Source: Mongoliibacter ruber
GTDB lineage: Bacteria; Bacteroidota; Bacteroidia; Cytophagales; Cyclobacteriaceae
Direction of reading: 5' to 3'
NCBI RefSeq assembly: GCF_003003005.1
Contig: NZ_PVTR01000002.1
Location: 272,831-336,830, forward strand
Length of the DNA stretch: 64,000 nt
Part shown: positions 1 through 64,000 of the stretch, piece by piece
Numbering within the stretch: the stretch's first letter is position 1
How the letters are laid out: each line of letters begins with the position of its first letter
Notes under the pieces: model-generated
Told to the model about the DNA's origin: nothing
The model's database searches: none
The model's input: only the letters and a program-made list of their open reading frames with translations
Translations under genes and position numbers: made by a program

Positions 1-95
1 CGACCCTGAAAGGGTCAAACCTATCAATAGCCGCGGGTGAAACCCGTGGAAAACGATGATATCAATTTTGTCCATTTACGACCCTGAAGGGGTCG
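1..95. repeat. Palindromic dispersed repeat, cut by window edge
   Basis: Three short palindromes follow one another: CGACCCTGAAAGGGTC at 1-16, CCGCGGGTGAAACCCGTGG at 31-49 and CGACCCTGAAGGGGTCG at 80-96. The first and third are near-identical direct copies. Repeats of this look (CCCTGAAAGGG, GGGTGAAACCC) are common between genes in Bacteroidota. No ORF covers them. The left end is probably outside the window. Confidence 0.65.
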
Positions 96-270
96 AATTT
101 ACTTTGATTTTTTTATATGTGCCTATCATCCAAATCTACAGAAAATACAAAACGTTCAGCCTGTAATTCTTAAATCATACTTCAAATTTTCCTCACATAT
201 ATTCACATTTTATTTCGCTCAATTGACCATCCATACAATCTCCTTTTTTCCAATTGCCTTTTTCATTACA

Positions 271-303
271 TTAAGAGGTTCATAAATACGATTAACCTCT
301 TAA
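271..303. promoter_or_regulatory. Perfect 10-bp inverted repeat upstream of the GMC oxidoreductase
   Basis: TTAAGAGGTT (271-280) and its exact reverse complement AACCTCTTAA (294-303) are separated by 13 nt and end 11 nt before the ATG at 315. The half-site centres are 23 bp apart, roughly two helical turns. This could be an operator for a dimeric regulator, or an mRNA hairpin blocking initiation. No binding protein can be assigned; the Nudix-type regulator at 3958-4665 is a speculative candidate. Confidence 0.45.
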
Positions 304-314
304 ACCCCCTACAA

Positions 315-2021
315 ATGAGTAACCTCAATATCAAAGCAATGGCTGAAAACACCTACGATGCCATTGTTGTTGGTTCGGGAATCAGCGGAGGCTTCGCAGC
401 AAAAGAACTCTGCGAAAAAGGCCTCAAAACCCTGGTCCTTGAACGTGGCCGACTGGTCACACACCTCCAGGATTACCCTACCATGAGCAAAGATCCCTGG
501 GATTTTGAAAATCAGGGAAGGTTAACCCACCAAGAAAGGGAAGACTACTATGTCCAGGCCCGCTCGGGATTTATCAATGAAGACAACAAACACTTTTACC
601 ATAACGACAAAGCTGATCCTTATATAGAAAAACAGCAATTTGACTGGATCCGCGCTGACAATACCGGCGGGCGTTCCCTGATCTGGGGAAGGCAGTGCTA
701 CCGCTGGTCTGATCTGGATTTCGAAGCCAATGCCAAAGAAGGTATCGCCATTGACTGGCCTATCCGGTACAAGGACCTGGCCCCATGGTATGATTATGTG
801 GAAAGGTATGTAGGCGTTTCCGGGGAAGCCATGGGTTTGTCCCATGTGCCTGACGGGCAATTTTTGCCTCCAATGGAAATGAACTGCCTCGAGAAACACA
901 TCAAAAAGGAAATTGAAGCCAAATTCCCCTTCAGGAATATGACCATTGGCCGGGTAGCAAACTTGACCCGTGAACATAATGGACGTGGTGCCTGTCAGTC
1001 CCGAAACCGCTGTCACCGTGGTTGCCCTTATGGCGCCTATTATAGCTCTGTATCCGTCGCCCTGCCTGATGCAGCCAAGACGGGTAATTTTACCCTCAGG
1101 CCAAATTCCGTCGTGCACTCTGTCATCTACGATGAAGAATCAGGTAAAGCAAAAGGTGTCAGGGTAGTAGATCGCGAAAGCAAAGAAATGATCGAGTACT
1201 ATGCGCGTATCATTTTCCTTAACGCTTCTGCTCCGGCTACTGCACAGATCATGCTGAACTCCACTTCCAGCCGTTTTCCAAACGGTATTGGAAATGACTC
1301 AGGGGAATTGGGCCATAATATCATGGACCACCATTACCGATTGGGTGCTTCTGGCTCTTTTGAAGGTTTTGAAGATGTGTATTACAAAGGGCGAAGACCC
1401 AATGGCATCTATATCCCAAGGTTCAGAAATATCAATGAGCAGACGAAAATGAAGGAATTCGTCAGGGGTTATGGCTATCAGGGTTCTGCTTCCAGGGCCA
1501 ACTTTGGCAGAGGAGCTAATATGAAGGAATTTGGAGCTGATTTCAAGGACAACCTCATGCAGGCAGGGCCTTGGACTTTCGGGATAACAGGTTTTGGTGA
1601 GGTATTGCCATACCATGACAATCAGATGTACCTCAGCAAAGACGAAACCGATGAGTTTGGCATTCCAAAAATGGTTTTTGATGCAGGGTATAAGGAAAAT
1701 GAAATGACCATGCGTGAATTTATCAAATCCGATGCAGCTGAAATGCTAGAAGCCGCAGGTTTGAAAAATGTGCATACCTATGACAATAGCGGTGCAATTG
1801 GTATTGGTGTACACGAAATGGGTACTGCCCGCATGGGGAAAGACCCGAAAAGCTCAGTGCTCAACGGCAACAATCAGCTTCATGCTGTTCCAAATGTATT
1901 TGTCACTGACGGGGCATGCATGACTTCTTCAGGTACTCAAAATCCATCCATTACCTATATGGCCCTTACCGCAAGGGCAGTAGATTTTGCGATGAAGGAA
2001 ATGAACCGTAACAATATCTAA
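315..2021 (+). CDS. GMC-family FAD oxidoreductase, large subunit
   Basis: Flavoenzyme of the glucose-methanol-choline family, probably oxidising a sugar, glycoside or polyol. The FAD-binding GSGISG motif is at residues 20-25, the catalytic His lies in HEMGTARMG (about H500) and the second conserved position is in TQNPS (about N543). A cluster at C227, C233 and C237 resembles the Fe-S ligand region of membrane FAD-dependent glucose dehydrogenases. There is no signal peptide. The next gene, 11 nt downstream, is the Tat-exported small subunit, so the complex probably reaches the periplasm by hitch-hiking, as known for FAD-GDH. Substrate unknown; glucoside 3-dehydrogenase-like activity is possible. 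Confidence 0.85.
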   Translation: MSNLNIKAMAENTYDAIVVGSGISGGFAAKELCEKGLKTLVLERGRLVTHLQDYPTMSKDPWDFENQGRLTHQEREDYYVQARSGFINEDNKHFYHNDKADPYIEKQQFDWIRADNTGGRSLIWGRQCYRWSDLDFEANAKEGIAIDWPIRYKDLAPWYDYVERYVGVSGEAMGLSHVPDGQFLPPMEMNCLEKHIKKEIEAKFPFRNMTIGRVANLTREHNGRGACQSRNRCHRGCPYGAYYSSVSVALPDAAKTGNFTLRPNSVVHSVIYDEESGKAKGVRVVDRESKEMIEYYARIIFLNASAPATAQIMLNSTSSRFPNGIGNDSGELGHNIMDHHYRLGASGSFEGFEDVYYKGRRPNGIYIPRFRNINEQTKMKEFVRGYGYQGSASRANFGRGANMKEFGADFKDNLMQAGPWTFGITGFGEVLPYHDNQMYLSKDETDEFGIPKMVFDAGYKENEMTMREFIKSDAAEMLEAAGLKNVHTYDNSGAIGIGVHEMGTARMGKDPKSSVLNGNNQLHAVPNVFVTDGACMTSSGTQNPSITYMALTARAVDFAMKEMNRNNI

Positions 2022-2032
2022 CAGTTATAGCC

Positions 2033-2626
2033 ATGAACAGAAGAGAAGCCTTAAAAGGCACCGCGATGATATTTGGGTACGCTTTAACCGGTTCTACGGT
2101 AGCGGCCCTGATGCAATCCTGCGAGTCAGGTGCAAGTCTTGGTTGGACACCCAAAGTCCTGAACAAAGAGCAAGCGCAGATCCTTTCTCAAATAGTGGAT
2201 AGGGTATTGCCGGCTACTGATAGCCCTGGAGCATTGGACGTTGGAGTAGATCAGTTTATTGATAGGATGTTGGCAAATGTATTCCCTGAAGTAATCCAAA
2301 ATGGATTTGCAGGGGGAATCGACAGTTTCAACGATGTGGCCAAGGAACAACACGGTAAAGACTTCGTCAAACTGGAGGGAGAAAAACAAGATGCATTGAT
2401 CCGTGAGTTTGAGGAAAAATCAGGTCCATTACCCGGATCTATGTGGGGATTTTCATTCGGTGAACCGACGGAGTTTCCATTTTACAGGATGATGAAGGAA
2501 TTGGCCTTGATCGGGTATTTCCATTCTGAAAAAATCGGAAAGGAGTATTTGGCTTATAACCCTATTCCAGGTCCTTATGAAGGATGTATTCCATATTCGG
2601 ATGTTGGGAAGAATTGGACGGAGTAA
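2033..2626 (+). CDS. Gluconate 2-dehydrogenase subunit 3 family protein (Tat-exported small subunit)
   Basis: Partner of the GMC subunit upstream. The N-terminus MNRREALKG has the twin-arginine pattern followed by a hydrophobic stretch, typical of the small subunits that carry the folded flavoprotein through Tat. The body (residues about 40-190) matches the 'gluconate_2-dh3' type in length and in the pattern of an early ILSQIVDRVLPATDSPGA segment. MQSC at about residues 27-30 could be a weak lipobox. The 11-nt gap to the GMC gene supports an operon. It carries no obvious catalytic residue of its own. Confidence 0.82.
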   Translation: MNRREALKGTAMIFGYALTGSTVAALMQSCESGASLGWTPKVLNKEQAQILSQIVDRVLPATDSPGALDVGVDQFIDRMLANVFPEVIQNGFAGGIDSFNDVAKEQHGKDFVKLEGEKQDALIREFEEKSGPLPGSMWGFSFGEPTEFPFYRMMKELALIGYFHSEKIGKEYLAYNPIPGPYEGCIPYSDVGKNWTE

Positions 2627-2765
2627 AATTGATATTTATTGATACTAGATATTGATAGATATTAGGAAACGCTACTTTTAATCAATTGGGCACGAATTAA
2701 GAATTTATATCGCCGAAGGCATATTTCAATTCTATTTCGCGAAGCTTATATCAGTTATCAATAAT

Positions 2766-3920
2766 ATGTCCAAAATCTACGATATAGCAGTCATCGGGCT
2801 AGGGGCATTGGGTTCCTCAGCCCTTTGGCATTTATCGAAATCCGGGAAAAGAATCCTGGGCATTGACCAATTTTCGCCTCCACATGAAATGGGGTCCTCC
2901 CATGGGGAAACCCGCATCACCAGATTGGCCGTAGGCGAGGGGATGGATTTTGTGCCTTTGGTAAAAAGGTCCCATGAAATCTGGAAGGAATTGGAATCTA
3001 TTTCGGGTGAAAAAATCATGCACACCACAGGGGACTTGCTCTTTGATTCGGGAGTTGATACCTGGTCCAAACATGGTTCGGAAGGTTTTTTTGATCGAAC
3101 GGTAAGGTTTGCCCGTGAAGGGAATATCCCGCATGAAATCCTCGATAGCAAAGAAGTGAAAAGCCGTTGTGGGGAATTCAATTTGGAACTAACAGGAAGG
3201 GCATATTATGAACCAAGTGCAGGGTTTCTCAAACCCGAGCTTGCCATCAAAACCCAATTGGCCTTGGCTGAAAGAAACGACGCTGTTATCAAAACCCACA
3301 CCAAGGTACATGCAGTTGAACCTCATTCCGGAGGGGTATTGATCCATACCAACCATGGCACTTTTGAGGCTGGAAAGGTACTCTTGAGTGCAGGTCCTTG
3401 GATCAAGGACTTTCTTCCTGCTTTTCACAAAAGCCAATTCAAAATCTGCCGCCAAATATTGCATTGGTTGCCTGCGGAAAAAGGCTGTTTTGAAATGGGC
3501 AAAACCCCTGTTTATATGTGGGGCTTTGGTGCAAGTGCGGAAGATTTTATTTATGGTTTTCCTTCACTTGATGGGCAAACAGTCAAAATGGCCTCTGAGT
3601 CTTTTGTAGAAAGTAATCACTCCGATACACTCAATCGAGAAGTAAGTCAATCCGAGCAAGGGGCCTTTTTGGAACAAAAAATCATTGACAGATTCAATGG
3701 AATTGAAAAAAAGGTGCTCAAATCGAAAGTCTGCATATATACCGTAACAGATGACGCCAACTTCGTGGTGGATGAACTACCGGATTTTCCAGAAGTAATG
3801 GTAGCTTCTGCATGCAGTGGACATGGTTTCAAACATTCGGCTGCTTTGGGAGAGGCAATAGCGCAAAAGCTTTTGGAAAAAAACACGGAAGTAAATCTTC
3901 GTCCATTTCAGTGGAAATAA
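2766..3920 (+). CDS. N-methyl-amino-acid / sarcosine oxidase family flavoprotein (SolA/MSOX-like)
   Basis: Monomeric amine oxidase of 384 residues, the family's usual length. The N-terminal dinucleotide fold has GLGALGSS (about 11-18), followed by the family motif SSHGETRITR. KVCIYT near residue 323 corresponds to the cysteine that binds FAD covalently in E. coli N-methyltryptophan oxidase and in MSOX, and CSGHGFKHS near 350 is the conserved C-terminal FAD-contact motif. These enzymes oxidatively demethylate N-methyl amino acids, giving formaldehyde and H2O2. The exact substrate cannot be read from sequence. It is separated from the GMC operon by about 140 nt of AT-rich DNA and converges with the Nudix gene. 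Confidence 0.82.
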   Translation: MSKIYDIAVIGLGALGSSALWHLSKSGKRILGIDQFSPPHEMGSSHGETRITRLAVGEGMDFVPLVKRSHEIWKELESISGEKIMHTTGDLLFDSGVDTWSKHGSEGFFDRTVRFAREGNIPHEILDSKEVKSRCGEFNLELTGRAYYEPSAGFLKPELAIKTQLALAERNDAVIKTHTKVHAVEPHSGGVLIHTNHGTFEAGKVLLSAGPWIKDFLPAFHKSQFKICRQILHWLPAEKGCFEMGKTPVYMWGFGASAEDFIYGFPSLDGQTVKMASESFVESNHSDTLNREVSQSEQGAFLEQKIIDRFNGIEKKVLKSKVCIYTVTDDANFVVDELPDFPEVMVASACSGHGFKHSAALGEAIAQKLLEKNTEVNLRPFQWK

Positions 3921-3957
3921 GGGAGATAAAACCTGGAAGGTTTAAGTTTATCAAAAA

Positions 3958-4665
3958 CTATTCTTTAAAACTATACAAGAAAGGAGCCTTGTGGCTTTTC
4001 CCTGTGAAAAGTTTCTCATGCCTTTCCAGAATTTCCAATCCCAATATCTTTCTCTGAAAACTACTTCTCCTGATTTTTTCCCCTAAAATCGCCTCATACA
4101 CTTGCTGAAGCTCTTTCATGGTGAATCTTTCAGGCAATAGTTTCCCGCCAATCAATTTTCTATCCAGATTTTCCCTAAGCGTCTGCAAAGCTTTATCCAC
4201 AATTTTGCGGTGGTCCAAAATCAAATCCGGCAATGCATCTATATCATACCAATCTATGGAATCAGAAAGGGAGTCGGGAAGTAAAGTCACTTTTTCATAA
4301 TCAATCAAAGCATAATAGGCAATGGAAAGAAATCTATCCAACAGCCAAAAATCGTCTTTAACCAAATACCCATTAGCGGCAAGTATGGTCTTCATGACTT
4401 CAGGATCATGACGGTCTAGGTTCCCAAAAGTATAAAACTGATCGAGATAGATATTTTCCAATCCAGTCCTTTCTTTCAAACCTCTCTGCACTGCATGATT
4501 CAGGTCCTCATTTTTCCCTACAAATCCACCTGGAAGAGCAAACCAACCCGTATCATGGTATTCCATCAAGAGGATTTTCAATTTTCCTTTAGAAAAACCG
4601 AAAATCACAGAGTCATATGCGATATGGGGGAGAAAATCTGAAGTAGTAGGTAAAGACATGTGCAA
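3958..4665 (-). CDS. Nudix-type transcriptional regulator (NrtR/AraR-like)
   Basis: An N-terminal Nudix fold (about 10-140) is followed by a C-terminal winged-helix region (about 150-225, with the segment ERFTMKELQQVYEAILGEKI). The Nudix box is degenerate: in the GFVG...HAVQRGLKERTGL region the catalytic REUxEE signature has become RGLKERTG. That pattern is typical of Nudix-derived transcription factors such as NrtR and Bacteroidota AraR, which sense sugar or ADP-ribose ligands. The GMC, oxidase and esterase genes nearby make a sugar or polyol response plausible, but that is inference. It converges with the SolA-like gene (37-nt gap). Confidence 0.8.
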   Translation of the reverse strand: MHMSLPTTSDFLPHIAYDSVIFGFSKGKLKILLMEYHDTGWFALPGGFVGKNEDLNHAVQRGLKERTGLENIYLDQFYTFGNLDRHDPEVMKTILAANGYLVKDDFWLLDRFLSIAYYALIDYEKVTLLPDSLSDSIDWYDIDALPDLILDHRKIVDKALQTLRENLDRKLIGGKLLPERFTMKELQQVYEAILGEKIRRSSFQRKILGLEILERHEKLFTGKSHKAPFLYSFKE

Positions 4666-4700
4666 TGTTGAGTATATAAATTTGGCATTGACAGAAAGGA

Positions 4701-4806
4701 AATGACAGTTGGTGAAGGATCGATCTCCTACCGTTTAGACTAGGAGACCCTTCTCCCGTATAGCTATCGGGATCATGGTGACGGTTCCTACAAACCTGTC
4801 ATTGGT
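4701..4806. repeat. Dispersed palindromic repeat, family A
   Basis: About 105 bp bounded by AATGACAG and CTGTCATT (inverted ends). It has an internal hairpin TCTCCTA (4724-4730) / TAGGAGA (4741-4747) and a second imperfect palindrome, CCCGTATAGCTATCGGG. The same sequence occurs in reverse orientation at 16131-16210. It lies between the divergent Nudix regulator and esterase genes. Confidence 0.75.
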
Positions 4807-4887
4807 ATTTCAGTCCTAAGTAAATAGGAATTTTGGAAACAAACAATTATTATTGTCTCAATATGTAACAATAGATCTCAATAACCT

Positions 4888-6522
4888 ATGAAAATCAAAA
4901 GTCTCTTAAACCTATGCTTATTGTTATTGATCTCGGGCACTGTTGCTGCCCAAGAATCAGGTAACTATTATCTCCCTGTCCAAGCCACAATCAGCAATGG
5001 CACCATCGAAGGAAATTACGATGTAGATTCCCGAATTGCAAAATATTTTGGGATTCCATTTGCCAAACCTCCTGTGGGAGATTTGAGGTGGAAAGCACCA
5101 CAGGCAGCGGACAATTGGGAAAATGTGAAGGAAACCAAAAAATTTGGACCAAGACCGGTTCAGGCCAATGTTTTCGGCGACATGAATTCCTGGTCTGATG
5201 GCTTGAGTGAAGATTGTCTTTACCTCAATGTATGGACACCTGCCAAAAGAGGTGAAAAAGGACTGCCAGTCTTGTTTTACATTTATGGAGGCGGTTTTGT
5301 GGCCGGTGATGCTTCTGAACCAAGATACAATGGTGAAAGTATGGCCAAAGAAGGTGTGGTCGTAGTCACTGCCAACCACAGGTTGAATATTTTTGGTTTT
5401 TTATCCCATCCCGAACTCAGTGCTGAGTCGCCATACAAGGCCTCTGGAAATTATGGATTATTGGATCAGGCCATGGCATTGCAATGGGTGAAAGACAATA
5501 TTGATGCTTTTGGTGGAGATCCGGATAAAATCACCATTGCCGGAGAATCAGCTGGATCTATCTCGGTCAGTTACCAAATGGCATCCCCACTTTCCAGGAA
5601 CCTGATCGCAGGTGCTATTGGAGAAAGTGGTGCGGGAATTTATCCAACCTTGGCTCCTGTAAGTCTGGAAGAAGCTGAAAAAACAGGAAAAGAGTTTTTG
5701 GAAGGTAAAGGCGTCAAAAGTTTAGCTGAATTGAGGAAAATGTCCACCAAAGATATTTTTGAAATGTATACTGAATCTGGCCGTTTTGGGTTTCCTGTGG
5801 TGTTGGATGGACACTTTCTGGACAAGAACCTTCCAGAAATTTTTGAAGCAAAGGAACAAGCACAGGTTCCCCTTCTTTTGGGTTGGAACACAGCAGAAAT
5901 GAATGGAATGGCCTTTATGCAAGGCAAGCCATACACCAAAGAGAATTTCATTGAAAAAGTAAAGGAAGCCTATCCGGAAGATCATGAAGAAGTGCTGAAA
6001 TTGTATCCGCATGCCACTGCTGATGAAGTAGCCCAATCCGCTACAGACTTGGCTTCTGACAGATTTATTTCATACAGTACTTGGAAATGGTTTGACTTGC
6101 ACAGAAAAAATTCAGCGCAGCCGGTTTATAGATATTTATTTGGCAAATTGAGACCTCCATTGGTTGACAAATCCTTGACTTCAGGATTTGCTGGAGGTAC
6201 TGTAAGAGCAGAAAATCCGGAACCGGCTCCAAAAGCCATAGGTGCACCTCATGCCATGGAAATAGAATATGCCATGGGCAACTTGCATTTGGTGAAAGAT
6301 TACGAATGGACAGCTGAGGATTACAAGGTTTCCAACACCATGTTTGGTTACTTCACCAATTTTGTCAAAACAGGAAATCCCAATGGGGAAAACTTGCCTG
6401 AATGGCCAAAAGCAACTGATGCCAGCAATCCTGAAATCATCAATATTGATGTAGATACCAAGTCTGAAAAAGCAGAAAAAGATGCACGATTTAAATTTCA
6501 TGACAGGTTTTTCAAGCAATGA
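4888..6522 (+). CDS. Secreted type-B carboxylesterase
   Basis: Alpha/beta hydrolase of the carboxylesterase/para-nitrobenzyl esterase family, 544 residues. A Sec signal peptide (1-21, cleaved after VAA) sends it to the periplasm. The nucleophile is Ser221 in GESAG, the oxyanion hole is GGGF at about 134-137, and the catalytic His is probably H455 in APHAME. The family hydrolyses short or medium acyl esters; the natural substrate is unknown. It is transcribed divergently from the Nudix regulator and has no co-transcribed partner. A strong hairpin terminator follows about 150 nt downstream. Confidence 0.88.
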   Translation: MKIKSLLNLCLLLLISGTVAAQESGNYYLPVQATISNGTIEGNYDVDSRIAKYFGIPFAKPPVGDLRWKAPQAADNWENVKETKKFGPRPVQANVFGDMNSWSDGLSEDCLYLNVWTPAKRGEKGLPVLFYIYGGGFVAGDASEPRYNGESMAKEGVVVVTANHRLNIFGFLSHPELSAESPYKASGNYGLLDQAMALQWVKDNIDAFGGDPDKITIAGESAGSISVSYQMASPLSRNLIAGAIGESGAGIYPTLAPVSLEEAEKTGKEFLEGKGVKSLAELRKMSTKDIFEMYTESGRFGFPVVLDGHFLDKNLPEIFEAKEQAQVPLLLGWNTAEMNGMAFMQGKPYTKENFIEKVKEAYPEDHEEVLKLYPHATADEVAQSATDLASDRFISYSTWKWFDLHRKNSAQPVYRYLFGKLRPPLVDKSLTSGFAGGTVRAENPEPAPKAIGAPHAMEIEYAMGNLHLVKDYEWTAEDYKVSNTMFGYFTNFVKTGNPNGENLPEWPKATDASNPEIINIDVDTKSEKAEKDARFKFHDRFFKQ

Positions 6523-6676
6523 AAACAGATATTAAAGTAAGTTTTGAGCCTGTATTGAAATAATGCGCCAACCTGTTAGCCAATTCGAAACTAACTGATA
6601 TTGGATATTGGTTCTAAAATATGGTTAATGCTATGATAGCGGAGAACCATAACCGTAAAATACTATAAATGCATAA

Positions 6677-6700
6677 AGGGCCTCACCGGCCCTTTTTTTT
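6677..6700 (+). terminator. Intrinsic terminator after the carboxylesterase
   Basis: Stem AGGGCC (6677-6682) / GGCCCT (6688-6693) with a 5-nt loop, followed by eight T (6693-6700). It lies 155 nt after the esterase stop. It overlaps an upstream in-frame ATG at 6669, which argues against that ATG as the start of the next gene. Confidence 0.8.
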
Positions 6701-6791
6701 GTCATTATTAATAAAGAATTTAAGAAATTATGCCAATTTTGATAAACTAAAGAATTTTTGTTCCGTAAGGATGCTATACCCCAAACAAAAT

Positions 6792-8060
6792 ATGAAGAAA
6801 TCCATATTTCCCCTTTTTTCATTTGCCTTTTTTCATTTTTTATTCCTGCTAGTGTTTTTGTTGCCTGCGACAAAATCCTATTCCCAATTTGTAATTCAGG
6901 GAAAGGTAATTGATGCGGAGACCATGGAGCCGGTAGAGTTTGCCACCGTTTTTATCAACAACTCTACCTTTGGGGATATATCTGATGAGGATGGGCAGTT
7001 TTCCATCACTATTCCAGCTGGAAACCACGAACTCATCATCAGCTTTATCGGCTATCAGACTTTCAAATATGACTTCAATACACAAAACCTAAGGCCTAGC
7101 TATGAGTTCAGGATCTTGCCCGAACCTATTGAATTGGAAGAAACAGAAGTTGCAGTCAAAAGAGACCGGACCTGGTACAGGAATCTTGAGGTGTTCAAAG
7201 AAAACTTCTTGGGAAATAGCATCAATGCTGAGCGATGCAAAATCCTCAATCCTGAAGTACTGGTTTTAGATACTGAAACCAAAGAAGGTATACTTCAAGC
7301 AAGGTCTAGGGAAATATTGCTTATAGAAAACCGCAATTTGGGCTATACCATCCAATATGTATTGGAAGGTTTTGAATTGGATCTTGAAAGTGGCATCTCA
7401 AGGTATGCAGGTTACCCGTTTTTTATTGAGGAAGATGTACCGCGAAGAAGGCAACGCAGCCTGCAGACCAACAGAGACCGCGCATTCCAAGGAAGTATTG
7501 CACATTTTGTCCGGTCCTTATACAATAAAAATTTGGAAGAAGAAGGCTATGAATTGTATGCCATCGACATGCTTCCTCATCCTGACTTGGTGAGCGATGA
7601 AGTAGCAGATATGGCAACAGAAGAACTGAGAAGAAGCCTGAATCCATTGGTGCGGGATAGCCTTAAAAACATAATCAGACGCAGAGACCTTCCCAAGCAA
7701 ATTGAAACTGTTACAGAAAATCAACTCGCGGAAGCTGACCTGATAGAGGTTTCAAGAAACGAGTTGACTTTCCTGACTTACGACAAACCTATTTACATTG
7801 TATTTTCAAAAGAACCGGAGGAACTGGCTTTTTCAAAAAGGAAGTATGAGAATGATAAGCAACTTCAATGGACCGGAATAAATGTTCAAGCCGCAGAACC
7901 CAACAAATTTCAGGTCTCCACCATCAGGATGTTGGGCAATGCTGTGCAACTCTTTGAAAACGGCAGCTATTTCCATCCCTTTGACCTTTTTATAGAAGGT
8001 TATATGGCTTGGGAAAAAATCGGCGACCTGATGCCGATAGATTATGATTTAGACAAATAA
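6792..8060 (+). CDS. Secreted protein with N-terminal CarboxypepD_reg-like domain
   Basis: The start was moved from 6669 to the ATG at 6792: the earlier ATG lies in a terminator, and MKKSIFPLF begins a proper signal peptide ending in SYSQ. The mature N-terminus (about 28-110) is a carboxypeptidase regulatory-like beta-sandwich (IQGKVIDAETMEPVEFATVF... ISDEDGQFSI). The remaining about 300 residues match no domain I recognise. Proteins of this form are frequent in Bacteroidota cell envelopes. The gap to the next gene is 11 nt, so the two probably form an operon. Confidence 0.75.
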   Translation: MKKSIFPLFSFAFFHFLFLLVFLLPATKSYSQFVIQGKVIDAETMEPVEFATVFINNSTFGDISDEDGQFSITIPAGNHELIISFIGYQTFKYDFNTQNLRPSYEFRILPEPIELEETEVAVKRDRTWYRNLEVFKENFLGNSINAERCKILNPEVLVLDTETKEGILQARSREILLIENRNLGYTIQYVLEGFELDLESGISRYAGYPFFIEEDVPRRRQRSLQTNRDRAFQGSIAHFVRSLYNKNLEEEGYELYAIDMLPHPDLVSDEVADMATEELRRSLNPLVRDSLKNIIRRRDLPKQIETVTENQLAEADLIEVSRNELTFLTYDKPIYIVFSKEPEELAFSKRKYENDKQLQWTGINVQAAEPNKFQVSTIRMLGNAVQLFENGSYFHPFDLFIEGYMAWEKIGDLMPIDYDLDK

Positions 8061-8071
8061 ATTTGATAAAA

Positions 8072-10564
8072 ATGTATCCGAAACTCCTTCTTTCCCTGCT
8101 CCTCTTTTTTTCATTCGGCCTTTTACATGCTCAGGATTATTCTTCAATGCTAAAAGAAAAAGTCATTCAGTACAGCGAAGCAAATCCTTATGAAAAAGTC
8201 CACCTCCATATGGACAAAGCACATTATTTTTTGAATGACACCATTTGGATCAAAGCCTATGGGACAATTGAAAACGGTGAAGAATTACCCGCCGCCACAC
8301 CATCGGTGCCCCTTTATGTCAACCTGTACAACCACATCAAGCGTGAACCTGAGGCACAAATAGTCATCAAATTGGAGAAAGGTTCTGGTCAGGGAGATTT
8401 GGTCTTGCCCAGAGATTTGAACCCCGGAATTTATTCCTTGATCGCTTTTACCAAAAGAAGTGAAGTGTCGGGCGAAAAATACCTCTTCGCCAAAGATCTT
8501 TGGATTGGGGAAATCACGGATGCCTTTATTCCCAGAACCGATTTGGAAGGGACTTTAGAAGTCAGTTTCCTTCCGGAGGGAGGCGACCTTATCGAAGGTT
8601 TGAAAAGTAAAGTTGGTTTCAAGGCTACAGGAGACAAAGGACTTGGAGAGGAGTTTTATGGATATTTGATTCAGAACGAAAAAGACACGCTATTCCAGTT
8701 TGAGTCCAACCATTTGGGAATGGGCTCTTTTGATATTACTCCTGAAAAAAACCAACAATACCATGCACATGTCAAATCCCTAAGCAGCAAGTGGAAAAAG
8801 GTCAACCTGCCTTCGGCAAAACCGAGGGGAACGGTACTGAGGGTGGATGTCCTGAGCGAGGAAGAAACAGGTGTCATTGAGGTTGAAAGTAATGCCCATT
8901 CAGAAAAGGAAATGATGCTACTGGCCATTTCCGCAGGTAAAATCGTCTGGGAGAAAAATGTGGCCTTACAAGAAGGAAAGGCAGAGGTTCAGTTCGTAAA
9001 AGATGATATACCTCCCGGAATTGCGCAAATCACGCTCATGGAAAAAAATGGCCCTCCAGTGGCAGAGCGCTTGGTCTACCTCCACCCATATGCGCAGGCT
9101 CTGGTGGAGTTTGAATCCGACAAAAACACCTATTCTCCAAAGGAATGGGTAGAATTGGATATTGTAGTCAGCGATGAGTTTGGGGCTCCGATAGCTGGTG
9201 ACTTTTCAATTTCTGTGACCGATGCCGGGCAGGTCTTCTCTGAGCCTTATGCGGCAAACATACTTTCACATTTTCGCTTGAGTTCCGAGTTGAAAGGTTT
9301 GGTCGAACAGCCTTCTTACTATTTTGACCTGGAAAATGAAAAAGCCGAAGCACATCTCGATGACTTGCTCTTGACACAGGGATGGAGGAGGTTCCGCTGG
9401 GAAAAACTGGCTGATGAGAACCGCAAAGGCCCTGAATTTGAAAGAGGCTTGGAATTCAGTGGTCAAGCCGTGCAACTGGGCGGAAAGTCCATCACAGAGC
9501 CGCATAAAGTGACAGCCATGGTCAACAGCTTTTATGACCTGCCGCAAATCTTGGAAGGGGAAACCGACGCTCAGGGCAGGTTTACCTTTACGGATTTGGA
9601 TTTCTTTGATTCTGTGTCTGTTTTCACACAGGTGTATCTTGAGAAAGATGGTTCTTCCAAGGTCAGCAAAAAAAATGAATTGCAATTGATTCCCAGGGAT
9701 GTGAAAGCAAGGCCGGATAAATTGATTTCGGGAATTCCTTTAAATCAAAAAGATAATATTGACTTTGAGTATGTGGTCAAAGTAGGAGAAGCAAGAAATA
9801 TGCTGGAACAGTTTGTCTTGGGTCAGGAAGTAATGCTACAGGAAATTACAGTAGAAGCAAAAGACCTGAGTAAGCCAAATGATTTTCGCACACTTTTATA
9901 CGGAGATAGTCCTGACGCTAGCCTCCCAGTCACTCGGGAAGATTTTGTTTATGCCAATGTCATTCAATTCCTTAGGGGAAGGGTTCCCGGAGTACAAGTA
10001 ATTGGAGATGTTTTTGATTTTCAGTATCCACCGAGGGTGATCATAAGGGGAGGGGTGATTACCGGAAATGCCAGCGGAAGGACTCAAAATGATAGCAACC
10101 CAATTTTAATTGATGGTCAACCCACCGATGTATTGATGGCCATGAGTCTAAATATGATAGATGTAGAAAGGGTTGACGTGATCAAATCCCAAGGGAAAGC
10201 TGCGTTGATGAGTGGTGTGCCCTATATCAATATCCTGACCAAAACAGGCAACCCTCCAACTGATTTTGAAGATGATCCGAGATTGGGTCAAGGGAATGAC
10301 TACTTATTTACCAAAGGGTATCAGGCGCCGAGGGAATTTTACCTCCCTCCGGCAGAGGTAGAAGACGATGGTTTTTTCTCGGTGGACTTTAGGTCTACCT
10401 TATTCTGGAACCCACAATTGCGCTCTCTTCAGGATGGGAAAATAAAAGTTTCCTTTCCTTTAAATGAAGGCTATACCCATGTCAATGTAGTTCTTGAAGG
10501 ACTTTCTAAATACAAAGAACCAGTTTATGGGCAGTTTACTTTTGATGCGGGGGGAGGAAATTAG
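8072..10564 (+). CDS. Large secreted MG2-like / TonB-plug protein without a beta-barrel
   Basis: The ATG at 8072 is preferred to the TTG at 8063. A signal peptide ends near LLHAQ. Next comes the segment EKVHLHMDKAHYF, typical of Bacteroidota proteins with alpha-2-macroglobulin-like (MG2) repeats (about 30-330), then beta-rich domains. Residues about 610-740 resemble a TonB-receptor plug (LRGRVPGVQV... PILIDGQPT... IDVERVDVIKS). The protein ends about 90 residues later, so there is no room for a barrel and it is not a transporter by itself. Function unknown; an envelope scaffold or partner of a receptor is possible. The stop TAG overlaps a purine-rich repeat arm. Confidence 0.72.
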   Translation: MYPKLLLSLLLFFSFGLLHAQDYSSMLKEKVIQYSEANPYEKVHLHMDKAHYFLNDTIWIKAYGTIENGEELPAATPSVPLYVNLYNHIKREPEAQIVIKLEKGSGQGDLVLPRDLNPGIYSLIAFTKRSEVSGEKYLFAKDLWIGEITDAFIPRTDLEGTLEVSFLPEGGDLIEGLKSKVGFKATGDKGLGEEFYGYLIQNEKDTLFQFESNHLGMGSFDITPEKNQQYHAHVKSLSSKWKKVNLPSAKPRGTVLRVDVLSEEETGVIEVESNAHSEKEMMLLAISAGKIVWEKNVALQEGKAEVQFVKDDIPPGIAQITLMEKNGPPVAERLVYLHPYAQALVEFESDKNTYSPKEWVELDIVVSDEFGAPIAGDFSISVTDAGQVFSEPYAANILSHFRLSSELKGLVEQPSYYFDLENEKAEAHLDDLLLTQGWRRFRWEKLADENRKGPEFERGLEFSGQAVQLGGKSITEPHKVTAMVNSFYDLPQILEGETDAQGRFTFTDLDFFDSVSVFTQVYLEKDGSSKVSKKNELQLIPRDVKARPDKLISGIPLNQKDNIDFEYVVKVGEARNMLEQFVLGQEVMLQEITVEAKDLSKPNDFRTLLYGDSPDASLPVTREDFVYANVIQFLRGRVPGVQVIGDVFDFQYPPRVIIRGGVITGNASGRTQNDSNPILIDGQPTDVLMAMSLNMIDVERVDVIKSQGKAALMSGVPYINILTKTGNPPTDFEDDPRLGQGNDYLFTKGYQAPREFYLPPAEVEDDGFFSVDFRSTLFWNPQLRSLQDGKIKVSFPLNEGYTHVNVVLEGLSKYKEPVYGQFTFDAGGGN

Positions 10565-10625
10565 AAACAAGATGCAAGACAAAGACGAGATGCGGGAAAC
10601 GAGAGATTAGAGGCGAAAAGCAAGA
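10562..10625 (+). repeat. Purine-rich repeat arm at a stop codon
   Basis: A purine-rich stretch of GAAACAAGA / GACGAGATG / GAGATTAGAGG / GCAAGACAGG modules begins at the TAG stop of the MG2-plug gene. The same modules follow the stops of the HAAO, thiolase and HAD genes (on their coding strands). The rest of the gap to 10752 holds no ORF. Confidence 0.6.
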
Positions 10626-10752
10626 CAGGTTAAATAGTGGAAAATTAGAATGTAGGAAGAAAGGATGATAAAAGGAGTTTATAGTTATTGGTGAATAGTG
10701 ATCAAAATGGGGGTTGATTTTAGATTTGAAATGATGTAGGTTGTGGTTGGTC

Positions 10753-12411
10753 TTATAACTTGCCCTCCAAAACCAGTATCTGTCCGTCTTTTTTCAACCT
10801 TTCCCTGATTCGTTCATAAGAAAGGTCCTGTACCGCTAGGTTTTGCTCTATAGCCAAAGAGGCAGCAGTAGCAGCTGATTGGCCCAAAATCATAAAAACA
10901 GGCTCCATGCGGATTGATCCAAAGGCTGTATGAGAACTGGACACACAGACAGCTACCAGTAGGTTTTCACATTCTTCTTTTTTGGGAATGATAGTACCAT
11001 AAGAGATTCCGTAGGGTTCTTTGGGTTTTACACCAATGTCTCCTTCATTTTGGACAAATCCTTCCGAGGTCACAATGCGCTGCACATTATGTGAATCGAG
11101 TGAATAGGATCCCATACCGATTGGTTGTGGAACATCCTTGGCACCCAATACATCGTGTTCTGTCATTACATAATCACCTACCATTCTTCTTGCCTCCCTG
11201 ACATAAATCTGATGAGGCCAGTTGTCATTGTCCACAAACTCATCTTTGGCCAATCCCCATTGAGCCATTTCTTTTCTGATTTTTTCGGGCACTTTGGGGT
11301 CATTGGCAAGGTAATACAAAAGGCCTTTTTGATAATCCACGTGATCCTCGATTATGACTTTTCGCTCCTCATAACTGGCTTCCGGATAAGCATAGTTTTT
11401 TCCTATGTAATCAGTACTGAATGGGCCATGGTTATTCGTATCGGTTTTGAGGTTGGGAATCGGGTCAAATTTGTCAAAAGTTTCATCCCATCCTGAGGCA
11501 TATACTCTTGCCAACAATTCATAACGTTTGGCGTCATAACCATCCGGTTTTGGAAAAGGTATCCTGTTGTCAGGGTGCTTACTGAAACACATCCTGAAAT
11601 TGTAAGCTTGAACTTTATCGTCTCCAGTCCCATTTTCAGCCAATGCCTCGGCTGAAATCTCTGGCAAGAGCCCACTTGAAGGATCGTCTTCTACTACATA
11701 AGGACTGATCGGCTTATGGAAATAATGACCATGCTGGTAAACCCCAAACTGTACACCATTCCAAGTTTCACCATAAGTATCATTAGACTCTCTTCCCACA
11801 TGGTAACTCACGCCTGCAGCTGCCATAAGGTCTCCCTCATAAGTAGCATCAATAAACATTTTTCCTTCGAAAACTTTCCCTGAAATGGTTGTGATAGACT
11901 TGATTCTGCCGTTTTCCATTTTCACCCCATTTTCCCTATCGAGCCACTCATTTCTATATACTTCGATGTCGTATTCTTGAACAAAATCCTCAAAAACCTT
12001 TTCAGCCACATGCGGTTCAAAAATCCACATGGTCCGGGCATCTCCATCAATAGCAGGAGTTCCCTGGCCAACATTTCCATAATCTTCTTTATTCTGCCAT
12101 TTCCAGGAATCATTATCCTGATAATGCATATAAACCCGATGGTAGAACTCCCTTGCCAATCCACCGATCACTGTTTTATCGCCAGTGTCAGTAAATCCCA
12201 GTCCACCTGAAGAAAGCCCACCAAGGTGAATTTCAGGAGAAACGACCACGACTCTTTTGCCCATTTTTTTGGCTTGAATTGCTGCTGTAATAGCCGCAGA
12301 AGTCCCGCCGTATATAATCACTTCGGGTTCAAATTTGTTTTTCGTTTCATTCTGACAGCCTAGGCACACCAACAATAAGGCAAATGCAAAGAAATGTATC
12401 GTTTTGGACAT
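10753..12411 (-). CDS. Lipoprotein FAD-dependent oxidoreductase
   Basis: The signal peptide has a lipobox LVCLGC with Cys at about residue 19, so this is probably a membrane-anchored periplasmic flavoprotein. The dinucleotide-binding region reads VIIYGGTSAAITAAIQAKKMG (a variant of GxGxxG), and LGGLSSGGLGFTDTG and FIDATYEGDLMAAAGVSY are hallmarks of the FAD_oxidored family (PF12831 type). Family members are often mis-annotated as xanthan lyases. They commonly sit in polysaccharide-use clusters, but none is visible here. It has its own transcription unit. Confidence 0.8.
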   Translation of the reverse strand: MSKTIHFFAFALLLVCLGCQNETKNKFEPEVIIYGGTSAAITAAIQAKKMGKRVVVVSPEIHLGGLSSGGLGFTDTGDKTVIGGLAREFYHRVYMHYQDNDSWKWQNKEDYGNVGQGTPAIDGDARTMWIFEPHVAEKVFEDFVQEYDIEVYRNEWLDRENGVKMENGRIKSITTISGKVFEGKMFIDATYEGDLMAAAGVSYHVGRESNDTYGETWNGVQFGVYQHGHYFHKPISPYVVEDDPSSGLLPEISAEALAENGTGDDKVQAYNFRMCFSKHPDNRIPFPKPDGYDAKRYELLARVYASGWDETFDKFDPIPNLKTDTNNHGPFSTDYIGKNYAYPEASYEERKVIIEDHVDYQKGLLYYLANDPKVPEKIRKEMAQWGLAKDEFVDNDNWPHQIYVREARRMVGDYVMTEHDVLGAKDVPQPIGMGSYSLDSHNVQRIVTSEGFVQNEGDIGVKPKEPYGISYGTIIPKKEECENLLVAVCVSSSHTAFGSIRMEPVFMILGQSAATAASLAIEQNLAVQDLSYERIRERLKKDGQILVLEGKL

Positions 12412-12453
12412 GGGGATATCTTGATTTTTTTGAAGGATAAATCAATTTAAAAA

Positions 12454-12491
12454 AAAATCCCCTGTCTAATAAAAATTAGGCAGGGGATTTT
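12454..12491 (-). terminator. Intrinsic terminator after the M1 aminopeptidase
   Basis: A 17-bp near-perfect stem (12454-12470 with 12475-12491, core CCCCTG/CAGGGG, 4-nt loop) is flanked by A-runs that give a U-tract on the minus strand. It lies 20 nt after the aminopeptidase stop. Confidence 0.85.
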
Positions 12492-12510
12492 ACTTTAAAT
12501 AAAATACAAT

Positions 12511-14844
12511 TTATCTCTTTCTGGCTCTCTTCATAGGATTGTCTCCCATGGAGGCTCCCCTTACACCACCAGCACTTTTGAATAATTCAAATCTGCTTGG
12601 GGTAAATTGTCTTGGCCAGAAATTGTTTGACTCATCGATATCTGCTGTTTCCCTGTATGGATCCAACACGATATTTTTCACTTCTTTTTTCTTGGCAAAG
12701 ACCTTGGTTACTTCCCACTCATTCAATCTCCAGATTTCGGCTGGAATTCTTTCAACCTCAGAAGTACCATCTGTATAATTGAACTGTATGATCAATGGCA
12801 TCACCAATCCACCATGGTTCCTGAAAGTCATTTCGTAGAAGTTCAAACCTGAATTCAACAAGTCTTTTTCTTTTTGTGACAACCTGTCCATAAAATCCTT
12901 ATACGCTTTTTCGTCTTCCGGAGTCACTGAGAAAGGGTTGTAGGAATTGTAAAAATCCCTAGCTGCCGGATCTGCCTCCACTACTGTTTGCGGAATGTCC
13001 TCTTTGTTGTAGTCTTGACTGATATGATAGGCTTCTCTTTCAGCTTCTTTTTGAAGGTCAGCCTTTTTCTGAGCAGGAGTCCTGTTGTCCAATTTGTACC
13101 AGCTTACATTTTCAATGGAGATATCTACAGGATCTGTACCGAAGAACCAACCCCTCCAGAACCAATCCAGGTCAACACCTGAAGCATCTTCCATAGTCCT
13201 GAAGAAATCCTCTGGTGTTGGATGCTTAAACATCCATCTTAATGCGTACTCTTTGAAGGCAAAGTCAAAAAGCTCTCTGCCCATAATTGTTTCTCTTAGA
13301 ATGTTCAGTGCAGTGGCAGGTTTTGCGTAAGCGTTTGGACCAAACTGAATGATGTTTTCTGAATTGGTCATAATTGGCTCAAGCAGGTGTCTTTCACTAG
13401 CCATGTAAGGTACAATTTTGTGTGCTGCTCCTCTTCTTGAAGGGTAATCTCTATCCCACTCTTGTTCGGCTAAGTATTGCATGAAGGTATTCAGCCCTTC
13501 ATCCATCCAAGACCACTGTCTTTCGTCAGAATTGACAATCATCGGGAAGAAGTTGTGTCCGACCTCATGGATAATTACTGAGATCATACCGTATTTGATC
13601 GCGTCAGAGTAAGTACCATCTTCATCAGGTCTGCCATAGTTGAAGCAGATCATTGGGTATTCCATACCATTTGTAGCTTCTACAGAAATGGCCACTGGGT
13701 AAGGATAGTCAAAAGTACGTGCTGAGTAAGATTTGATGGTATGGGCTACTGCTCTGGTAGAATACTGCTCCCAAAGTGGGTTCGCTTCTTTGGCATAATA
13801 AGACATCGCCATGACATTGTTACCGCCTTGTTTGACTGCCATTGCATCCCAGATGAACTTTCTTGAAGAAGTCCATGCGAAATCTCTAACATTTTCAGCA
13901 TGAAAAACCCAAGTTTTCTTGTCTTTGGCTTTTTGCTTTTCCAATCTTTCAGCTTCCGCTTGAGTCCTGATGATTACCGGTTTGTCAAAAGTTGTTTTTG
14001 CTTTGTTCCACCTGTCCATCTCGGTAGCGCTAAGAACCTCATCAGCATTTTGAAGCACACCTGTTGAACCTACCATATGGTCAGCTGGTACAGTGATTTT
14101 TACTTTATAGTCTCCAAAAGTCAAGGCAAATTCTCCTCGGCCTACAAACTCTTTGTGCTGCCAGCCTTCAAAGTCAGAATAAACAGCCATTCTAGGGAAC
14201 CACTCTGCCATCGTGTACAGGTAGTTTCCATCTTTTTCAAAATACTCATAACCCGGACGGCCACCGATAAAACTCATTCTATCGTGTACATTGAAGGTCC
14301 AGTCTACGGTAAATTCGGTTTGCTCTCCTGGCTTAAGTGCTTCAGGCAGGTCAACTCTCATCATCGTTTTCACAATGGTGACAGGAATATCATTTCCAGA
14401 GAGATCTTTAACTGAAAGGATTTTGAAACCCAAATCCTGGTCATGCCAAAGTATGCTTTCCAATTGTCTGAGGTTCATTCTGGGGTTGATACGGCTTTCA
14501 GCAATTTTAGGCGTGTTGGAATCAGCTGCTCTTTCATTTTGATCAAGCTGAATCCAGAGGTATTTCAATTCATCGGGAGAATTGTTGAAATAAGTGACTT
14601 TTTGCCATCCTTTGATAGACTGGTTTTCGTCATTCAGCTCAACCTCGATTTCGTGGTCAGCCTTTTGTTGCCAGTACATATGTCCAGGAGCACCGGAAGC
14701 GGTCCTGTACACATTTGGAGACCTAAGCATGGGCCCGAGCTGTTCGAACCTCTCGGCATGGTTCTGTTCAGTCCATTGGGCTGATACCGGAGCTGTTATT
14801 AACAGACCCAATAACAACGCAAATGCAGTAAATAGATGTTTCAT
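12511..14844 (-). CDS. M1-family zinc aminopeptidase, secreted
   Basis: Gluzincin peptidase of 777 residues with a Sec signal peptide (1-22, VSAQ). Zinc ligands are H426 and H430 in HEVGH and E449 in WMDEG, the exact HExxH-18-E spacing. GMEYP at 393-397 is the equivalent of the exopeptidase GxMEN motif. It probably acts in the periplasm, trimming N-terminal residues from peptides. Upstream, about 60 nt away, is the hupE-like gene in the same direction; DUF6702 is divergent. A stem-loop terminator lies just downstream. Confidence 0.9.
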   Translation of the reverse strand: MKHLFTAFALLLGLLITAPVSAQWTEQNHAERFEQLGPMLRSPNVYRTASGAPGHMYWQQKADHEIEVELNDENQSIKGWQKVTYFNNSPDELKYLWIQLDQNERAADSNTPKIAESRINPRMNLRQLESILWHDQDLGFKILSVKDLSGNDIPVTIVKTMMRVDLPEALKPGEQTEFTVDWTFNVHDRMSFIGGRPGYEYFEKDGNYLYTMAEWFPRMAVYSDFEGWQHKEFVGRGEFALTFGDYKVKITVPADHMVGSTGVLQNADEVLSATEMDRWNKAKTTFDKPVIIRTQAEAERLEKQKAKDKKTWVFHAENVRDFAWTSSRKFIWDAMAVKQGGNNVMAMSYYAKEANPLWEQYSTRAVAHTIKSYSARTFDYPYPVAISVEATNGMEYPMICFNYGRPDEDGTYSDAIKYGMISVIIHEVGHNFFPMIVNSDERQWSWMDEGLNTFMQYLAEQEWDRDYPSRRGAAHKIVPYMASERHLLEPIMTNSENIIQFGPNAYAKPATALNILRETIMGRELFDFAFKEYALRWMFKHPTPEDFFRTMEDASGVDLDWFWRGWFFGTDPVDISIENVSWYKLDNRTPAQKKADLQKEAEREAYHISQDYNKEDIPQTVVEADPAARDFYNSYNPFSVTPEDEKAYKDFMDRLSQKEKDLLNSGLNFYEMTFRNHGGLVMPLIIQFNYTDGTSEVERIPAEIWRLNEWEVTKVFAKKKEVKNIVLDPYRETADIDESNNFWPRQFTPSRFELFKSAGGVRGASMGDNPMKRARKR

Positions 14845-14907
14845 AGGGGTGTTTATTCAATTAAAAAGCAAATGGTTTTATCACCACCTGCAGGGTTAAA
14901 GTTTAAT

Positions 14908-15489
14908 TTACCAATATTTAGACTCTAGCATCATCATAAATGCCATGCCCAGGACGATGGAAGAAATCACCAAAGTCCAATCTTTTCTGTTTATTCCAGC
15001 TATTCCAATTAAGATACTTGAGGCAACCATAAATATAGCCACAATTACCAGCTGTCCAACCTCCAAACCTAAGTTAAAAGCCAAAAGAGGCTGGAAAATT
15101 GATGCTTCTTTACCCAAAAGAGAGCGTAGGTAATTGGAAAAACCCAATCCATGGATAAGTCCGAAGAATAGGGCAAAGAAATAGTTGACTTGAATTCCTC
15201 TCCCAGTACTTGGTTTGGGTTTGATAATATTACTCATTGCAGTGATGACTATGGTCACCGGAATCAGAAATTCAATGAGGTCAGCATTCACTTTTACCAA
15301 CTGAAGCGTAGCCAAAGCCAAGGTGATAGAATGTCCGATTGTAAATGCCGTAACCAGGATAATGATTTTTTTCCAATCTCTGAGGACATACAAAGCACAA
15401 AGTGCTACAACAAACAAAATGTGGTCAAAACCCGCTAAATCTAATATATGCTGAATCCCTAATTGAAAATACAGTTGAAACTGTCCCAT
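14908..15489 (-). CDS. HupE/UreJ-family membrane protein
   Basis: A polytopic membrane protein of 193 residues with about six hydrophobic segments. The N-terminal motif GIQHILDLAGFDHILF is characteristic of the HupE/UreJ_2 family, whose named members are linked to nickel or cobalt supply for hydrogenase and urease. No hydrogenase or urease gene is present here, so a metal-transport role is only a family-level suggestion. It sits upstream of the zinc M1 peptidase and divergent from DUF6702. Confidence 0.78.
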   Translation of the reverse strand: MGQFQLYFQLGIQHILDLAGFDHILFVVALCALYVLRDWKKIIILVTAFTIGHSITLALATLQLVKVNADLIEFLIPVTIVITAMSNIIKPKPSTGRGIQVNYFFALFFGLIHGLGFSNYLRSLLGKEASIFQPLLAFNLGLEVGQLVIVAIFMVASSILIGIAGINRKDWTLVISSIVLGMAFMMMLESKYW

Positions 15490-15579
15490 GTCACCCTAAA
15501 TCATTTAATACCGAAATAAATTTTTCGGTATGGTCCTATATTGTCTAATTTGCAAAGAAAATAAAATATACCTTTCCAC

Positions 15580-16068
15580 ATGCAATTGAATTACATTTTA
15601 ATGCTGTATTTGGGATGGAAGGTTTTTTTCCATCCATTCTATATCAGTCTTACAGAAATCAGGTACAATCCTGAAGCAAAGAGTCTGGAAATCGCCCAAA
15701 AGATTTTTTGGGATGACCTGGAAGTGGCGCTTGCTGAAATACATGGAGTAAAAGTGGATTTTCTAAACCCTACAGATACCGAAGCCTTGGAAGAAATGGC
15801 CAAGTCTTACCTTTTGTCAAAAAACGAAATCATCATCAATGGCCAAAAGGTAAACCCCCAATATCTCGGTTATGAAATCGAAGAGGAGGCGGCATGGTTT
15901 TATTTGGAGGTGAAAAATGTCGCCAAACCCCAAAAGGTAAAAATCCAGAATGAAGTCTTATTGTCCAACTTTGAAGGCCAGCAAAACATCATCAATTTCT
16001 ACGTGGAAAAACGACCCAAAAGCCTGATTTTGTACAAGGGTAGGGAGAGTGGAGTGCTGGAATTTTGA
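15580..16068 (+). CDS. DUF6702-family protein
   Basis: A 162-residue protein starting with a hydrophobic segment (about 1-18), so secreted or anchored. The motif FFHPFYISLTEIRYNPEAKSL followed by KIFWDDLE matches the Bacteroidota DUF6702 family. It is divergent from hupE with a 90-nt gap. Families of this kind often accompany HupE and M1 peptidases, which suggests a shared periplasmic role. No catalytic residues are apparent and the function is unknown. Confidence 0.7.
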   Translation: MQLNYILMLYLGWKVFFHPFYISLTEIRYNPEAKSLEIAQKIFWDDLEVALAEIHGVKVDFLNPTDTEALEEMAKSYLLSKNEIIINGQKVNPQYLGYEIEEEAAWFYLEVKNVAKPQKVKIQNEVLLSNFEGQQNIINFYVEKRPKSLILYKGRESGVLEF

Positions 16069-16130
16069 TTTTTGGTCACGCCTGTTTTTTTGCCATAAAG
16101 ACCCGAAGGCACTAAGGTCCTAAAGACTAC

Positions 16131-16256
16131 CAATGACAGATTTGTTTGGTACGTCACCATGATCCCGATAGCTATACGGGAGAAGTTCTCCTAGCCTAAA
16201 CGTTAGGAGATTTCCCGCAATACGACGGGACAGGCTTTCACTACGTTACCAATGAC
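16131..16256. repeat. Dispersed palindromic repeat, family A, reverse copy
   Basis: Starts with CAATGACAG and ends with ACCAATGACA. The stretch 16131-16210 is the reverse complement of 4724-4806 with few differences: the CCCGATAGCTATACGGG palindrome and the TCTCCTA-type hairpin are both kept. It is in the 519-nt gene-free gap after DUF6702. Confidence 0.75.
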
Positions 16257-16269
16257 AAATTTCAAGGTT

Positions 16270-16346
16270 GCGTCACCCTGACGGAGGAGGGGTCTCTTTC
16301 TTTCAAGCTTGGAGATCCTTCAGTCGTACCTCCTTCAGGATGACGC
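16270..16346. repeat. Palindromic repeat, family B
   Basis: The outer arms GCGTCACCCTGACGGAGG and CCTCCTTCAGGATGACGC are imperfect inverted repeats around about 40 nt of spacer. Just after it, at 16391-16404, the string TCGAGATGACAAGG matches the conserved end of the 22-24 kb repeat array, so fragments of three repeat families share this gap. Confidence 0.65.
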
Positions 16347-16490
16347 CGTAATGATGTAATTTCCTTTCTATCAAAGCCAAATTTAAATCCTCGAGATGAC
16401 AAGGTGATGCTGATTTTATCTTTAAGCTGAAACTAAAATCCTTAATAGATTGCGTGTTTCAAAACTGTCGCTAAACCTCCGTCTTGTGTA

Positions 16491-16587
16491 TTGATTCTTA
16501 TTTCTTGACTCTTTTATCTCATATCTACCCCTATCGGGGCTTGTTTCTCGCCCTTGGCATCTCGTATCTAATCTCTCGCTTCTCCGT
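16491..16587 (-). repeat. Purine-rich repeat arm (minus strand) after the HAAO stop
   Basis: On the minus strand, directly after the dioxygenase stop, come modules GGAGAAGCGAGAGATTAGA, GAGATGCC, GAGAAACAAG and, further on, AGTCAAGAAATAAGAATC. These are the same modules as at 10562, 37537-37570 and 39310-39379. A CCCCTATCGGGG palindrome interrupts it. Confidence 0.6.
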
Positions 16588-17103
16588 TCAACCTTTCTCC
16601 ATCACCGTCCCGCACTGATCACATTTGGTGTTCGACGGATTGCTCCAAAATCGCTCCATAATAGGTGGCAGCTGATTGACGATATCTGTCACTTCATGGA
16701 ATTCTTCGTAAAGCTTATTCCCACAATTTTCGCAATGCCAAATAAACCCGTCTTTCTCGCCTTCTTTACGGTATCTTTCCATCACCAACCCGATGGTATT
16801 TGCCGGCCTCCTTGGTGAATGTGGAACTCCCGCTGGCAACAAGAACATTTCACCGGGTCCTATTTTGATATCCTTTACTTCACCTTCCTCCACGATTTTT
16901 AGGGTGATTTCGCCTTCCACTTGATAAAAAAACTCTTCCCCCTCATTGTAGTGAAAATCTTTACGGGAATTGGGTCCACCGACTACCATCACAATAAAGT
17001 CATCATTTCCCTTATACATCACCTGATTGCCGATTGGCGGCTTGAGAAGGTGTCTGTTATCTTCAATCCATTTCTGAAAATTGATCGGTTTTGCCACTGG
17101 CAT
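16588..17103 (-). CDS. nbaC: 3-hydroxyanthranilate 3,4-dioxygenase
   Basis: Cupin dioxygenase of the kynurenine route, opening 3-hydroxyanthranilate to the precursor of quinolinate. The start is set at the ATG at 17103 (MPVAKPINF), the family's normal N-terminus; upstream residues are a hydrophobic read-through. The Fe ligands are in FHYNEGEEFFYQ (His and Glu) and GVPHSPRRP (His). The C-terminus has two CxxC pairs (CENC and CDQC), the rubredoxin-like site of bacterial and fungal forms. No other kynurenine-pathway gene is in the window. It is divergent from the M19 dipeptidase. Confidence 0.88.
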   Translation of the reverse strand: MPVAKPINFQKWIEDNRHLLKPPIGNQVMYKGNDDFIVMVVGGPNSRKDFHYNEGEEFFYQVEGEITLKIVEEGEVKDIKIGPGEMFLLPAGVPHSPRRPANTIGLVMERYRKEGEKDGFIWHCENCGNKLYEEFHEVTDIVNQLPPIMERFWSNPSNTKCDQCGTVMEKG

Positions 17104-17198
17104 AGCTAATGAGGTTTGGTTTATTAAAAGGTAAACACCAATAAGCTTTAAAAGTATTAAAAAAACTGTCAAATTTGAGTTCAAAATTCCCATTTTCC

Positions 17199-18191
17199 AT
17201 GAATATTCCTATCATCGACACGCATTGCGACTTACTTTCATATTTGGCAGTGGTTCCTAATGCTTCTGCAGACAACTCTGAAGACATTGCCTGCGCCATA
17301 CCTTTATTGAAGCAAGGAAATGTCAGGATGCAGGTTTGTGCCATTTATACAGACGTGCGTTCAGGAAGTATGGCCCTAGCCACTCAACAAGCTAACAAGT
17401 ATAGGGAAGTATTGATGCAATTTGAAAAAGAAGTGAGTCCTGTTGATGGAGACTTTATAGAAAACATAGCATCTTCTGAAAAAACAGGCTTGGTGGCTGC
17501 CGTCGAAAATGCTGCTGGATTGGCTGAAGAAAAAGTATCCATCAAAGCTGCTTTTCAACAATTGGACAGTTTGATTCAGTTGACAGGAAGATTGGCCTAT
17601 ATTTCACTTACCCACCATACCGAAAATCGCTTCGGAGGTGGAAACTATACTGAAGGCATTGGCCTTAAGGATGACGGAAAAAGACTTTTGGACTATATGT
17701 CTGGTAAAAAAATAGCCATTGACCTTTCCCATACATCGGACCTATTGGCGGAGGGAATTCTCAACCATATTGATACCGCTAAGCTTGATATTCCGGTGAT
17801 TGCCAGCCATAGCAATTTCCGCAGTGTATGGAACCACAAACGAAACCTGACAGATGAATTTAGCCAAGAAATTGTGAGGAGAAAAGGTCTTATCGGGATC
17901 AATTTCCTTAGGGCATTTTTGGATAATGAGAAACCTGAAAGGGTGTTTGAACATTTACTGTATGGATTCGAAAATGGTGCCGAGGACCAAATGTGCTTTG
18001 GAGCTGATTATTTCTATACCAAAAATTTTCCTGACAAATCACGCTTTCCCTTCTATTTCCCTATCGTAGAAAATGCCAGCAAATATCCCTCTGTTTTGGA
18101 AACCCTTTCAGAAAAACTTAACCAATCACAATTGGAAAAACTTGCCTATAAAAATGCGCAAACCTTCTTTTCCAATCTATGGAATTCTTAA
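17199..18191 (+). CDS. Membrane dipeptidase (peptidase M19)
   Basis: Amidohydrolase-fold zinc dipeptidase of about 330 residues. The start is set at the ATG at 17199 because the motif IDTHCDLLSY (first metal ligands) normally lies at the very N-terminus. The bridging Glu is in AAVENAAG, the later His ligands are in SLTHHTENRFGGG and ASHSNFRSV, and FGADYF carries the C-terminal Asp. No signal peptide is seen, so it is probably cytoplasmic. It shares a 95-nt divergent promoter region with the dioxygenase and precedes the TPK-like gene by 21 nt. Confidence 0.86.
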   Translation: MNIPIIDTHCDLLSYLAVVPNASADNSEDIACAIPLLKQGNVRMQVCAIYTDVRSGSMALATQQANKYREVLMQFEKEVSPVDGDFIENIASSEKTGLVAAVENAAGLAEEKVSIKAAFQQLDSLIQLTGRLAYISLTHHTENRFGGGNYTEGIGLKDDGKRLLDYMSGKKIAIDLSHTSDLLAEGILNHIDTAKLDIPVIASHSNFRSVWNHKRNLTDEFSQEIVRRKGLIGINFLRAFLDNEKPERVFEHLLYGFENGAEDQMCFGADYFYTKNFPDKSRFPFYFPIVENASKYPSVLETLSEKLNQSQLEKLAYKNAQTFFSNLWNS

Positions 18192-18212
18192 TTTAAAGCT
18201 TTAAAAGAAACC

Positions 18213-18830
18213 ATGTCTTCGCACCATTTTGTCAAAGAACAACAGGAACCCGCATTGCTGATTTTAGACACCAAAGACGTCAGCTATGATAGTATTGCTC
18301 CTTTGCTGGAGTGGGTACCGACTGTGATGGTAGCTCAGGATGAGGTCTTTGCAGTTATTTCTTGGGGGATCAAATTGGACTTGATTTTGGCAGAAATGGA
18401 CTTCCAAAAAAACAACTACAGACTTTTGGAAGAACAGTATCCTGTGAAATTTTTGGGAGTAAAAGATGGTGCGTTTTTGGAAGAAGCCTTACAGTACCTT
18501 GTGGCAACCAAACATTCGGCAGTGAACATTATCGGTTATGATCACCTACATGTTTTTGAACTTCAAGAGAAGTTGAATTTCTTGGACATTGTAATCATAG
18601 ACGGTCAGATGCGCTATTACCCGGTCAAATCAGGTAAGTTCAAAAAATGGTTTCCGGAAACATCAATACAACTTCACGCTCCAGAAGGAACACTTTTGGA
18701 AGTAATTACGACGGAAGGCGCTTCAATCACTGAAGTCAAATATGCCACCATGATCGACCTGCCTGAGGGAATTGTTGAATTTAAAGGCAAAGAAATCTTT
18801 TGGATAGGCGAGATGCTCAACCAACAGTAA
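18213..18830 (+). CDS. Thiamine pyrophosphokinase-like protein
   Basis: A 205-residue protein. The N-terminal half looks like the TPK alpha/beta domain: GIKLDLILAEMD sits where true TPKs have GIkPDlilGDfDS, and a beta-rich C-terminal half (about 120-200) follows. The aspartates of the catalytic GDFDS are changed (AEMDF), so thiamine pyrophosphokinase activity is doubtful. It follows the M19 gene by 21 nt and is probably co-transcribed with it. Assignment is by fold pattern only. Confidence 0.5.
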   Translation: MSSHHFVKEQQEPALLILDTKDVSYDSIAPLLEWVPTVMVAQDEVFAVISWGIKLDLILAEMDFQKNNYRLLEEQYPVKFLGVKDGAFLEEALQYLVATKHSAVNIIGYDHLHVFELQEKLNFLDIVIIDGQMRYYPVKSGKFKKWFPETSIQLHAPEGTLLEVITTEGASITEVKYATMIDLPEGIVEFKGKEIFWIGEMLNQQ

Positions 18831-18880
18831 ACCTGATAGGGGATTGAATGATTACCCTAGATTTGAGGTAAAAAGTAAAA

Positions 18881-18912
18881 AAAAGACTGCAAAAAATATT
18901 TGGCAGTCTTTT
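18881..18912. terminator. Bidirectional intrinsic terminator
   Basis: Perfect 10-bp stem AAAAGACTGC (18881-18890) / GCAGTCTTTT (18903-18912) with a 12-nt A/T loop. It gives T-runs on both strands between the convergent TPK-like and small secreted-protein genes. Confidence 0.75.
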
Positions 18913-18927
18913 AAAATCAGATGGTTA

Positions 18928-19455
18928 TTACATTCCACCACCACCCGGCAAACCGGCAGGTCTTCCAGCTGGAGGAGTGGGCCTGTTTGGAGCTGGCGTA
19001 TTTGGCCTACCTGCAGGTACATTCGGTCTTGCAGGGGGAATGTTTACATTAGGCCTTGCATGAGACGGAATTTCAGGTCTCACTTGAGAATTTGGCCTAG
19101 CCTGATTGGCGATTCCTCTTCCTCTTTCTGCGTTCGATGCTCCCATTGCAGCTCTTTCTCTACCTCTTTCTGAATTGCTTGCTCCCATTTCTGACCTTCG
19201 TGCCTCAGCATTTTCAGCACCTAACTGAGCCCTTTCATTTGTAAGACTGCTTCTCCTAGCAGCGCTGGAAATACTCATCCCTTTCTCTTTTCCTCCTTCA
19301 GTAGTAGTGGCAAGGTTCCTGATTTCCTGACCCTTTGATGCGTTTTCATTGATTTGCGCATTGACAGGGGCTACGGGGTTAGCATTTTCTTCAGTCTGGG
19401 CCTGTAATGACACAGTCCACACTAGCATTGCGGTAATCAATAGTAAATTTCTCAT
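18928..19455 (-). CDS. Small secreted low-complexity protein (Pro/Ala/Arg/Asn-rich)
   Basis: The start is set at the ATG at 19455 (MRNLLLITAML), which opens a clear signal peptide ending LQAQ. The mature part is disordered: a charged middle with two near-copies of MGASN(S/A)ERGRE/G, then a Pro-rich tail with repeated ARPN, NVP, GRP units ending in GGGGM. No known domain. The composition suggests an extracellular or envelope-associated linker or a nucleic-acid- or metal-binding polymer; function unknown. Confidence 0.6.
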   Translation of the reverse strand: MRNLLLITAMLVWTVSLQAQTEENANPVAPVNAQINENASKGQEIRNLATTTEGGKEKGMSISSAARRSSLTNERAQLGAENAEARRSEMGASNSERGRERAAMGASNAERGRGIANQARPNSQVRPEIPSHARPNVNIPPARPNVPAGRPNTPAPNRPTPPAGRPAGLPGGGGM

Positions 19456-19551
19456 GGGTGTTAATTTTAAGTTCTGATACAAATAAATAACACCGAGATG
19501 AAGTTAAAATGAACAAACCAGTCTAACCCTCATATTCTCTGAAAAGTGATT

Positions 19552-20385
19552 TTATAAGAAAGCTGAAATAATCCTCTCCCTACCATTGAGGTCTTTCACT
19601 AGTTCTACTTGCTTAAAACCTTGGTCTTCTACTAACTTTTTGGTCTGACTGCCAAAAGCTTCATTGATTTCAAAATAGAGCTTGCCACCTGGTTTGAGGG
19701 CATTTTTTGCTTTTTCGGCAATCACTCTGTAAAAAATCAGTGGGTCCTCATCGTATACAAAAAGTGCCAAATGAGGTTCGTGATCCAAGACATTTTTGTG
19801 CATTTGCGATTTTTCCGAATGTCTGACATAAGGCGGATTACTCACCACAATATCCAAATCGCTGAATGGAATCTCTTCCTCCAAGATATTCAATTGGTGA
19901 AAAGTTACTTGAGCATTTAGCAATTCTGCGTTTTTTTGTGCTACTCCGAGCGCTGCTTCACTGATGTCTACACCATAGATTTTTGAGCCCAGTATTTCCA
20001 ATTGAAGTGTAATGGGAATACAGCCAGATCCCGTTCCAATATCCAAAATGCGCAAAGAGGGTCTTTTATTTTCTTTGATAATGAGATGAACCAATTCCTC
20101 TGTTTCATTTCTTGGAATGAGAACAGAACCATCGACCATAAATTCCCTACCATAAAACGGAGCTTTTCCAGTGATGTATTGAATAGGTTTACCGGCCAAG
20201 AGTGAATCCAGCGCCTGTTCCATTGCAGAAGGAATACTCACAACCTCGCTGTTTTCCAATAGGTCTTTCCTTTTCACCCCAAGGAAATCTTCCATCAACC
20301 ATTGACTGAGGGACTCAGCTTCATTTTTCCCATAAAGAGGCGTAAGTTTATCCGAATAGGATTTAAAAATTTCTCTGCTGCGCAT
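19552..20385 (-). CDS. prmC: Peptide chain release factor N5-glutamine methyltransferase
   Basis: Methylates the Gln of the GGQ motif in RF1 and RF2 using SAM. The N-terminal helical domain (1-90) with PIQYITGKAPFYG, the SAM motif DIGTGSGC (115-122) and the substrate motif NPPY (183-186) are all present. At 277 residues it has normal length. It is monocistronic between a small secreted protein and a membrane-protein pair. Confidence 0.92.
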   Translation of the reverse strand: MRSREIFKSYSDKLTPLYGKNEAESLSQWLMEDFLGVKRKDLLENSEVVSIPSAMEQALDSLLAGKPIQYITGKAPFYGREFMVDGSVLIPRNETEELVHLIIKENKRPSLRILDIGTGSGCIPITLQLEILGSKIYGVDISEAALGVAQKNAELLNAQVTFHQLNILEEEIPFSDLDIVVSNPPYVRHSEKSQMHKNVLDHEPHLALFVYDEDPLIFYRVIAEKAKNALKPGGKLYFEINEAFGSQTKKLVEDQGFKQVELVKDLNGRERIISAFL

Positions 20386-20408
20386 TTTTTACTTTTCAGG
20401 ATACAAAT

Positions 20409-20765
20409 TTAGTTTCTTTTATTGATCAATAAATAAAAAGCCACAGATCCGATAGCATAACATACTATATCCCAAATATCCGCTGTATAAGTCTCCGACC
20501 ATTTGGGTAGGAGGTATTCAAAGAGAAATGAAAAATAAACCCATGCCACTGCCACTTGTACTTTGGTAAAGATAAAGCGATTTTTCAAAGGGTGAATCCA
20601 ACGGTATATCTGAAGGGTTAAGCCCAATACCACAGGCATAGCCATCAGGTCATCCAAATAAGCGTGCACAAAAGGAACAAAAATACCCAATACCTTTTCC
20701 ACAAACTGATTGATCCAAAATAGGGTAAAGGCAATAATAAAATACGGGTTTTTGAGTACAGTCAT
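20409..20765 (-). CDS. Small integral membrane protein
   Basis: About 118 residues with about four hydrophobic helices. The start is set at 20765 (MTVLKNPYF) because that ATG overlaps the upstream stop as ATGA, a typical coupling. The pattern NQFVEKVLGIFVPFVHAYLDDLMAMPVVL is conserved in a Bacteroidota family sometimes labelled 'magnesium citrate secondary transporter', but the protein is too short to accept that function from sequence. It is translated together with the zinc-ribbon gene upstream. Confidence 0.65.
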   Translation of the reverse strand: MTVLKNPYFIIAFTLFWINQFVEKVLGIFVPFVHAYLDDLMAMPVVLGLTLQIYRWIHPLKNRFIFTKVQVAVAWVYFSFLFEYLLPKWSETYTADIWDIVCYAIGSVAFYLLINKRN

Positions 20766-21055
20766 CAGCCTGGCAAAATAGCAATTAGCCAAGCAAAGAA
20801 AGTCAAAATAGCCATGTAGATGGTATAGAATAGGTTACCTGCCGTTTTCAAGCCTCTCATCCAAGGGCCATCATGCTCTTTGATATGAAAAATCCAATTC
20901 TCTTTGTTTGTCTGAATATCTTCTTCCCTTTTTTCGTGATACTCCAAATCCCTTCCCCCCAATGTTTTTCCGCAATGTTCACAAATGTCATTCATATTGG
21001 TGGTCCACTTTGACCATTCCCCGCAATGGGGGCATTTTTTCTGTCCCATAATCAA
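20765..21055 (-). CDS. Zinc-ribbon protein with a C-terminal membrane anchor
   Basis: A short protein (92-96 residues). An N-terminal CPHC...CEHC zinc ribbon (about 8-31) is followed by a charged linker and one hydrophobic helix at the C-terminus (about 72-95). The start is either of two nearby ATGs (MIMGQKK). Its stop overlaps the next gene's ATG. Function unknown; both proteins probably work together at the inner membrane. Confidence 0.65.
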   Translation of the reverse strand: MIMGQKKCPHCGEWSKWTTNMNDICEHCGKTLGGRDLEYHEKREEDIQTNKENWIFHIKEHDGPWMRGLKTAGNLFYTIYMAILTFFAWLIAILPG

Positions 21056-21131
21056 AAATATAAAAGATTGTAACAGTATACACCTGTATGTCGAAGGAAA
21101 AGTTGCCCAAAGTATTCACTATCTTTGGGGC

Positions 21132-22319
21132 ATGAAGCTTTTTCCAAATACAGTAAGAGGGGTCGTGTCGGCCATAGATGAGATTTTCAACAATAACAGG
21201 TATGCCGATAAGGTCATAGAAAAAACCTTGAGATCCAACCCAAAATGGGGTGCAAGAGACAGGGGTTTTGTGGCTGAGTCCGTCTATGAAATGGTCAGGT
21301 GGTGGCGCTTGATCGAAGCAGTAAGCCCTTCCAAGGACCATTATCACCGCTTCGGCACCTATTGGTTGCTACAGGGAAATAAGCTGCCTGATTGGAGGGA
21401 ATTTAAGGGACTCGATCCAAGTGAGGTCAAATCCAAACTCAACAAAATACAGCAAAGGTCAGTATTGCAGTCCATTCCGGATTGGTTGGATGAAATGGGT
21501 GCCAGCCAACTGGGAGAAAAATGGGACAGGGAAATCGATACCCTCAACCAAACAGCCTCGGTGGTGCTCAGGGTAAACACCTTGAAAACTAGCAGAGAAG
21601 ACTTGATGAACAGACTTGCTGCCGACGGAGTAGACACTTATGCTCCTAAAGGCTATAAGGATGCCCTTGTATTGGCTGAAAGGCAAAATATTTTCAAAAA
21701 CCCAGCATTCAAAGAGGGGATGTATGAAATACAGGATGCTTCTTCACAACTTGTCGCTGCGGCATTGGAGGTCGAGCCTGGTATGCGTGTCATTGATGCA
21801 TGTGCAGGTGCAGGCGGAAAATCCTTACACCTTGCTGCCCTGATGGAAAACAAAGGTCGCATCCTTTCCATGGATGTAGAAGCATGGAAACTGACCAATA
21901 CCAAGCTAAGGGCAAGAAGAAATGGGGTAAGCATCATAGAAACCCGCTTAATCGAAGGTAATAAGACCATCAAAAGACTAAAAGACTCGGCAGATCGGGT
22001 ATTGCTGGACGTGCCTTGTTCTGGTTTGGGAGTACTCAAAAGAAATCCCGATACCAAGTGGAAGTTAAGTCCTGAATCCATAGAGAAAGTACAAGTCATG
22101 CAACAAGAGATCATTCAGGATTATGCCTCAATGGTCAAGCCGGGAGGCTTGTTGGTCTATGCTACCTGCAGTATTCTGCCCAAAGAAAATCAAGATCAAG
22201 TGTCCAAGTTTCTAGCCTCAGAAAAAGGTCAGGAATTTGAGTTGCTAGAAGATCAAAAAGTATTGGCGCAGGAAAGTGGCTTTGACGGATTTTATATTGC
22301 GAAGATGAAGAGGAAGTAA
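21132..22319 (+). CDS. RsmB/NOP2-family rRNA (cytosine-5) methyltransferase
   Basis: SAM-dependent m5C methyltransferase acting on RNA, probably 16S rRNA. The start is set at the ATG at 21132 (MKLFPNTVRG); the 49 residues before it lie antisense to the zinc-ribbon gene and look non-coding. Motif I is DACAGAGGKSLHL, and the two active cysteines lie in DVPCSGLG (release Cys) and YATCSILP (nucleophile). At 395 residues it has the Fmu type's length, with an N-terminal NusB-like helical region. No partner gene; the repeat array starts right after its stop. Confidence 0.85.
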   Translation: MKLFPNTVRGVVSAIDEIFNNNRYADKVIEKTLRSNPKWGARDRGFVAESVYEMVRWWRLIEAVSPSKDHYHRFGTYWLLQGNKLPDWREFKGLDPSEVKSKLNKIQQRSVLQSIPDWLDEMGASQLGEKWDREIDTLNQTASVVLRVNTLKTSREDLMNRLAADGVDTYAPKGYKDALVLAERQNIFKNPAFKEGMYEIQDASSQLVAAALEVEPGMRVIDACAGAGGKSLHLAALMENKGRILSMDVEAWKLTNTKLRARRNGVSIIETRLIEGNKTIKRLKDSADRVLLDVPCSGLGVLKRNPDTKWKLSPESIEKVQVMQQEIIQDYASMVKPGGLLVYATCSILPKENQDQVSKFLASEKGQEFELLEDQKVLAQESGFDGFYIAKMKRK

Positions 22320-22329
22320 GGTTTGGTAA

Positions 22330-22857
22330 AAAAGCTTGTAAAGCTAAATCCTGATCAAGAGTAATAAAACCTTCCCCTTGTCTTCTCGCTTGCCTGCCTT
22401 TGGTAGGAGTGAAGAGAGGGATTTGACTTTTGCTTACATAACTCACCAGAGTCAAGGGTTTTGTCTTTTGGGGAGTCCTTATTTAGATCTCTCCTGCGTC
22501 GAGATGACAAGGAGAAGTTATAATAAGTTCTCATTTTGAAAAATTAACAACGGTTTTTTTTACTATGTCAGTTCAAGAATAAAAAAAACTTTGCCTTGTC
22601 ATCTCGCCTGCCTGCCTGCCTTTGGTAGGAGTGAAGCGAGAGATCTGACCTAGGCCTTATGCTTGAAAACCCGAGTCTTCCTCGATCTTTATCCTCGATA
22701 AAGGGCAGTTGTCAGTGAAGAGTCTTAAAATAGATCTCTTCCCGGCAATTGTACGGGATCAAGATGACAAGGCGAGGCCGTCCTAAGCCCTAATCCTGAA
22801 TAATAAACAGAGGTTTCATTCTAAAAAATAGAAAAAGGTACCTTTCCCAAACATAGG
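22330..22857. repeat. Inverted-repeat array, left half (two diverged units plus a partial one)
   Basis: Units start with AGATCTCTCCTGCGTCGAG and end with CCTTGTCATCTCGCCTGCC...CGAGAGATCT, the two ends being mutually inverted. A partial unit spans 22330-22480, a diverged unit 22481-22732, and a third starts at 22733 and breaks off near 22830 where the GIY-YIG gene begins. The nested CCTGCCTTTGGTAGG forms its own hairpin. No ORF here. Confidence 0.8.
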
Positions 22858-23160
22858 CTAATTCCCCAAAACCTCTTCATTCAAAAACTTCCAACCTGGG
22901 TTATACTCTGCTATTAATGCTTCCTTTTTTGACCTTCTCCATTTTTTGATTTCCTTTTCACGGGCAATGGCTTCTCTAACATATTGATAAGACTCCCAAT
23001 GAACCAAATGGCAACAATTGTATTTTGAAGTAAAGCTTTCAGGATTCAGTTTTTCATTGTGCTCTGCTAACCTTTTGGATAGGTTATTTGTCATTCCTAC
23101 ATAAAGGACTGTTTTAGCAAAATTCGTCAGGATGTAGACAAAATATTCGTGTCTTTTCAT
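22858..23160 (-). CDS. GIY-YIG nuclease domain protein
   Basis: A single-domain GIY-YIG endonuclease-like protein of 100 residues: FVYILTN (the GIY strand), then VLYVGMTNNLSKRLAEHN (the YIG strand and catalytic Arg region), and the Glu-containing helix AIAREKEIKKWRR. No DNA-binding module is attached. It lies inside an inverted-repeat array that its insertion seems to split. Single-domain copies of this kind are common in Bacteroidota and their role is not settled. The location suggests a link with repeat mobility or maintenance (inference). Confidence 0.85.
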   Translation of the reverse strand: MKRHEYFVYILTNFAKTVLYVGMTNNLSKRLAEHNEKLNPESFTSKYNCCHLVHWESYQYVREAIAREKEIKKWRRSKKEALIAEYNPGWKFLNEEVLGN

Positions 23161-23720
23161 AAAAAAATGGTTTAATAGTCTTATAGAAATTTAGCCATTT
23201 ACAATGAAAAATGCACTATTCTTAAAATTTAGATCTATGAACAGATCTCTCCTGCGTCGAGATGACAAGGTGAGGTCATTTTAAGTTTTCATTCTGCAAA
23301 ATTAACAAGGGTTTCATTCGCTAAGTCAGTTCAAGACTAATAAAAACTTTGCCTGTCATCTCGCCTGCCTGCCTTTGGTAGGAGTGAAACGAGAGATCTG
23401 TTCATTGCTTACATAACTCACCAAGGTCAAGGGTAGTTGTCTGTAGAGAGTCCGTAAATAGATCTCTCCTGCGTCGAGATGACAAGGTGAGGTCATTTTA
23501 AGTTTTCATTCTGCAAAATTAGCAAGGGTGTCATTCACTAAGTCAGTTCAAGAGTAATAAAAACTTTGCCTTGTCATCTCGCCTGCCTGCCTTTGGTAGG
23601 AGTGAAACGAGAGATCTGATCATTGCTTACATAACTCACCAAGGTCAAGGGTAGTTGTCTGTAGAGAGTCCGTAAATAGATCTCTCCTGCCTGCCTTTGG
23701 TAGGAGTGAAGAGAGAGATC
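23161..23720. repeat. Inverted-repeat array, right half (two tandem 217-bp units)
   Basis: Two almost identical units start at 23243 and 23460 (217-bp period), and a third start at 23678 gives a partial unit. Each holds AGATCTCTCCTGCGTCGAGA at the left and the inverted CGAGATGAC/GAGAGATCT complement at the right, with about 70 bp of conserved spacer (AAAATTA(A/G)CAAGGGT). The high identity of these two units, against the diverged left half, points to recent duplication. Confidence 0.85.
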
Positions 23721-23790
23721 TAATCTTTCCATAGTGCCTATATACTTTTTAAGGATAATTCAGTAAATTTCTACGAACAAAACTCAACCC

Positions 23791-24225
23791 ATGCCACTAG
23801 AAACAGTCTTCTCTATCGTCAGCAGTATTGCACTTATTTCATGGATACTGCTCTTTATTTTTTATTCACAAAATTGGGTATACACCTTTTTGTTCTCAGG
23901 GGTATTGTTGATTTTGGCATTGACTTACCTCAATTTTATCATTCAGGGAATGAGCGGAACAGAAGAAGGTGGTTTCAATAGTTTGGCAGAAGTGCGTGCT
24001 TTGTTTGGATCTGACCAAGCACTTTTGGCGGGTTGGATTCATTACTTGGCCTTTGATCTTTTTGTGGGCATGTGGATTGCCAAGGATGGATGGAAAAATG
24101 ATATCAACAGGTGGATGCTTCTTCCTTGTCTTTTACTGACCTTTATGCTGGGTCCGGTAGGACTACTGACCTACTTTATCATCAGAGGTATCAAGACACA
24201 AACCATTCTCCAAAATCCATACTAG
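23791..24225 (+). CDS. ABA4-like membrane protein
   Basis: A 144-residue polytopic membrane protein. The segment WIHYLAFDLFVGMWIAKDG followed by LLTFMLGPVGLLTYFIIRG is the signature of the ABA4/DUF4281 family, whose plant member is needed for neoxanthin formation. The bacterial role is unknown but may relate to carotenoids. The next gene starts 2 nt after the stop, so both are in one operon. Confidence 0.8.
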   Translation: MPLETVFSIVSSIALISWILLFIFYSQNWVYTFLFSGVLLILALTYLNFIIQGMSGTEEGGFNSLAEVRALFGSDQALLAGWIHYLAFDLFVGMWIAKDGWKNDINRWMLLPCLLLTFMLGPVGLLTYFIIRGIKTQTILQNPY

Positions 24226-24227
24226 CC

Positions 24228-24968
24228 ATGTGGGCCCTTCACAAAATATTCCGGCGTAACAGGTCTTTGGCTTGGTTTGGCTTGATAAATTTTGTGTGGG
24301 TTTTGATTTTTCTGATCCTCTCGCTGATTGATCAAAGGCAAGTATTGGGGTTGAATGTGTGGATCAAGCCGATGAAATTTGCCATTTCCATCGGTGTTTT
24401 TTCTTGGACGATGGCTTGGCTATTGGCTTATTTGCCACAGGCAAAAAGGGTGAAATTCATTTCCTGGGTTATCATCATTATGTTGGCACTAGAGCTTTTA
24501 ATCATTGGCACCCAGTCTTTGAGGGGAGAAACATCCCATTATAATATCTCTTCTTCGTTGAACTTGTTTCTGTTCAATACCATGGGCATTGCGATTGTAA
24601 TCAATACCATGATGGTATTCTGGGCTTTGTTGCTATTTAGAAAAGTGAGCTCCCTTCCACTAGGCTATAAACTTGGAATACAATTGGGCATGTTGATTTT
24701 TGTCATTGCCAGTTTGGAGGGTTTTGTCATGGTAGGACAAATGAGTCATACCGTAGGCGCACCTGATGGTCAGGAAGGAATCTTTTTTCTAAATTGGGCC
24801 AAAAAATATGGAGACCTGAGAATTTCCCATTTTGTGGGACTGCATTCACTTCAGGTTTTGCCTCTTTTTGCCTGGTATTTTTCCAGACACAAAACCACTT
24901 TGGTATGGGTATTTTCTTCGTTTTACTTTATACTCTCGCTAGGCACCTTTTGGCTGGCCTTTCAATAA
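24228..24968 (+). CDS. Polytopic membrane protein of unknown function
   Basis: The start is set at the ATG at 24228, 2 nt after the upstream stop; the longer frame from 24111 overlaps the ABA4-like gene. It has 246 residues with about seven transmembrane helices and few charged loops. Paired with the ABA4-like gene by tight spacing. No motif I recognise. Confidence 0.7.
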   Translation: MWALHKIFRRNRSLAWFGLINFVWVLIFLILSLIDQRQVLGLNVWIKPMKFAISIGVFSWTMAWLLAYLPQAKRVKFISWVIIIMLALELLIIGTQSLRGETSHYNISSSLNLFLFNTMGIAIVINTMMVFWALLLFRKVSSLPLGYKLGIQLGMLIFVIASLEGFVMVGQMSHTVGAPDGQEGIFFLNWAKKYGDLRISHFVGLHSLQVLPLFAWYFSRHKTTLVWVFSSFYFILSLGTFWLAFQ

Positions 24969-25040
24969 GCCTGTTTACAGAAGAAAATTTTATTTACTGG
25001 GAAAAATTTAATCAAAACTGCAATTTATTTTTCATTCAGG

Positions 25041-25072
25041 TTGATTGGCATAACAAATTAATAGTATCTTTG
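25041..25072 (+). promoter_or_regulatory. Bacteroidota-type promoter before guaB
   Basis: TATCTTTG at 25065-25072 fits the -7 consensus TAnnTTTG. TTG triplets at 25041 and 25045 lie 21 and 17 nt upstream, near the -33 TTTG position. The -7 box ends 34 nt before the guaB ATG. No riboswitch-like structure was seen. Confidence 0.5.
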
Positions 25073-25106
25073 ACGGGCAAATAGGGTCACCAAACCAATA
25101 TTTGCC

Positions 25107-26585
25107 ATGAACAAAAATTCAGATAAATTTCTTTTCGAAGCGCTCACCTATGACGACGTGCTTCTTGTCCCAGGATATTCAGAAGTCCTCCCGCGCGACA
25201 CAGATACTTCTTCCCAACTTACCAAAAACATCAGGCTAAACATTCCCCTCGTTTCCGCAGCTATGGACACTGTAACGGAAGCTGAATTGGCAATTGCTAT
25301 GGCTCTGGAAGGCGGTTTGGGCTTCATCCACAAAAACATGCCCATAGAACTGCAGGCTGCACAAGTGCGGAAAGTCAAGCGTTCTCAATCAGGAATGATC
25401 CTGGATCCCATCACATTGAATATTGATGCCAAAGTTCGCGATGCGGAAAAAATCATGAGCGAGTACCATATTGGAGGTATCCCTGTGGTAGATGAAAACA
25501 GGACACTTATGGGAATCATCACCAACCGTGACCTGAGATTTATCAAAGACCTCAATAGAGACATCAAAGAAATCATGACCAAGGATAACTTGATCACTGC
25601 CAAAGCGGGGATCACCTTGGAGCAAGCTGAAGAGGTCTTGCAAGAATTTAAAATCGAAAAACTTCCTATAGTTGATGAAGACAACAAACTTACAGGTCTG
25701 ATTACTTATAAGGATATCCTCAAGCGCCGTGACAAACCACATGCCTGTAAAGATGAATATGGCAGACTTAGAGTAGGTGCAGCCGTAGGGGTGACAGCTG
25801 ACTTGGTAGAACGTGTAGAGGCCTTGAAAAACGCAGGTGTAGACGTAGTATCCATAGATACAGCCCATGGACATTCAAAGGGAGTCATCGAAGCCTGTAG
25901 GAAAATCAAACAAACATTCCCTGATTTGGATGTGATTGTTGGAAATATCGCTACCCCTGAGGCGGCTGTGGCATTGGCAGATGCCGGTGCAGATGCTGTC
26001 AAAGTAGGTGTAGGACCTGGTTCTATCTGTACTACCCGTGTGATTGCCGGTGTAGGTGTACCTCAACTTTCTGCAGTGTATGAATGTGCCAATGCCTTAT
26101 CAGGCAGAGGGGTTCCTGTGATTGCTGATGGTGGTATCCGCTATTCAGGTGACTTGGTCAAGGCTATAGCAGCCGGTGCAGGTTCTATCATGATCGGATC
26201 ACTTTTAGCAGGTACAGAAGAGGCACCTGGAGAAATGCTGATTTATGAAGGAAGAAAATTCAAAACTTACAGAGGAATGGGCTCTTTGGAGGCCATGGAA
26301 TCAGGTTCTAAGGACCGTTACTTCCAGGATGCCGAAGACAATATCAAGAAATTGGTGCCTGAAGGCATTGTCGGTAGGGTAGCTTACAAGGGCTTGGTAT
26401 CTGAAGTCTTGTACCAATTGGTCGGTGGCTTGCAAGCCGGTATGGGGTACTGCGGTACCAAGACCGTGGAAGACTTGCAACGTGACGGCAAATTTGTCAA
26501 AATCACCGCTGCCGGTGTGAAGGAATCCCATCCACACGATGTCAGCATTACCCGTGAAGCACCTAACTATTCTGCGAAGATGTAA
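25107..26585 (+). CDS. guaB: IMP dehydrogenase
   Basis: Oxidises IMP to XMP with NAD, the committing step of GMP synthesis. The TIM barrel is split by two CBS domains (about 100-205). The catalytic Cys308 lies in [11 protein letters not shown], the flap region RGMGSLEAM is present, and the length (492) is standard. It is preceded by a TAnnTTTG-type promoter and followed by a strong terminator, so monocistronic. The GC-richer, codon-biased sequence suggests high expression. Confidence 0.96.
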
Positions 26586-26610
26586 ATAGAGATTTTTATA
26601 AAAAATTTAA

Positions 26611-26646
26611 AACCCCTAAGAACTTTTGGATCTTAGGGGTTTTTTG
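26611..26646 (+). terminator. Intrinsic terminator of guaB
   Basis: Stem AACCCCTAAGA (26611-26621) / TCTTAGGGGTT (26631-26641), 9-nt loop, then a T-tract to 26645. It begins 25 nt after the guaB stop. Confidence 0.92.
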
Positions 26647-26649
26647 TGG

Positions 26650-27192
26650 ATTTGGCGTAGTGGGCTTGACAAAAAAAAGGTAATGCACAGCCAAGCATAC
26701 TCTATTCTTGGTAGCACTTAAAAAAGATTGAGAACTACTTTAATGGATCAATTTTATTTAATGTTATTGGCACCTGAGTTTTTCAAAATTCTAATAATTG
26801 TATCGAGTTAGCAAGTCCTGCTTTCACTTAAGGGTATTACAAAAAACAACAAAATGACAAAAGAAAACAAAAGACTGTTATTCAAATACTTTTGTGACTA
26901 TTGATTCCCTTTGTAGTAATAAAATTATATGATTATACGCAATCATGCCACTAATCAATTAAACGAGGGTTTATTGGCAAACGGATACTAATAGATATTG
27001 GATATTTTTAAACATACAAACTTGATATTGGTTCGAAATCACAGGTTAATTCTATTATTTAGATTCTACTGGTATGAAAGCGGATATACATTTAAAATTA
27101 TTTCTTAATATTTCAAGAAATTAACTGGCTTACCAAAGAATCACAAATTGTAAGAAAAATAGATTTTCATTTAGTTGCTCCAGTGTAAAAAT
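26650..27192. other. Gene-free AT-rich gap
   Basis: About 540 nt between the guaB terminator and the metallophosphoesterase stop. No ORF of note, tRNA or clear promoter. The part 26990-27080 has GATATTGGATATT and TTGATATTGGTTCGAAAT strings that resemble those at 6591-6620 and more weakly 2630-2670, so a degenerate dispersed repeat may be present. Confidence 0.5.
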
Positions 27193-28326
27193 TTATTGGT
27201 CAAAAAACATCTGTTGTAATTCTTCCAGAGGCAACTCTTCCAAAACCTCTCTTTGGGGCTTGCCTGATTCGTCTTCATTCCAACAGATCAACCTAAACTT
27301 TCCCTCTTTGATTTCAATACCTGTCAGGCTGCCATCTGCGTAACAGCCGCAACCGGCATTGAAATAAGTGGGTTTGTACCTTGGCAGTCCATTGACCTCC
27401 TCCGTGCATTGACTTGGGTGTCGCTCGATTTTCTGGGTGAGCTCCTTTTCCAATTTTTTATCTCCTTTCTCTTTGGCTTCGATCAACAAGCCCTTGAGGT
27501 ATTGAATATGGCTATAAGAATGAAAAATAGGTTGATGGGTGTGTCCTGTAACTAGGACGACGTTTTGCTGTTCTTGACTCCAGTCATACATGAGGCGATT
27601 GTGGAGTGTTTTTTCAGCATTCACCACCGCAGGGGTATTGATATTGATGCCTAAAAAACCTTGTAAGGGTCCCCAAATGTATGAGACAAACCAAATGGAA
27701 AAATTGTTACCATCGCTACGCCTGTCCCCTTGGTGCCCGTGTGTGCAAAAAACGTCAATATTTTTGCCGTCCTCATACGCGACCCTAATGACGATAGCTC
27801 CATAAATATTGATGGCCTTGCCATATACCTGCCACAGAAACATATTGGAAAATGGGTCGATTTTCCAAAAAAGGTCATGGTTGCCGTATACTTTATAGAA
27901 AGCTTTTCGGTCTACAAACTTTCGTTCTGCCTCAAAAGTCTTTTTGTTGTGTTGCATGATCTGGAAAATATTGAATTTCCAGAATTCTTCAGAGTCTCCT
28001 AAGTTGATGTAATTGGTACCATTCTTATCATAATGTTCGAGAGCAGCCAAATAGTTTTTTTCAGCAGCTTTGAATTCATCTCTTCGCCCTCTATTGCCTT
28101 TGTGTAAGTCAGAAAAGATGATGAAGTTATTGTCTTTAAAATCCAGCTTATAGAGGCTGCCGTGTTTTGACTCAGGATTAGAAATAATATCCTGATAGAT
28201 CTCACTCAACCTTTCAAAGACCATTTGCCTATCCGGTGAAGAAGCCACCTTTTTGGCAAACCATAGAACAGGTCTCCGCAGAAGAAAAACAATAGGGGCC
28301 TTGAGGATATCTAGTATTTTGGACAT
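27193..28326 (-). CDS. Calcineurin-like metallophosphoesterase
   Basis: The start is set at the ATG at 28326 (MSKILDILKAP) instead of 28386, which adds a non-conserved hydrophobic leader. The five metallophosphatase motifs are in order: FSDLHKGNRG, LGDSEEF, YGNHDLF, CTHGHQGD and VTGHTHQP. These give a two-metal centre for phosphomonoester, diester or pyrophosphate cleavage. Its substrate cannot be named from sequence. The N-terminal 50 residues are amphipathic and may bind membrane. Confidence 0.82.
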   Translation of the reverse strand: MSKILDILKAPIVFLLRRPVLWFAKKVASSPDRQMVFERLSEIYQDIISNPESKHGSLYKLDFKDNNFIIFSDLHKGNRGRRDEFKAAEKNYLAALEHYDKNGTNYINLGDSEEFWKFNIFQIMQHNKKTFEAERKFVDRKAFYKVYGNHDLFWKIDPFSNMFLWQVYGKAINIYGAIVIRVAYEDGKNIDVFCTHGHQGDRRSDGNNFSIWFVSYIWGPLQGFLGININTPAVVNAEKTLHNRLMYDWSQEQQNVVLVTGHTHQPIFHSYSHIQYLKGLLIEAKEKGDKKLEKELTQKIERHPSQCTEEVNGLPRYKPTYFNAGCGCYADGSLTGIEIKEGKFRLICWNEDESGKPQREVLEELPLEELQQMFFDQ

Positions 28327-28537
28327 GAGAGTTTTATAAAAAAGGAAATTAATAAAAAAATAATGGATGAGAGTCTGTTGCGGCAACTCTTAGCGGTATT
28401 TCATTTTTTGGAAATCAAAAGCATGCCAGAAAACTGGAGATTTTAGGTTTCAATTAGGTATCTTCATAATCCTTAACCCTACCAATTAAAAATGAGCTTT
28501 TTTTCATCAAAAAGAAGTAATTCAAACCCGATAAACC

Positions 28538-29536
28538 ATGAAACCCATCCACTGCCTTCCCATCTTCATTATTGCCCTTGCTTGCACTTCCAAGCCTTCT
28601 ACCAAAACTGATGCATACATCGAAATTTTAGATGATCGGGCTTTGGAGTGGCTGGATCCAGATACGGAGATCAGGATATTGGCAGAGGGGCATCAATGGA
28701 CGGAGGGTCCCCTGTGGTGGGAACAGGGGCAGGTTTTGCTGTACACCGATATTCCCGACAATGCCATCTATCAAGTCAACATGCAGGGCGATAAGTACCT
28801 GTACCTTAAGCCTTCAGGTTATACTGATCCGGAACCTAGGGGAGGGGAAGTCGGTGCCAATGGCCTGTTGTTTTCTCCTGAGGGAAGATTGGTACTTTGC
28901 CAACACGGTGACCGCAGGATGGCTTATATGGACAGTCCTCTAGACCAAGCCAAGGACGAATTTGTCACCCTGGCAGACAGCTATGAAGGCAAAAGGCTCA
29001 ATAGTCCAAATGATGCAGTGTATGACTTAATGGGAAGGCTATACTTCACCGACCCTCCTTATGGCTTGGAAAAGAACATGGATGACCCCAATAAAGAGTT
29101 GGATTTTCAGGGTTTATTTAGGTTAAGGACCGGTGGAGAACTTGAATTGCTTGACCGCCTTACGAGACCCAACGGTCTTGCTTTCAGCCCTGATCAAAGC
29201 CGCTTATATGTAGCCAATTCTGATCCTGATTTGGCAGTATGGTATGTCTATGAGGTGGATATGAAAGGAAACTTAACTGACAGAAATCTTTTTTATGATG
29301 CAACTACATATGTAGGACGGGATGGGTACAAAGGTTTGCCAGATGGCTTGAAGGTGCATACCTCGGGAATTGTTTTCGCGACTGGACCTGGAGGAGTTTG
29401 GGTTTTTAGTCCTGAAGGAGAAGTTTTGGCTAGGATTTATACAGGCGAGGCTACCTCCAATTGTGCTTTCTCGACTGATGAAAAAACCCTGTTTATGACA
29501 GCGGATAGTTATGTGTTGAAAATAGAATTGAAGTAG
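28538..29536 (+). CDS. SMP-30/gluconolactonase-family lipoprotein
   Basis: A six-bladed beta-propeller lactonase, 332 residues, with a lipobox IIALAC (Cys at about 16). The metal ligands of the family fit: Glu in WTEGPLWW, Asn in NSPNDAVYD, Asn in RPNGLAFSP and Asp in GLPDGLKV. It would hydrolyse sugar lactones such as gluconolactone in the periplasm. That would suit the product of a GMC sugar dehydrogenase, but the GMC operon is 26 kb away. Divergent from the phosphoesterase. Confidence 0.85.
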   Translation: MKPIHCLPIFIIALACTSKPSTKTDAYIEILDDRALEWLDPDTEIRILAEGHQWTEGPLWWEQGQVLLYTDIPDNAIYQVNMQGDKYLYLKPSGYTDPEPRGGEVGANGLLFSPEGRLVLCQHGDRRMAYMDSPLDQAKDEFVTLADSYEGKRLNSPNDAVYDLMGRLYFTDPPYGLEKNMDDPNKELDFQGLFRLRTGGELELLDRLTRPNGLAFSPDQSRLYVANSDPDLAVWYVYEVDMKGNLTDRNLFYDATTYVGRDGYKGLPDGLKVHTSGIVFATGPGGVWVFSPEGEVLARIYTGEATSNCAFSTDEKTLFMTADSYVLKIELK

Positions 29537-29699
29537 GAAAAAGCACCACTTTGTATGCCGATTCGAAACAGGACTTAATTTGCTATAAATTGACAAGCTA
29601 ATAAATAGCGTATAACCATAATATATTTTATCGGTATAGGAAATTTTGAATAGCTCTATTTTTAATCTCGAATCCCGAAAACTGCGCTATCTCTACTAT

Positions 29700-30308
29700 T
29701 TAATACCAGGGATAGGTCTTTTCAATCAATCCTTTCAAATGTAAATCCTTGGCCAATTCTTTTGAAAAGGCATTGTATAGGTCTTGGAAATCGTTGACTC
29801 CGGCACCTGAAGCCAGGGACTTGCCCAACCACACCATATCCATATTTTCTCTGTCCAAAATAAAGACATGGTATTCAGTATTCGGGCGGGTGACCCTTCC
29901 AGAATCGGTATATTCTTCGTCAATCCATTTTTCCCTTGTGTGTACCAGCAAAACACCTTCGTGGTCTAACTTCTCCACGGTTTCCTTAAAATCCTCAAAA
30001 GGAATTGGCCTATGGATGGGAAAATATTCATTTACAAACCGAAGCTGGACAGGGTGCATAAAACGCTTGAGGCTATTAGCAAGCATTTTCCTATCCTGAT
30101 CATGGTCTAAGTCATTGAACTTCCCAAATAGGATATACTGATAGTTTTCTTCATTCCATTCGTAGAAAATATCCTCCGCGTTTGACTGAATCACCAAGAA
30201 TGATTTGTAGGTTTTGGTGTCTTGACTCAACCTTTGCGAATTGATATTGACGGAGGCGCAGGAAACAAGGAGTAGGAGTGCGGGTATTGAAAAAAGAAGC
30301 TTTCTCAT
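29700..30308 (-). CDS. Putative lipoprotein, unknown function
   Basis: A 202-residue protein with the lipobox LLVSC (Cys at about 17), followed by an alpha/beta-type domain with no motif I recognise. It is acidic and rich in aromatic residues. Isolated between the lactonase and the MepB gene. About 280 nt of gene-free AT-rich DNA lie upstream, with a weak hairpin, AAAATCATTTATGATTTT, near 30425-30444. Confidence 0.6.
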   Translation of the reverse strand: MRKLLFSIPALLLLVSCASVNINSQRLSQDTKTYKSFLVIQSNAEDIFYEWNEENYQYILFGKFNDLDHDQDRKMLANSLKRFMHPVQLRFVNEYFPIHRPIPFEDFKETVEKLDHEGVLLVHTREKWIDEEYTDSGRVTRPNTEYHVFILDRENMDMVWLGKSLASGAGVNDFQDLYNAFSKELAKDLHLKGLIEKTYPWY

Positions 30309-30585
30309 ACCTTAGATTACTGTGTTTTTAGAAGAAAAGTTGTGTTCAAACTAAAACTTAACATTGACTTCAAAACTGGGTTTTGGTAACAGTTTGATTG
30401 TGTATTATTTATCAAAAGAGCATAAAAAATCATTTATGATTTTTTGATCCCCACAACCTGGAGAATTGTCAAAATCCTATGAATTTCAGATATTACAAGT
30501 TCACTTTAATCTTGACAAAGGCTCATAATAAAAGGTTAATCAATGTTCATCAATCAACTGAGATCACAAATCAAGTTGGGGATTA

Positions 30586-31107
30586 TTAAGTTTTGTTTGC
30601 TTTCTCAAACAAGACTTTGACTAAAGCAATGTCCGATATGCTTCCACTTTCAATAAAATACTCGTTCTGCCAATCTTGTGTTTTTTTCCCTTGTTTACTA
30701 GTCACAATATCCCAAGGTGGATAGACTCTTATTCCACGTTTTCCTCCCTTTCCATTTTTTGACATTATTCCCTTTTGCACTAGGACTGATTTGGGAAAAA
30801 TAAATTGTCCGAGATTTTCTCCGCTTTGGGAAGTGATTATGATAAATTCAATTTGGTCCAGAGTGTCAAATGGCTCGGTTATTCCGTTTTTGTTTCGTTT
30901 CCAAACAGTTACAAATTGACCTCCTTTTCTGGGTGTAATTTTGGAGACTCGATATTGTATTTTTTTCCCATCAAGTTCAAAACTGCAAGCACTATAATCT
31001 ACACTTTCTGTACTCAGCGTAAGATTTTTCAACATCAAACCACATTTACCATAGATCAATTCTTGAAAGTATTTCAAATCAGAAAGTATTATGGTCTCCT
31101 TTGTCAT
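30586..31107 (-). CDS. MepB-family protein
   Basis: The start is set at the ATG at 31107 (MTKETIILSDL), 8 nt after the upstream gene. The segment FPKSVLVQKGIMSKNGKGGKRG followed by RVYPPWD and KTQDWQNEYF is the MepB signature (PF08877). MepB accompanies the MepA/MepR efflux system in Staphylococcus but its function is unknown. No efflux gene is here. It is in an operon with the serine hydrolase. Confidence 0.8.
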   Translation of the reverse strand: MTKETIILSDLKYFQELIYGKCGLMLKNLTLSTESVDYSACSFELDGKKIQYRVSKITPRKGGQFVTVWKRNKNGITEPFDTLDQIEFIIITSQSGENLGQFIFPKSVLVQKGIMSKNGKGGKRGIRVYPPWDIVTSKQGKKTQDWQNEYFIESGSISDIALVKVLFEKANKT

Positions 31108-31115
31108 CTCTGAAT

Positions 31116-32189
31116 TTATAAATTTTCCCAAATGGTCTTGAATGAACCTACGTTATGTTTTGTCAAATCTTCATTAGCCATGAATATTTTCCCTTGCTTG
31201 GTTTCGGGATCAAAAAACATGGCAGTGGATACACCTGGGTCAGAACCTGTGTGTCCGATTGAACCACTTTTCGCATAGATGATAAAAATGCCACTATTTG
31301 GCTCGCTAGGATCCATTCCTTTGATAGGGTTAGTTTCTGAAAAGTTTTTAGCAAAAAACACTTTCCAAGATTCCTCACTTAACAGGTCTGAATCTCCCTG
31401 ATAACCTTTGATGAGTGTTTGAAGCAGCTTACTCAAATCAAAAATATTGGTTTTAAGCCCTCCATCGGGATAGGTTGCAAGTGCATAAAAATCCAATGGA
31501 TTGTCTTTTTCATCAAAGAGTTGAGAATAGGCTTCCATTTTCATCTCATTATAATGCCAATGTGTATACTTCAAGCCAAGTGGTTGGAACAGGTATTTTT
31601 CGGTAAATTTGTCGAAAGACATTTTTGAGGCGCTCTCAATTACATAAGCAGCCAATGCAGATGCAAAGTTTGAGTAACTATATTCTTCACCAGGCACACT
31701 TTTACCAAAATTCTTTTTTGAATATCTCTTACCTTTCTTACTGAAATATGAGTGGAGAAATTCTTCCAAGGAATAGGGTGATTTTAACTCTTTTACATAC
31801 CCTTGTATGTAAAATTTTTCATTGTCTCTAATTCCTGAAGTATGCGTTGCTAAGTGTCTTAAAGTGATTTTTTGCTCACTTTTCAAGTTTGGATTAGCTA
31901 TTTTGAAGTTGAGGTATTCATTGATATCGGTTTCTAGATCGACAAAGCCAAGTTCGACTGCCTTCATTATTGATAAACCTATGAAAACCTTGCTCACTGA
32001 AGCTATAGTTTGAATCGTAAGGCTATCATATTTGATTTCTTTAGCTTGATCTCGAAAGCCATAAGTGTGGACTTCAATTTTGTTGTGGTCGACTATGCTT
32101 GTTGCATATCCTGTAAAATCAGAGTCTTGCCCAAAAGATTGATTTGAATAGAAAAGTAAGGCAATGAATAGATATAAAATTTGTTTCAT
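31116..32189 (-). CDS. Class C beta-lactamase-like serine hydrolase, secreted
   Basis: Penicillin-binding-protein fold of 357 residues, signal peptide ending SFGQ. The catalytic SxxK is S64-V-S-K67, the YxN motif is YSN within EEYSYSNFAS, and the third motif is HTGSD. These enzymes include esterases and D-peptidases as well as lactamases; an acylating Ser with YSN does not prove antibiotic resistance. It is first in a unit with mepB. Confidence 0.85.
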   Translation of the reverse strand: MKQILYLFIALLFYSNQSFGQDSDFTGYATSIVDHNKIEVHTYGFRDQAKEIKYDSLTIQTIASVSKVFIGLSIMKAVELGFVDLETDINEYLNFKIANPNLKSEQKITLRHLATHTSGIRDNEKFYIQGYVKELKSPYSLEEFLHSYFSKKGKRYSKKNFGKSVPGEEYSYSNFASALAAYVIESASKMSFDKFTEKYLFQPLGLKYTHWHYNEMKMEAYSQLFDEKDNPLDFYALATYPDGGLKTNIFDLSKLLQTLIKGYQGDSDLLSEESWKVFFAKNFSETNPIKGMDPSEPNSGIFIIYAKSGSIGHTGSDPGVSTAMFFDPETKQGKIFMANEDLTKHNVGSFKTIWENL

Positions 32190-32338
32190 CTGTGGTTTTA
32201 ATTCTGTCTAATTTAGTTCGATTAGTGAAAAAGAGCATTCAAAAACACTCAATAGAGTACCTGGCTAAAAGGATAATAAGAGATACCCTCCATTTAACTG
32301 TTCACAAAGCCTGCCAAGGTGATTCTTAGTGATTTTTT

Positions 32339-34126
32339 TTATCCATAGAGATCCTCCAGTTCCAGTTTTTTGATTCTTGACGTTATTGCTCCCCTTGTCC
32401 GTCCAAAGTGTAAAGCCATATCTTTCACATGTTTCCCTTCACAATACATCACGGTTAATTCATCGTCAAGCTCCTGTGTCCAAGGTCTATAAGCACCTTT
32501 ATGTTTGCTTCTTACTTCTTCAACTGAATATGCTTTTTCTGTTTTACCAGCTTGAAGAGCGGTTTTTTGTACCGAAGTGGTTTTTCTTTGTTGTTCTTTT
32601 TCTTCCTCACTTGCTACTTTCACAAGGTGAATTTGTGAGGACTTGGGAAATTCGTAAGGGATTAATGTCTCGGGGATATGAATGCTGTTTTTTGTCCGTG
32701 TAACAGCAACATAAAGCAGATTGATTTCTTCATTGAGTTTCGTTAGGTTGATTTCATCAGCTTTCTTTTCTTCTATTAGTTTTTCTATTTTTTCTTCCGA
32801 TACGAAGTCGTTGACAAGTTGCACTGCATCATATTCCATCCCTTTGCACCGGTGGACGGTTGAAAAAATCATTTCAGCTTTTTCTTTATCGTCATTATCA
32901 ACGTGTTTTTCTTTGATTGCCTTAATGATACCAGGGATTTTATTGCCATACTCTTTTACGATTTCTACCATCATACCAAGCTGAACATCTTCTGTTTTTT
33001 TGATGTAATCATCCAACTCGTCGAGGTCCTTCATCGCCTTTATTAGTTTGTCTTTTATCATGTGACGTTTCCCGTTATAGAGGTTCAAAACATCATAAAG
33101 CGATGCTCCTTCGTCAGCGTAAGTGTAGGAGTTGATATTGCCTTCAAAATAGATATGCTTGACTGTCTTCTTTTCAGTTACAAATTCGATTGCTTTTAGC
33201 AAAAGTCCAAGATTGGTCCGTGCGAGAACAGCCTTGGTTTTGATTTCTTTGCTATTTCCTTTACCTGTGATTGGAATAGTTTGGTGTACGCCCAGATGTT
33301 TTTTGAACTTTAAAACTTCAATTGCGAGGTTTGCAATGTCTTGACTGAAGCGAAAACTTGTCGAAAGATGATAGGTTTTAAAGTCGGCTTTTTCCAATGA
33401 GTTTACTGCAAACCGCCAACCATAAATTTGTTGATGGGTGTCGCCAACAATTACCTTGGTAGCTTTTTGGTTGAAGAAAACATCAAGCATGGCGGGAGAA
33501 GCATCTTGTCCTTCGTCAAAAAGAATGAAGTCGTAATTCAGATTTGGGTTAGAGAGTTGAAATTTTTTTAGGTAAAAATCATGGGTAATTTCAATCTCTC
33601 CTTTGTCCATCTTACTCAATAAAAGCCGTGATTGAGAAACGATGTAATCATAAAATTTTGACACAAAGGTTTTTGCTTTTGGATCTCTTATTGTATCCAG
33701 GTAATTCAGGTCTTGGACTTTATGCCTGTCACTATTACAGAAATAAGCGATGAGTTTATTAATGTGGTTAGCAATAACATATTCTGTGTGCTTTTCCTCA
33801 TTGCCCTCTAAGTTTAACAGTTCGGCAATTTCATTTGTCTTGTAGCCTTGTGATCTTACTCTGTATCCATTTCTAAAAACAATGTGTCGGTAGGCCAAAG
33901 AATGTGCTGTTTCAACTTTTACGTTGTTAAGTCCTTTGTCTGCAAATTTTTTTGCAGCTTCTAATTTTACGGATTTGTTGAATGCCAAATACAGGATTCT
34001 GCTTGTTGATGGCCTGGTCTTGGCATATTCGATTACAGTCGTAGTTTTCCCTGATCCGGCAACAGCATTTATTTTGATGTTGCCAGTCGAGTTGATGATG
34101 TCAATTTGTTGTTTGGTTAACTTCAT
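32339..34126 (-). CDS. SF1 (UvrD/FBH1-like) DNA helicase with C-terminal HTH/Myb-like domain
   Basis: A 595-residue superfamily 1 helicase. Walker A is AVAGSGKTTT (21-30), motif Ia follows in LYLAFNKSVK, Walker B is LFDEGQD, and late motifs are STVHRCKGMEYD and LLYVAVTRTK. The last about 60 residues (RPWTQELDDELTVMYCEGK... GRTRGAITSRIKKL) form a helix-turn-helix/SANT-like module of the kind that recognises DNA, an unusual addition. The helicase core resembles the FBH1/F-box helicase branch more than UvrD proper. Upstream lies a frameshifted ATPase; it may belong to an accessory block. Confidence 0.82.
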   Translation of the reverse strand: MKLTKQQIDIINSTGNIKINAVAGSGKTTTVIEYAKTRPSTSRILYLAFNKSVKLEAAKKFADKGLNNVKVETAHSLAYRHIVFRNGYRVRSQGYKTNEIAELLNLEGNEEKHTEYVIANHINKLIAYFCNSDRHKVQDLNYLDTIRDPKAKTFVSKFYDYIVSQSRLLLSKMDKGEIEITHDFYLKKFQLSNPNLNYDFILFDEGQDASPAMLDVFFNQKATKVIVGDTHQQIYGWRFAVNSLEKADFKTYHLSTSFRFSQDIANLAIEVLKFKKHLGVHQTIPITGKGNSKEIKTKAVLARTNLGLLLKAIEFVTEKKTVKHIYFEGNINSYTYADEGASLYDVLNLYNGKRHMIKDKLIKAMKDLDELDDYIKKTEDVQLGMMVEIVKEYGNKIPGIIKAIKEKHVDNDDKEKAEMIFSTVHRCKGMEYDAVQLVNDFVSEEKIEKLIEEKKADEINLTKLNEEINLLYVAVTRTKNSIHIPETLIPYEFPKSSQIHLVKVASEEEKEQQRKTTSVQKTALQAGKTEKAYSVEEVRSKHKGAYRPWTQELDDELTVMYCEGKHVKDMALHFGRTRGAITSRIKKLELEDLYG

Positions 34127-34214
34127 TTTCGGTCGACTTTTGCTGTATCCGACGCTCTTTAAGCCTGATCGATAAGGGGGTTAAACTTAAAAATAGTGAA
34201 TAAAAGTTGGCTAT

Positions 34215-35383
34215 TTAATAATTTAGACCGAAAGCCCAAAGAGGAATAATATTGAGGTAACCAAATTCTATATCGTCTTTTACCACAAATGACTTACCCT
34301 CTTTCTCTATTTGTTTTTGTTGTTTATTACTTCCACCAATTTCAAACGTATAGTTATCTATCACAAAATCGGCTGTTTTTGAAGATATTACTTCATTATT
34401 TACCCGCATTTGATTAAAAAAGAAAGTTTCTCGTATATTTCCTATGTTTGATCTATTACCGACCAAATTATATATGATATTCGTATTATCCAAATATACT
34501 TTTTCTATCTTTCCAAGTCCCCTAATTCCATTTGTTTCATTTCGCAACTGTCCGATAAGTCCTGCATGCTCCATATATAGAAAATAATCGTCTAATGAAT
34601 TACGGCTTACATTGATAATTTCAGCTATCTTGGTGAAATTGGGTTTAAATGGTACGCTTTCAGCAATAATTTTTAGTAATCGTTTTATTTTTCTGCTGGT
34701 TCCCACGTTTAAGTTGGCATATTGTGGTATGTCAGTTTCCAGTGTTTGCACAATTATTTGTCCTAAACGTAAATCAATTTCATTTTCAACACCGAAAGGA
34801 TAATATCCACGTTTCAAGTAATCTTTGAACAGGGGTAAAGGGTGTTTTATTTGATCAAGTTTAAACTCATTATTTATAATCTGTTGCAAGGAATATACTT
34901 CAATGTCATAACCATGAAAAAAATTCAAGTATTCCCGAAATGAAAGTCCATGTAATTTATAGATTATCGCCGACGACTTAAATCAGAAGAACCTTTAAGA
35001 ATATCTAACACAGAAGACCCTGTGAATACAACTTTTAATTCAGGAAATGAATCATAAATGTCTTTTAATTCTCGTGACCAGTTTGCGTATTTATGGATCT
35101 CGTCAATAAATAAATACTCTCCTGCATTTTTATAGAACTCATCTACTAAATCAATAAGTTTATTATCACTAAAATAAAGATCATCTGCTGATACATACAA
35201 AGCTTTCTTACTGTTTAGATTTTGCTTTATATATTGCAAAATCATGGTTGTTTTTCCTACACCACGAGGACCAATGATACCAATCATTCGACTTTCCCAT
35301 GATACTCTATCATATAAATAACGTTTGAAATCCGTTGTCGTATTTTGCAAAAGAGTCTCAAATTTCTGGTATAATTTTTCCAT
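34215..35383 (-). pseudogene. AAA+ ATPase (AAA_14 plus DUF4143), split by a frameshift
   Basis: The 5' part (35383-34964) has Walker A GPRGVGKTTM, Walker B YLFIDEIHKY and the VFTGSSVLDI sensor segment, then stops after DLSRRR. The family normally continues directly into a HGLSFREYLNFF segment. That segment is present in another frame from about 34971 and leads into the 3' part (to 34215), which carries the DUF4143-like end KTADFVIDNYTFEIGG. One base appears to be missing in the CGTCGGCG run near 34971-34974. It is either a broken gene or a sequencing error. Confidence 0.82.
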
Positions 35384-35523
35384 TTTACTATTATACTATT
35401 TATACAAAGACACAAAACGCACAACAAAATAAGCAATTTTTAGTAAAAACGCACAATTAAAAGTGCACTATTTGAGAACTTAGTAGCGGTTCCATATTTC
35501 ACAATTCCTTTAATTACTACCTG

Positions 35524-35550
35524 CAAAAAAACCCCTGATTTCTCAGAGGC
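35524..35550 (-). terminator. Intrinsic terminator downstream of acyl-CoA dehydrogenase (GAAA loop)
   Basis: On the minus strand: CCTCTGA - GAAA - TCAGGGG (one G.U pair) followed by seven T. A GNRA tetraloop closes the stem. It lies about 70 nt after the acyl-CoA dehydrogenase stop. Confidence 0.8.
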
Positions 35551-35580
35551 TTTTTCCTTCTTTATTGCCTTTACTAGGCA

Positions 35581-35611
35581 GCTTTTCCAAAGTTCAGAAC
35601 TTTGGAAAAGC
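35581..35611. repeat. Perfect 14-bp hairpin after the acyl-CoA dehydrogenase stop
   Basis: GCTTTTCCAAAGTT (35581-35594) pairs exactly with AACTTTGGAAAAGC (35598-35611), with a 3-nt loop. It begins 6 nt after the stop on the minus strand and has no T-tract, so it may stabilise the mRNA 3' end in front of the true terminator. The gap 35384-35616 has no ORF. Confidence 0.7.
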
Positions 35612-35616
35612 AAAAA

Positions 35617-37416
35617 TCAAGAAAAAGGATACTTCCCTTTCTCAATCATATAATCTGCAATCTGTCTCCTAAGCTCCTTGGTATTCACCAGGTCAGCTTT
35701 GGTCCAGCGCTTCAAGCCCATCAGCATTACCTTTTGTTCGTCCCCCTTGGCAAAAGCACCAATGGCTTCCTTGGCAGCTGTTTGGATTTTTTCGGCAGCT
35801 TCAAAAAGGTACACTTGAGACATGGCAATCTGATGCTTACAGGCTTCTTCTCCTTTGATAGATACCAATTTCTCGGTCCTCAAAATCGCAGATTCAGCGG
35901 CATAAATTTCTATCATCACATCAGCCAGATTCATCATGATTTCCTGTTCGGTATCAATCTTATCCTGCAGTGCCATTGCGGCTTTTCCTCCCACCATTAG
36001 GAATACTTTTTTCAACTTCTTGATTACTTCTTTTTCAGCAGCAAACAATTCTGAAGTATCGATACTTTCAAAACTAGGGACTGAAGTCAGTTCGTTTCCA
36101 ACAGCCATTGCCGGTTCGAAAAGATTGACTTCCCCCTTCATGGCTCTTTTGAGCAACATCCCTACCATCAACATACGGTTGATTTCGTTGGTACCTTCAT
36201 ATATCCTGGAAATACGGGCATCTCTATAGGCTCTCTCCATCGGAGCATCTGCAGAATAACCCATTCCTCCGTATACCTGTACGCCTTGATCTACTACATA
36301 ATCCAATACTTCAGAACCATGCACCTTGGCAATCGCTGCCTCTATGGCGTACTGTTCTAAGGCTTTCAATTTTGCTTCAGCATCATCGATGCCTTCACCT
36401 GAAAGAGCATTCATTCTGTCTTCGATGTCCTGACCTGCTCTGTAGCAAAGTGCTTCACAGGCATAGGTACGCACAGCCATTTCGGCCAGCTTTTGCTTGA
36501 TTGCTCCAAATGTACTGATGGCCACACCAAACTGTTTTCTTTCTGTTGCATACTTGATGGCATAAGATGCTACTGTCCTACAGCCTCCCAATACTCCAGC
36601 ACCTAATTTGATACGTCCGATATTCAGGATGTTTACAGCTATTTTGAATCCATTTTGTCTGTCAGAAAGCATGTTTTCTACAGGGACTTTACAGTCATTG
36701 AAAAAGACCTGACGGGTAGAAGAACCTTTGATACCCATTTTCTTCTCTTCCTCATTCATGGTGATACCACCAAAATCCTTTTCTACAATAAAAGCAGTGA
36801 GGTTTTTATCATCCTCAATTTTGGCAAAAACTATAAAAATATCAGCGAATCCTGCATTTGAAATCCACATCTTCTGTCCATTGATGACATAGTGTTTGCC
36901 ATCATCTGTCAATACTGCTTTGGTTTTGCCACTGTTGGCATCAGATCCTGCATCCGGTTCGGTGAGGCAATAGCATGCTGCCCATTCTCCTGTTGCCAGT
37001 TTGGGAAGGTATTTAGCTTTTTGATCTTCATTGCCATAATACAAAATCGGCAAAGTACCGATTCCGGTATGTGCTCCGTATGTAGTGGAAAAAGAGCCTG
37101 CGCCACCGATGATGTCTGCAATAAGCATGGACGTATTGAAACTCATGCCCATACCACCAAATTCTTCGGGAACGGAAATTCCCAATAAACCCAATTCACC
37201 TGCTTTCTTAAAAATAGTCGGAACAAGATCCGGGTTTTTCATGCTATCGATTTCTTCCACTTTTGGGTGGATTTCTGTATCGATAAAGTCCTGACAGGCC
37301 TGAGCCATCATTTTTTGTTCTTCGGAAAACTCCTCAAAAATGAAGATATCCTGGGCTTCTGTTTCCTTAATCAGGAATTCACCGCCGTTGATTGATTTGT
37401 TTGCTATTGTTGACAT
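35617..37416 (-). CDS. Acyl-CoA dehydrogenase (VLCAD-like, long form)
   Basis: FAD enzyme that makes trans-2-enoyl-CoA in beta-oxidation. The start is set at the ATG at 37416 (MSTIANKSINGGEF); the frame upstream lies in repeat DNA. About 599 residues, longer than the 380-residue short-chain type; the additional C-terminal 200 residues are typical of Bacteroidota and VLCAD-like forms. The catalytic Glu is in IYEGTNEINRM and the FAD contacts are in ACYCLTEPDAGSD. It follows the thiolase gene; expression is probably under the MarR regulator. Confidence 0.92.
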   Translation of the reverse strand: MSTIANKSINGGEFLIKETEAQDIFIFEEFSEEQKMMAQACQDFIDTEIHPKVEEIDSMKNPDLVPTIFKKAGELGLLGISVPEEFGGMGMSFNTSMLIADIIGGAGSFSTTYGAHTGIGTLPILYYGNEDQKAKYLPKLATGEWAACYCLTEPDAGSDANSGKTKAVLTDDGKHYVINGQKMWISNAGFADIFIVFAKIEDDKNLTAFIVEKDFGGITMNEEEKKMGIKGSSTRQVFFNDCKVPVENMLSDRQNGFKIAVNILNIGRIKLGAGVLGGCRTVASYAIKYATERKQFGVAISTFGAIKQKLAEMAVRTYACEALCYRAGQDIEDRMNALSGEGIDDAEAKLKALEQYAIEAAIAKVHGSEVLDYVVDQGVQVYGGMGYSADAPMERAYRDARISRIYEGTNEINRMLMVGMLLKRAMKGEVNLFEPAMAVGNELTSVPSFESIDTSELFAAEKEVIKKLKKVFLMVGGKAAMALQDKIDTEQEIMMNLADVMIEIYAAESAILRTEKLVSIKGEEACKHQIAMSQVYLFEAAEKIQTAAKEAIGAFAKGDEQKVMLMGLKRWTKADLVNTKELRRQIADYMIEKGKYPFS

Positions 37417-37430
37417 GATGATAAGATTAA

Positions 37431-37458
37431 AGATGCAAGAGACAAGAGACAAGACTTG
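37431..37458 (+). repeat. Repeat arm, pyrimidine-rich on the coding strand, ahead of acyl-CoA dehydrogenase
   Basis: GATGCAAGAGACAAGAGACAAG on the plus strand. It is an imperfect inverted match to the purine arm at 37537-37570, with about 80 nt of A/T-rich DNA between. The pair forms a short element between thiolase and acyl-CoA dehydrogenase. Confidence 0.55.
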
Positions 37459-37536
37459 TAACACATCACTTAGCTATTTATTTATTAATTTGAAAAGAAC
37501 CGTAACAAGGGCCCAATCCTTAATTATGAGGATTAT

Positions 37537-37570
37537 CCTGTCTTGTTTCTTGATTCTATTTTCTTGATTC
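37537..37570 (-). repeat. Purine-rich repeat arm after the thiolase stop
   Basis: On the minus strand the thiolase stop TAA runs straight into GAATCAAGAAAATAGAATC AAGAAACAAGACAGG modules. It has the same modules and end (CAAGACAGG) as the arm at 10562. Confidence 0.6.
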
Positions 37571-38746
37571 TTATTTCAGTAATTCAAAGACCCCAGCTAC
37601 TCCCTGTCCACCACCAACACAGGCTGTGACCATTCCGTATTTTTTATTCTGTTTGCGGAGTTCATTGAAGAGCTGCACTGAAAGCTTTGCTCCAGTACAT
37701 CCAAGTGGATGGCCAAGAGCCACTGCACCACCATTGACATTTACTTTATCAATATCCATGTCCAAGGACTTGATCACTGCCAAGGCCTGAGCTGCGAATG
37801 CTTCGTTCAATTCGATAAGGTCTATCTTGTCGAGGCTTAGGCCAGCTTGTTTAAGGGCCTTGGGCACCGCCTCCTTAGGTCCAATACCCATTATCCTTGG
37901 TTCTACACCAGCCACAGAATAAGACATCATCCTAGCCACCGGTTCAAGGTTGAGCTCTTTTACCATTCTTTCAGACATGACCACCACAAAAGCAGCTCCA
38001 TCTGATGTCTGGGATGAGTTTCCTGCGGTTACCATACCACCTTGTTTGAAAGCTGGTCTGAGGTTGGATAAAGCTTCCATGGAAGTACCTTTTCTTGGTC
38101 CTTCGTCGGTATCTACTGTGTACTTTCGCGTCTTTCTTTTTCCTTTTTCGTCCAAGTATGTTTCTTCTACTTCAACAGGTACGATTTCGTCTTTGAATCT
38201 GCCTTCTGCAATGGCAGCTAAAGCCCTGTCGTGAGACCTTACTGAAAAAGCATCAGCATCTTCTCTGCTGATGTCGTATTCTTTCGACAATTCTTCTGCG
38301 GTGAGCCCCATGCTCAGGTAATAATCCGGCGTTTCGGAAGCAATCTTCCAGTTGAGCGCTGTTTTATATCCCATCATAGGCAGTAGCGACATGGATTCGG
38401 TACCACCAGCAATGATACAATCGGCCATACCAGCCTTGATTTTACCTACTGCCAAAGCGATGGCTTCCAAACCGGAACCACAGTACCTATTGATGATAAA
38501 TCCAGGATTGTCCACCCCCAAGGCTAGCAGAGAAATCATTCTTCCCATCTGCATACCCTGCTCGGCTTCTGGTATGGCATTTCCCACGATAAGGTCATCC
38601 ACCATTTTATTTTCCAATCCAGGCGTATTGGCCACCAAGTGCTTGATGACATCTGATGCCAGATCATCTGGGCGGTAAAACCTGAAGCCACCTTTTTTGG
38701 CCTTTCCCACCGCTGATCTATATCCATTTACTATATAAGCTTCCAT
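37571..38746 (-). CDS. fadA: Acetyl-CoA acyltransferase (thiolase)
   Basis: Final beta-oxidation step, cleaving 3-ketoacyl-CoA. The nucleophile Cys89 is in [10 protein letters not shown], the His motif [14 protein letters not shown] is present, and the second Cys is in CVGGGQG. 391 residues is a standard length. It lies between the acyl-CoA dehydrogenase and the HAD/hydratase genes of the same strand. Confidence 0.94.
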
Positions 38747-38808
38747 AAGTGTATGTTTCTAAATTGAGGTTTATTGTTGATGTAATGTTTGTTGAAATAT
38801 TAGAGTAA

Positions 38809-38840
38809 GATTGAAGAGACAAGAATCAAGAGACAAGATT
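38809..38840 (+). repeat. Repeat arm between the four-helix-bundle gene and thiolase
   Basis: GAAGAGACAAGAATCAAGAG ACAAG on the plus strand, the same module as at 37431-37458. It lies 12 nt beyond the stop of the four-helix-bundle gene and forms, with 39310-39379, the flanks of that gene. Confidence 0.6.
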
Positions 38841-38851
38841 TAGGGAATTCC

Positions 38852-39229
38852 CTAATAGGGGTTGGATTCTACCGTTGAAATTAATCCATTGATCATTCTT
38901 TGGACTTCACTGATCTCGGTATCAAGAGCTATAAACTCATCCTTATCTAATAAACCTACTAGATTGGCAATGATGGCTTGAGTTTCCAATTCGTAACTTT
39001 CACCAAGGCTAATGTCAAGAGAGTTTACAAAAGATTTAGAAGTGCTTTTGGCAGTTCCTTCGGCAATATTTGATGGAATAGAAACGCTTGCCCTTCGCAT
39101 TTGGGAGGTTATTCCAAATTTCTCCTCACTGGGAAATCCCTTTGTGATTTTATAAACCTTCACAGCCAAATCAACTGATTTTTGCCATACTTTAAGGTTC
39201 TTGAAATTATGCCTGATCTTCATATCCAA
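38852..39229 (-). CDS. Four-helix-bundle protein (23S rRNA IVS-type / S23 family)
   Basis: About 125 residues, all-alpha. The signature NLKVWQKSVDLAVKVYKITKGFP and the later QMRRASVSIPSNIAEG are those of the S23/IVS four-helix-bundle family (TIGR02436), related in fold to the Avd protein of diversity-generating retroelements. These are found inside 23S rRNA intervening sequences or free in the genome. It interrupts the fad gene order and is flanked by matching repeat arms, so it looks inserted. No reverse transcriptase is present. Confidence 0.87.
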   Translation of the reverse strand: MDMKIRHNFKNLKVWQKSVDLAVKVYKITKGFPSEEKFGITSQMRRASVSIPSNIAEGTAKSTSKSFVNSLDISLGESYELETQAIIANLVGLLDKDEFIALDTEISEVQRMINGLISTVESNPY

Positions 39230-39309
39230 TTAAATTTGAGTTAATAATCATTTTTCTATTTCAACTCTTTAATCTTCTGAACTACTCTACTCCCTTCCAC
39301 CTACTGCAA

Positions 39310-39379
39310 CCTATCTTGCTTCTTTATTCTTGTTTCTAAAATTCGTCTCTCGCTTCTCGCTTCTAATCTATCGCTTCTA
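39310..39379 (-). repeat. Purine-rich repeat arm at the HAD/hydratase stop
   Basis: On the minus strand, from the stop TAG of the HAD gene: AAGCGATAGATTAGAAGCGAG AAGCGAGAGACGAA, then AGAAACAAG and GAAGCAAGATAGG. The stop codon falls in the arm's ATTAGAA-type module, as at 10562. Confidence 0.6.
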
Positions 39380-41782
39380 ATTTCTCAGCGGTTTGCCCTT
39401 AAACAGAATACTATGTATCCTTTCCAAGGTCTTTTTCTCTCCTGTGAGACTCAAGAAAGCTTCGCGCTCTAAGTCAAGCAGGTATTGTTCGCTTACCAAT
39501 GTCGGTGAAGAAAGGTCTCCTCCTGACATCACCCAAGCCAGTTTTCTGGCGATTTTGGCGTCATGCTCTGAGATATATTTTCCATAGAGCATTCCCGTAA
39601 TTCCTGCTTCAAACAAGGCTAGGGAAGTTTTTCCTAACACTTTGATATCTGTACGCTCCATCGGTTGAGAATATCCTGCATCATACAAGGCAAGAACTTT
39701 AGCTTTCGCCTCAGCCAACTGTCTCTTTCTGTTGAGTGTGATAGCATCTTTCACCTGTAGGTAACCTAATCCTCTTGCTTCAGCAGCTGAGGTAGATACT
39801 TTGGCAGTGGCGATGTTCATAAAATATTCCTGCAACCTGTTGAGTTCTACATCACCATCTTTGCTTTCCTGAGAGAATCTCAAGGTCATTTCTTTGGTAC
39901 CTCCTCCGGCAGGAATCAATCCTACCCCGAATTCAACCAAGCCCATATATAGTTCGGCGTGTGCCTGAACAGCATCAGCATGAAGTGACAGTTCACAACC
40001 CCCACCTAAGGCCATATTATGCGGTGCTACTACCACCGGAACGGAAGAGTATCTTGCACGCATCATGGTCTTTTGGAATCCGGCTATCATCAAGTTTATT
40101 TCATCATACTCTTGATCTCCAGCAAACATAAACAACATGGCCAGGTTGGCACCCGCTGAAAAATTAGGTCCTTCATTGCCTATAACAAGACCTTTGTAGG
40201 ATTTTTCTGCCATAGCAATAGCTGTATTGATACCCTCTATCACTTCCTGACCCAATGCATTCATTTTGGTATGGAATTCCAATCCTATCACATCGTCTCC
40301 CATATAATAAATGGAAGCCCCTGCATTACCCCAAAGCTTTTTGTCCGCAGCCTTGAGGGTCTCTAGGATAACAAAATCTTCCACACCAGGAATTGCCTTG
40401 TATGACTTCGAAGGAATATCATAGTACATCCTTTGTCCACCTTCTACTTTATAGAATGACTCGTGTCCTGCCTCCAACATTTCATGCACCCAAGCTGCAG
40501 CCTTTTCGCCTGCCGCTTCCATTTTTTCTACTGTTTCTTTGACACCAAGGATATCCCAATTTTCAAATGGTCCATATTCCCAACCAAATCCAGCCGAGAC
40601 AGCCTGATCTATGCGATACAATTCATCAGATATTTCCGGAATTCTGTGTGAACAGTATTTGAATAAATCATAAAAAGTTGCTCTATAAAATTCACCTGCT
40701 TTGTCTTCAAAGTTGACCAAAAACTTGATCCTCTTTTTCAGGTTATCTATTTCCTTAGAAGCTTCAAGAGCCTTGAATTTTGGTTTTTCAGCATCTTTGT
40801 ATTCAAAGGTTTCAAAATCAATTTCTTTCAATTCTTTACTGCCATCCTTATGACGGATCATTTTGAAATAGCCTTGCCCTGTCTTATCTCCCCACCACTT
40901 GTTCTCATAAAGTTTTTCAACAATCTTTGGGAGCTTGAATTTATCACGTGACTCATCGTGTTCAAGGGTTTTGTAAAGGTTGTTGGCCACATTCACCGTG
41001 GTATCCAGTCCAACGACATCCATGGTGCGGAAAGTGGCTGATTTAGCCCGTCCGATAATGGTTCCTGTTAATTTATCCACTTCAGATACACCCAAACCCA
41101 TTTTTTCTATGGCATGCATACCAGATATGATGGCATATACACCTATTCTGTTAGCAATAAATGCAGGTGTATCTTTACATAAAACAGTTTCTTTACCCAA
41201 AAACTTGTCACCATAATCCATCAAGAAATCAATGATTGCAGGATCCGTTTTTGGACCTGGAATGATTTCCAATAACTTCAAATACCTAGGAGGGTTGAAA
41301 AAGTGAGTTCCTGCAAAATTGGTTTGAAAATCTTCAGATCTACCTTCGCACATCATGTGCATAGGAATACCCGAAGTATTTGAAGTAATCAAAGTTCCTG
41401 GAGTTCTGTGCTTTTCTACTTTTTCAAAAAGCGACTGCTTGATATCAAGCCTTTCCACGATTACTTCCAAAACCCAGTCATAGTCTTTGATTTTGGGAAG
41501 ATCATCATCGAAATTTCCGGTAGTAATCCGGTCAACGTAAGATTTGTCATACAGCGATGATGGTTTTGCTTTCAATGTGCTTTGTAAGGCTTCATTGACA
41601 ATCCTGTTTCTAACAGGTTTATCGGAAATACTTAGGCCTTTTTTTGCCTCTTCTTCTGTCGGTTCTTTGGGAACGATGTCGAGCATCAAGACCTGCACGC
41701 CAATATTGGCAAAGTGACAGGCAATTCTTGATCCCATGACCCCTGAACCTAAAATGGCTACTTTTTTAATGGATCTTTGCAT
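39377..41782 (-). CDS. fadB: 3-hydroxyacyl-CoA dehydrogenase / enoyl-CoA hydratase fusion
   Basis: Bifunctional beta-oxidation enzyme of 801 residues. The order is dehydrogenase first: an NAD Rossmann domain (LGSGVMGSRIACHFA, 11-25), the second dehydrogenase domain with DTPAFIANRIG (about 215-225), then a crotonase-type domain (about 480-720, with GNEGPNFSAGANL and HNMALGGGCELSLHAD). This is the reverse of E. coli FadB and typical of Bacteroidota. It is next to marR, with which it is probably co-transcribed (11-nt gap). Confidence 0.93.
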   Translation of the reverse strand: MQRSIKKVAILGSGVMGSRIACHFANIGVQVLMLDIVPKEPTEEEAKKGLSISDKPVRNRIVNEALQSTLKAKPSSLYDKSYVDRITTGNFDDDLPKIKDYDWVLEVIVERLDIKQSLFEKVEKHRTPGTLITSNTSGIPMHMMCEGRSEDFQTNFAGTHFFNPPRYLKLLEIIPGPKTDPAIIDFLMDYGDKFLGKETVLCKDTPAFIANRIGVYAIISGMHAIEKMGLGVSEVDKLTGTIIGRAKSATFRTMDVVGLDTTVNVANNLYKTLEHDESRDKFKLPKIVEKLYENKWWGDKTGQGYFKMIRHKDGSKELKEIDFETFEYKDAEKPKFKALEASKEIDNLKKRIKFLVNFEDKAGEFYRATFYDLFKYCSHRIPEISDELYRIDQAVSAGFGWEYGPFENWDILGVKETVEKMEAAGEKAAAWVHEMLEAGHESFYKVEGGQRMYYDIPSKSYKAIPGVEDFVILETLKAADKKLWGNAGASIYYMGDDVIGLEFHTKMNALGQEVIEGINTAIAMAEKSYKGLVIGNEGPNFSAGANLAMLFMFAGDQEYDEINLMIAGFQKTMMRARYSSVPVVVAPHNMALGGGCELSLHADAVQAHAELYMGLVEFGVGLIPAGGGTKEMTLRFSQESKDGDVELNRLQEYFMNIATAKVSTSAAEARGLGYLQVKDAITLNRKRQLAEAKAKVLALYDAGYSQPMERTDIKVLGKTSLALFEAGITGMLYGKYISEHDAKIARKLAWVMSGGDLSSPTLVSEQYLLDLEREAFLSLTGEKKTLERIHSILFKGKPLRN

Positions 41783-41793
41783 AAAATTTTGGT

Positions 41794-42279
41794 TTAGAGT
41801 TCGTAGACTTTTTTATTGTCGTACGCTGTAGGGTTTAAAGTTTCTGAATTAATTGAGTCTATTACTTGATTGATTTTTTGAAATACTGAAAAAAACATGT
41901 TCAGCTCTTCTTCACTGACGTGTTCTCTTACCAAGAGGTTAAAATTTTTGATTGTTTTCACAGATGTTTCCTTTTTCTTTTTCCCCTCATCTGTGAGAAA
42001 AATCCTAACAGACCTCTTATCTATTGGGTCCGGCTTTTTATATATCAGGCCCTTTTCTTCCATACTTTTGAGCATTCTGGTGAGACTTCTTGCCTCTAAT
42101 CCCATCAATGGAGCAATCTTGGTCGCAGGAGTACCTTCTTTCGAGTTGATATTGATCAATACAAATCCTATCGAAGTAGTGAAATCTTCCTGAGCAGCTT
42201 TTTGATTATACATCCTTGAAATGGCATGCCAAGCACTCTTAATATGGTAATCAACTGTTTCTTCTCGCTTCATGGGCAA
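41794..42279 (-). CDS. MarR-family regulator, probable controller of fatty acid degradation
   Basis: A 161-residue winged-helix protein. The recognition region GTPATKIAPLMGLEARSLTRMLKSMEEKGLI is followed by the wing DPIDKRSVRIFLTDEGKK. It is first in a fad operon (11-nt gap to fadB). Two perfect palindromes 32-74 nt upstream of its start are likely its own operators. Ligand is probably acyl-CoA or fatty acid (inference from the context and from FadR-like MarR members). Confidence 0.87.
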   Translation of the reverse strand: MPMKREETVDYHIKSAWHAISRMYNQKAAQEDFTTSIGFVLININSKEGTPATKIAPLMGLEARSLTRMLKSMEEKGLIYKKPDPIDKRSVRIFLTDEGKKKKETSVKTIKNFNLLVREHVSEEELNMFFSVFQKINQVIDSINSETLNPTAYDNKKVYEL

Positions 42280-42310
42280 ATTAATGAATGACTAATTTAC
42301 AAAAAATAAT

Positions 42311-42353
42311 GTATGCATGCATACTATATTGAAAAAAAGTTATGCATGCATAA
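42311..42353 (-). promoter_or_regulatory. Two perfect 14-bp palindromes: candidate MarR operators
   Basis: GTATGCATGCATAC at 42311-42324 and TTATGCATGCATAA at 42340-42353 are both exact palindromes sharing the core TATGCATGCATA, centre to centre 29 bp. They lie directly in front of marR, in an A/T-rich stretch likely to hold the promoter. Two equal sites at nearly integral helical spacing fit cooperative binding of MarR dimers, hence autoregulation of the marR-fadB operon. Confidence 0.8.
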
Positions 42354-42380
42354 GAAATTAAAAGCTTAAGAAATGGGTAT

Positions 42381-42420
42381 AAAAAAAACTATATTCTGAT
42401 TTATGTCAAAATATAGTTTT
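42381..42420 (-). terminator. Intrinsic terminator of fadD
   Basis: On the minus strand: stem AAAACTATAT (42420-42411) / ATATAGTTTT (42394-42385) and a run of eight T (42388-42381), all A/T pairs plus one G/C. It follows a second hairpin at 42438-42472. Confidence 0.65.
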
Positions 42421-42437
42421 ATAGTTGTGAATAATTT

Positions 42438-42472
42438 TATAGAAACTGATATTATCAAAATTAGTTTCTATA
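42438..42472. repeat. Hairpin between fadD and its terminator
   Basis: TATAGAAACT (42438-42447) / AGTTTCTATA (42463-42472), perfect 10-bp inverted repeat with a 15-nt loop; 16 nt after the fadD stop. Possibly an mRNA-stability element, or an operator. Confidence 0.55.
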
Positions 42473-42488
42473 AACAAAATTCTTAAGA

Positions 42489-44246
42489 TTAAGAATAAAG
42501 GGATTCTATTTCTTTTGCATACTTCTGATGAATCACTTTTCTTTTGAGCTTCATGGTTGGTGTCAACTCTCCTGTTTCAATATTCCATTGGTTATTGAGG
42601 ATTTTAAATTTCTTGACTTGTTCCCACTTTCCAAAATATTTATTGAGCCTATCTATTTCCTTTTGATATTTGTCCAAGATTTCAGGTTTGGCTAACATTT
42701 CATCGTCTGTAGTATAGGGGATGTCTTTATGTTTGCACCAATCCTGTAAACCTGTAATGCTTGGAACAATGAGCGCAGAAGGATAATTTTTATTCTCACC
42801 TACTACAAGTACCTGTTCTATCAGAGGAGATTCTTTAAATTTATTCTCCATGGGTTGTGGAGCGATATATTTACCACCGGAAGTTTTAAACATCTCTTTT
42901 TTCCTATCTGTGATTTTGAGATAATGTCCTTCGTGTATTTCACCAATATCACCCGTGTGAAACCATCCTTCCTCATCGATTACCTCAGCGGTAAGTTCAG
43001 GCTGCTTGTAATACCCTTGCATGATATTCGGCCCTTTGGCCAAGATTTCTCCATCCTCTGCAATCTTAACTTCCACCTCCTTCACGATTTTCCCTACCAT
43101 ACCTATTCGTATATCTTCAAGGTTGCATATAGAAGCAGACACCACAGGAGAGGTCTCTGTCAGGCCGTAACCTTCGCAGACAGGTATCTGCGCTGACCAG
43201 AATACACGTGCAAGCCTTGGTTGTAATGCGGAAGCACCTGAGTTGATCTGTTTGATATTGCCACCTAATGCTTCTCTCCATTTACTGAAGATAATCTTAT
43301 TGGCCATTTTAAGTTGGAAATTATACCACCAACCCTGATTTTTATTGGGTTCGTAATTCAGACCAAGATTCAAAGCCCAGAAAAACAGTGACTTTTTGAT
43401 TCCTGTAAGTTCATAACCTTTAGAAACAATCTTGTCATATACCTTTTCCAGTAGCCTTGGAACTGTATTGAATATATGTGGCTGAATTTCTTTAAGGTTA
43501 TCACCGATAGTTTCCATGCTTTCTGCATAATAAATAGAAACACCCATATACATAAAGCAAAAAGAGCCAGTCCTTTCATAAATATGGCACAATGGCAAAA
43601 AGCTCAATGCAGAGGAAATGCCTTTTTCCACCACTATTCTATCTTCAACAGCAAAGACATTGTGTATGACATTGCCATGTGTCAACATCACACCTTTTGG
43701 TCTGCCTGTCGTACCTGAGGTATAAATAATGGTGAATATGTCGTTGATCTGAATTGCTTCTTTCTTTTCTTCTAAAATTGCCAAGTCGCCCGTTTCCCCT
43801 GAAACAAGAAACTCTTCCCAGTTTTCGCAGCCTTCAATTCTATCAAAAGAAAAAATCCTTATATCCGTACCAGCTGCAGCTGTCAAGGCTTTTTGATAAA
43901 TTTCTTCATCTCCTACAAATACTTGCTTGACCTCAGCATGTTCGAAGATATACTTATAATCATCAGCTGATATGGTTGGGTACATGGGTACAGAAATAGC
44001 TCCTATTTGCTGAAGTGCCAGGTCTACGAAATTCCATTCAGGCCTATTATTAGATATGATGGCGACTTTTTCATCTTTTTCTATTCCAGAAGCCAAAAAT
44101 GCGAGTCCTAAATTGTCAACTATTTTTTTTAAATCCCTGGAAGAATAGGTTTTCCATTTTCCATCAATTTTTTGAGCTAGAGCAACTTCTTTGTCAAATG
44201 TTGCTATTTGATGATTGATGATTTCAAATAATCTTGTGATGGTCAT
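42489..44246 (-). CDS. fadD: Long-chain fatty acid-CoA ligase
   Basis: AMP-forming acyl-CoA synthetase of 585 residues. The P-loop is IIYTSGTTGRPKGVMLTHGN, followed by EGYGLTETSPV (A5-type motif) and TGDIGEIHEGHYLKITDRKKEMFKTSGGKYI (A7-A8). It belongs to the long-chain (LACS/AMP-binding with a cap) branch. It activates fatty acids for the beta-oxidation enzymes downstream. Transcribed separately from marR, on the same strand. The putative origin lies directly upstream of it. Confidence 0.92.
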   Translation of the reverse strand: MTITRLFEIINHQIATFDKEVALAQKIDGKWKTYSSRDLKKIVDNLGLAFLASGIEKDEKVAIISNNRPEWNFVDLALQQIGAISVPMYPTISADDYKYIFEHAEVKQVFVGDEEIYQKALTAAAGTDIRIFSFDRIEGCENWEEFLVSGETGDLAILEEKKEAIQINDIFTIIYTSGTTGRPKGVMLTHGNVIHNVFAVEDRIVVEKGISSALSFLPLCHIYERTGSFCFMYMGVSIYYAESMETIGDNLKEIQPHIFNTVPRLLEKVYDKIVSKGYELTGIKKSLFFWALNLGLNYEPNKNQGWWYNFQLKMANKIIFSKWREALGGNIKQINSGASALQPRLARVFWSAQIPVCEGYGLTETSPVVSASICNLEDIRIGMVGKIVKEVEVKIAEDGEILAKGPNIMQGYYKQPELTAEVIDEEGWFHTGDIGEIHEGHYLKITDRKKEMFKTSGGKYIAPQPMENKFKESPLIEQVLVVGENKNYPSALIVPSITGLQDWCKHKDIPYTTDDEMLAKPEILDKYQKEIDRLNKYFGKWEQVKKFKILNNQWNIETGELTPTMKLKRKVIHQKYAKEIESLYS

Positions 44247-44717
44247 ATTGAGTTAGGGTTAAGACAGTTTTCAAATTATGAAAAAGGTCTCATTAATCCA
44301 ATATCCTTTTTTCCGAAGGTTATCCACCTCCTATTTAATTAAAATTGGTTTTTTAAATTAAGGAAATTATGGTTCTTATTATAGTGTGGATTTGTTGATA
44401 AGAATAGGTTCATTTTTAGTCCACACTTGTAAAGACCTAATTCCACATCTTATGCACCGATTATCCACAGGCTTAAAAGTCTTAATGTATTGGTATCTTG
44501 ATATATGAATTTTTAAGTCCAAGTATTGTGGTTAAGTTTGATTTTACAAAAAGTTGAGAACTTTGTGTTGACGTAAATGTTGACAAGTGTGGATGATTCT
44601 GTGGTTATCCCCATAGTTGGTTGATATTTGAATTTCACTTTTTATCAGTGAGTATAAGTCAGTCTTTATACCCAAGTTGTCCCCACTAATCCACATATTT
44701 ATTACTACTTATCTACA
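44247..44717. other. oriC: Candidate chromosomal replication origin (oriC)
   Basis: A gene-free region of about 460 nt. A perfect DnaA box TTATCCACA is at 44461-44469. One-mismatch 9-mers are at 44320 (TTATCCACC), 44450 (TTATGCACC), 44588 (reverse, TCATCCACA), 44605 (TTATCCCCA), 44687 (TAATCCACA) and 44709 (TTATCTACA). An A/T-rich stretch at 44331-44384 could be the unwinding element. mnmG, which neighbours oriC in many bacteria, lies 2.7 kb to the right, and two parS sites are 4.8 kb away. No dnaA is visible. Replication activity is inference. Confidence 0.72.
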
Positions 44718-46474
44718 GTGGTTTTTATGCTGTATTTATCCATTAATTCTTCGATAAATAAATTAATATCCTTTTCTAGTTCTTCCATTTCGTCGTCTTC
44801 TGGTATTGTTTTTTTACTTATTCCCATTGGTTTTGTTGGTTGAATAGGGACTTCTAAAGTCCATCCTCCTCTTACCGTAGTTTCTTTATTATTGTTGTCA
44901 TTTGGGTTTTCCAAGTAATACACCCTTTCAGCTTGTCTATTTTCAAGCATGTTATGAGTATCCCATCGTTTGTTTTTGTTGGAATCTACTATGGCTCGGA
45001 TCAGGTATGTTGATGCCTCGATATTTCTGAATGTTGCGACGTTGGATTCCGTTAAGTATTGTTCTGCCATCAGTTCTTCTCTTTTGTTGAGTACTTGAAC
45101 GATCAAAGGCAATTCATCAGTATTAACTGTTATTTTCAATTCCTCAGCCAAGGTTTCCTTCTTTAGTCTTCTAAAGGCAGTTTCCTTCTTATCTTTATTA
45201 AATTGGCTTTCAACATCAATGAAAGTGCTATCTCCTGCATATACAATAAAGTTTTCTATGCTTAATGTATCTGGAACTTTCCATTTTAATACCATCCTTG
45301 TACGCATCAAGCTATCTTCAAATGATAGCCACTCTTGTTTGATAGGTACTATTGATGCTGAATCATACTTTATTAAAAGTGAATCATAGTTTATTGTAGT
45401 TACCGGTTTGTTGAATTTGAACTCCGCTTTCAATATGTCAACAAAGTTTTTTTGTCCTTCAATGTTTACCTCTAGACTTTCCTTGTTTCTTTCGCTTTCT
45501 TCAAATTTTGCGTAGATCAATGTATCAATGGCAAATCCTACTGAGTCTTTCAAGTTTAATTGGACTGGAAGACTATCATTTACCATTTCTGTATGGTAGA
45601 ACCTTAAGGTTCTTTCATTTCTTCTGAAGAAAAGTTTTTCCCCTAAATCTTCAGCTTCTAATGTGATGTCTAAGGGAAATTTACTTAACACTATATCAAA
45701 GTTAGATCCTGTTGGTGAGGATCTGTTTACTTTAAATTCTGATAAATTAGATTTATCTAGATAAAACTGTACTCCTGAAATATTTCTGTCTATTAGGATA
45801 GTATCTCCTAAAAAGGAATAGGCTTCTGATTTTTCTTCAACTTTTAGTGAATTGTTATCATCATGCCAGGCATATGCGAGATATTCTCCTTCTTTGATAT
45901 TGGTCAAAGTAAAATTTCCTGCTGTATCTGCGGTTCCAATATAATAAGGAGGTGCAGTAAGGATGTTAGTCGTATCTTCCTTTGTATATAGCCCTACTAA
46001 TACGTCCTTCATTTTCTTTTCCTTCTGGGGAAATGTATAGGCCACATTGCCTGAAAATGTAAGGCTGTCGATTTCCGGACCTGTAGAAAACACTAATTTT
46101 AAATTTTCTGGAACGTTACTTTCTGTGATGTCAGTAATCGATTTCTGGAAATTAAAGACATAAGTAGTGCTGTCTTCCAATTCTTGGTTGAGTTTGATGA
46201 CAACTCTATTTTTGAGAGCTGTCACTTCCATTTCATCCTTCTTGATCCTAGGAGTAATGATAATGGATTTATTGGGATTTTCTACTTTGACATATTCATC
46301 GAATAAAAGCTCTATTACACTGGGTTTGGTGTTTAAAGATTCATTTTCGGGACTTATAGACATTAATTTTGGTGGATCCTCATCTTTAGGACCACCCATC
46401 GGTGTACTTTGTTTAGCACAAGAAATTAATGCTATAAAAATAATAATTGATAATATTTGTATTGAATATTTCAT
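44705..46474 (-). CDS. Lipoprotein with N-terminal Ig-like (Big_5) domain
   Basis: A 589-residue envelope protein with the lipobox ALISC (Cys at about 19). The conserved opening GGPKDEDPPKLMSISPENESLNT is typical of Bacteroidota Big_5 proteins, followed by beta-sandwich domains and a charged C-terminus. It may help envelope assembly; no enzyme motif is visible. Its ATG overlaps the stop of the upstream methyltransferase (ATGA). The downstream end borders and slightly overlaps the oriC candidate: the last DnaA-like box lies inside its final codons. Confidence 0.78.
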   Translation of the reverse strand: MKYSIQILSIIIFIALISCAKQSTPMGGPKDEDPPKLMSISPENESLNTKPSVIELLFDEYVKVENPNKSIIITPRIKKDEMEVTALKNRVVIKLNQELEDSTTYVFNFQKSITDITESNVPENLKLVFSTGPEIDSLTFSGNVAYTFPQKEKKMKDVLVGLYTKEDTTNILTAPPYYIGTADTAGNFTLTNIKEGEYLAYAWHDDNNSLKVEEKSEAYSFLGDTILIDRNISGVQFYLDKSNLSEFKVNRSSPTGSNFDIVLSKFPLDITLEAEDLGEKLFFRRNERTLRFYHTEMVNDSLPVQLNLKDSVGFAIDTLIYAKFEESERNKESLEVNIEGQKNFVDILKAEFKFNKPVTTINYDSLLIKYDSASIVPIKQEWLSFEDSLMRTRMVLKWKVPDTLSIENFIVYAGDSTFIDVESQFNKDKKETAFRRLKKETLAEELKITVNTDELPLIVQVLNKREELMAEQYLTESNVATFRNIEASTYLIRAIVDSNKNKRWDTHNMLENRQAERVYYLENPNDNNNKETTVRGGWTLEVPIQPTKPMGISKKTIPEDDEMEELEKDINLFIEELMDKYSIKTTVDK

Positions 46475-47373
46475 TTTTTCTTTAAAATAAACAATAAGCT
46501 TGAGTAGTTATTTCCATTTTTTTTGGCCCAATGGTTTGATTTTAAGCCATTATATACACCTGACAGAAGATTTTTTAACGGTGATTTGCTGGTTTTGATA
46601 TATTTTTCTGAAAGAATTGATACATAATAGCTATCAAAATACATAGGCACTGTATCCACTATTTTGAAATCGAATTCTTCCGCAAAGTATGTGATTGATT
46701 CTTTATTGAAATGGTACAAATGTCTGGGAACATCCCAAGCTGCCCAGTATTCATTGTAATGTGCTGCATCAAATGAATCCTTATTAGGCACAGCGATAAT
46801 AAGTGTTCCTGAATCCTCGAGGAGTTTATATATTTTTTTTGCTGTTTTTCTCAGTTCGTGAATATGTTCAAGTACGTGAAATAAAGTTATTACGGTAAAT
46901 TTTTTACCCTTCTTTATCTCTTGTAGGTTATTGTAGGTTTTAATTCCTTTTTTTTTGAGAATTATTCTAGCTTCTTGGTTTGGTTCTATTCCGTATGTCT
47001 TCCAGCCACCCTTAGATGCTGTTTCCAGAAAATGACCTGTACCCGCACCAATATCAAGAATCCTCCTTTTTTCAGAATGTTGTGCATTGACCAATTCCAA
47101 CTTCTTTTTCAGAGTTATTTTTCTTACTTGTTTGTATAAGGTATTGATTAGGTTGTTAGATTGATCTTTGTGGGATATATAATCTTCCGATTCATAGTAA
47201 TACTGTATTTCGGATTCTTTGGGTCTTGGATTTGTGAACAACAGTTGGCAATTGCTGCATTGGCATACCAAGAACACTTCTTTACTTATGGAATGATCCT
47301 TCAGCTGTGTATGATTAAGAAAAAGCCCACTTTTACAAAGTGGGCATTTGGTTAATCTTTCTTTTTTACTCAT
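46471..47373 (-). CDS. SAM-dependent methyltransferase with N-terminal zinc ribbon
   Basis: A 300-residue class I methyltransferase. An N-terminal CPLC...CQCSNC zinc finger (about 9-43) precedes the SAM motif ILDIGAGTGHFLETA (about 108-122), and HVLEHIHELRKTAKKI is the typical 'Methyltransf_23' helix. Substrate unknown, often an isoprenoid, glycan or small molecule. The start overlaps the mnmG stop (TAATG) and the stop overlaps the next gene's start (ATGA), so all three are translationally coupled. Confidence 0.85.
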   Translation of the reverse strand: MSKKERLTKCPLCKSGLFLNHTQLKDHSISKEVFLVCQCSNCQLLFTNPRPKESEIQYYYESEDYISHKDQSNNLINTLYKQVRKITLKKKLELVNAQHSEKRRILDIGAGTGHFLETASKGGWKTYGIEPNQEARIILKKKGIKTYNNLQEIKKGKKFTVITLFHVLEHIHELRKTAKKIYKLLEDSGTLIIAVPNKDSFDAAHYNEYWAAWDVPRHLYHFNKESITYFAEEFDFKIVDTVPMYFDSYYVSILSEKYIKTSKSPLKNLLSGVYNGLKSNHWAKKNGNNYSSLLFILKKK

Positions 47374-49238
47374 TATCTGCCAAGGTAGACGGTTAGAATT
47401 GATAAATCAGCAGGAGATACACCACTTATTCTTGATGCTTGACCAAGTGTTTCTGGCTTAATTTTATGGAGTTTTTGTTTGCCTTCGGCTGATAGCGCAG
47501 GAATTTTTAAGTAATCGAAAGTAATTGGAATTTTGTAATCTTCCATATTATTGAGTTTTTCGACCATTTGCTGCTCTTTGATAAGGTAGCTTTCGTATTT
47601 GATTTGGATTTCAGCTTGTTCTAAAGTTTCCTTATTATACTTGGAAAGATACTCTTTAGTATCTGTATCTAATTCCATTATTTTTTGAAGTCCTATTTGA
47701 GGTCTCTTTAGCAATTTTTCTATTGAAATCTTTTCTCTAATTGTTGCTGTATCAAATTCTTCCAAGCCCTCATTGATTTGATCAGGAGCTAACCTTTTTT
47801 GTTTTAGGTCATTTATCAATTTAGCAGTATCATTTTTCTTATCCAGCATGTTTTCAAGTCTATTATCATCTGCTAGACCGATCTTATGCCCCATTTGTGT
47901 GAGTCTTAGGTCAGCATTGTCTTGCCTTAGGAGTAACCTAAACTCAGCTCTTGATGTAAACATCCTATAAGGTTCTTCTGTACCTTTATTAATAAGGTCA
48001 TCAATCAATACGCCTATGTAAGCATCTGATCTTTTGAGTAAAAAAGGATGTTTTTCTTGAATTTTAAGGGCTGCATTTATTCCAGCAACTAGACCCTGTG
48101 AAGCCGCCTCTTCATATCCAGTGGTACCGTTTATTTGTCCTGCGAAGTATAAATTCTCTATTAATTGAGTTTCTAAGGTCAGTTTAAGCTGAGTTGGAGG
48201 AAAGAAATCATATTCAATGGCATATCCTGGCCTGAACATTTTAGCATTTTCAAATCCTTCTATTTTTCTTATTGCAGCATATTGAACATCTTCAGGTAGA
48301 GAAGTTGAAAATCCATTGACATATATTTCAACTGTGTTCCAACCTTCAGGTTCTACAAATATTTGGTGCCTTTCTCTTTCTGCAAATCTGTTGATTTTAT
48401 CTTCGATTGATGGACAATATCTAGGACCAAGACCCTGAATCCTGCCATTAAACATAGGAGATCTGTCGAATCCTGTTTCCAGAGTCTCATGCACTTGTTT
48501 ATTCGTGTATGTAATCCAACAAGGTCTTTGCTCTTTTAAAGGTGCTGTTTCGTTTGAAAAAGAGAATTTCTCAGGATTTTCATCTCCATGTTGAATTTCC
48601 ATTTTGGTATAATCCAAAGATCTTCCATCCACTCTTGGAGGTGTTCCAGTCTTCATTCGACCAGCTTCAAAACCTAATTTTACCAGTTGTTCCGTTATAC
48701 CTTTTGCTGCTGCTTCACCTGTTCTTCCACCTCCAAATTGCTTTTCGCCTATATGAATAATTCCGTTCAAAAAGGTACCATTGGTTAAAACAACCGATTT
48801 AGCCTTGATTTCGATACCTATCCCTGTTTTGACACCAATTACTTTTTGATCTTTTACAATTAATTCAGTAATCATTTCTTGCCAAAAATCAACATTTGGT
48901 GTCTGTTCTAGGGCTAATCTCCATTCTTCAGCAAACTTCATTCGGTCATTTTGCGATCTTGGTGACCACATTGCCGGCCCTTTTGACCTATTGAGCATAC
49001 GGAATTGAATCATCGATTTATCAGATATGATACCTGACATGCCACCAAGAGCATCAATTTCCCTTACTATTTGCCCTTTTGCCACTCCTCCCATTGCTGG
49101 ATTACATGACATTTGTGCAATAGTATTCATATTCATAGTGCATAGTAAAACCTTTGCTCCTATTCTTGCTGCGGCATGTGCAGCTTCACATCCTGCATGC
49201 CCAGCCCCCACTACTATAACATCATATTCTGGAAACAT
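47373..49238 (-). CDS. mnmG: tRNA uridine-5-carboxymethylaminomethyl modification enzyme
   Basis: FAD-dependent partner of MnmE in forming cmnm5U at the wobble position of tRNA. It has GAGHAGCEAA (11-20), the C-terminal conserved ISGVSPADLSILTVYL region and the conserved Cys in GPRYCPSIEDK. 621 residues is normal length. It is often beside oriC. Two parS sites lie within 75 nt upstream of its ATG. Confidence 0.95.
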   Translation of the reverse strand: MFPEYDVIVVGAGHAGCEAAHAAARIGAKVLLCTMNMNTIAQMSCNPAMGGVAKGQIVREIDALGGMSGIISDKSMIQFRMLNRSKGPAMWSPRSQNDRMKFAEEWRLALEQTPNVDFWQEMITELIVKDQKVIGVKTGIGIEIKAKSVVLTNGTFLNGIIHIGEKQFGGGRTGEAAAKGITEQLVKLGFEAGRMKTGTPPRVDGRSLDYTKMEIQHGDENPEKFSFSNETAPLKEQRPCWITYTNKQVHETLETGFDRSPMFNGRIQGLGPRYCPSIEDKINRFAERERHQIFVEPEGWNTVEIYVNGFSTSLPEDVQYAAIRKIEGFENAKMFRPGYAIEYDFFPPTQLKLTLETQLIENLYFAGQINGTTGYEEAASQGLVAGINAALKIQEKHPFLLKRSDAYIGVLIDDLINKGTEEPYRMFTSRAEFRLLLRQDNADLRLTQMGHKIGLADDNRLENMLDKKNDTAKLINDLKQKRLAPDQINEGLEEFDTATIREKISIEKLLKRPQIGLQKIMELDTDTKEYLSKYNKETLEQAEIQIKYESYLIKEQQMVEKLNNMEDYKIPITFDYLKIPALSAEGKQKLHKIKPETLGQASRISGVSPADLSILTVYLGR

Positions 49239-49257
49239 ATATTATATATTATTTTAA

Positions 49258-49273
49258 TGTTCCACGTGAAACA
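49258..49273 (+). other. parS: parS site 1 (ParB-binding palindrome)
   Basis: TGTTCCACGTGAAACA, a perfect 16-mer of the widely conserved bacterial parS type (TGTTNCACGTGAAACA). ParB loads and spreads from such sites during origin segregation. It lies between ybeY and mnmG. Confidence 0.92.
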
Positions 49274-49292
49274 GTTGGCTCTGTTTTACTAG

Positions 49293-49308
49293 TGTTTCAC
49301 GTGGAACA
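49293..49308 (-). other. parS: parS site 2, inverted copy
   Basis: TGTTTCACGTGGAACA, the exact reverse complement of site 1. The two centres are 35 bp apart and the pair forms a large inverted repeat. Searching CACGTG elsewhere in the window found no second match to the full 16-mer. Confidence 0.92.
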
Positions 49309-49314
49309 TTCTTC

Positions 49315-49734
49315 TTATTTAAATTCATCAATAGATCTTTCTTCCATCTGCCTCATGACTTTTTGCTCTTCTGTGGTTTTATCTTTAAAACCCATCAGGT
49401 GTAAAAGTCCATGACTTAGTACTCTTTTTAATTCTGACTCAAACTCAGTATTCGAGTTCTTTGAATTTTCTCTTATTCTTTCAATACTGACAAAAATATC
49501 TCCTTCTATTTCGAATTCTTTTTCGGAATTGTCAAAAGTGATGATGTCTGTATAGGTGTCATGATCGAGGTATTCTAGATTAATGTTGTAAAGATATTCA
49601 TCTGAGCAAAATATGTAGTTCAAGTCTTTTACTTTATATCCTTCCGTAGAAGCTATATTTCTAAGCCATGCTTTATATTTATTTTTTGGTGTTAACTCAA
49701 ATTTAATGTCTTCCTGAAAAAAGAGAATTGCCAT
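49315..49734 (-). CDS. ybeY: Endoribonuclease YbeY (rRNA maturation)
   Basis: Zinc-dependent RNase acting in 16S 3'-end maturation and ribosome quality control. The metal motif is HGLLHLMGFKD: the H-x3-H-x5 pattern is intact but the last ligand is Asp where the common sequence has His (D/H variant). 139 residues is a standard size. It starts 1 nt after the RsbW-like gene's stop, so it is co-transcribed. Confidence 0.9.
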   Translation of the reverse strand: MAILFFQEDIKFELTPKNKYKAWLRNIASTEGYKVKDLNYIFCSDEYLYNINLEYLDHDTYTDIITFDNSEKEFEIEGDIFVSIERIRENSKNSNTEFESELKRVLSHGLLHLMGFKDKTTEEQKVMRQMEERSIDEFK

Positions 49735-49735
49735 C

Positions 49736-50134
49736 TTACATATAGAAAGTTAAAATTGTCTTTCTTCCTTCATCTTCGAATTTAACTTCATCTGAGAGGT
49801 GTTTTATAATGTAGATTCCCCTTCCACCTGTTTTTTCAAGATTTTCGGGAGAAGTTGGGTCAATCAGATTTTCATGATCAAATCCATTTCCTTGGTCTGT
49901 TACAGTAAACATTATTTCATTGTCACCCAAAGCTAGTTCAAGTTCGACCTTCTTGTTACTATCCATATTGTTCCCATGAATGATGGCATTGGTGACGCAT
50001 TCAGTCACTGATATCATGATATTTCCATAGATGTCTTCATCGATTGTGTACTTTTCTCGAGCATTATCAATAAAGCTTTCTATTATTTTAATATTATCCA
50101 TCAGAGATGGGATTGAAATTTTAATGGATTTCAT
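49736..50134 (-). CDS. Anti-sigma-type serine kinase (RsbW/SpoIIAB-like ATPase)
   Basis: A 132-residue single HATPase_c domain: N-box ECVTNAIIHGN, G1 DQGNGFD and G2 GGRGIYIIKHL. Typical of RsbW/SpoIIAB kinases that bind sigma factors and phosphorylate an STAS antagonist. No STAS partner or sigma gene is adjacent, so its circuit is unknown. It lies 1 nt upstream of ybeY, an unexpected operon partner. Confidence 0.85.
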   Translation of the reverse strand: MKSIKISIPSLMDNIKIIESFIDNAREKYTIDEDIYGNIMISVTECVTNAIIHGNNMDSNKKVELELALGDNEIMFTVTDQGNGFDHENLIDPTSPENLEKTGGRGIYIIKHLSDEVKFEDEGRKTILTFYM

Positions 50135-50168
50135 AAAGTTAATATGGATAAATACATTTATTATTTCA

Positions 50169-50933
50169 TTAAATATCTAACTGCAATACTATAGGACAAT
50201 GATCCGAATGGTGGACATCTGCCAATATTCCTGCACTTTTTATTCTGTCTTCAAAAGGCTTATTGACCATATGGTAGTCTATTCGCCAACCTAGGTTTTT
50301 GGCCCTTGATCCTGCCCTGTAACTCCACCAAGTGTATTGGTGCGGTTCGGGGTTTAATTTTCTAAAACTGTCTACAAAACCTGAACTTGTGAATTTATCC
50401 ATCCAAGCTCTTTCTTCCGGTAAGAAACCGGATGAATTTTTATTGGATATAGGATTATGAATATCTATTGCTCTGTGACAAATATTATAATCTCCACTCA
50501 AAATCAAATTAGGGATTTTTTGAGTTAAATCCTGAGTGAATCCGTAAATATCATCTAGAAACTGGTATTTGAAATCTTGTCGGATACCACCTGTTGTTCC
50601 TGAAGGGAAATAAGAGGAAATAAATGAAAATGAATCCAAATCTATCCTTATCATCCTCCCTTCAGCATCATAAGTTGGCATATCCATTCCATATACTACA
50701 TTATTAGCTTTTATTTTACTCAGAATAGCTACTCCACTGTATCCTTTTTTTATCGCCGGATACCAATACACATGGTATCCAAGATCTTCAAATACCGTTT
50801 TGTCTATTTGATTTTCCATGGCTTTCACTTCTTGCAAGCCGATAATGTCTGGATTTTCCTCTTTTAACCAATCAACAAAACCTTTATTGATTGCTGCTCG
50901 GATACCATTGACGTTATAGGATACGATTTTCAT
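50169..50933 (-). CDS. xth: Exodeoxyribonuclease III
   Basis: AP endonuclease of base-excision repair, 254 residues. The metal and catalytic residues lie in MKIVSYNVNGIRAA (Asn), GLQEVKAME (Glu), LSGDYNI (Asp/Asn) and HHSDHCPIVL (final Asp-His). Cytoplasmic. Separated from rsbW by 34 nt on the same strand; the hypothetical 120-residue gene is 30 nt upstream. Confidence 0.92.
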   Translation of the reverse strand: MKIVSYNVNGIRAAINKGFVDWLKEENPDIIGLQEVKAMENQIDKTVFEDLGYHVYWYPAIKKGYSGVAILSKIKANNVVYGMDMPTYDAEGRMIRIDLDSFSFISSYFPSGTTGGIRQDFKYQFLDDIYGFTQDLTQKIPNLILSGDYNICHRAIDIHNPISNKNSSGFLPEERAWMDKFTSSGFVDSFRKLNPEPHQYTWWSYRAGSRAKNLGWRIDYHMVNKPFEDRIKSAGILADVHHSDHCPIVLQLDI

Positions 50934-50963
50934 GAATAATGGATGGTTTTTAGGTGATTTGTT

Positions 50964-51326
50964 TTATTTGATTTCAATTTGATATTCCTGTTCAAAGTAT
51001 TCCAATACCTGAATTTTCAATAGTTTTTCTTGTTCTAAGATATCAAAATGAGGGAGTTTCTTGATCAGTTTCCAATGCGGCCAACCTTCTTGGTCGATAT
51101 AATCTAACTCATAAAAGTCGGCTAAGCTCAAGACCTTGCATATTGCAATATGCATTAAATCCTGTTTTTGCTCTTTAGAGAAGTTCTTGTTTCCTTGTCC
51201 GAGTTCTTGTACTCCTATCAAAAAAAGGACGGCATTTAAGTCTTTTGGTTTTCTGCCAATTACCTCTTCCAAGCCGTTCAATAGCTTGCCCCATCTTTTT
51301 TCTAAATCAAAATCTTTTTTAAACAT
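50964..51326 (-). CDS. Conserved hypothetical protein, 120 residues
   Basis: Mostly helical and charged; begins MFKKDFDLEKRWGKLL and ends EYFEQEYQIEIK. No motif I recognise. It overlaps the AhpD-like gene by 8 nt and is followed by xth, so it belongs to that operon. It lacks a signal peptide and membrane segments, so it is probably cytoplasmic. Confidence 0.65.
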   Translation of the reverse strand: MFKKDFDLEKRWGKLLNGLEEVIGRKPKDLNAVLFLIGVQELGQGNKNFSKEQKQDLMHIAICKVLSLADFYELDYIDQEGWPHWKLIKKLPHFDILEQEKLLKIQVLEYFEQEYQIEIK

Positions 51327-51675
51327 CTTTGTTTCCTTCTTTCTCCAAGAGTTCCCAATATTCTACAGCTCTTCTTAAATGCGGTATCACAATAGATCCT
51401 CCAATAACTGTAGCAATAGAAAACACTTCGAAAATCTCTTTTTTACCTAAACCAGCTTCGTAAGATTTTCCTAGGTGATATTTTATACAATCATCACACC
51501 TTAAAACCATAGAGCAAGCCAAACCTATCATTTCTTTGCTTTTAACATCTATGGCACCTTCTGCATAGGTATTCGTGTCTAAGTTGAAGAACCTTTTGAT
51601 TACTTTATTGTCTGAAGCCATGATTTTTTCATTCATTTCGCTTCTGTAAGTGTTGAACTCTTCTATTAAATTCAT
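51319..51675 (-). CDS. Carboxymuconolactone decarboxylase-like (AhpD-type) protein
   Basis: A 118-residue all-helical protein with the redox CxxC at CSMVLRCDDCIKYHL (CDDC), as in AhpD-like peroxidase-reducing proteins. The following His in KYHLG is part of the same motif. Probable role in thiol or oxidative-stress chemistry; exact partner unknown. On the minus strand, TATATTTG at 51711-51704 is a candidate -7 element 29 nt before its ATG. Confidence 0.83.
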   Translation of the reverse strand: MNLIEEFNTYRSEMNEKIMASDNKVIKRFFNLDTNTYAEGAIDVKSKEMIGLACSMVLRCDDCIKYHLGKSYEAGLGKKEIFEVFSIATVIGGSIVIPHLRRAVEYWELLEKEGNKDV

Positions 51676-51755
51676 TAAATTTTGAAAGGTTATGTTTAAC
51701 CTGCAAATATAACAGGTATTTTACTGTAGATCAGTTAATAAAAACCCTTTTTGAT

Positions 51756-52451
51756 ATGCATCTACCACTAATTGATGATTTTTTGGCTTTGGTGTTTCCA
51801 AAAACCTGCTGCCTTTGTAAAAGAAGTTTATTTGACTTTGAAGATCAGCTCTGCAAAGTCTGCATATCAAGACTTCCTATTACCAATTATCACCTCCGAC
51901 CGCAGAATAATGACCTTGTGACCAAAATTCTTGGTTTGACCAAACCGAATTTGGTGATGTCATTTCTCAGGTTTACCAAGAAAGGAGATAGCCAAAAGTT
52001 ACTACACCAGCTCAAATACAGAAACAAACCTGAAATTGGGGTGGAGCTCGGCAGGATTTATGGACAGATCCTCAAAACTTCGGGTTTTCAGGATAACTGG
52101 GATGAGATCACTCCAGTTCCGCTGCACAGCACAAAAAAGAAAAGAAGAGGTTATAATCAAAGCGAGCAGTTTGCTAATGGCCTGCACCAAAGTCTTCAAA
52201 TTCCTGTGGTACTTTCTATTCATAGAAAGGTTTACACAGAAACCCAAACACAGAAATCGCGACTAGAAAGGCTTCAAAATGTATCTGATGTATTTGGAGT
52301 TGCTGATTCCAATTTGATAAAAAACAAGCGGATACTACTTGTGGATGATGTCATGACTACAGGAGCTACCTTGATTTCCTGTTGCAATTTGTTGCTTGAA
52401 AATGGGGCTCGAGTTGTTGACTTGATTGTGATTGCGGCAGGTAAAACCTAA
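51756..52451 (+). CDS. comF: ComF-family phosphoribosyltransferase-like protein
   Basis: A 231-residue protein with an N-terminal zinc finger (CCLCKRSLFDFEDQLCKVC) and a C-terminal phosphoribosyltransferase fold with the PRPP loop VLLVDDVMTTGATL. ComF proteins serve natural DNA uptake or amidophosphoribosyl transfer. Other competence genes are not present. It is divergent from the AhpD-like gene. Confidence 0.88.
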   Translation: MHLPLIDDFLALVFPKTCCLCKRSLFDFEDQLCKVCISRLPITNYHLRPQNNDLVTKILGLTKPNLVMSFLRFTKKGDSQKLLHQLKYRNKPEIGVELGRIYGQILKTSGFQDNWDEITPVPLHSTKKKRRGYNQSEQFANGLHQSLQIPVVLSIHRKVYTETQTQKSRLERLQNVSDVFGVADSNLIKNKRILLVDDVMTTGATLISCCNLLLENGARVVDLIVIAAGKT

Positions 52452-52461
52452 TTTCATTTTG

Positions 52462-52623
52462 ATGAAAATATATGCATTGATAGATAAGTCACATAAGTAT
52501 GGCTTACATGTGTGTCTGAATCTTCACAGAGCACCTGGAATTTGTATCAATGCCGGTTTTTTACAGCCATTCAACCTCTGGAAAGATCAGGAATATTTGA
52601 ATTTGTTACAGAAATATCATTGA
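52462..52623 (+). pseudogene. GH5 cellulase-family glycosidase remnant
   Basis: An ORF of 53 codons begins 11 nt after comF. Its sequence (IDKSHKYGLHVCLNLHRAPG, INAG, QPFNLWKDQEY) matches the conserved early-barrel region of GH5 glycoside hydrolases, where HVCLNLHRAPG...NLW+DEE is typical. Both catalytic glutamates, which would lie further C-terminal, are missing, as are the N-terminal strands. A short isolated fragment of a full-length hydrolase is the simplest explanation. The TPM gene's stop begins right after. Confidence 0.68.
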
Positions 52624-53430
52624 TTACCAACTTCCTCCAGCTCCACCACCTCCAAACGAACCTCCGCCAAATCCACCAAAACTTCCTCCTCCAAAGGAAC
52701 CACCTCCAAAGGAACCCTTTCCTGATGAAAAATCTCCGAATTTTCCACGACTTCCACCTTTAAGCATGTTGGCTAACATGATGGTGGTAAAAAGGTCAAC
52801 ATTGCCACCTTTACCGCCCATATGGTTGTTGTTGTCTTTTTTGTTTTTGATCATTGGAATGATCACAAAGATGACAATCATGAAAAGGAAAAAGATCACC
52901 GCACCGCCATTTTCTCCAGAAGAAGTGACCTTCTCGGCCTTATATTCACCAGAAGCAAGCTTGAAAATCATATCTGTAGCTTTGTCCAACCCAGTGTAAT
53001 ATTCTTCCATTCTAAAATTGGGAACAATTAATTGGTTCACAATACGTTTTGTAAGAGCATCTGGCAAAACCCCTTCCATTCCATATCCAGTTGCAATAAA
53101 GACCTTTCGATCTTCCATGGCAGCCAGGATCAATACGCCATTATCCCGGTCTTTTTGGCCAATGCCCCACTTGTCTCCAAGCTGAAAGGTATAATCACTG
53201 ATATCATAAGGACCAACTGACCTGATCATGACAATAGTCACTTGGGTCGAGGTACTGTCATTATAAGCCCTTAATTTCCTTTCCAAATCCGATTCTTGTT
53301 GGGAAGAAAGTGAATTGGTAAAGTCGTTCACCAGCCTTGGAGGGCTTGGGACTTCGGGAAAGTCTGTTTGGGCAAATGTTTGCGCAGTAAAAAAAAGAAA
53401 TAAAAGAGGTACTAAATATTTTACTTTCAT
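52624..53430 (-). CDS. TPM-domain protein with a Gly/Ser/Phe-rich tail (YgcG-like)
   Basis: A 268-residue protein: signal peptide (1-20, TFAQ), a TPM/Psb32 domain (about 25-165), one transmembrane helix (IFFLFMIVIFVIIPMI) and a tail of repeated GGGSFGG units ending GGAGGSW. The tail resembles the flexible ends of YgcG proteins. Probably acts in the envelope with LemA; the molecular role is unsettled. It is last in the lemA-TPM-TPM operon. Confidence 0.85.
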   Translation of the reverse strand: MKVKYLVPLLFLFFTAQTFAQTDFPEVPSPPRLVNDFTNSLSSQQESDLERKLRAYNDSTSTQVTIVMIRSVGPYDISDYTFQLGDKWGIGQKDRDNGVLILAAMEDRKVFIATGYGMEGVLPDALTKRIVNQLIVPNFRMEEYYTGLDKATDMIFKLASGEYKAEKVTSSGENGGAVIFFLFMIVIFVIIPMIKNKKDNNNHMGGKGGNVDLFTTIMLANMLKGGSRGKFGDFSSGKGSFGGGSFGGGSFGGFGGGSFGGGGAGGSW

Positions 53431-53435
53431 ATCAA

Positions 53436-53870
53436 TTATCCGAAGGATATTTCATCGGGCAACTCGTTAATGTCCCCTTTTCTTTCAAATGGAAAATGCT
53501 CTTGAAGGGCTTTGCCGCTCATTTCTATGCCTTTACTTAGCCCTTGGGTAAATTCATTTTTTTTGAAATGGCCAAGCATGGTGTTTTTAATTTCTTCCCA
53601 GAAGTTATCAGGAACCACTGCATTGATTCCCATATCTCCCAAAATGGCAAATTTGTGATCTTCGATCGCCAAATAGAATAATACGGCGTTTCGATCCTTA
53701 GTCTTGTGCATCTTAAGGATTTCGAAAACCTCTGCAGCCCTATCCATTACGTCTTCCGCACAGTGGTTTTCGATATGGACTTGAATTTCTCCAGAGGTTT
53801 TCCTTTCAGCAGATTTGATAGACTCTATGATCTGGGATTTGTCTGAAGCTGAAAATAATTGTTCAGGCAT
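53436..53870 (-). CDS. TPM-domain protein (soluble)
   Basis: A 144-residue single TPM/TLP18.3 domain (residues 10-135, with the GEIQVHIENHC strand and LFYLAIEDHKFAILGDMGI). No signal peptide and no membrane segment, unlike the downstream copy, so it may act in the cytoplasm or on the inner face. Spacings of 5 nt on both sides place it in one operon with lemA and the larger TPM gene. Confidence 0.85.
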   Translation of the reverse strand: MPEQLFSASDKSQIIESIKSAERKTSGEIQVHIENHCAEDVMDRAAEVFEILKMHKTKDRNAVLFYLAIEDHKFAILGDMGINAVVPDNFWEEIKNTMLGHFKKNEFTQGLSKGIEMSGKALQEHFPFERKGDINELPDEISFG

Positions 53871-53875
53871 AGTAT

Positions 53876-54466
53876 TTAGAATTGTACGTTTGGAGCTGTT
53901 TCTGCACCCTGAGCGGCTTCAAAATACCCTTTTCTTTCAAAACCATACCAACCAGCAAACATATTGTTCGGGAAAGTTCTGAGATTGGAGTTGTAGGATT
54001 GAACAGATTGATTGAAGTTTCTTCTGGCTACAGCGATGCGGTTTTCTGTTCCTTCTAATTGTGCTTGGAGCTCAAGGAAATTCTGATTGGCTTTGAGCTC
54101 AGGATATCTCTCTACTGATACCAATAATCGACTCAAAGACCCACTCAACTGGTCTTGTGCTTCCTGAAATCTAGCGATGTTTTCAGGTGTGAGGTCATCA
54201 GCATTCAAGTTGATGGAAGTGGCTTTTGCACGTGCTTCGATTACTTGAGTCAGGGTTTGTTGTTCGAAATCAGCATAACCTTTTACAGTATTGACAAGGT
54301 TTGGTATCAAATCAGCCCTTCTTTGGTATTGAGTTTCCACTTCTGCCCATTGGCCATTTATTGTTTCTTCATTTTGTACAAAAATATTGTAGACACCTAC
54401 GGATTTGGTGTACACAAATAGGGCAATCAGACCGATTACCAAAATGGGAATCCAAGCTTTTTTCAT
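53876..54466 (-). CDS. lemA: LemA family protein
   Basis: A 196-residue membrane-anchored coiled protein. An N-terminal transmembrane helix is followed by the motif NGQWAEVETQYQRRADLIPNLVNTVKGYADFE, the LemA signature. LemA commonly occurs next to TPM genes, as here. It forms an alpha-helical bundle exposed to the periplasm; precise function unknown. Confidence 0.92.
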   Translation of the reverse strand: MKKAWIPILVIGLIALFVYTKSVGVYNIFVQNEETINGQWAEVETQYQRRADLIPNLVNTVKGYADFEQQTLTQVIEARAKATSINLNADDLTPENIARFQEAQDQLSGSLSRLLVSVERYPELKANQNFLELQAQLEGTENRIAVARRNFNQSVQSYNSNLRTFPNNMFAGWYGFERKGYFEAAQGAETAPNVQF

Positions 54467-54543
54467 AGTTTTTCTAGATTTAAATAACCTTGTGTATTAC
54501 GTGAATTGATTTTTGAAAGTTGAAGAAATCTTCTTTCTCAAGA

Positions 54544-57500
54544 CTAATTTTTATTTATTGTCTCAAAGGTAGGAATCTTTAGGTTTCTAAGGAAAATTTT
54601 AAAAGTCGTCCCTTTTCCCACAACACTTTCTATGGTAAGATTTCCATCATGGGCTCGGATTTGTTCTCTGACAAGGTATAACCCCAGGCCTTTGCCCTCT
54701 ACATGTGAGTGAAATCGTTGGTACAATCCAAAAAGACGGTCTCCGTACCTTTCTAGGTCTATTCCGATACCATTGTCCTTGTATTCCAAAACGGTGAATT
54801 CGTTTTCACTCCATGTTTTTATTCTTATTTCAGGGTCTCTGTCGGGATGTTTGTATTTTAAGGAGTTGGTGGTAAGGTTGATAAGAAAATTTTCTAAGTG
54901 GGAATAGATATAATTCATGTTTTCTACCTCGCCAAAATCTTTCAATATGACTGCATTTGCCTCTGAAATCTGCTTTGCAAGACTTTTTTCTACATTTCTT
55001 ACAATTTTGGCAAATTGAATAGTCTCAATTTTGGGCAATTTATTTTTCTTGATAGATACTACTTCTATGAGGTCTTGTAAGGTACCATGTAAAATTTTCG
55101 TGGACACTTTCAAGTTTTCCATCACCTCTTCATTTTCAAGATTAGAAGGATCTTCCATGTCATACAGATCCAATAGTGATGAAATATTGACAATAGGGGC
55201 CCTCAAATTATGGGATATGATGTATGCAAAGCGCTGCAATTCCTCGTTTTGAGACTTAAGGTCTCGGATAAGTTGCTCTCTTTCCTCCTCTGCATGCTTG
55301 GTTTCAGTGATGTTTTGGGTAAATAATAATATCCTGTCAATTTCTCCCTCTTTGTTTTTTAAAGGTACGCCACTTTTTAGGTAGTACTGATTGCCAATGA
55401 CCACCTCGAACATGACTGATTCTCCTTTCAATACTTTGTCAAGTTGCATCCTTACCTCATTGACAATGTAATTTTCGTATTTGGCCAAATGAGGTGTACC
55501 GATCAGTTCTTTTGGATTTATTCCCTTGTTTTGATATTCTTTACCATCTGTGTGGATGTAAATCAGGTTTTTGTCTAATACTTCAATGGTACCTTTAGGG
55601 AAGTTTTCAGCAATACTTCTGAAAAGCAGTTCCGAAGACAATAGTTTTGTTTCATAATTTAGCCTATTGAGTTCGGCACCTATCCGGTCTGAAAGAATGG
55701 TCAGCAGTCCAGCCAGCCTTTGACTGTAGGGTTTTGGTCTTTCATCCATGATGACCAAGATCCCCAATCTATTCATATCCAAGTCCACGATGGGCACGCC
55801 TAGGTAAGTTGAAATGTTCATTTCAACCAGCATAAGATCTTCTTTGAACTCTTCGGACGCATCCCTCTGTATGATAAGAGGTTCGTTGCTGTTGAGGCAT
55901 ACCTGACAAGGCGTATGCTCAAGGCTATAGTCGAAATTTTCTGAGATTTTACCATTTCTGGTATATGAAAGTACCTCTGCAGTATGTCCGTCTTCTCTAA
56001 TTTCAGCGATAAAACAATGGTTTATATCCAACTTTTCTGAAAGGAGCTGCGTGAGTTGGTCAAAATACTCCTGTCCACTGTATTTTGAAGTGTTTTCGGT
56101 GAGCTTGGAGACTGTATTGTGTACAAACTCCTGTTCTGAAATATCCTCTAGTATTGCCTGATAGTATTTACCTTTTTCAATTTCCTTGGCGTTGAGTCTG
56201 AGGTGGAAAAGCTTACGGTTAAAAACACTAATATATGGACCTTCATAAAAGCCATAGCCCTTGGAAATACTATCTCGGTAAGCATTTTTGATTGGGTTGT
56301 CCCCCACTAATTCAAAAATATTTTTGCCCAGCAACTTACTTGTATCCGTAAGGTCAATTTTTTCGATAAAACTGTTGTTGGCATCCAGAATATTCCCCTC
56401 GTTGTCATATTGAAGCGTAGGCAAGGGGTTTTCTTCGAAAAGTGTTTTGTATCTATTCAGGTGAATGGTGGACTCCTTTTCTTTTTGTTTGGTGTAGGTG
56501 AAATCTACAAAAAAGCCAGCCCAGATAGAGTCTCTTTTGTATTTTTTGAGTCGGTCTGAAGTACCATAGATCCACTTGGTCTCGCCATTTGGAAGAATAA
56601 TTCTGAAATACGCCTCAAACTTGCTGTCATTTAGGAAAGCTTGGCGGTCTGCATCGTAGATGACTTGTTTGTCATCAGGATGGATGAGACGGTCTATGCT
56701 TTCCTCATTTTGCAAGATTTCTTCTGGATTGAGGCCCATAAGGCTTTTGCATCCATCGCTGACGAATAAAAACTTGTGCGTATGGTCAGGAAATGCCTGT
56801 AGCAAATATACCATTCCCGGAACCACTCCTGTTAGTTCTTCCAACACCGACCTGTTTTTCATGAGGTCTTTTTCTATCTCTTTTAGTGCCGTAATGTCAG
56901 TAATGATACCTAATACCAGCTCACCACTCTCTTTTCCATTTTCGAACTTCCTGATTTCATCCTGAACAAAAATGTAGTGTCCGTCTTTGTGCAAGACTCT
57001 ATAATTCAGTTTAGTATTATGTTCATAATTGACCTTATAACTGTGTCGGTCATCTGGATGAATGAGTTTTTTCCAGTCTTCTCCACTGAAATTTTCAAAA
57101 TAAGAAGGGGAATAACCCAAAACTTCCTCGATGCTTCCCGTCCAATTGACCTTATCTGTGACTCGAGAGTAGTCATAATACAGCAGCCCTCTTTCTTTTT
57201 TCTTAGGTTTTAAAGGAGTGTTTTGGTCGGGGTTGAATCCATTGAAAAACTCCAACTGTATTAGTTCAACTCTATTACCTAGGATTTTTCTAGTCAGGTA
57301 AAGATGGCCTGGGAAAATTTCCAAAAATGTCAAATCAGGGCTTTCGATAAAATTGATAATATTTGACTCGGAAATAAAATCAAATTTCTGCCTTACAAAA
57401 GCAACCCATTCTTTTGAAGAATCTAAATAGCCTTCATTTAAGTTTCCTGGTATGATCAGACTTCCATTTTCATAGTTGAGCCAAGAATACCTGACACTGC

Positions 57501-57843
57501 TTTTCCAGGCTGAAGGAGAAATTAATGCATTGACCAGATAAGATTGGTCTTCCTGTGCAATTACATAGCCTTCTATTTCTACAAATTGAAAAGTTTTTTT
57601 ATTGATAATGATAGGACAGTAGATCTTGTCTCCATTTCCCAGTCTTTTATACAAATACTCAAAGATTTCAGAAGGGAGGGTAGGAAAAAGTGATTGAAAG
57701 AAGGTCTCCTCATAGAATTTGTCGCCTTTCTCTAATATCTTTTTGATTTCTGAGGAAATGTACAAAAGTTCATAATTACCCTCTTTGTACCTTTTGAGGG
57801 TAAGTAAAATGTTTTGAAAAAGGGCGGCGTTTTTTCCTGGCAT
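54544..57843 (-). CDS. Large multi-PAS/GAF sensor histidine kinase
   Basis: 1099 residues without clear transmembrane segments, so probably cytoplasmic. After an N-terminal region, PAS repeats are at about 220-320, 330-440 and 460-565, a GAF domain at about 580-735, and a fourth PAS at about 745-865. The kinase core has the H-box FAYIISHNLRAPI, N-box NFLINLTTNSLKY, G1 YKDNGIGID and G2 GKGLGLYLV. No response regulator gene is adjacent (an orphan kinase). The variant H-box SHNLRAP fits the HWE-free HisKA-like group of Bacteroidota. Confidence 0.9.
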   Translation of the reverse strand: MPGKNAALFQNILLTLKRYKEGNYELLYISSEIKKILEKGDKFYEETFFQSLFPTLPSEIFEYLYKRLGNGDKIYCPIIINKKTFQFVEIEGYVIAQEDQSYLVNALISPSAWKSSVRYSWLNYENGSLIIPGNLNEGYLDSSKEWVAFVRQKFDFISESNIINFIESPDLTFLEIFPGHLYLTRKILGNRVELIQLEFFNGFNPDQNTPLKPKKKERGLLYYDYSRVTDKVNWTGSIEEVLGYSPSYFENFSGEDWKKLIHPDDRHSYKVNYEHNTKLNYRVLHKDGHYIFVQDEIRKFENGKESGELVLGIITDITALKEIEKDLMKNRSVLEELTGVVPGMVYLLQAFPDHTHKFLFVSDGCKSLMGLNPEEILQNEESIDRLIHPDDKQVIYDADRQAFLNDSKFEAYFRIILPNGETKWIYGTSDRLKKYKRDSIWAGFFVDFTYTKQKEKESTIHLNRYKTLFEENPLPTLQYDNEGNILDANNSFIEKIDLTDTSKLLGKNIFELVGDNPIKNAYRDSISKGYGFYEGPYISVFNRKLFHLRLNAKEIEKGKYYQAILEDISEQEFVHNTVSKLTENTSKYSGQEYFDQLTQLLSEKLDINHCFIAEIREDGHTAEVLSYTRNGKISENFDYSLEHTPCQVCLNSNEPLIIQRDASEEFKEDLMLVEMNISTYLGVPIVDLDMNRLGILVIMDERPKPYSQRLAGLLTILSDRIGAELNRLNYETKLLSSELLFRSIAENFPKGTIEVLDKNLIYIHTDGKEYQNKGINPKELIGTPHLAKYENYIVNEVRMQLDKVLKGESVMFEVVIGNQYYLKSGVPLKNKEGEIDRILLFTQNITETKHAEEEREQLIRDLKSQNEELQRFAYIISHNLRAPIVNISSLLDLYDMEDPSNLENEEVMENLKVSTKILHGTLQDLIEVVSIKKNKLPKIETIQFAKIVRNVEKSLAKQISEANAVILKDFGEVENMNYIYSHLENFLINLTTNSLKYKHPDRDPEIRIKTWSENEFTVLEYKDNGIGIDLERYGDRLFGLYQRFHSHVEGKGLGLYLVREQIRAHDGNLTIESVVGKGTTFKIFLRNLKIPTFETINKN

Positions 57844-58139
57844 TTGACTACATGTAAAAGTAAGGCCTTAAAATCAACAATTCACAAACGCGAACAGTTT
57901 GCTTTATCAAATATAACAATTCAAACCACAAAAAATGAATTTAGACCACAGTATCAATGAGATATACCAAAGATATAATTTGGTGTTTACCGCCTAACTA
58001 TTGCGTTTATTGTCTGTAAAGCTTAAGTTTTTACCATTTTTCATTTAAACATTCGGAGTAACTTTACGATCAGAATAAGCTTTTTTCCACATCAAAGGAA
58101 TAGTGTTAATCTGCCCAAAAATTTTGATAGCCCAAGTTT

Positions 58140-59396
58140 TTAAATCTGCCTTTTAAGTTCGAAGGATACATTGATCAATTCAAAGTCCTCTGGGTCTGAA
58201 CTCCTGAATCTTTTTAGAGAAATCCGAATCTCCCGTCCGGCATCAGATCTAAATAGCTTCACAATATCAGAAAGCTCCCAAAAATCCGAAGGGATGCCAT
58301 TGATGCTCAGAATTTCATCACCAGCTCTCACTCCTGCATCATGTGCTGGCGAACCTTCCCTCACACTGTTGGCTACATACCTGACGTCCTCGGTAGGCAT
58401 CATTCTTGGAATAATTCCACTCATATCGTAGTCAAACGGCACATTGAATTTATTGCCTTTTTTAAACAGCATTCTCTCGCGCCTGTAATCGAGGATAAGC
58501 TTGGTTTTTCCTAGTAGTTCCGAACCTAGGCTTCCTTGCCGGCCACTTTCCTTGATGACATAGCTGAATTCTGTTTCTTCGGGAAAAGATGTGATGACAT
58601 CTCTGAATTTCAGTCCGCCCAAATTGGTCGATCGGGTACGTCCTATGTACCCATACAAATCACCACCCAAAGAGCGACCTAAGTCTGATTCGAGATATTT
58701 TGGTGGTAATTGGATCTTTTCGGAAGTTTCCATATTGAGAAGAAGACCATGATTGGCACCTAAGTCTATTAATAATTTGGCATCGAGATCCTCTCCGGTT
58801 ATCTGCTTTATCGCTCCTTCTACATAAGGTTTACCGTTATCTATAGACAAAGGAATTTTTCTGTAGCCAAAAGGCCGCCACCTCATTGCATCAGACCTGT
58901 AGAAAGTGATGGTGTTTTTGTCATAGTCAATTTTAACAGGATTGTATTTGAAGAATTCATAGCCCAAGACACCGAATACCGGTATTCCAATGACAGCCTC
59001 CAATTCAAAAAAGTCCGAATCCAATACCAAAACAGTCTGCATAATGCCCTCAATTGGTCCTAAATCCAGGTGATTTGTTGGAGAAACATTCGCAGTAAGT
59101 ACCGTTTTGCCATCGGCTCCCATTAAGTTTAGCTTGCGTGTATAATTCATCTCGAGCTGATCGCCGAGTGTCTTGCTAAAGAGTATATTGGTTTTTACCC
59201 CTGTGTCTATTAAGAAATTAATCGGTGGGCTATCATTGATCGAAACCGGAACTATGATCAAATTATTGGAAGCCATAAAAGGGAGTTCGGTTTTTTTGGC
59301 CTCTTCCTTCACATAGAAGCCCGGCACCTGAGCCAAGCTTGCTAATAAGAATAAGAGATTGAGTAAAAAACCGTTGAATAGCGATTTAATAATCAT
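58140..59396 (-). CDS. Retropepsin-like aspartyl protease with PDZ domain
   Basis: A 418-residue secreted protein. A signal peptide (1-24) is followed by a pepsin/retropepsin-like domain with NFLIDTGVKTN (active Asp) and the second site LLIDLGANHG, then a PDZ domain near the C-terminus (SPAHDAGVRAGDEILSINGIPS). The first DTG is canonical and the second is a D-L-G variant. Possibly a self-dimerised bilobal protease; target unknown. Monocistronic. Confidence 0.82.
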   Translation of the reverse strand: MIIKSLFNGFLLNLLFLLASLAQVPGFYVKEEAKKTELPFMASNNLIIVPVSINDSPPINFLIDTGVKTNILFSKTLGDQLEMNYTRKLNLMGADGKTVLTANVSPTNHLDLGPIEGIMQTVLVLDSDFFELEAVIGIPVFGVLGYEFFKYNPVKIDYDKNTITFYRSDAMRWRPFGYRKIPLSIDNGKPYVEGAIKQITGEDLDAKLLIDLGANHGLLLNMETSEKIQLPPKYLESDLGRSLGGDLYGYIGRTRSTNLGGLKFRDVITSFPEETEFSYVIKESGRQGSLGSELLGKTKLILDYRRERMLFKKGNKFNVPFDYDMSGIIPRMMPTEDVRYVANSVREGSPAHDAGVRAGDEILSINGIPSDFWELSDIVKLFRSDAGREIRISLKRFRSSDPEDFELINVSFELKRQI

Positions 59397-59592
59397 GAAA
59401 ATCGGGTAAAATGGGTTATTAAGATAATATAGGCAATTTTTTCTATTATTTATCTATACTCCTGATAAGCAGACTTGTTATGAAAAAAGAGGAATATTTT
59501 AAAATTCAAGCAATTAGCCACTATCAAAGTGGATGTTGTACGGTTTTTTTGAAAAAATCTAAAAAATCCTGCATCTTTAATATTTAGACAAC

Positions 59593-60069
59593 ATGAGCAT
59601 GGCCGAAAAATCAGTGGTAGAAAAAGCAAAGAAGATTTTTGAAAACTTTCTAAACCGTCAAGGAAGCAGGAAAACCCCAGAAAGGTTTTCTGTCATTGAC
59701 GAACTGTATGGTCTACCCCAAGATGAGCATATTGATGTGGAAGGTCTTTTTCTTTTGATGCGAAATAAGGGTTATACCATCAGTAGGGCCACTATTTACA
59801 ATACACTTGACCTGCTTGTAGAATGCGGTCTTGCGGTAAAACACCAATTCAAAGACAAAGTAGCTCTTTATGAACAAGCCCTGACATATAAGCATCATGA
59901 CCATCATGTCTGCAATCAATGCCGTAAAATCAGGGAGTTTTCAGATGACCGTCTTTCCCTTATCAAGGAAGCGATGGGGCGTGAGTTTAAATCTGCTATC
60001 AGTAGTCACTCTTTGGTATTGTATGGTGACTGTCAGATTGAAGATTGCGATAATCTTCGCGTTATTTAA
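59593..60069 (+). CDS. Fur-family transcriptional regulator
   Basis: A 158-residue protein with an N-terminal winged helix (about 15-85) and C-terminal dimer/metal domain. YKHHDHHVCNQCRKIREF gives His ligands and one CxxC pair, and GDCQIEDCDN has the second Cys pair, so a structural Zn site is expected. Fur, PerR and Zur cannot be told apart here. The stop overlaps the convergent SRPBCC gene's stop by 8 nt. Confidence 0.88.
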   Translation: MSMAEKSVVEKAKKIFENFLNRQGSRKTPERFSVIDELYGLPQDEHIDVEGLFLLMRNKGYTISRATIYNTLDLLVECGLAVKHQFKDKVALYEQALTYKHHDHHVCNQCRKIREFSDDRLSLIKEAMGREFKSAISSHSLVLYGDCQIEDCDNLRVI

Positions 60070-60502
60070 TGCGGAATATTTTCTTGTAAATAGGTTTCCT
60101 ATACAAAAATTGCAGGTAAAGGGCTGGATATAGCAATGCCGTCATCAAAGGATTTGGACCTTCGTATTCAATTTCGTCTTTGATTTCGGTTCCTGTATTA
60201 CTTTTGATGATTCGGTGGCGGTGCTTCCACTTACCCAAGAAAAAAGGCAGTTTTACCCCTTCATCCACAAAGTAAAATTCTTTAGTGTCAGTATTGTCTT
60301 CAGTGATTTCTGAAATCCACGTTTGTTTGAAAAAAATAAAATTAAGCTCCAAACTCACCATATCCCCTTTTGAAGAACCATCAAAGCGAAGGAGCTTTAC
60401 AGGTGGAAAAGGAGGGCTCAGTTTTTTGAAAAGGCTCTCATTAAATCCTTCCTTTACGGAAAGGTAATCTTGTTCTACAATTGTGCTTAGGTTGATTTTC
60501 AT
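60062..60502 (-). CDS. SRPBCC-family ligand-binding protein
   Basis: A 146-residue protein with a START/Bet v1-type beta-barrel pattern: an alternating strand-rich core with KQTWISEITED and FYFVDEGVKLPFFLGKWKHRHRI. Cell-division inhibitor-like proteins of cyanobacteria and Bacteroidota have the same layout. Ligand unknown. It converges on the Fur-family gene and overlaps it by 8 nt. Confidence 0.75.
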   Translation of the reverse strand: MKINLSTIVEQDYLSVKEGFNESLFKKLSPPFPPVKLLRFDGSSKGDMVSLELNFIFFKQTWISEITEDNTDTKEFYFVDEGVKLPFFLGKWKHRHRIIKSNTGTEIKDEIEYEGPNPLMTALLYPALYLQFLYRKPIYKKIFRIK

Positions 60503-60520
60503 GTGTTCGTAATTGTTTTT

Positions 60521-60640
60521 TAGCGGTTACCCCGATTAGTCGGGGCAGGCTATGGAATCTTCGCTTTGCATCCCATTTTTTGTCGCTTTCTTATTATCTG
60601 TCTGTCACAGGCAGGTAGGTTCGATTTCATGAGATAAATA
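60521..60640. repeat. Palindromic intergenic repeats
   Basis: CCCCGATTAGTCGGGG near 60531 and a CTGTCTGTCACAGGCAGG palindrome near 60598 lie in the 250-nt gap between the SRPBCC and hflC genes. They resemble the CCTGCC-type elements in the 22-24 kb array, without the conserved long units. Confidence 0.55.
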
Positions 60641-60722
60641 GATTCTGGCAAGCAGAATGATTAAACCCGAATAGTGCATAAGTTCTTTGTCGTAGAAGCT
60701 TAAACAAAATCCGGGTTCAAAC

Positions 60723-60744
60723 AGCTCCGTTTTTAGGCGGAGCT
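60723..60744 (-). terminator. Hairpin after hflC
   Basis: AGCTCCG (60723-60729) / CGGAGCT (60738-60744), perfect 7-bp stem with an 8-nt loop, 9 nt after the hflC stop. Only a short T-rich tail follows on the minus strand, so its strength as a terminator is uncertain. Confidence 0.5.
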
Positions 60745-60752
60745 CTAAAGGA

Positions 60753-61691
60753 TTAATTTATTTTTTTCAGGTATTTGAAGAATTCAGAATCTGAAGAAAA
60801 TATCAGACTTGTATTTTCATCAAGTGCTTTTTCAAAACTCTCCATAGAACGGACAAACTTATAAAACTCTATGGATTGCCTGTTTTTGTTATAGGCAGCT
60901 GCATAGGTGTCTGTCGCTATCGCGTCGGCGCGTCCTTTGATTTCCTCAGCTTCTCTGAAGGCTTCAGATTGTATCTGCGCTAGATCCCTTTCCTTATCAC
61001 CTTCAATTTTTCTGGCTTCTCCTTGTCCTTCGGAGCGAAACTGATCAGCGATCCTGTTTCTTTCACTTATCATCCTGTCGTATACCCTGTCACGAACTTC
61101 ATCTACATAATTCATTCGCTTAAATCTAAAGTCCAATATCCTTACCCCTAAATCAGAGGTTCTTTCGTTGGCTTTTTCCAATACGATTTTCTCAATATTT
61201 GCCCTGCCTACAGATATATCTTCCAGGATTTCAATTTCTTCCATAAAATCTTCTGTGATTTCAGGAGCACGGTTTCTCGACCTTACCAAATCCAAAAGGT
61301 CATGACTTGCCACGGCATTTCTGGTTTCACCGTCTAGGATATCATCCAATCGGGATTGAGCAGACCTTTCATCTCTCAATCTGATAAAGAACTGTAGAGG
61401 ATTGGTAATCTCCCATCTTGCGTAGGTATCTACGAAAATAAACTTTTTGTCTTTGGTAGGCACCTGATTTTGGTCGCCATCCCATTCCAAGTATCTTTTG
61501 TCAAAGAACTGTACTTTCTGCAATACAGGAACTTTGAAATTAAGACCAGGGGATGTTCTAGGTTCTCCTACAGGTCTACCAAACTGCGTGACTATTGCTT
61601 GTTGAGTTTCATCTAAAATGAAAATGCTGCTGTATGCGACTATGGCCACTACAGCTATTAGAATCAATGTGATTGTCTTGGCTGCGTTCAT
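60753..61691 (-). CDS. hflC: FtsH modulator, HflC-type SPFH protein
   Basis: A 312-residue membrane protein with an N-terminal transmembrane helix and an SPFH/band 7 domain. With HflK it forms a cage around FtsH in the membrane and regulates proteolysis of membrane proteins. ETQQAIVTQFGRPVGE is characteristic and a long coiled coil follows in the C-terminal half. The ATG overlaps the hflK stop (4-nt ATGA-type overlap). Confidence 0.92.
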   Translation of the reverse strand: MNAAKTITLILIAVVAIVAYSSIFILDETQQAIVTQFGRPVGEPRTSPGLNFKVPVLQKVQFFDKRYLEWDGDQNQVPTKDKKFIFVDTYARWEITNPLQFFIRLRDERSAQSRLDDILDGETRNAVASHDLLDLVRSRNRAPEITEDFMEEIEILEDISVGRANIEKIVLEKANERTSDLGVRILDFRFKRMNYVDEVRDRVYDRMISERNRIADQFRSEGQGEARKIEGDKERDLAQIQSEAFREAEEIKGRADAIATDTYAAAYNKNRQSIEFYKFVRSMESFEKALDENTSLIFSSDSEFFKYLKKIN

Positions 61692-62668
61692 GGTGTTGTA
61701 GCTGGTTTTACTTTATCAATATTCAATAAAGGCAACACATTGTTTCCTTTATCATCCACTATTATTTTGTTGCCCAATTTTGGGAGGACCCTTTCCATGG
61801 TTTCCAGGTAGAGTCGCTGTTTGGTTACTTCAGGAGCTTTGATGTATGCTTCATATAGGTTATCAAACCTCGTGGATTCACCTTGTGCACGGTTGACCCT
61901 GTTGAGAGCATATGCTTCAGCAAGCTGTATGGTCTCTAAAGCCTCACCTCTTGCACGTGGAATAACCCTGTTGTACTCAGCTTCTGCCTGATTAATAAGT
62001 GTTTCCCTTTCTTGTTGGGCCTCATTTACTGCATTGAAAGAAGGTTTGACTGGCTCGGGAGGGTTGACATCCTGCAGTACTACTTGATCGATTCGTATTC
62101 CGTTTTCGTATTCATCACACATTTCCTGAAGCAATACTTCCACACTTGAAGCCACTTCCTGACGGCCTACTGTCAGTACTTCGTTGACAGTACGGTCTCC
62201 AACAATCTTTCTCATTGCAGCTTCAGACATGTCCCTTAGAGTCTTGTCCGCATTTCTTACACGAAATAAGTATTTGTAAGAATCTACAATCCTATATTGG
62301 ACTACCCATTCCACATCAGTGAGGTTTAAGTCTCCTGTCAACATCATGGATTCTTCTCCATAGGTGCTTTTGACATACTCAGATTGTCTACCTGCGCTGG
62401 TTGTTCTAAAACCAAACTCCTGCTTCAACTGTCTCTGTACTGGAATTTTGTACATACTCTCTAATCCAAAAGGCAAAATGAAGTTCAATCCCGGTTGCAC
62501 TGTCCGGTTATATTCGCCGAGTTGTACGACAACTCCTTCTTCTTCGGGTCCTACCGTCTTGGTACTGGTCACGGCTCCAGCCAAAAGTAAAAACCCAATC
62601 ACAATCCGTAGGGCATATTTTTTTACCCAATCAGGATCAATATTGATTTCATATCGGTTATCTGACAT
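61688..62668 (-). CDS. hflK: FtsH modulator, HflK-type SPFH protein
   Basis: A 326-residue partner of HflC with a single TM helix (about 18-34) and a band 7 domain (PEEEGVVVQLGEYNRTVQPGLNFILP). The coiled-coil region is rich in Arg/Glu/Ala (QQERETLINQAEAEYNRVIP). The order hflK then hflC is conserved. The start codon is at 62668, 44 nt after the cox3-type stop. Confidence 0.92.
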   Translation of the reverse strand: MSDNRYEINIDPDWVKKYALRIVIGFLLLAGAVTSTKTVGPEEEGVVVQLGEYNRTVQPGLNFILPFGLESMYKIPVQRQLKQEFGFRTTSAGRQSEYVKSTYGEESMMLTGDLNLTDVEWVVQYRIVDSYKYLFRVRNADKTLRDMSEAAMRKIVGDRTVNEVLTVGRQEVASSVEVLLQEMCDEYENGIRIDQVVLQDVNPPEPVKPSFNAVNEAQQERETLINQAEAEYNRVIPRARGEALETIQLAEAYALNRVNRAQGESTRFDNLYEAYIKAPEVTKQRLYLETMERVLPKLGNKIIVDDKGNNVLPLLNIDKVKPATTP

Positions 62669-62712
62669 TTTTTATTATTTATTTTAACTATTAATTATTG
62701 CTTGATTCGAAC

Positions 62713-63321
62713 TCAAAAGGTAAGGACAAAAATCATAAAGAGCACCAACCAAATCAAATCCATGAAATACCAGTAGAGCGTAAAAAGCTGTATCCTCATC
62801 TTTTCGAAAGGGTTTGTCAGCATGATAATTTCCTGAATCTCATCCTTTTCCTTTTTTTGATATTGCAGCACCATGATAAGCGCAAAAACCATAGCCCCGC
62901 CAAGGTGAAATAAATGAATGCCGCTTAAAACATATAAAAAACTTCCTTTTGGTAGGCCAGCAAAGTCTATCCCCATTGAAGTCAATTCCTTCCACCCTAT
63001 CACTTGAAGTACGCAGAAAGCCACTCCCAGCCAAAAAGTTAACATCAGTGATTTGCGAAGCTCTCTGATTGATTCCTGCAAATAAAACTTAAGCATCTTT
63101 GAAACGGTGTACCCTGAAATCAAAATGATAAACGTACTCATTATAAAAGACTTCGGCATCCTAAAACCAATTGCATCCATATTGGTCGGGCCTGTAGCTA
63201 GGAAAGCGATTGTCATGAACAAAAAGATCAACCCACTACCAAACATGCCCAAGTACATCAAGGTCTGATAAGGGTGTAAATTCTCAATTTTTTGAAACCA
63301 AGTTTGCTCCGTTTTTTCCAT
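62713..63321 (-). CDS. Heme-copper (cytochrome c/quinol) oxidase subunit III
   Basis: A polytopic protein of 202 residues. The start is set at the ATG at 63321 (MEKTEQTWFQKIENLHPYQ); the upstream reading lies in the intergenic region. The two conserved segments HPYQTLMYLGMFGSGLIF and SGIHLFHLGGAMVFALIMV and the TM layout match oxidase subunit III. The other subunits are not in the window, so it is an isolated copy. Upstream of hflKC on the same strand. Confidence 0.85.
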   Translation of the reverse strand: MEKTEQTWFQKIENLHPYQTLMYLGMFGSGLIFLFMTIAFLATGPTNMDAIGFRMPKSFIMSTFIILISGYTVSKMLKFYLQESIRELRKSLMLTFWLGVAFCVLQVIGWKELTSMGIDFAGLPKGSFLYVLSGIHLFHLGGAMVFALIMVLQYQKKEKDEIQEIIMLTNPFEKMRIQLFTLYWYFMDLIWLVLFMIFVLTF

Positions 63322-63462
63322 ATTTGCTTTGCTACAATCTTTAAACATTTTAATCCGTACTAGGTTCAGCTTTTTTAAATACAATTTGGTAATGGGCTCC
63401 TGCAGGTAGAAAATGAATCATTTTTCTAACTTTACGCCTTCATATAGAAATTCACGCATATT

Positions 63463-64000
63463 TTGGAAAAATCAGCCTTTCTTTCCTTATACGAATCAGA
63501 TCCTTTTATTCAGACGCTCATCTCTAAACTCAACAAAGGTGTAGCTTCATCCTTTCAGTTTAAGGGAATGTCGGGCAGTCTGGACCTCATTCTTTTTTCT
63601 ACTATTTTCAGAAAAAAAGGAGGTTTCCACCTTATCGTAGCTCATGACAAAGAGGAGGCAGCTTACTTGAACAATGATTTGCAGGAACTCCTGGGAGCTC
63701 AGACTACTCTCCTTTTTCCCTCCAGTTACAAAAGGCCGTATCAGTATGAAGAGATAGAAAACGCCAATATCCTCATGAGGGCAGAAATCCTCAATCGAAT
63801 CTTGGCCAGGGAAAAAGATTCCGAAATCATCGTGACTTATGCTGAAGCACTCTATGAAAAAGTAATCAACAAGCGCTCTCTTTCAGAAAATACCCTCAAA
63901 GCGAGAGTGGGTGAAAAAGTAGACTTGGAATTTATATCCGAACTGTTGTCCACCTATGATTTTGAAAAAACAGATTTCGTATTTGAGCCAGGCCAATTTT
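63463..64000 (+). CDS. mfd: Transcription-repair coupling factor, 5' part
   Basis: An open frame running off the window end. It starts at TTG (63463) preceded by a stop at 63445-63447; no ATG is available, so a TTG start is likely. The translation includes KGMSGSLDLILFSTIF, LIVAHDKEEAAYLNNDLQ, LFPSSYKRPYQYEEIEN and ILMRAEILNRI, the UvrB-like first domain typical of Bacteroidota Mfd. Mfd removes stalled RNA polymerase and recruits UvrA. The ORF has 179 complete codons here. Confidence 0.88.
   Translation, partial: MEKSAFLSLYESDPFIQTLISKLNKGVASSFQFKGMSGSLDLILFSTIFRKKGGFHLIVAHDKEEAAYLNNDLQELLGAQTTLLFPSSYKRPYQYEEIENANILMRAEILNRILAREKDSEIIVTYAEALYEKVINKRSLSENTLKARVGEKVDLEFISELLSTYDFEKTDFVFEPGQF

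Follow-up and report, generated by a model that had tools for sequence, protein, structure and literature searches.

The window analysed here, a stretch of 64,000 nucleotides of the Mongoliibacter ruber genome, carries on its reverse strand a small open reading frame (38852-39229; 125 amino acids from a TTG start, with an ATG at 39223) for a four-helix-bundle protein of the S23 (23S rRNA-IVP) type. The protein matches PF05635 at 131.2 bits (cut-off 33.8), over residues 10-115 of 125, and TIGR02436 at 125.4 bits (cut-off 24), and by both curated cut-offs it belongs to the S23 (IVP) family. On the basis of Pfam matches the gene is bounded by genes for a 3-hydroxyacyl-CoA dehydrogenase (HAD) and a thiolase. 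The only other Pfam match of the protein up to E=1 is a weak one to bAvd. An earlier note on this DNA had connected the family with DGR systems; the resemblance at superfamily level stands, but it is resemblance only, since bAvd (26.5 bits, cut-off 40) and DivGenRetAVD (30.7 bits, cut-off 80) both fall below threshold. The Pfam profile search gave the protein no match to the Y1 (HUH) transposase that marks REPIN/RAYT systems, and a unit of the window type encodes no recombinase. Two relatives with solved structures, 2GSC and 2RLD, have five chains each. Elsewhere in the window, two separate reading frames (34215-35383, reverse strand) encode an AAA_14 ATPase portion and a DUF4143 portion, as if a single AAA_14-DUF4143 gene had been broken, and a tandem repeat of period 218 (2.1 copies, 97% matches) occupies positions 23243-23690.

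The S23 gene is enclosed by two repeat arms on its own strand. The 5' arm (39310-39379) runs from the TAG stop codon of the HAD gene (39379-39377) and consists of AG-rich degenerate heptads (AGAAGCG, AGANNCA), and the 3' arm (38806-38841) is a shorter run of complementary heptads that reads TCTTGTCTCTTGATTCTTGTCTCTTC in the sense direction. This bears out the enclosure that the earlier note had described, with a purine arm starting at the HAD stop codon, but not its view of the arms as two different repeats: they are inverted, complementary arrays of degenerate heptads. Because the arms are mutual reverse complements, they make up the stem of a hairpin whose loop contains the S23 gene and which begins at the stop codon of the preceding gene. 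When the unit is folded as RNA, within 591 nt, the arms pair in both the minimum-energy and the centroid structure, with 7 of 100 shuffled sequences folding equally well. A second hairpin of this kind, also seen earlier, lies in the next spacer with no gene between its arms; its 5' arm (37541-37577, reverse strand) follows the thiolase stop codon and its 3' arm (37422-37457, reverse strand) precedes the start of the acyl-CoA dehydrogenase (ACAD) gene. We refer to the HAD-thiolase spacer as site A and to the thiolase-ACAD spacer as site B. Two solitary purine arrays follow other genes, again as the note had it: one (10556-10622, forward strand) begins at the stop codon of the reading frame 8063-10564, and the other (16563-16583, reverse strand) lies 4 nt past the stop codon of the reading frame 16588-17193, a 3-hydroxyanthranilate dioxygenase by Pfam. 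In the window the arm units are degenerate tandem heptads of the form AGANNCA/AGANNCG, and a looser heptad expression matches 15 places in the window compared with 5 in the reversed window.

The earlier note had proposed that the arms be counted genome-wide. In the 5.0-Mb M. ruber genome, a 24-base arm pattern with up to 3 mismatches has 38+46 matches, 84 in all, as opposed to 0+0 for the reversed pattern. We read 29 intergenic arrays of the window type around such matches in this genome: a same-strand gene precedes 18 of them, and in 8 of the 18 the array begins no further than 30 nt from that gene's stop codon. Most window-type arrays lie far from the six S23 genes of the genome. A heptad array is nevertheless found within 1.5 kb of the S23 gene at five of the six loci in M. 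ruber (the window's own gene being counted through the site B array, the one that passes the threshold) and at four of five loci in a genus mate; a lack of arms at S23 genes elsewhere in the genus was part of what the note had named as telling against its proposal. Another M. ruber S23 gene (L010, G000:C3:5395-5712) has an internal TGA, making it a decayed copy within this same genome, and further S23 matches with one stop exist among the matches listed. Inside 550 nt of one M. ruber spacer (L367, 14930-15481), several octad arrays (TCAATTCA/TCAGTTCG) stand alongside a single heptad array.

Across S23 loci there is no single conserved arm profile of the kind the earlier note had envisaged; the heptad type changes and the layout alone is conserved. 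Since the arms vary in this way, a motif-free lag score was used in place of a fixed profile. Its sample began as 69 S23 loci, 7 of them without a tblastn match; 6 were later added, giving 68, and L049 was left out. The S23 loci sampled were the best-scoring among the matches listed rather than a random draw. Seven lags were tested around 62 S23 genes, and arrays appeared at lag 7 and weakly at lag 8, with a peak within 100 nt of the S23 gene. At that distance, lag 7 arrays precede 13 and follow 17 of the 62 genes, becoming fewer further away; the corresponding figures at lag 8 are 4 and 5, and lags 4, 5, 10, 11 and 13 gave no array in any bin around these genes. Once duplicates, frames of odd length and those without a start or an end had been dropped, 169 profile hits yielded 138 distinct S23 reading frames, and period-7 arrays are present in 66 of the 212 spacers adjacent to them. 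Only 4 of 364 control spacers have such arrays (800 kb from M. ruber and 16 other genomes of its family; p=3e-27 with loci treated as independent, the 40 control stretches having been chosen unseen by hand and not cleared of unlisted S23 genes). Counting against a tight tie to S23, heptads also occur in 21 of 115 other spacers inside the same S23 loci, a figure to which the paired sites of the fad operon probably contribute.

The arms commonly run to 3-5 units, most often four, and they are polar: AG recurs in 27 of 45 5' arms (CT in 4), and CT in 25 of 39 3' arms (AG in 3). A pentamer engaging five heptads was set aside as the main model because the commonest run is four units. The idea that the heptads act as a stop-codon device in all frames was dropped, as AGANNCA/AGANNCG contain no stop and TAG recurs in 5 of the 45 5' arms. 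The S23 gene is co-directional with both neighbours in 118 of 136 cases, a proportion that is not far lower among other gene triples (46 of 58). Over 148 genomes, S23 counts and heptad counts correlate with a Spearman coefficient of 0.67 (within families, p=0.09). This last comparison used a single heptad type, KAGANNN x4, with forward, reverse and control counts summed, and the control is a poor one because the reversed pattern also matches heptads.

The two arms of an S23 gene match one another even though the heptad sequence changes from locus to locus. With 27 of the 138 reading frames set apart for having a flank shorter than 25 nt, 111 could be scored, and 60 of these have complementary arms of their own (alignment score of at least 26) as against 1.9% of swapped pairs. 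The same score is reached by 4 of 281 other genes and by 3 of 74 small ones (S23 versus other genes, p=1e-34 with loci treated as independent). The gene's own partner arm is the best of all for 40 of the 111 and within the top 5% for 86. Counting against this, direct-repeat arms attain the same score in 11 of 111 S23 genes. At the fad sites, compared across species, matched arms have a median score of 27 versus 17 when swapped, and 31 versus 16, but the own partner arm is top-ranked in just 5 of 22 and 7 of 15 cases. The pattern extends beyond the phylum of the host. One scan supplied 80 named loci, 79 of them usable (one flank was too short); arms are complementary at 38 of the 60 loci from Bacteroidota (against 6.2% when sampled pairs are swapped) and at 15 of the 19 that do not carry this label (against 2.8%). 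Geobacter, Clostridia, Gemmatimonadota, Atribacterota, Chloroflexota and Patescibacteria are represented among the 15; many of these loci come from metagenome bins and two have no phylum label. The locus titled Limnohabitans (L276) is probably mis-binned, because the start of its downstream thiolase resembles that of Bacteroidota, and without it the count is 14 of 18. Rfam gave 0 hits at gathering scores in the 19 loci. A genome may hold up to 16 S23 genes. There was no S23 match in phage records; 25 plasmid records have one, 23 of them cyanobacterial, and arms are complementary in 10 of the 12 plasmid cases examined (14 of 132 swapped plasmid pairs reach the threshold).

Across the host's family the gene comes and goes at both fad sites. 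We measured 57 thiolase loci, 53 of them at site A and 44 at site B, leaving aside the second thiolase of genome G002 and the partial thiolase of G038. At site A, 22 of 53 cases have an S23 gene, 20 have a short spacer (2-60 nt) and 11 a longer one lacking S23; for site B the figures, in the same order, are 15 of 44, 12 and 17. The gene is thus not fixed in fad synteny; its fixation there in all relatives was the other part of what the earlier note had named as telling against its proposal. Among the longer S23-less spacers read by eye, some are heptad-armed hairpins (e.g. L108, L146, L168, L171 and L172) and others have no clear heptads (e.g. L154, L158, L162 and L176). In one of the latter, the 158-nt site A spacer L154 of genome G044, there is a long hairpin without evident heptads (-49 kcal/mol), another kind of insert at the same place. 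The upstream stop codon is TAG at 29 of 37 S23-bearing sites versus 8 of 32 short spacers (p=1e-5), an excess that is clear at site A (18 of 22 versus 2 of 20) and weak at site B (11 of 15 versus 6 of 12). Before all sampled S23 genes TAG is found in 48 of 103 cases, and before other reading frames in 80 of 238.

One genome, G021, links a gene-less hairpin directly to a full unit. Its site B hairpin agrees with its own site A S23 unit at 34 of 35 nt at the 5' end and 40 of 45 nt at the 3' end, with a score of 65; site B spacers from other genomes score 29 at best. The hairpin also retains the S23 stop codon (TACTAG), which shows that it derives from a full unit, and it is a deletion derivative of such an S23 unit. 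Gene conversion between the two adjacent spacers may have been the route of transfer. Used as a query, the site B stretch finds itself, both site A arms and 16 short matches elsewhere in G021 (28-50 nt, 82-95%). Counting against the mobile reading, a genome's own A-B pair surpasses every pairing with another genome in just 2 of 24 cases.

In 11 pairs sharing the same context, dN/dS is 0.04-0.25 (with dS >1 in 6 of the 11), and the protein thus looks to be conserved under purifying selection. The 138 genes occupy 72 gene contexts, and these are clustered on the S23 tree (86 changes against a shuffled mean of 111; FastTree, 123 columns, many open forks), which indicates that inheritance is mostly vertical. 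Well-supported branches of that tree nonetheless require a minimum of 3 label changes for site A and of 2 for site B. Near-identical S23 genes at different sites were not found among the 138 reading frames, which represent part of each genome's S23 genes, the best pair being 76% identical in nucleotides; nor is there a sign of recent movement of the window's own copy. Identical S23 copies in Calothrix (L388/L389) were rejected as a hop, since they lie inside a duplicated segment of ~3.5 kb.

The strongest evidence comes from plasmids. Eight cyanobacterial plasmid sites are known both with and without the unit, and they supply the filled and empty sites in relatives that the earlier note had suggested looking for: near-identical plasmids differ by a whole unit at a stop codon. 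At site 1, in a conjugation operon, the unit is present in Trichormus variabilis and Scytonema and absent from Nostoc linckia and N. carneum. (T. variabilis is represented at this site by two records, one known from its listing, and four more records with the same shorter span as the two Nostoc plasmids are among those listed.) Identity of the flanks across the four plasmids compared is 97.4-98.1%, with no separate grouping of the unit bearers. The empty form reads AAAAAGTAATTAAC and the filled form AAAAAGTAA + 424 nt + GTAATTAAC, with 410 nt and two heptads fewer in Scytonema. The difference amounts to 428 nt; four nucleotides, GTAA, which contain the stop codon, are repeated, and the empty form has the exact flanks with no trace of the unit. 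The same place is taken by a decayed copy in Nostoc sp. C052 and by a gene-less hairpin in Brasilonema. At site 7, where the flanks are 93-96% identical, a 506-nt unit splits the overlapping stop/start TAATG, and ATG (3 nt) stands on both sides. At sites 1 and 7 alike, arms and gene are present or absent as one, and the form that lacks them has no heptads. The other six sites have flanks 85-95% identical, with small target losses and no clean repeat by eye, so that clean flanking repeats, of 4 nt and 3 nt, occur at two of the eight sites. Such a repeat could be the microhomology of a deletion, and going by sequence a filled and an empty site may equally reflect gain or precise loss. Sites 1 and 7 present what is expected of an insertion-type element, the same site with and without the unit between exact flanks. 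At one of the other six the unit sits within the upstream gene, ~10 codons from its end, and at two plasmid sites the S23 gene is antisense to the operon with the unit still abutting the stop codon of the preceding gene. Some cyanobacterial plasmid units are placed in CRISPR operons (L393, L394 and L407): two genera have one between cas6 and cas4, and another separates cas10 from a cmr3-type gene, a position at which plasmid pAQ6 of PCC 7002 has none.

The layout, the complementary arms that vary by locus, the tie to S23, the purine polarity of the 5' arm, one gene-less deletion derivative and the presence or absence of the unit at orthologous and near-identical sites are direct observations. 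They make a small intercistronic mobile unit a well-supported description, and the earlier suggestion of an element that lands at gene ends, sometimes carrying the small protein, gains from fad sites A and B, from the 72 contexts and from the plasmids that differ at a stop codon. We consider it probable that the feature in the window is one copy of a small mobile intercistronic hairpin, composed of a 5' arm of AG-containing heptads or octads, the S23 gene and a complementary 3' arm, and placed so that its 5' end meets the stop codon of the preceding gene. A plausible mechanism can be sketched. The host operon would transcribe the unit, and the resulting RNA hairpin, probably cut by RNase III by analogy with 23S rRNA IVSs, would make the insert tolerable. 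An S23 pentamer may bind the heptad hairpin and help a replication, repair or reverse-transcription pathway of the host to copy it into gene ends, while slippage and hairpin template switching would keep the arms complementary. Gene-less hairpins would then be non-autonomous or decayed forms of the unit.

The strong clustering of contexts on the S23 tree, the apparent purifying selection and the lack of recent copies at other sites would also suit an old, vertically inherited intercistronic gene that is not actively mobile, whose hairpins serve the operon in mRNA processing, stability or translational insulation, whose heptads arise by slippage or template switching and whose absences are losses. 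A role of this sort has been proposed for the STRR hairpins between hupS and hupL, which in the available part of the source are suggested to stabilise transcripts or couple translation (PMC2670836). We nevertheless regard such a history as unlikely. It has to accommodate 72 contexts for 138 genes, the label changes forced at the fad sites (at least 3 and at least 2, on a poorly resolved FastTree of 123 columns), S23 genes that are antisense within operons, plasmid flanks that fail to separate bearers from non-bearers and, at plasmid site 1, an empty form with exact flanks and no trace of a loss.

A different possibility is that the hairpins are independent STRR-like repeats that spread by themselves, with S23 cassettes entering and leaving by recombination through the arms. 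Many heptad arrays do stand without an S23 gene, gene-less hairpins occupy spacers that hold S23 in relatives, and the heptads of Geobacter, Beggiatoaceae and cyanobacteria are described, in the available parts of the sources, without S23 (PMC2700814, PMC4679880, PMC2670836). Against this, arms and gene are gained or lost together at plasmid sites 1 and 7, where the other form is free of heptads; the gene-less hairpin of G021 keeps an S23 stop codon and so comes from a full unit; and matching arms are far commoner inside a unit than across units. We hold independent repeats to be distinctly improbable. Chance simple repeats beside an unrelated gene might be entertained for single arms, which are short (commonly 3-5 units) and degenerate, but arrays at lag 7 accompany up to 17 of 62 genes with none at lags 4, 5, 10, 11 and 13, and the comparisons with control spacers (p=3e-27) and, for complementarity, with other genes (p=1e-34), loci being treated as independent in both, rule chance out for practical purposes.

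Beyond the single mobile hairpin, S23 genes and heptad hairpins might together form one widespread class of mobile elements without a transposase. The pentamer would recognise the array, perhaps with one repeat per subunit, and move or copy the hairpin into gene ends, leaving orphan heptads such as the STRRs and, in rRNA, the 23S rRNA IVSs. We put this forward tentatively, as a possibility that we would not yet favour; in a narrower form, the unit may be the source of at least some of the heptanucleotide repeats described without S23 (STRR, Geobacter metallireducens, Bacteroidetes). Three old puzzles, the role of the widespread S23 proteins, the origin of the 23S rRNA IVS and the heptads in spacers of cyanobacteria, Bacteroidota and others, may then be one. 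If so, this would be a mobile element with no recognisable recombinase, one that does its host little harm because it inserts at stop codons between genes transcribed together. The question is directly testable, because plasmids carry the same sites with and without the unit. IVSs and heptad repeats were already known separately; in the titles and abstract beginnings listed from open-access PMC we recognised no paper that joins heptad hairpins to intercistronic S23 genes.

Several known systems share part of this design. REPIN/RAYT systems comprise a gene flanked by inverted repeats together with many gene-less inverted pairs in spacers, the RAYT being a catalytic tyrosine transposase with cognate palindromes. 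The likeness lies in the gene between inverted repeats and in the gene-less pairs; the difference is that S23 matches no such transposase family and that its repeats are tandem heptads. The Avd/bAvd proteins of DGRs belong to the same superfamily as S23, yet the window protein scores below both of their cut-offs and its neighbours are fad genes. Closer in their repeats are the STRRs of filamentous cyanobacteria, the TAACTGA repeats of Beggiatoaceae and the paired sites of Geobacter metallireducens, all of them intergenic heptads that often form hairpins or pairs, and the window unit likewise consists of degenerate tandem spacer heptads capable of forming a hairpin. The available portions of the sources describe paired heptanucleotide sites in G. 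metallireducens (PMC2700814) and TAACTGA repeats in Beggiatoaceae, with heptamer assemblages in Bacteroidetes (PMC4679880). They differ from the present case in making no tie to an S23 gene (likewise PMC2670836 for STRRs): 'four helix' and 'S23' are nowhere in PMC4679880 and 'ribosomal protein S23' is nowhere in PMC2700814.

The nearest counterpart is the 23S rRNA IVS of Coxiella and Leptospira, where, as in the window unit, an S23 reading frame lies in the loop of an inverted-repeat stem (the Coxiella IVS is 428 nt long). Short IVS forms without the gene are known. As far as the available part of the source goes, two or three tandem heptads precede the S23p start codon of the Coxiella IVS, depending on strain, and mobility of such inserts is cited as one theory (PMC4990558). 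The Coxiella reading frame is said to be decaying, whereas S23 here looks to be under purifying selection. IVSs lie within rRNA, while units of the window type occupy spacers between protein genes, in this instance fad genes, and lying outside rRNA the unit is by definition not an IVS. By analogy, however, we suggest that it would work in the same way as an S23-bearing 23S rRNA IVS.
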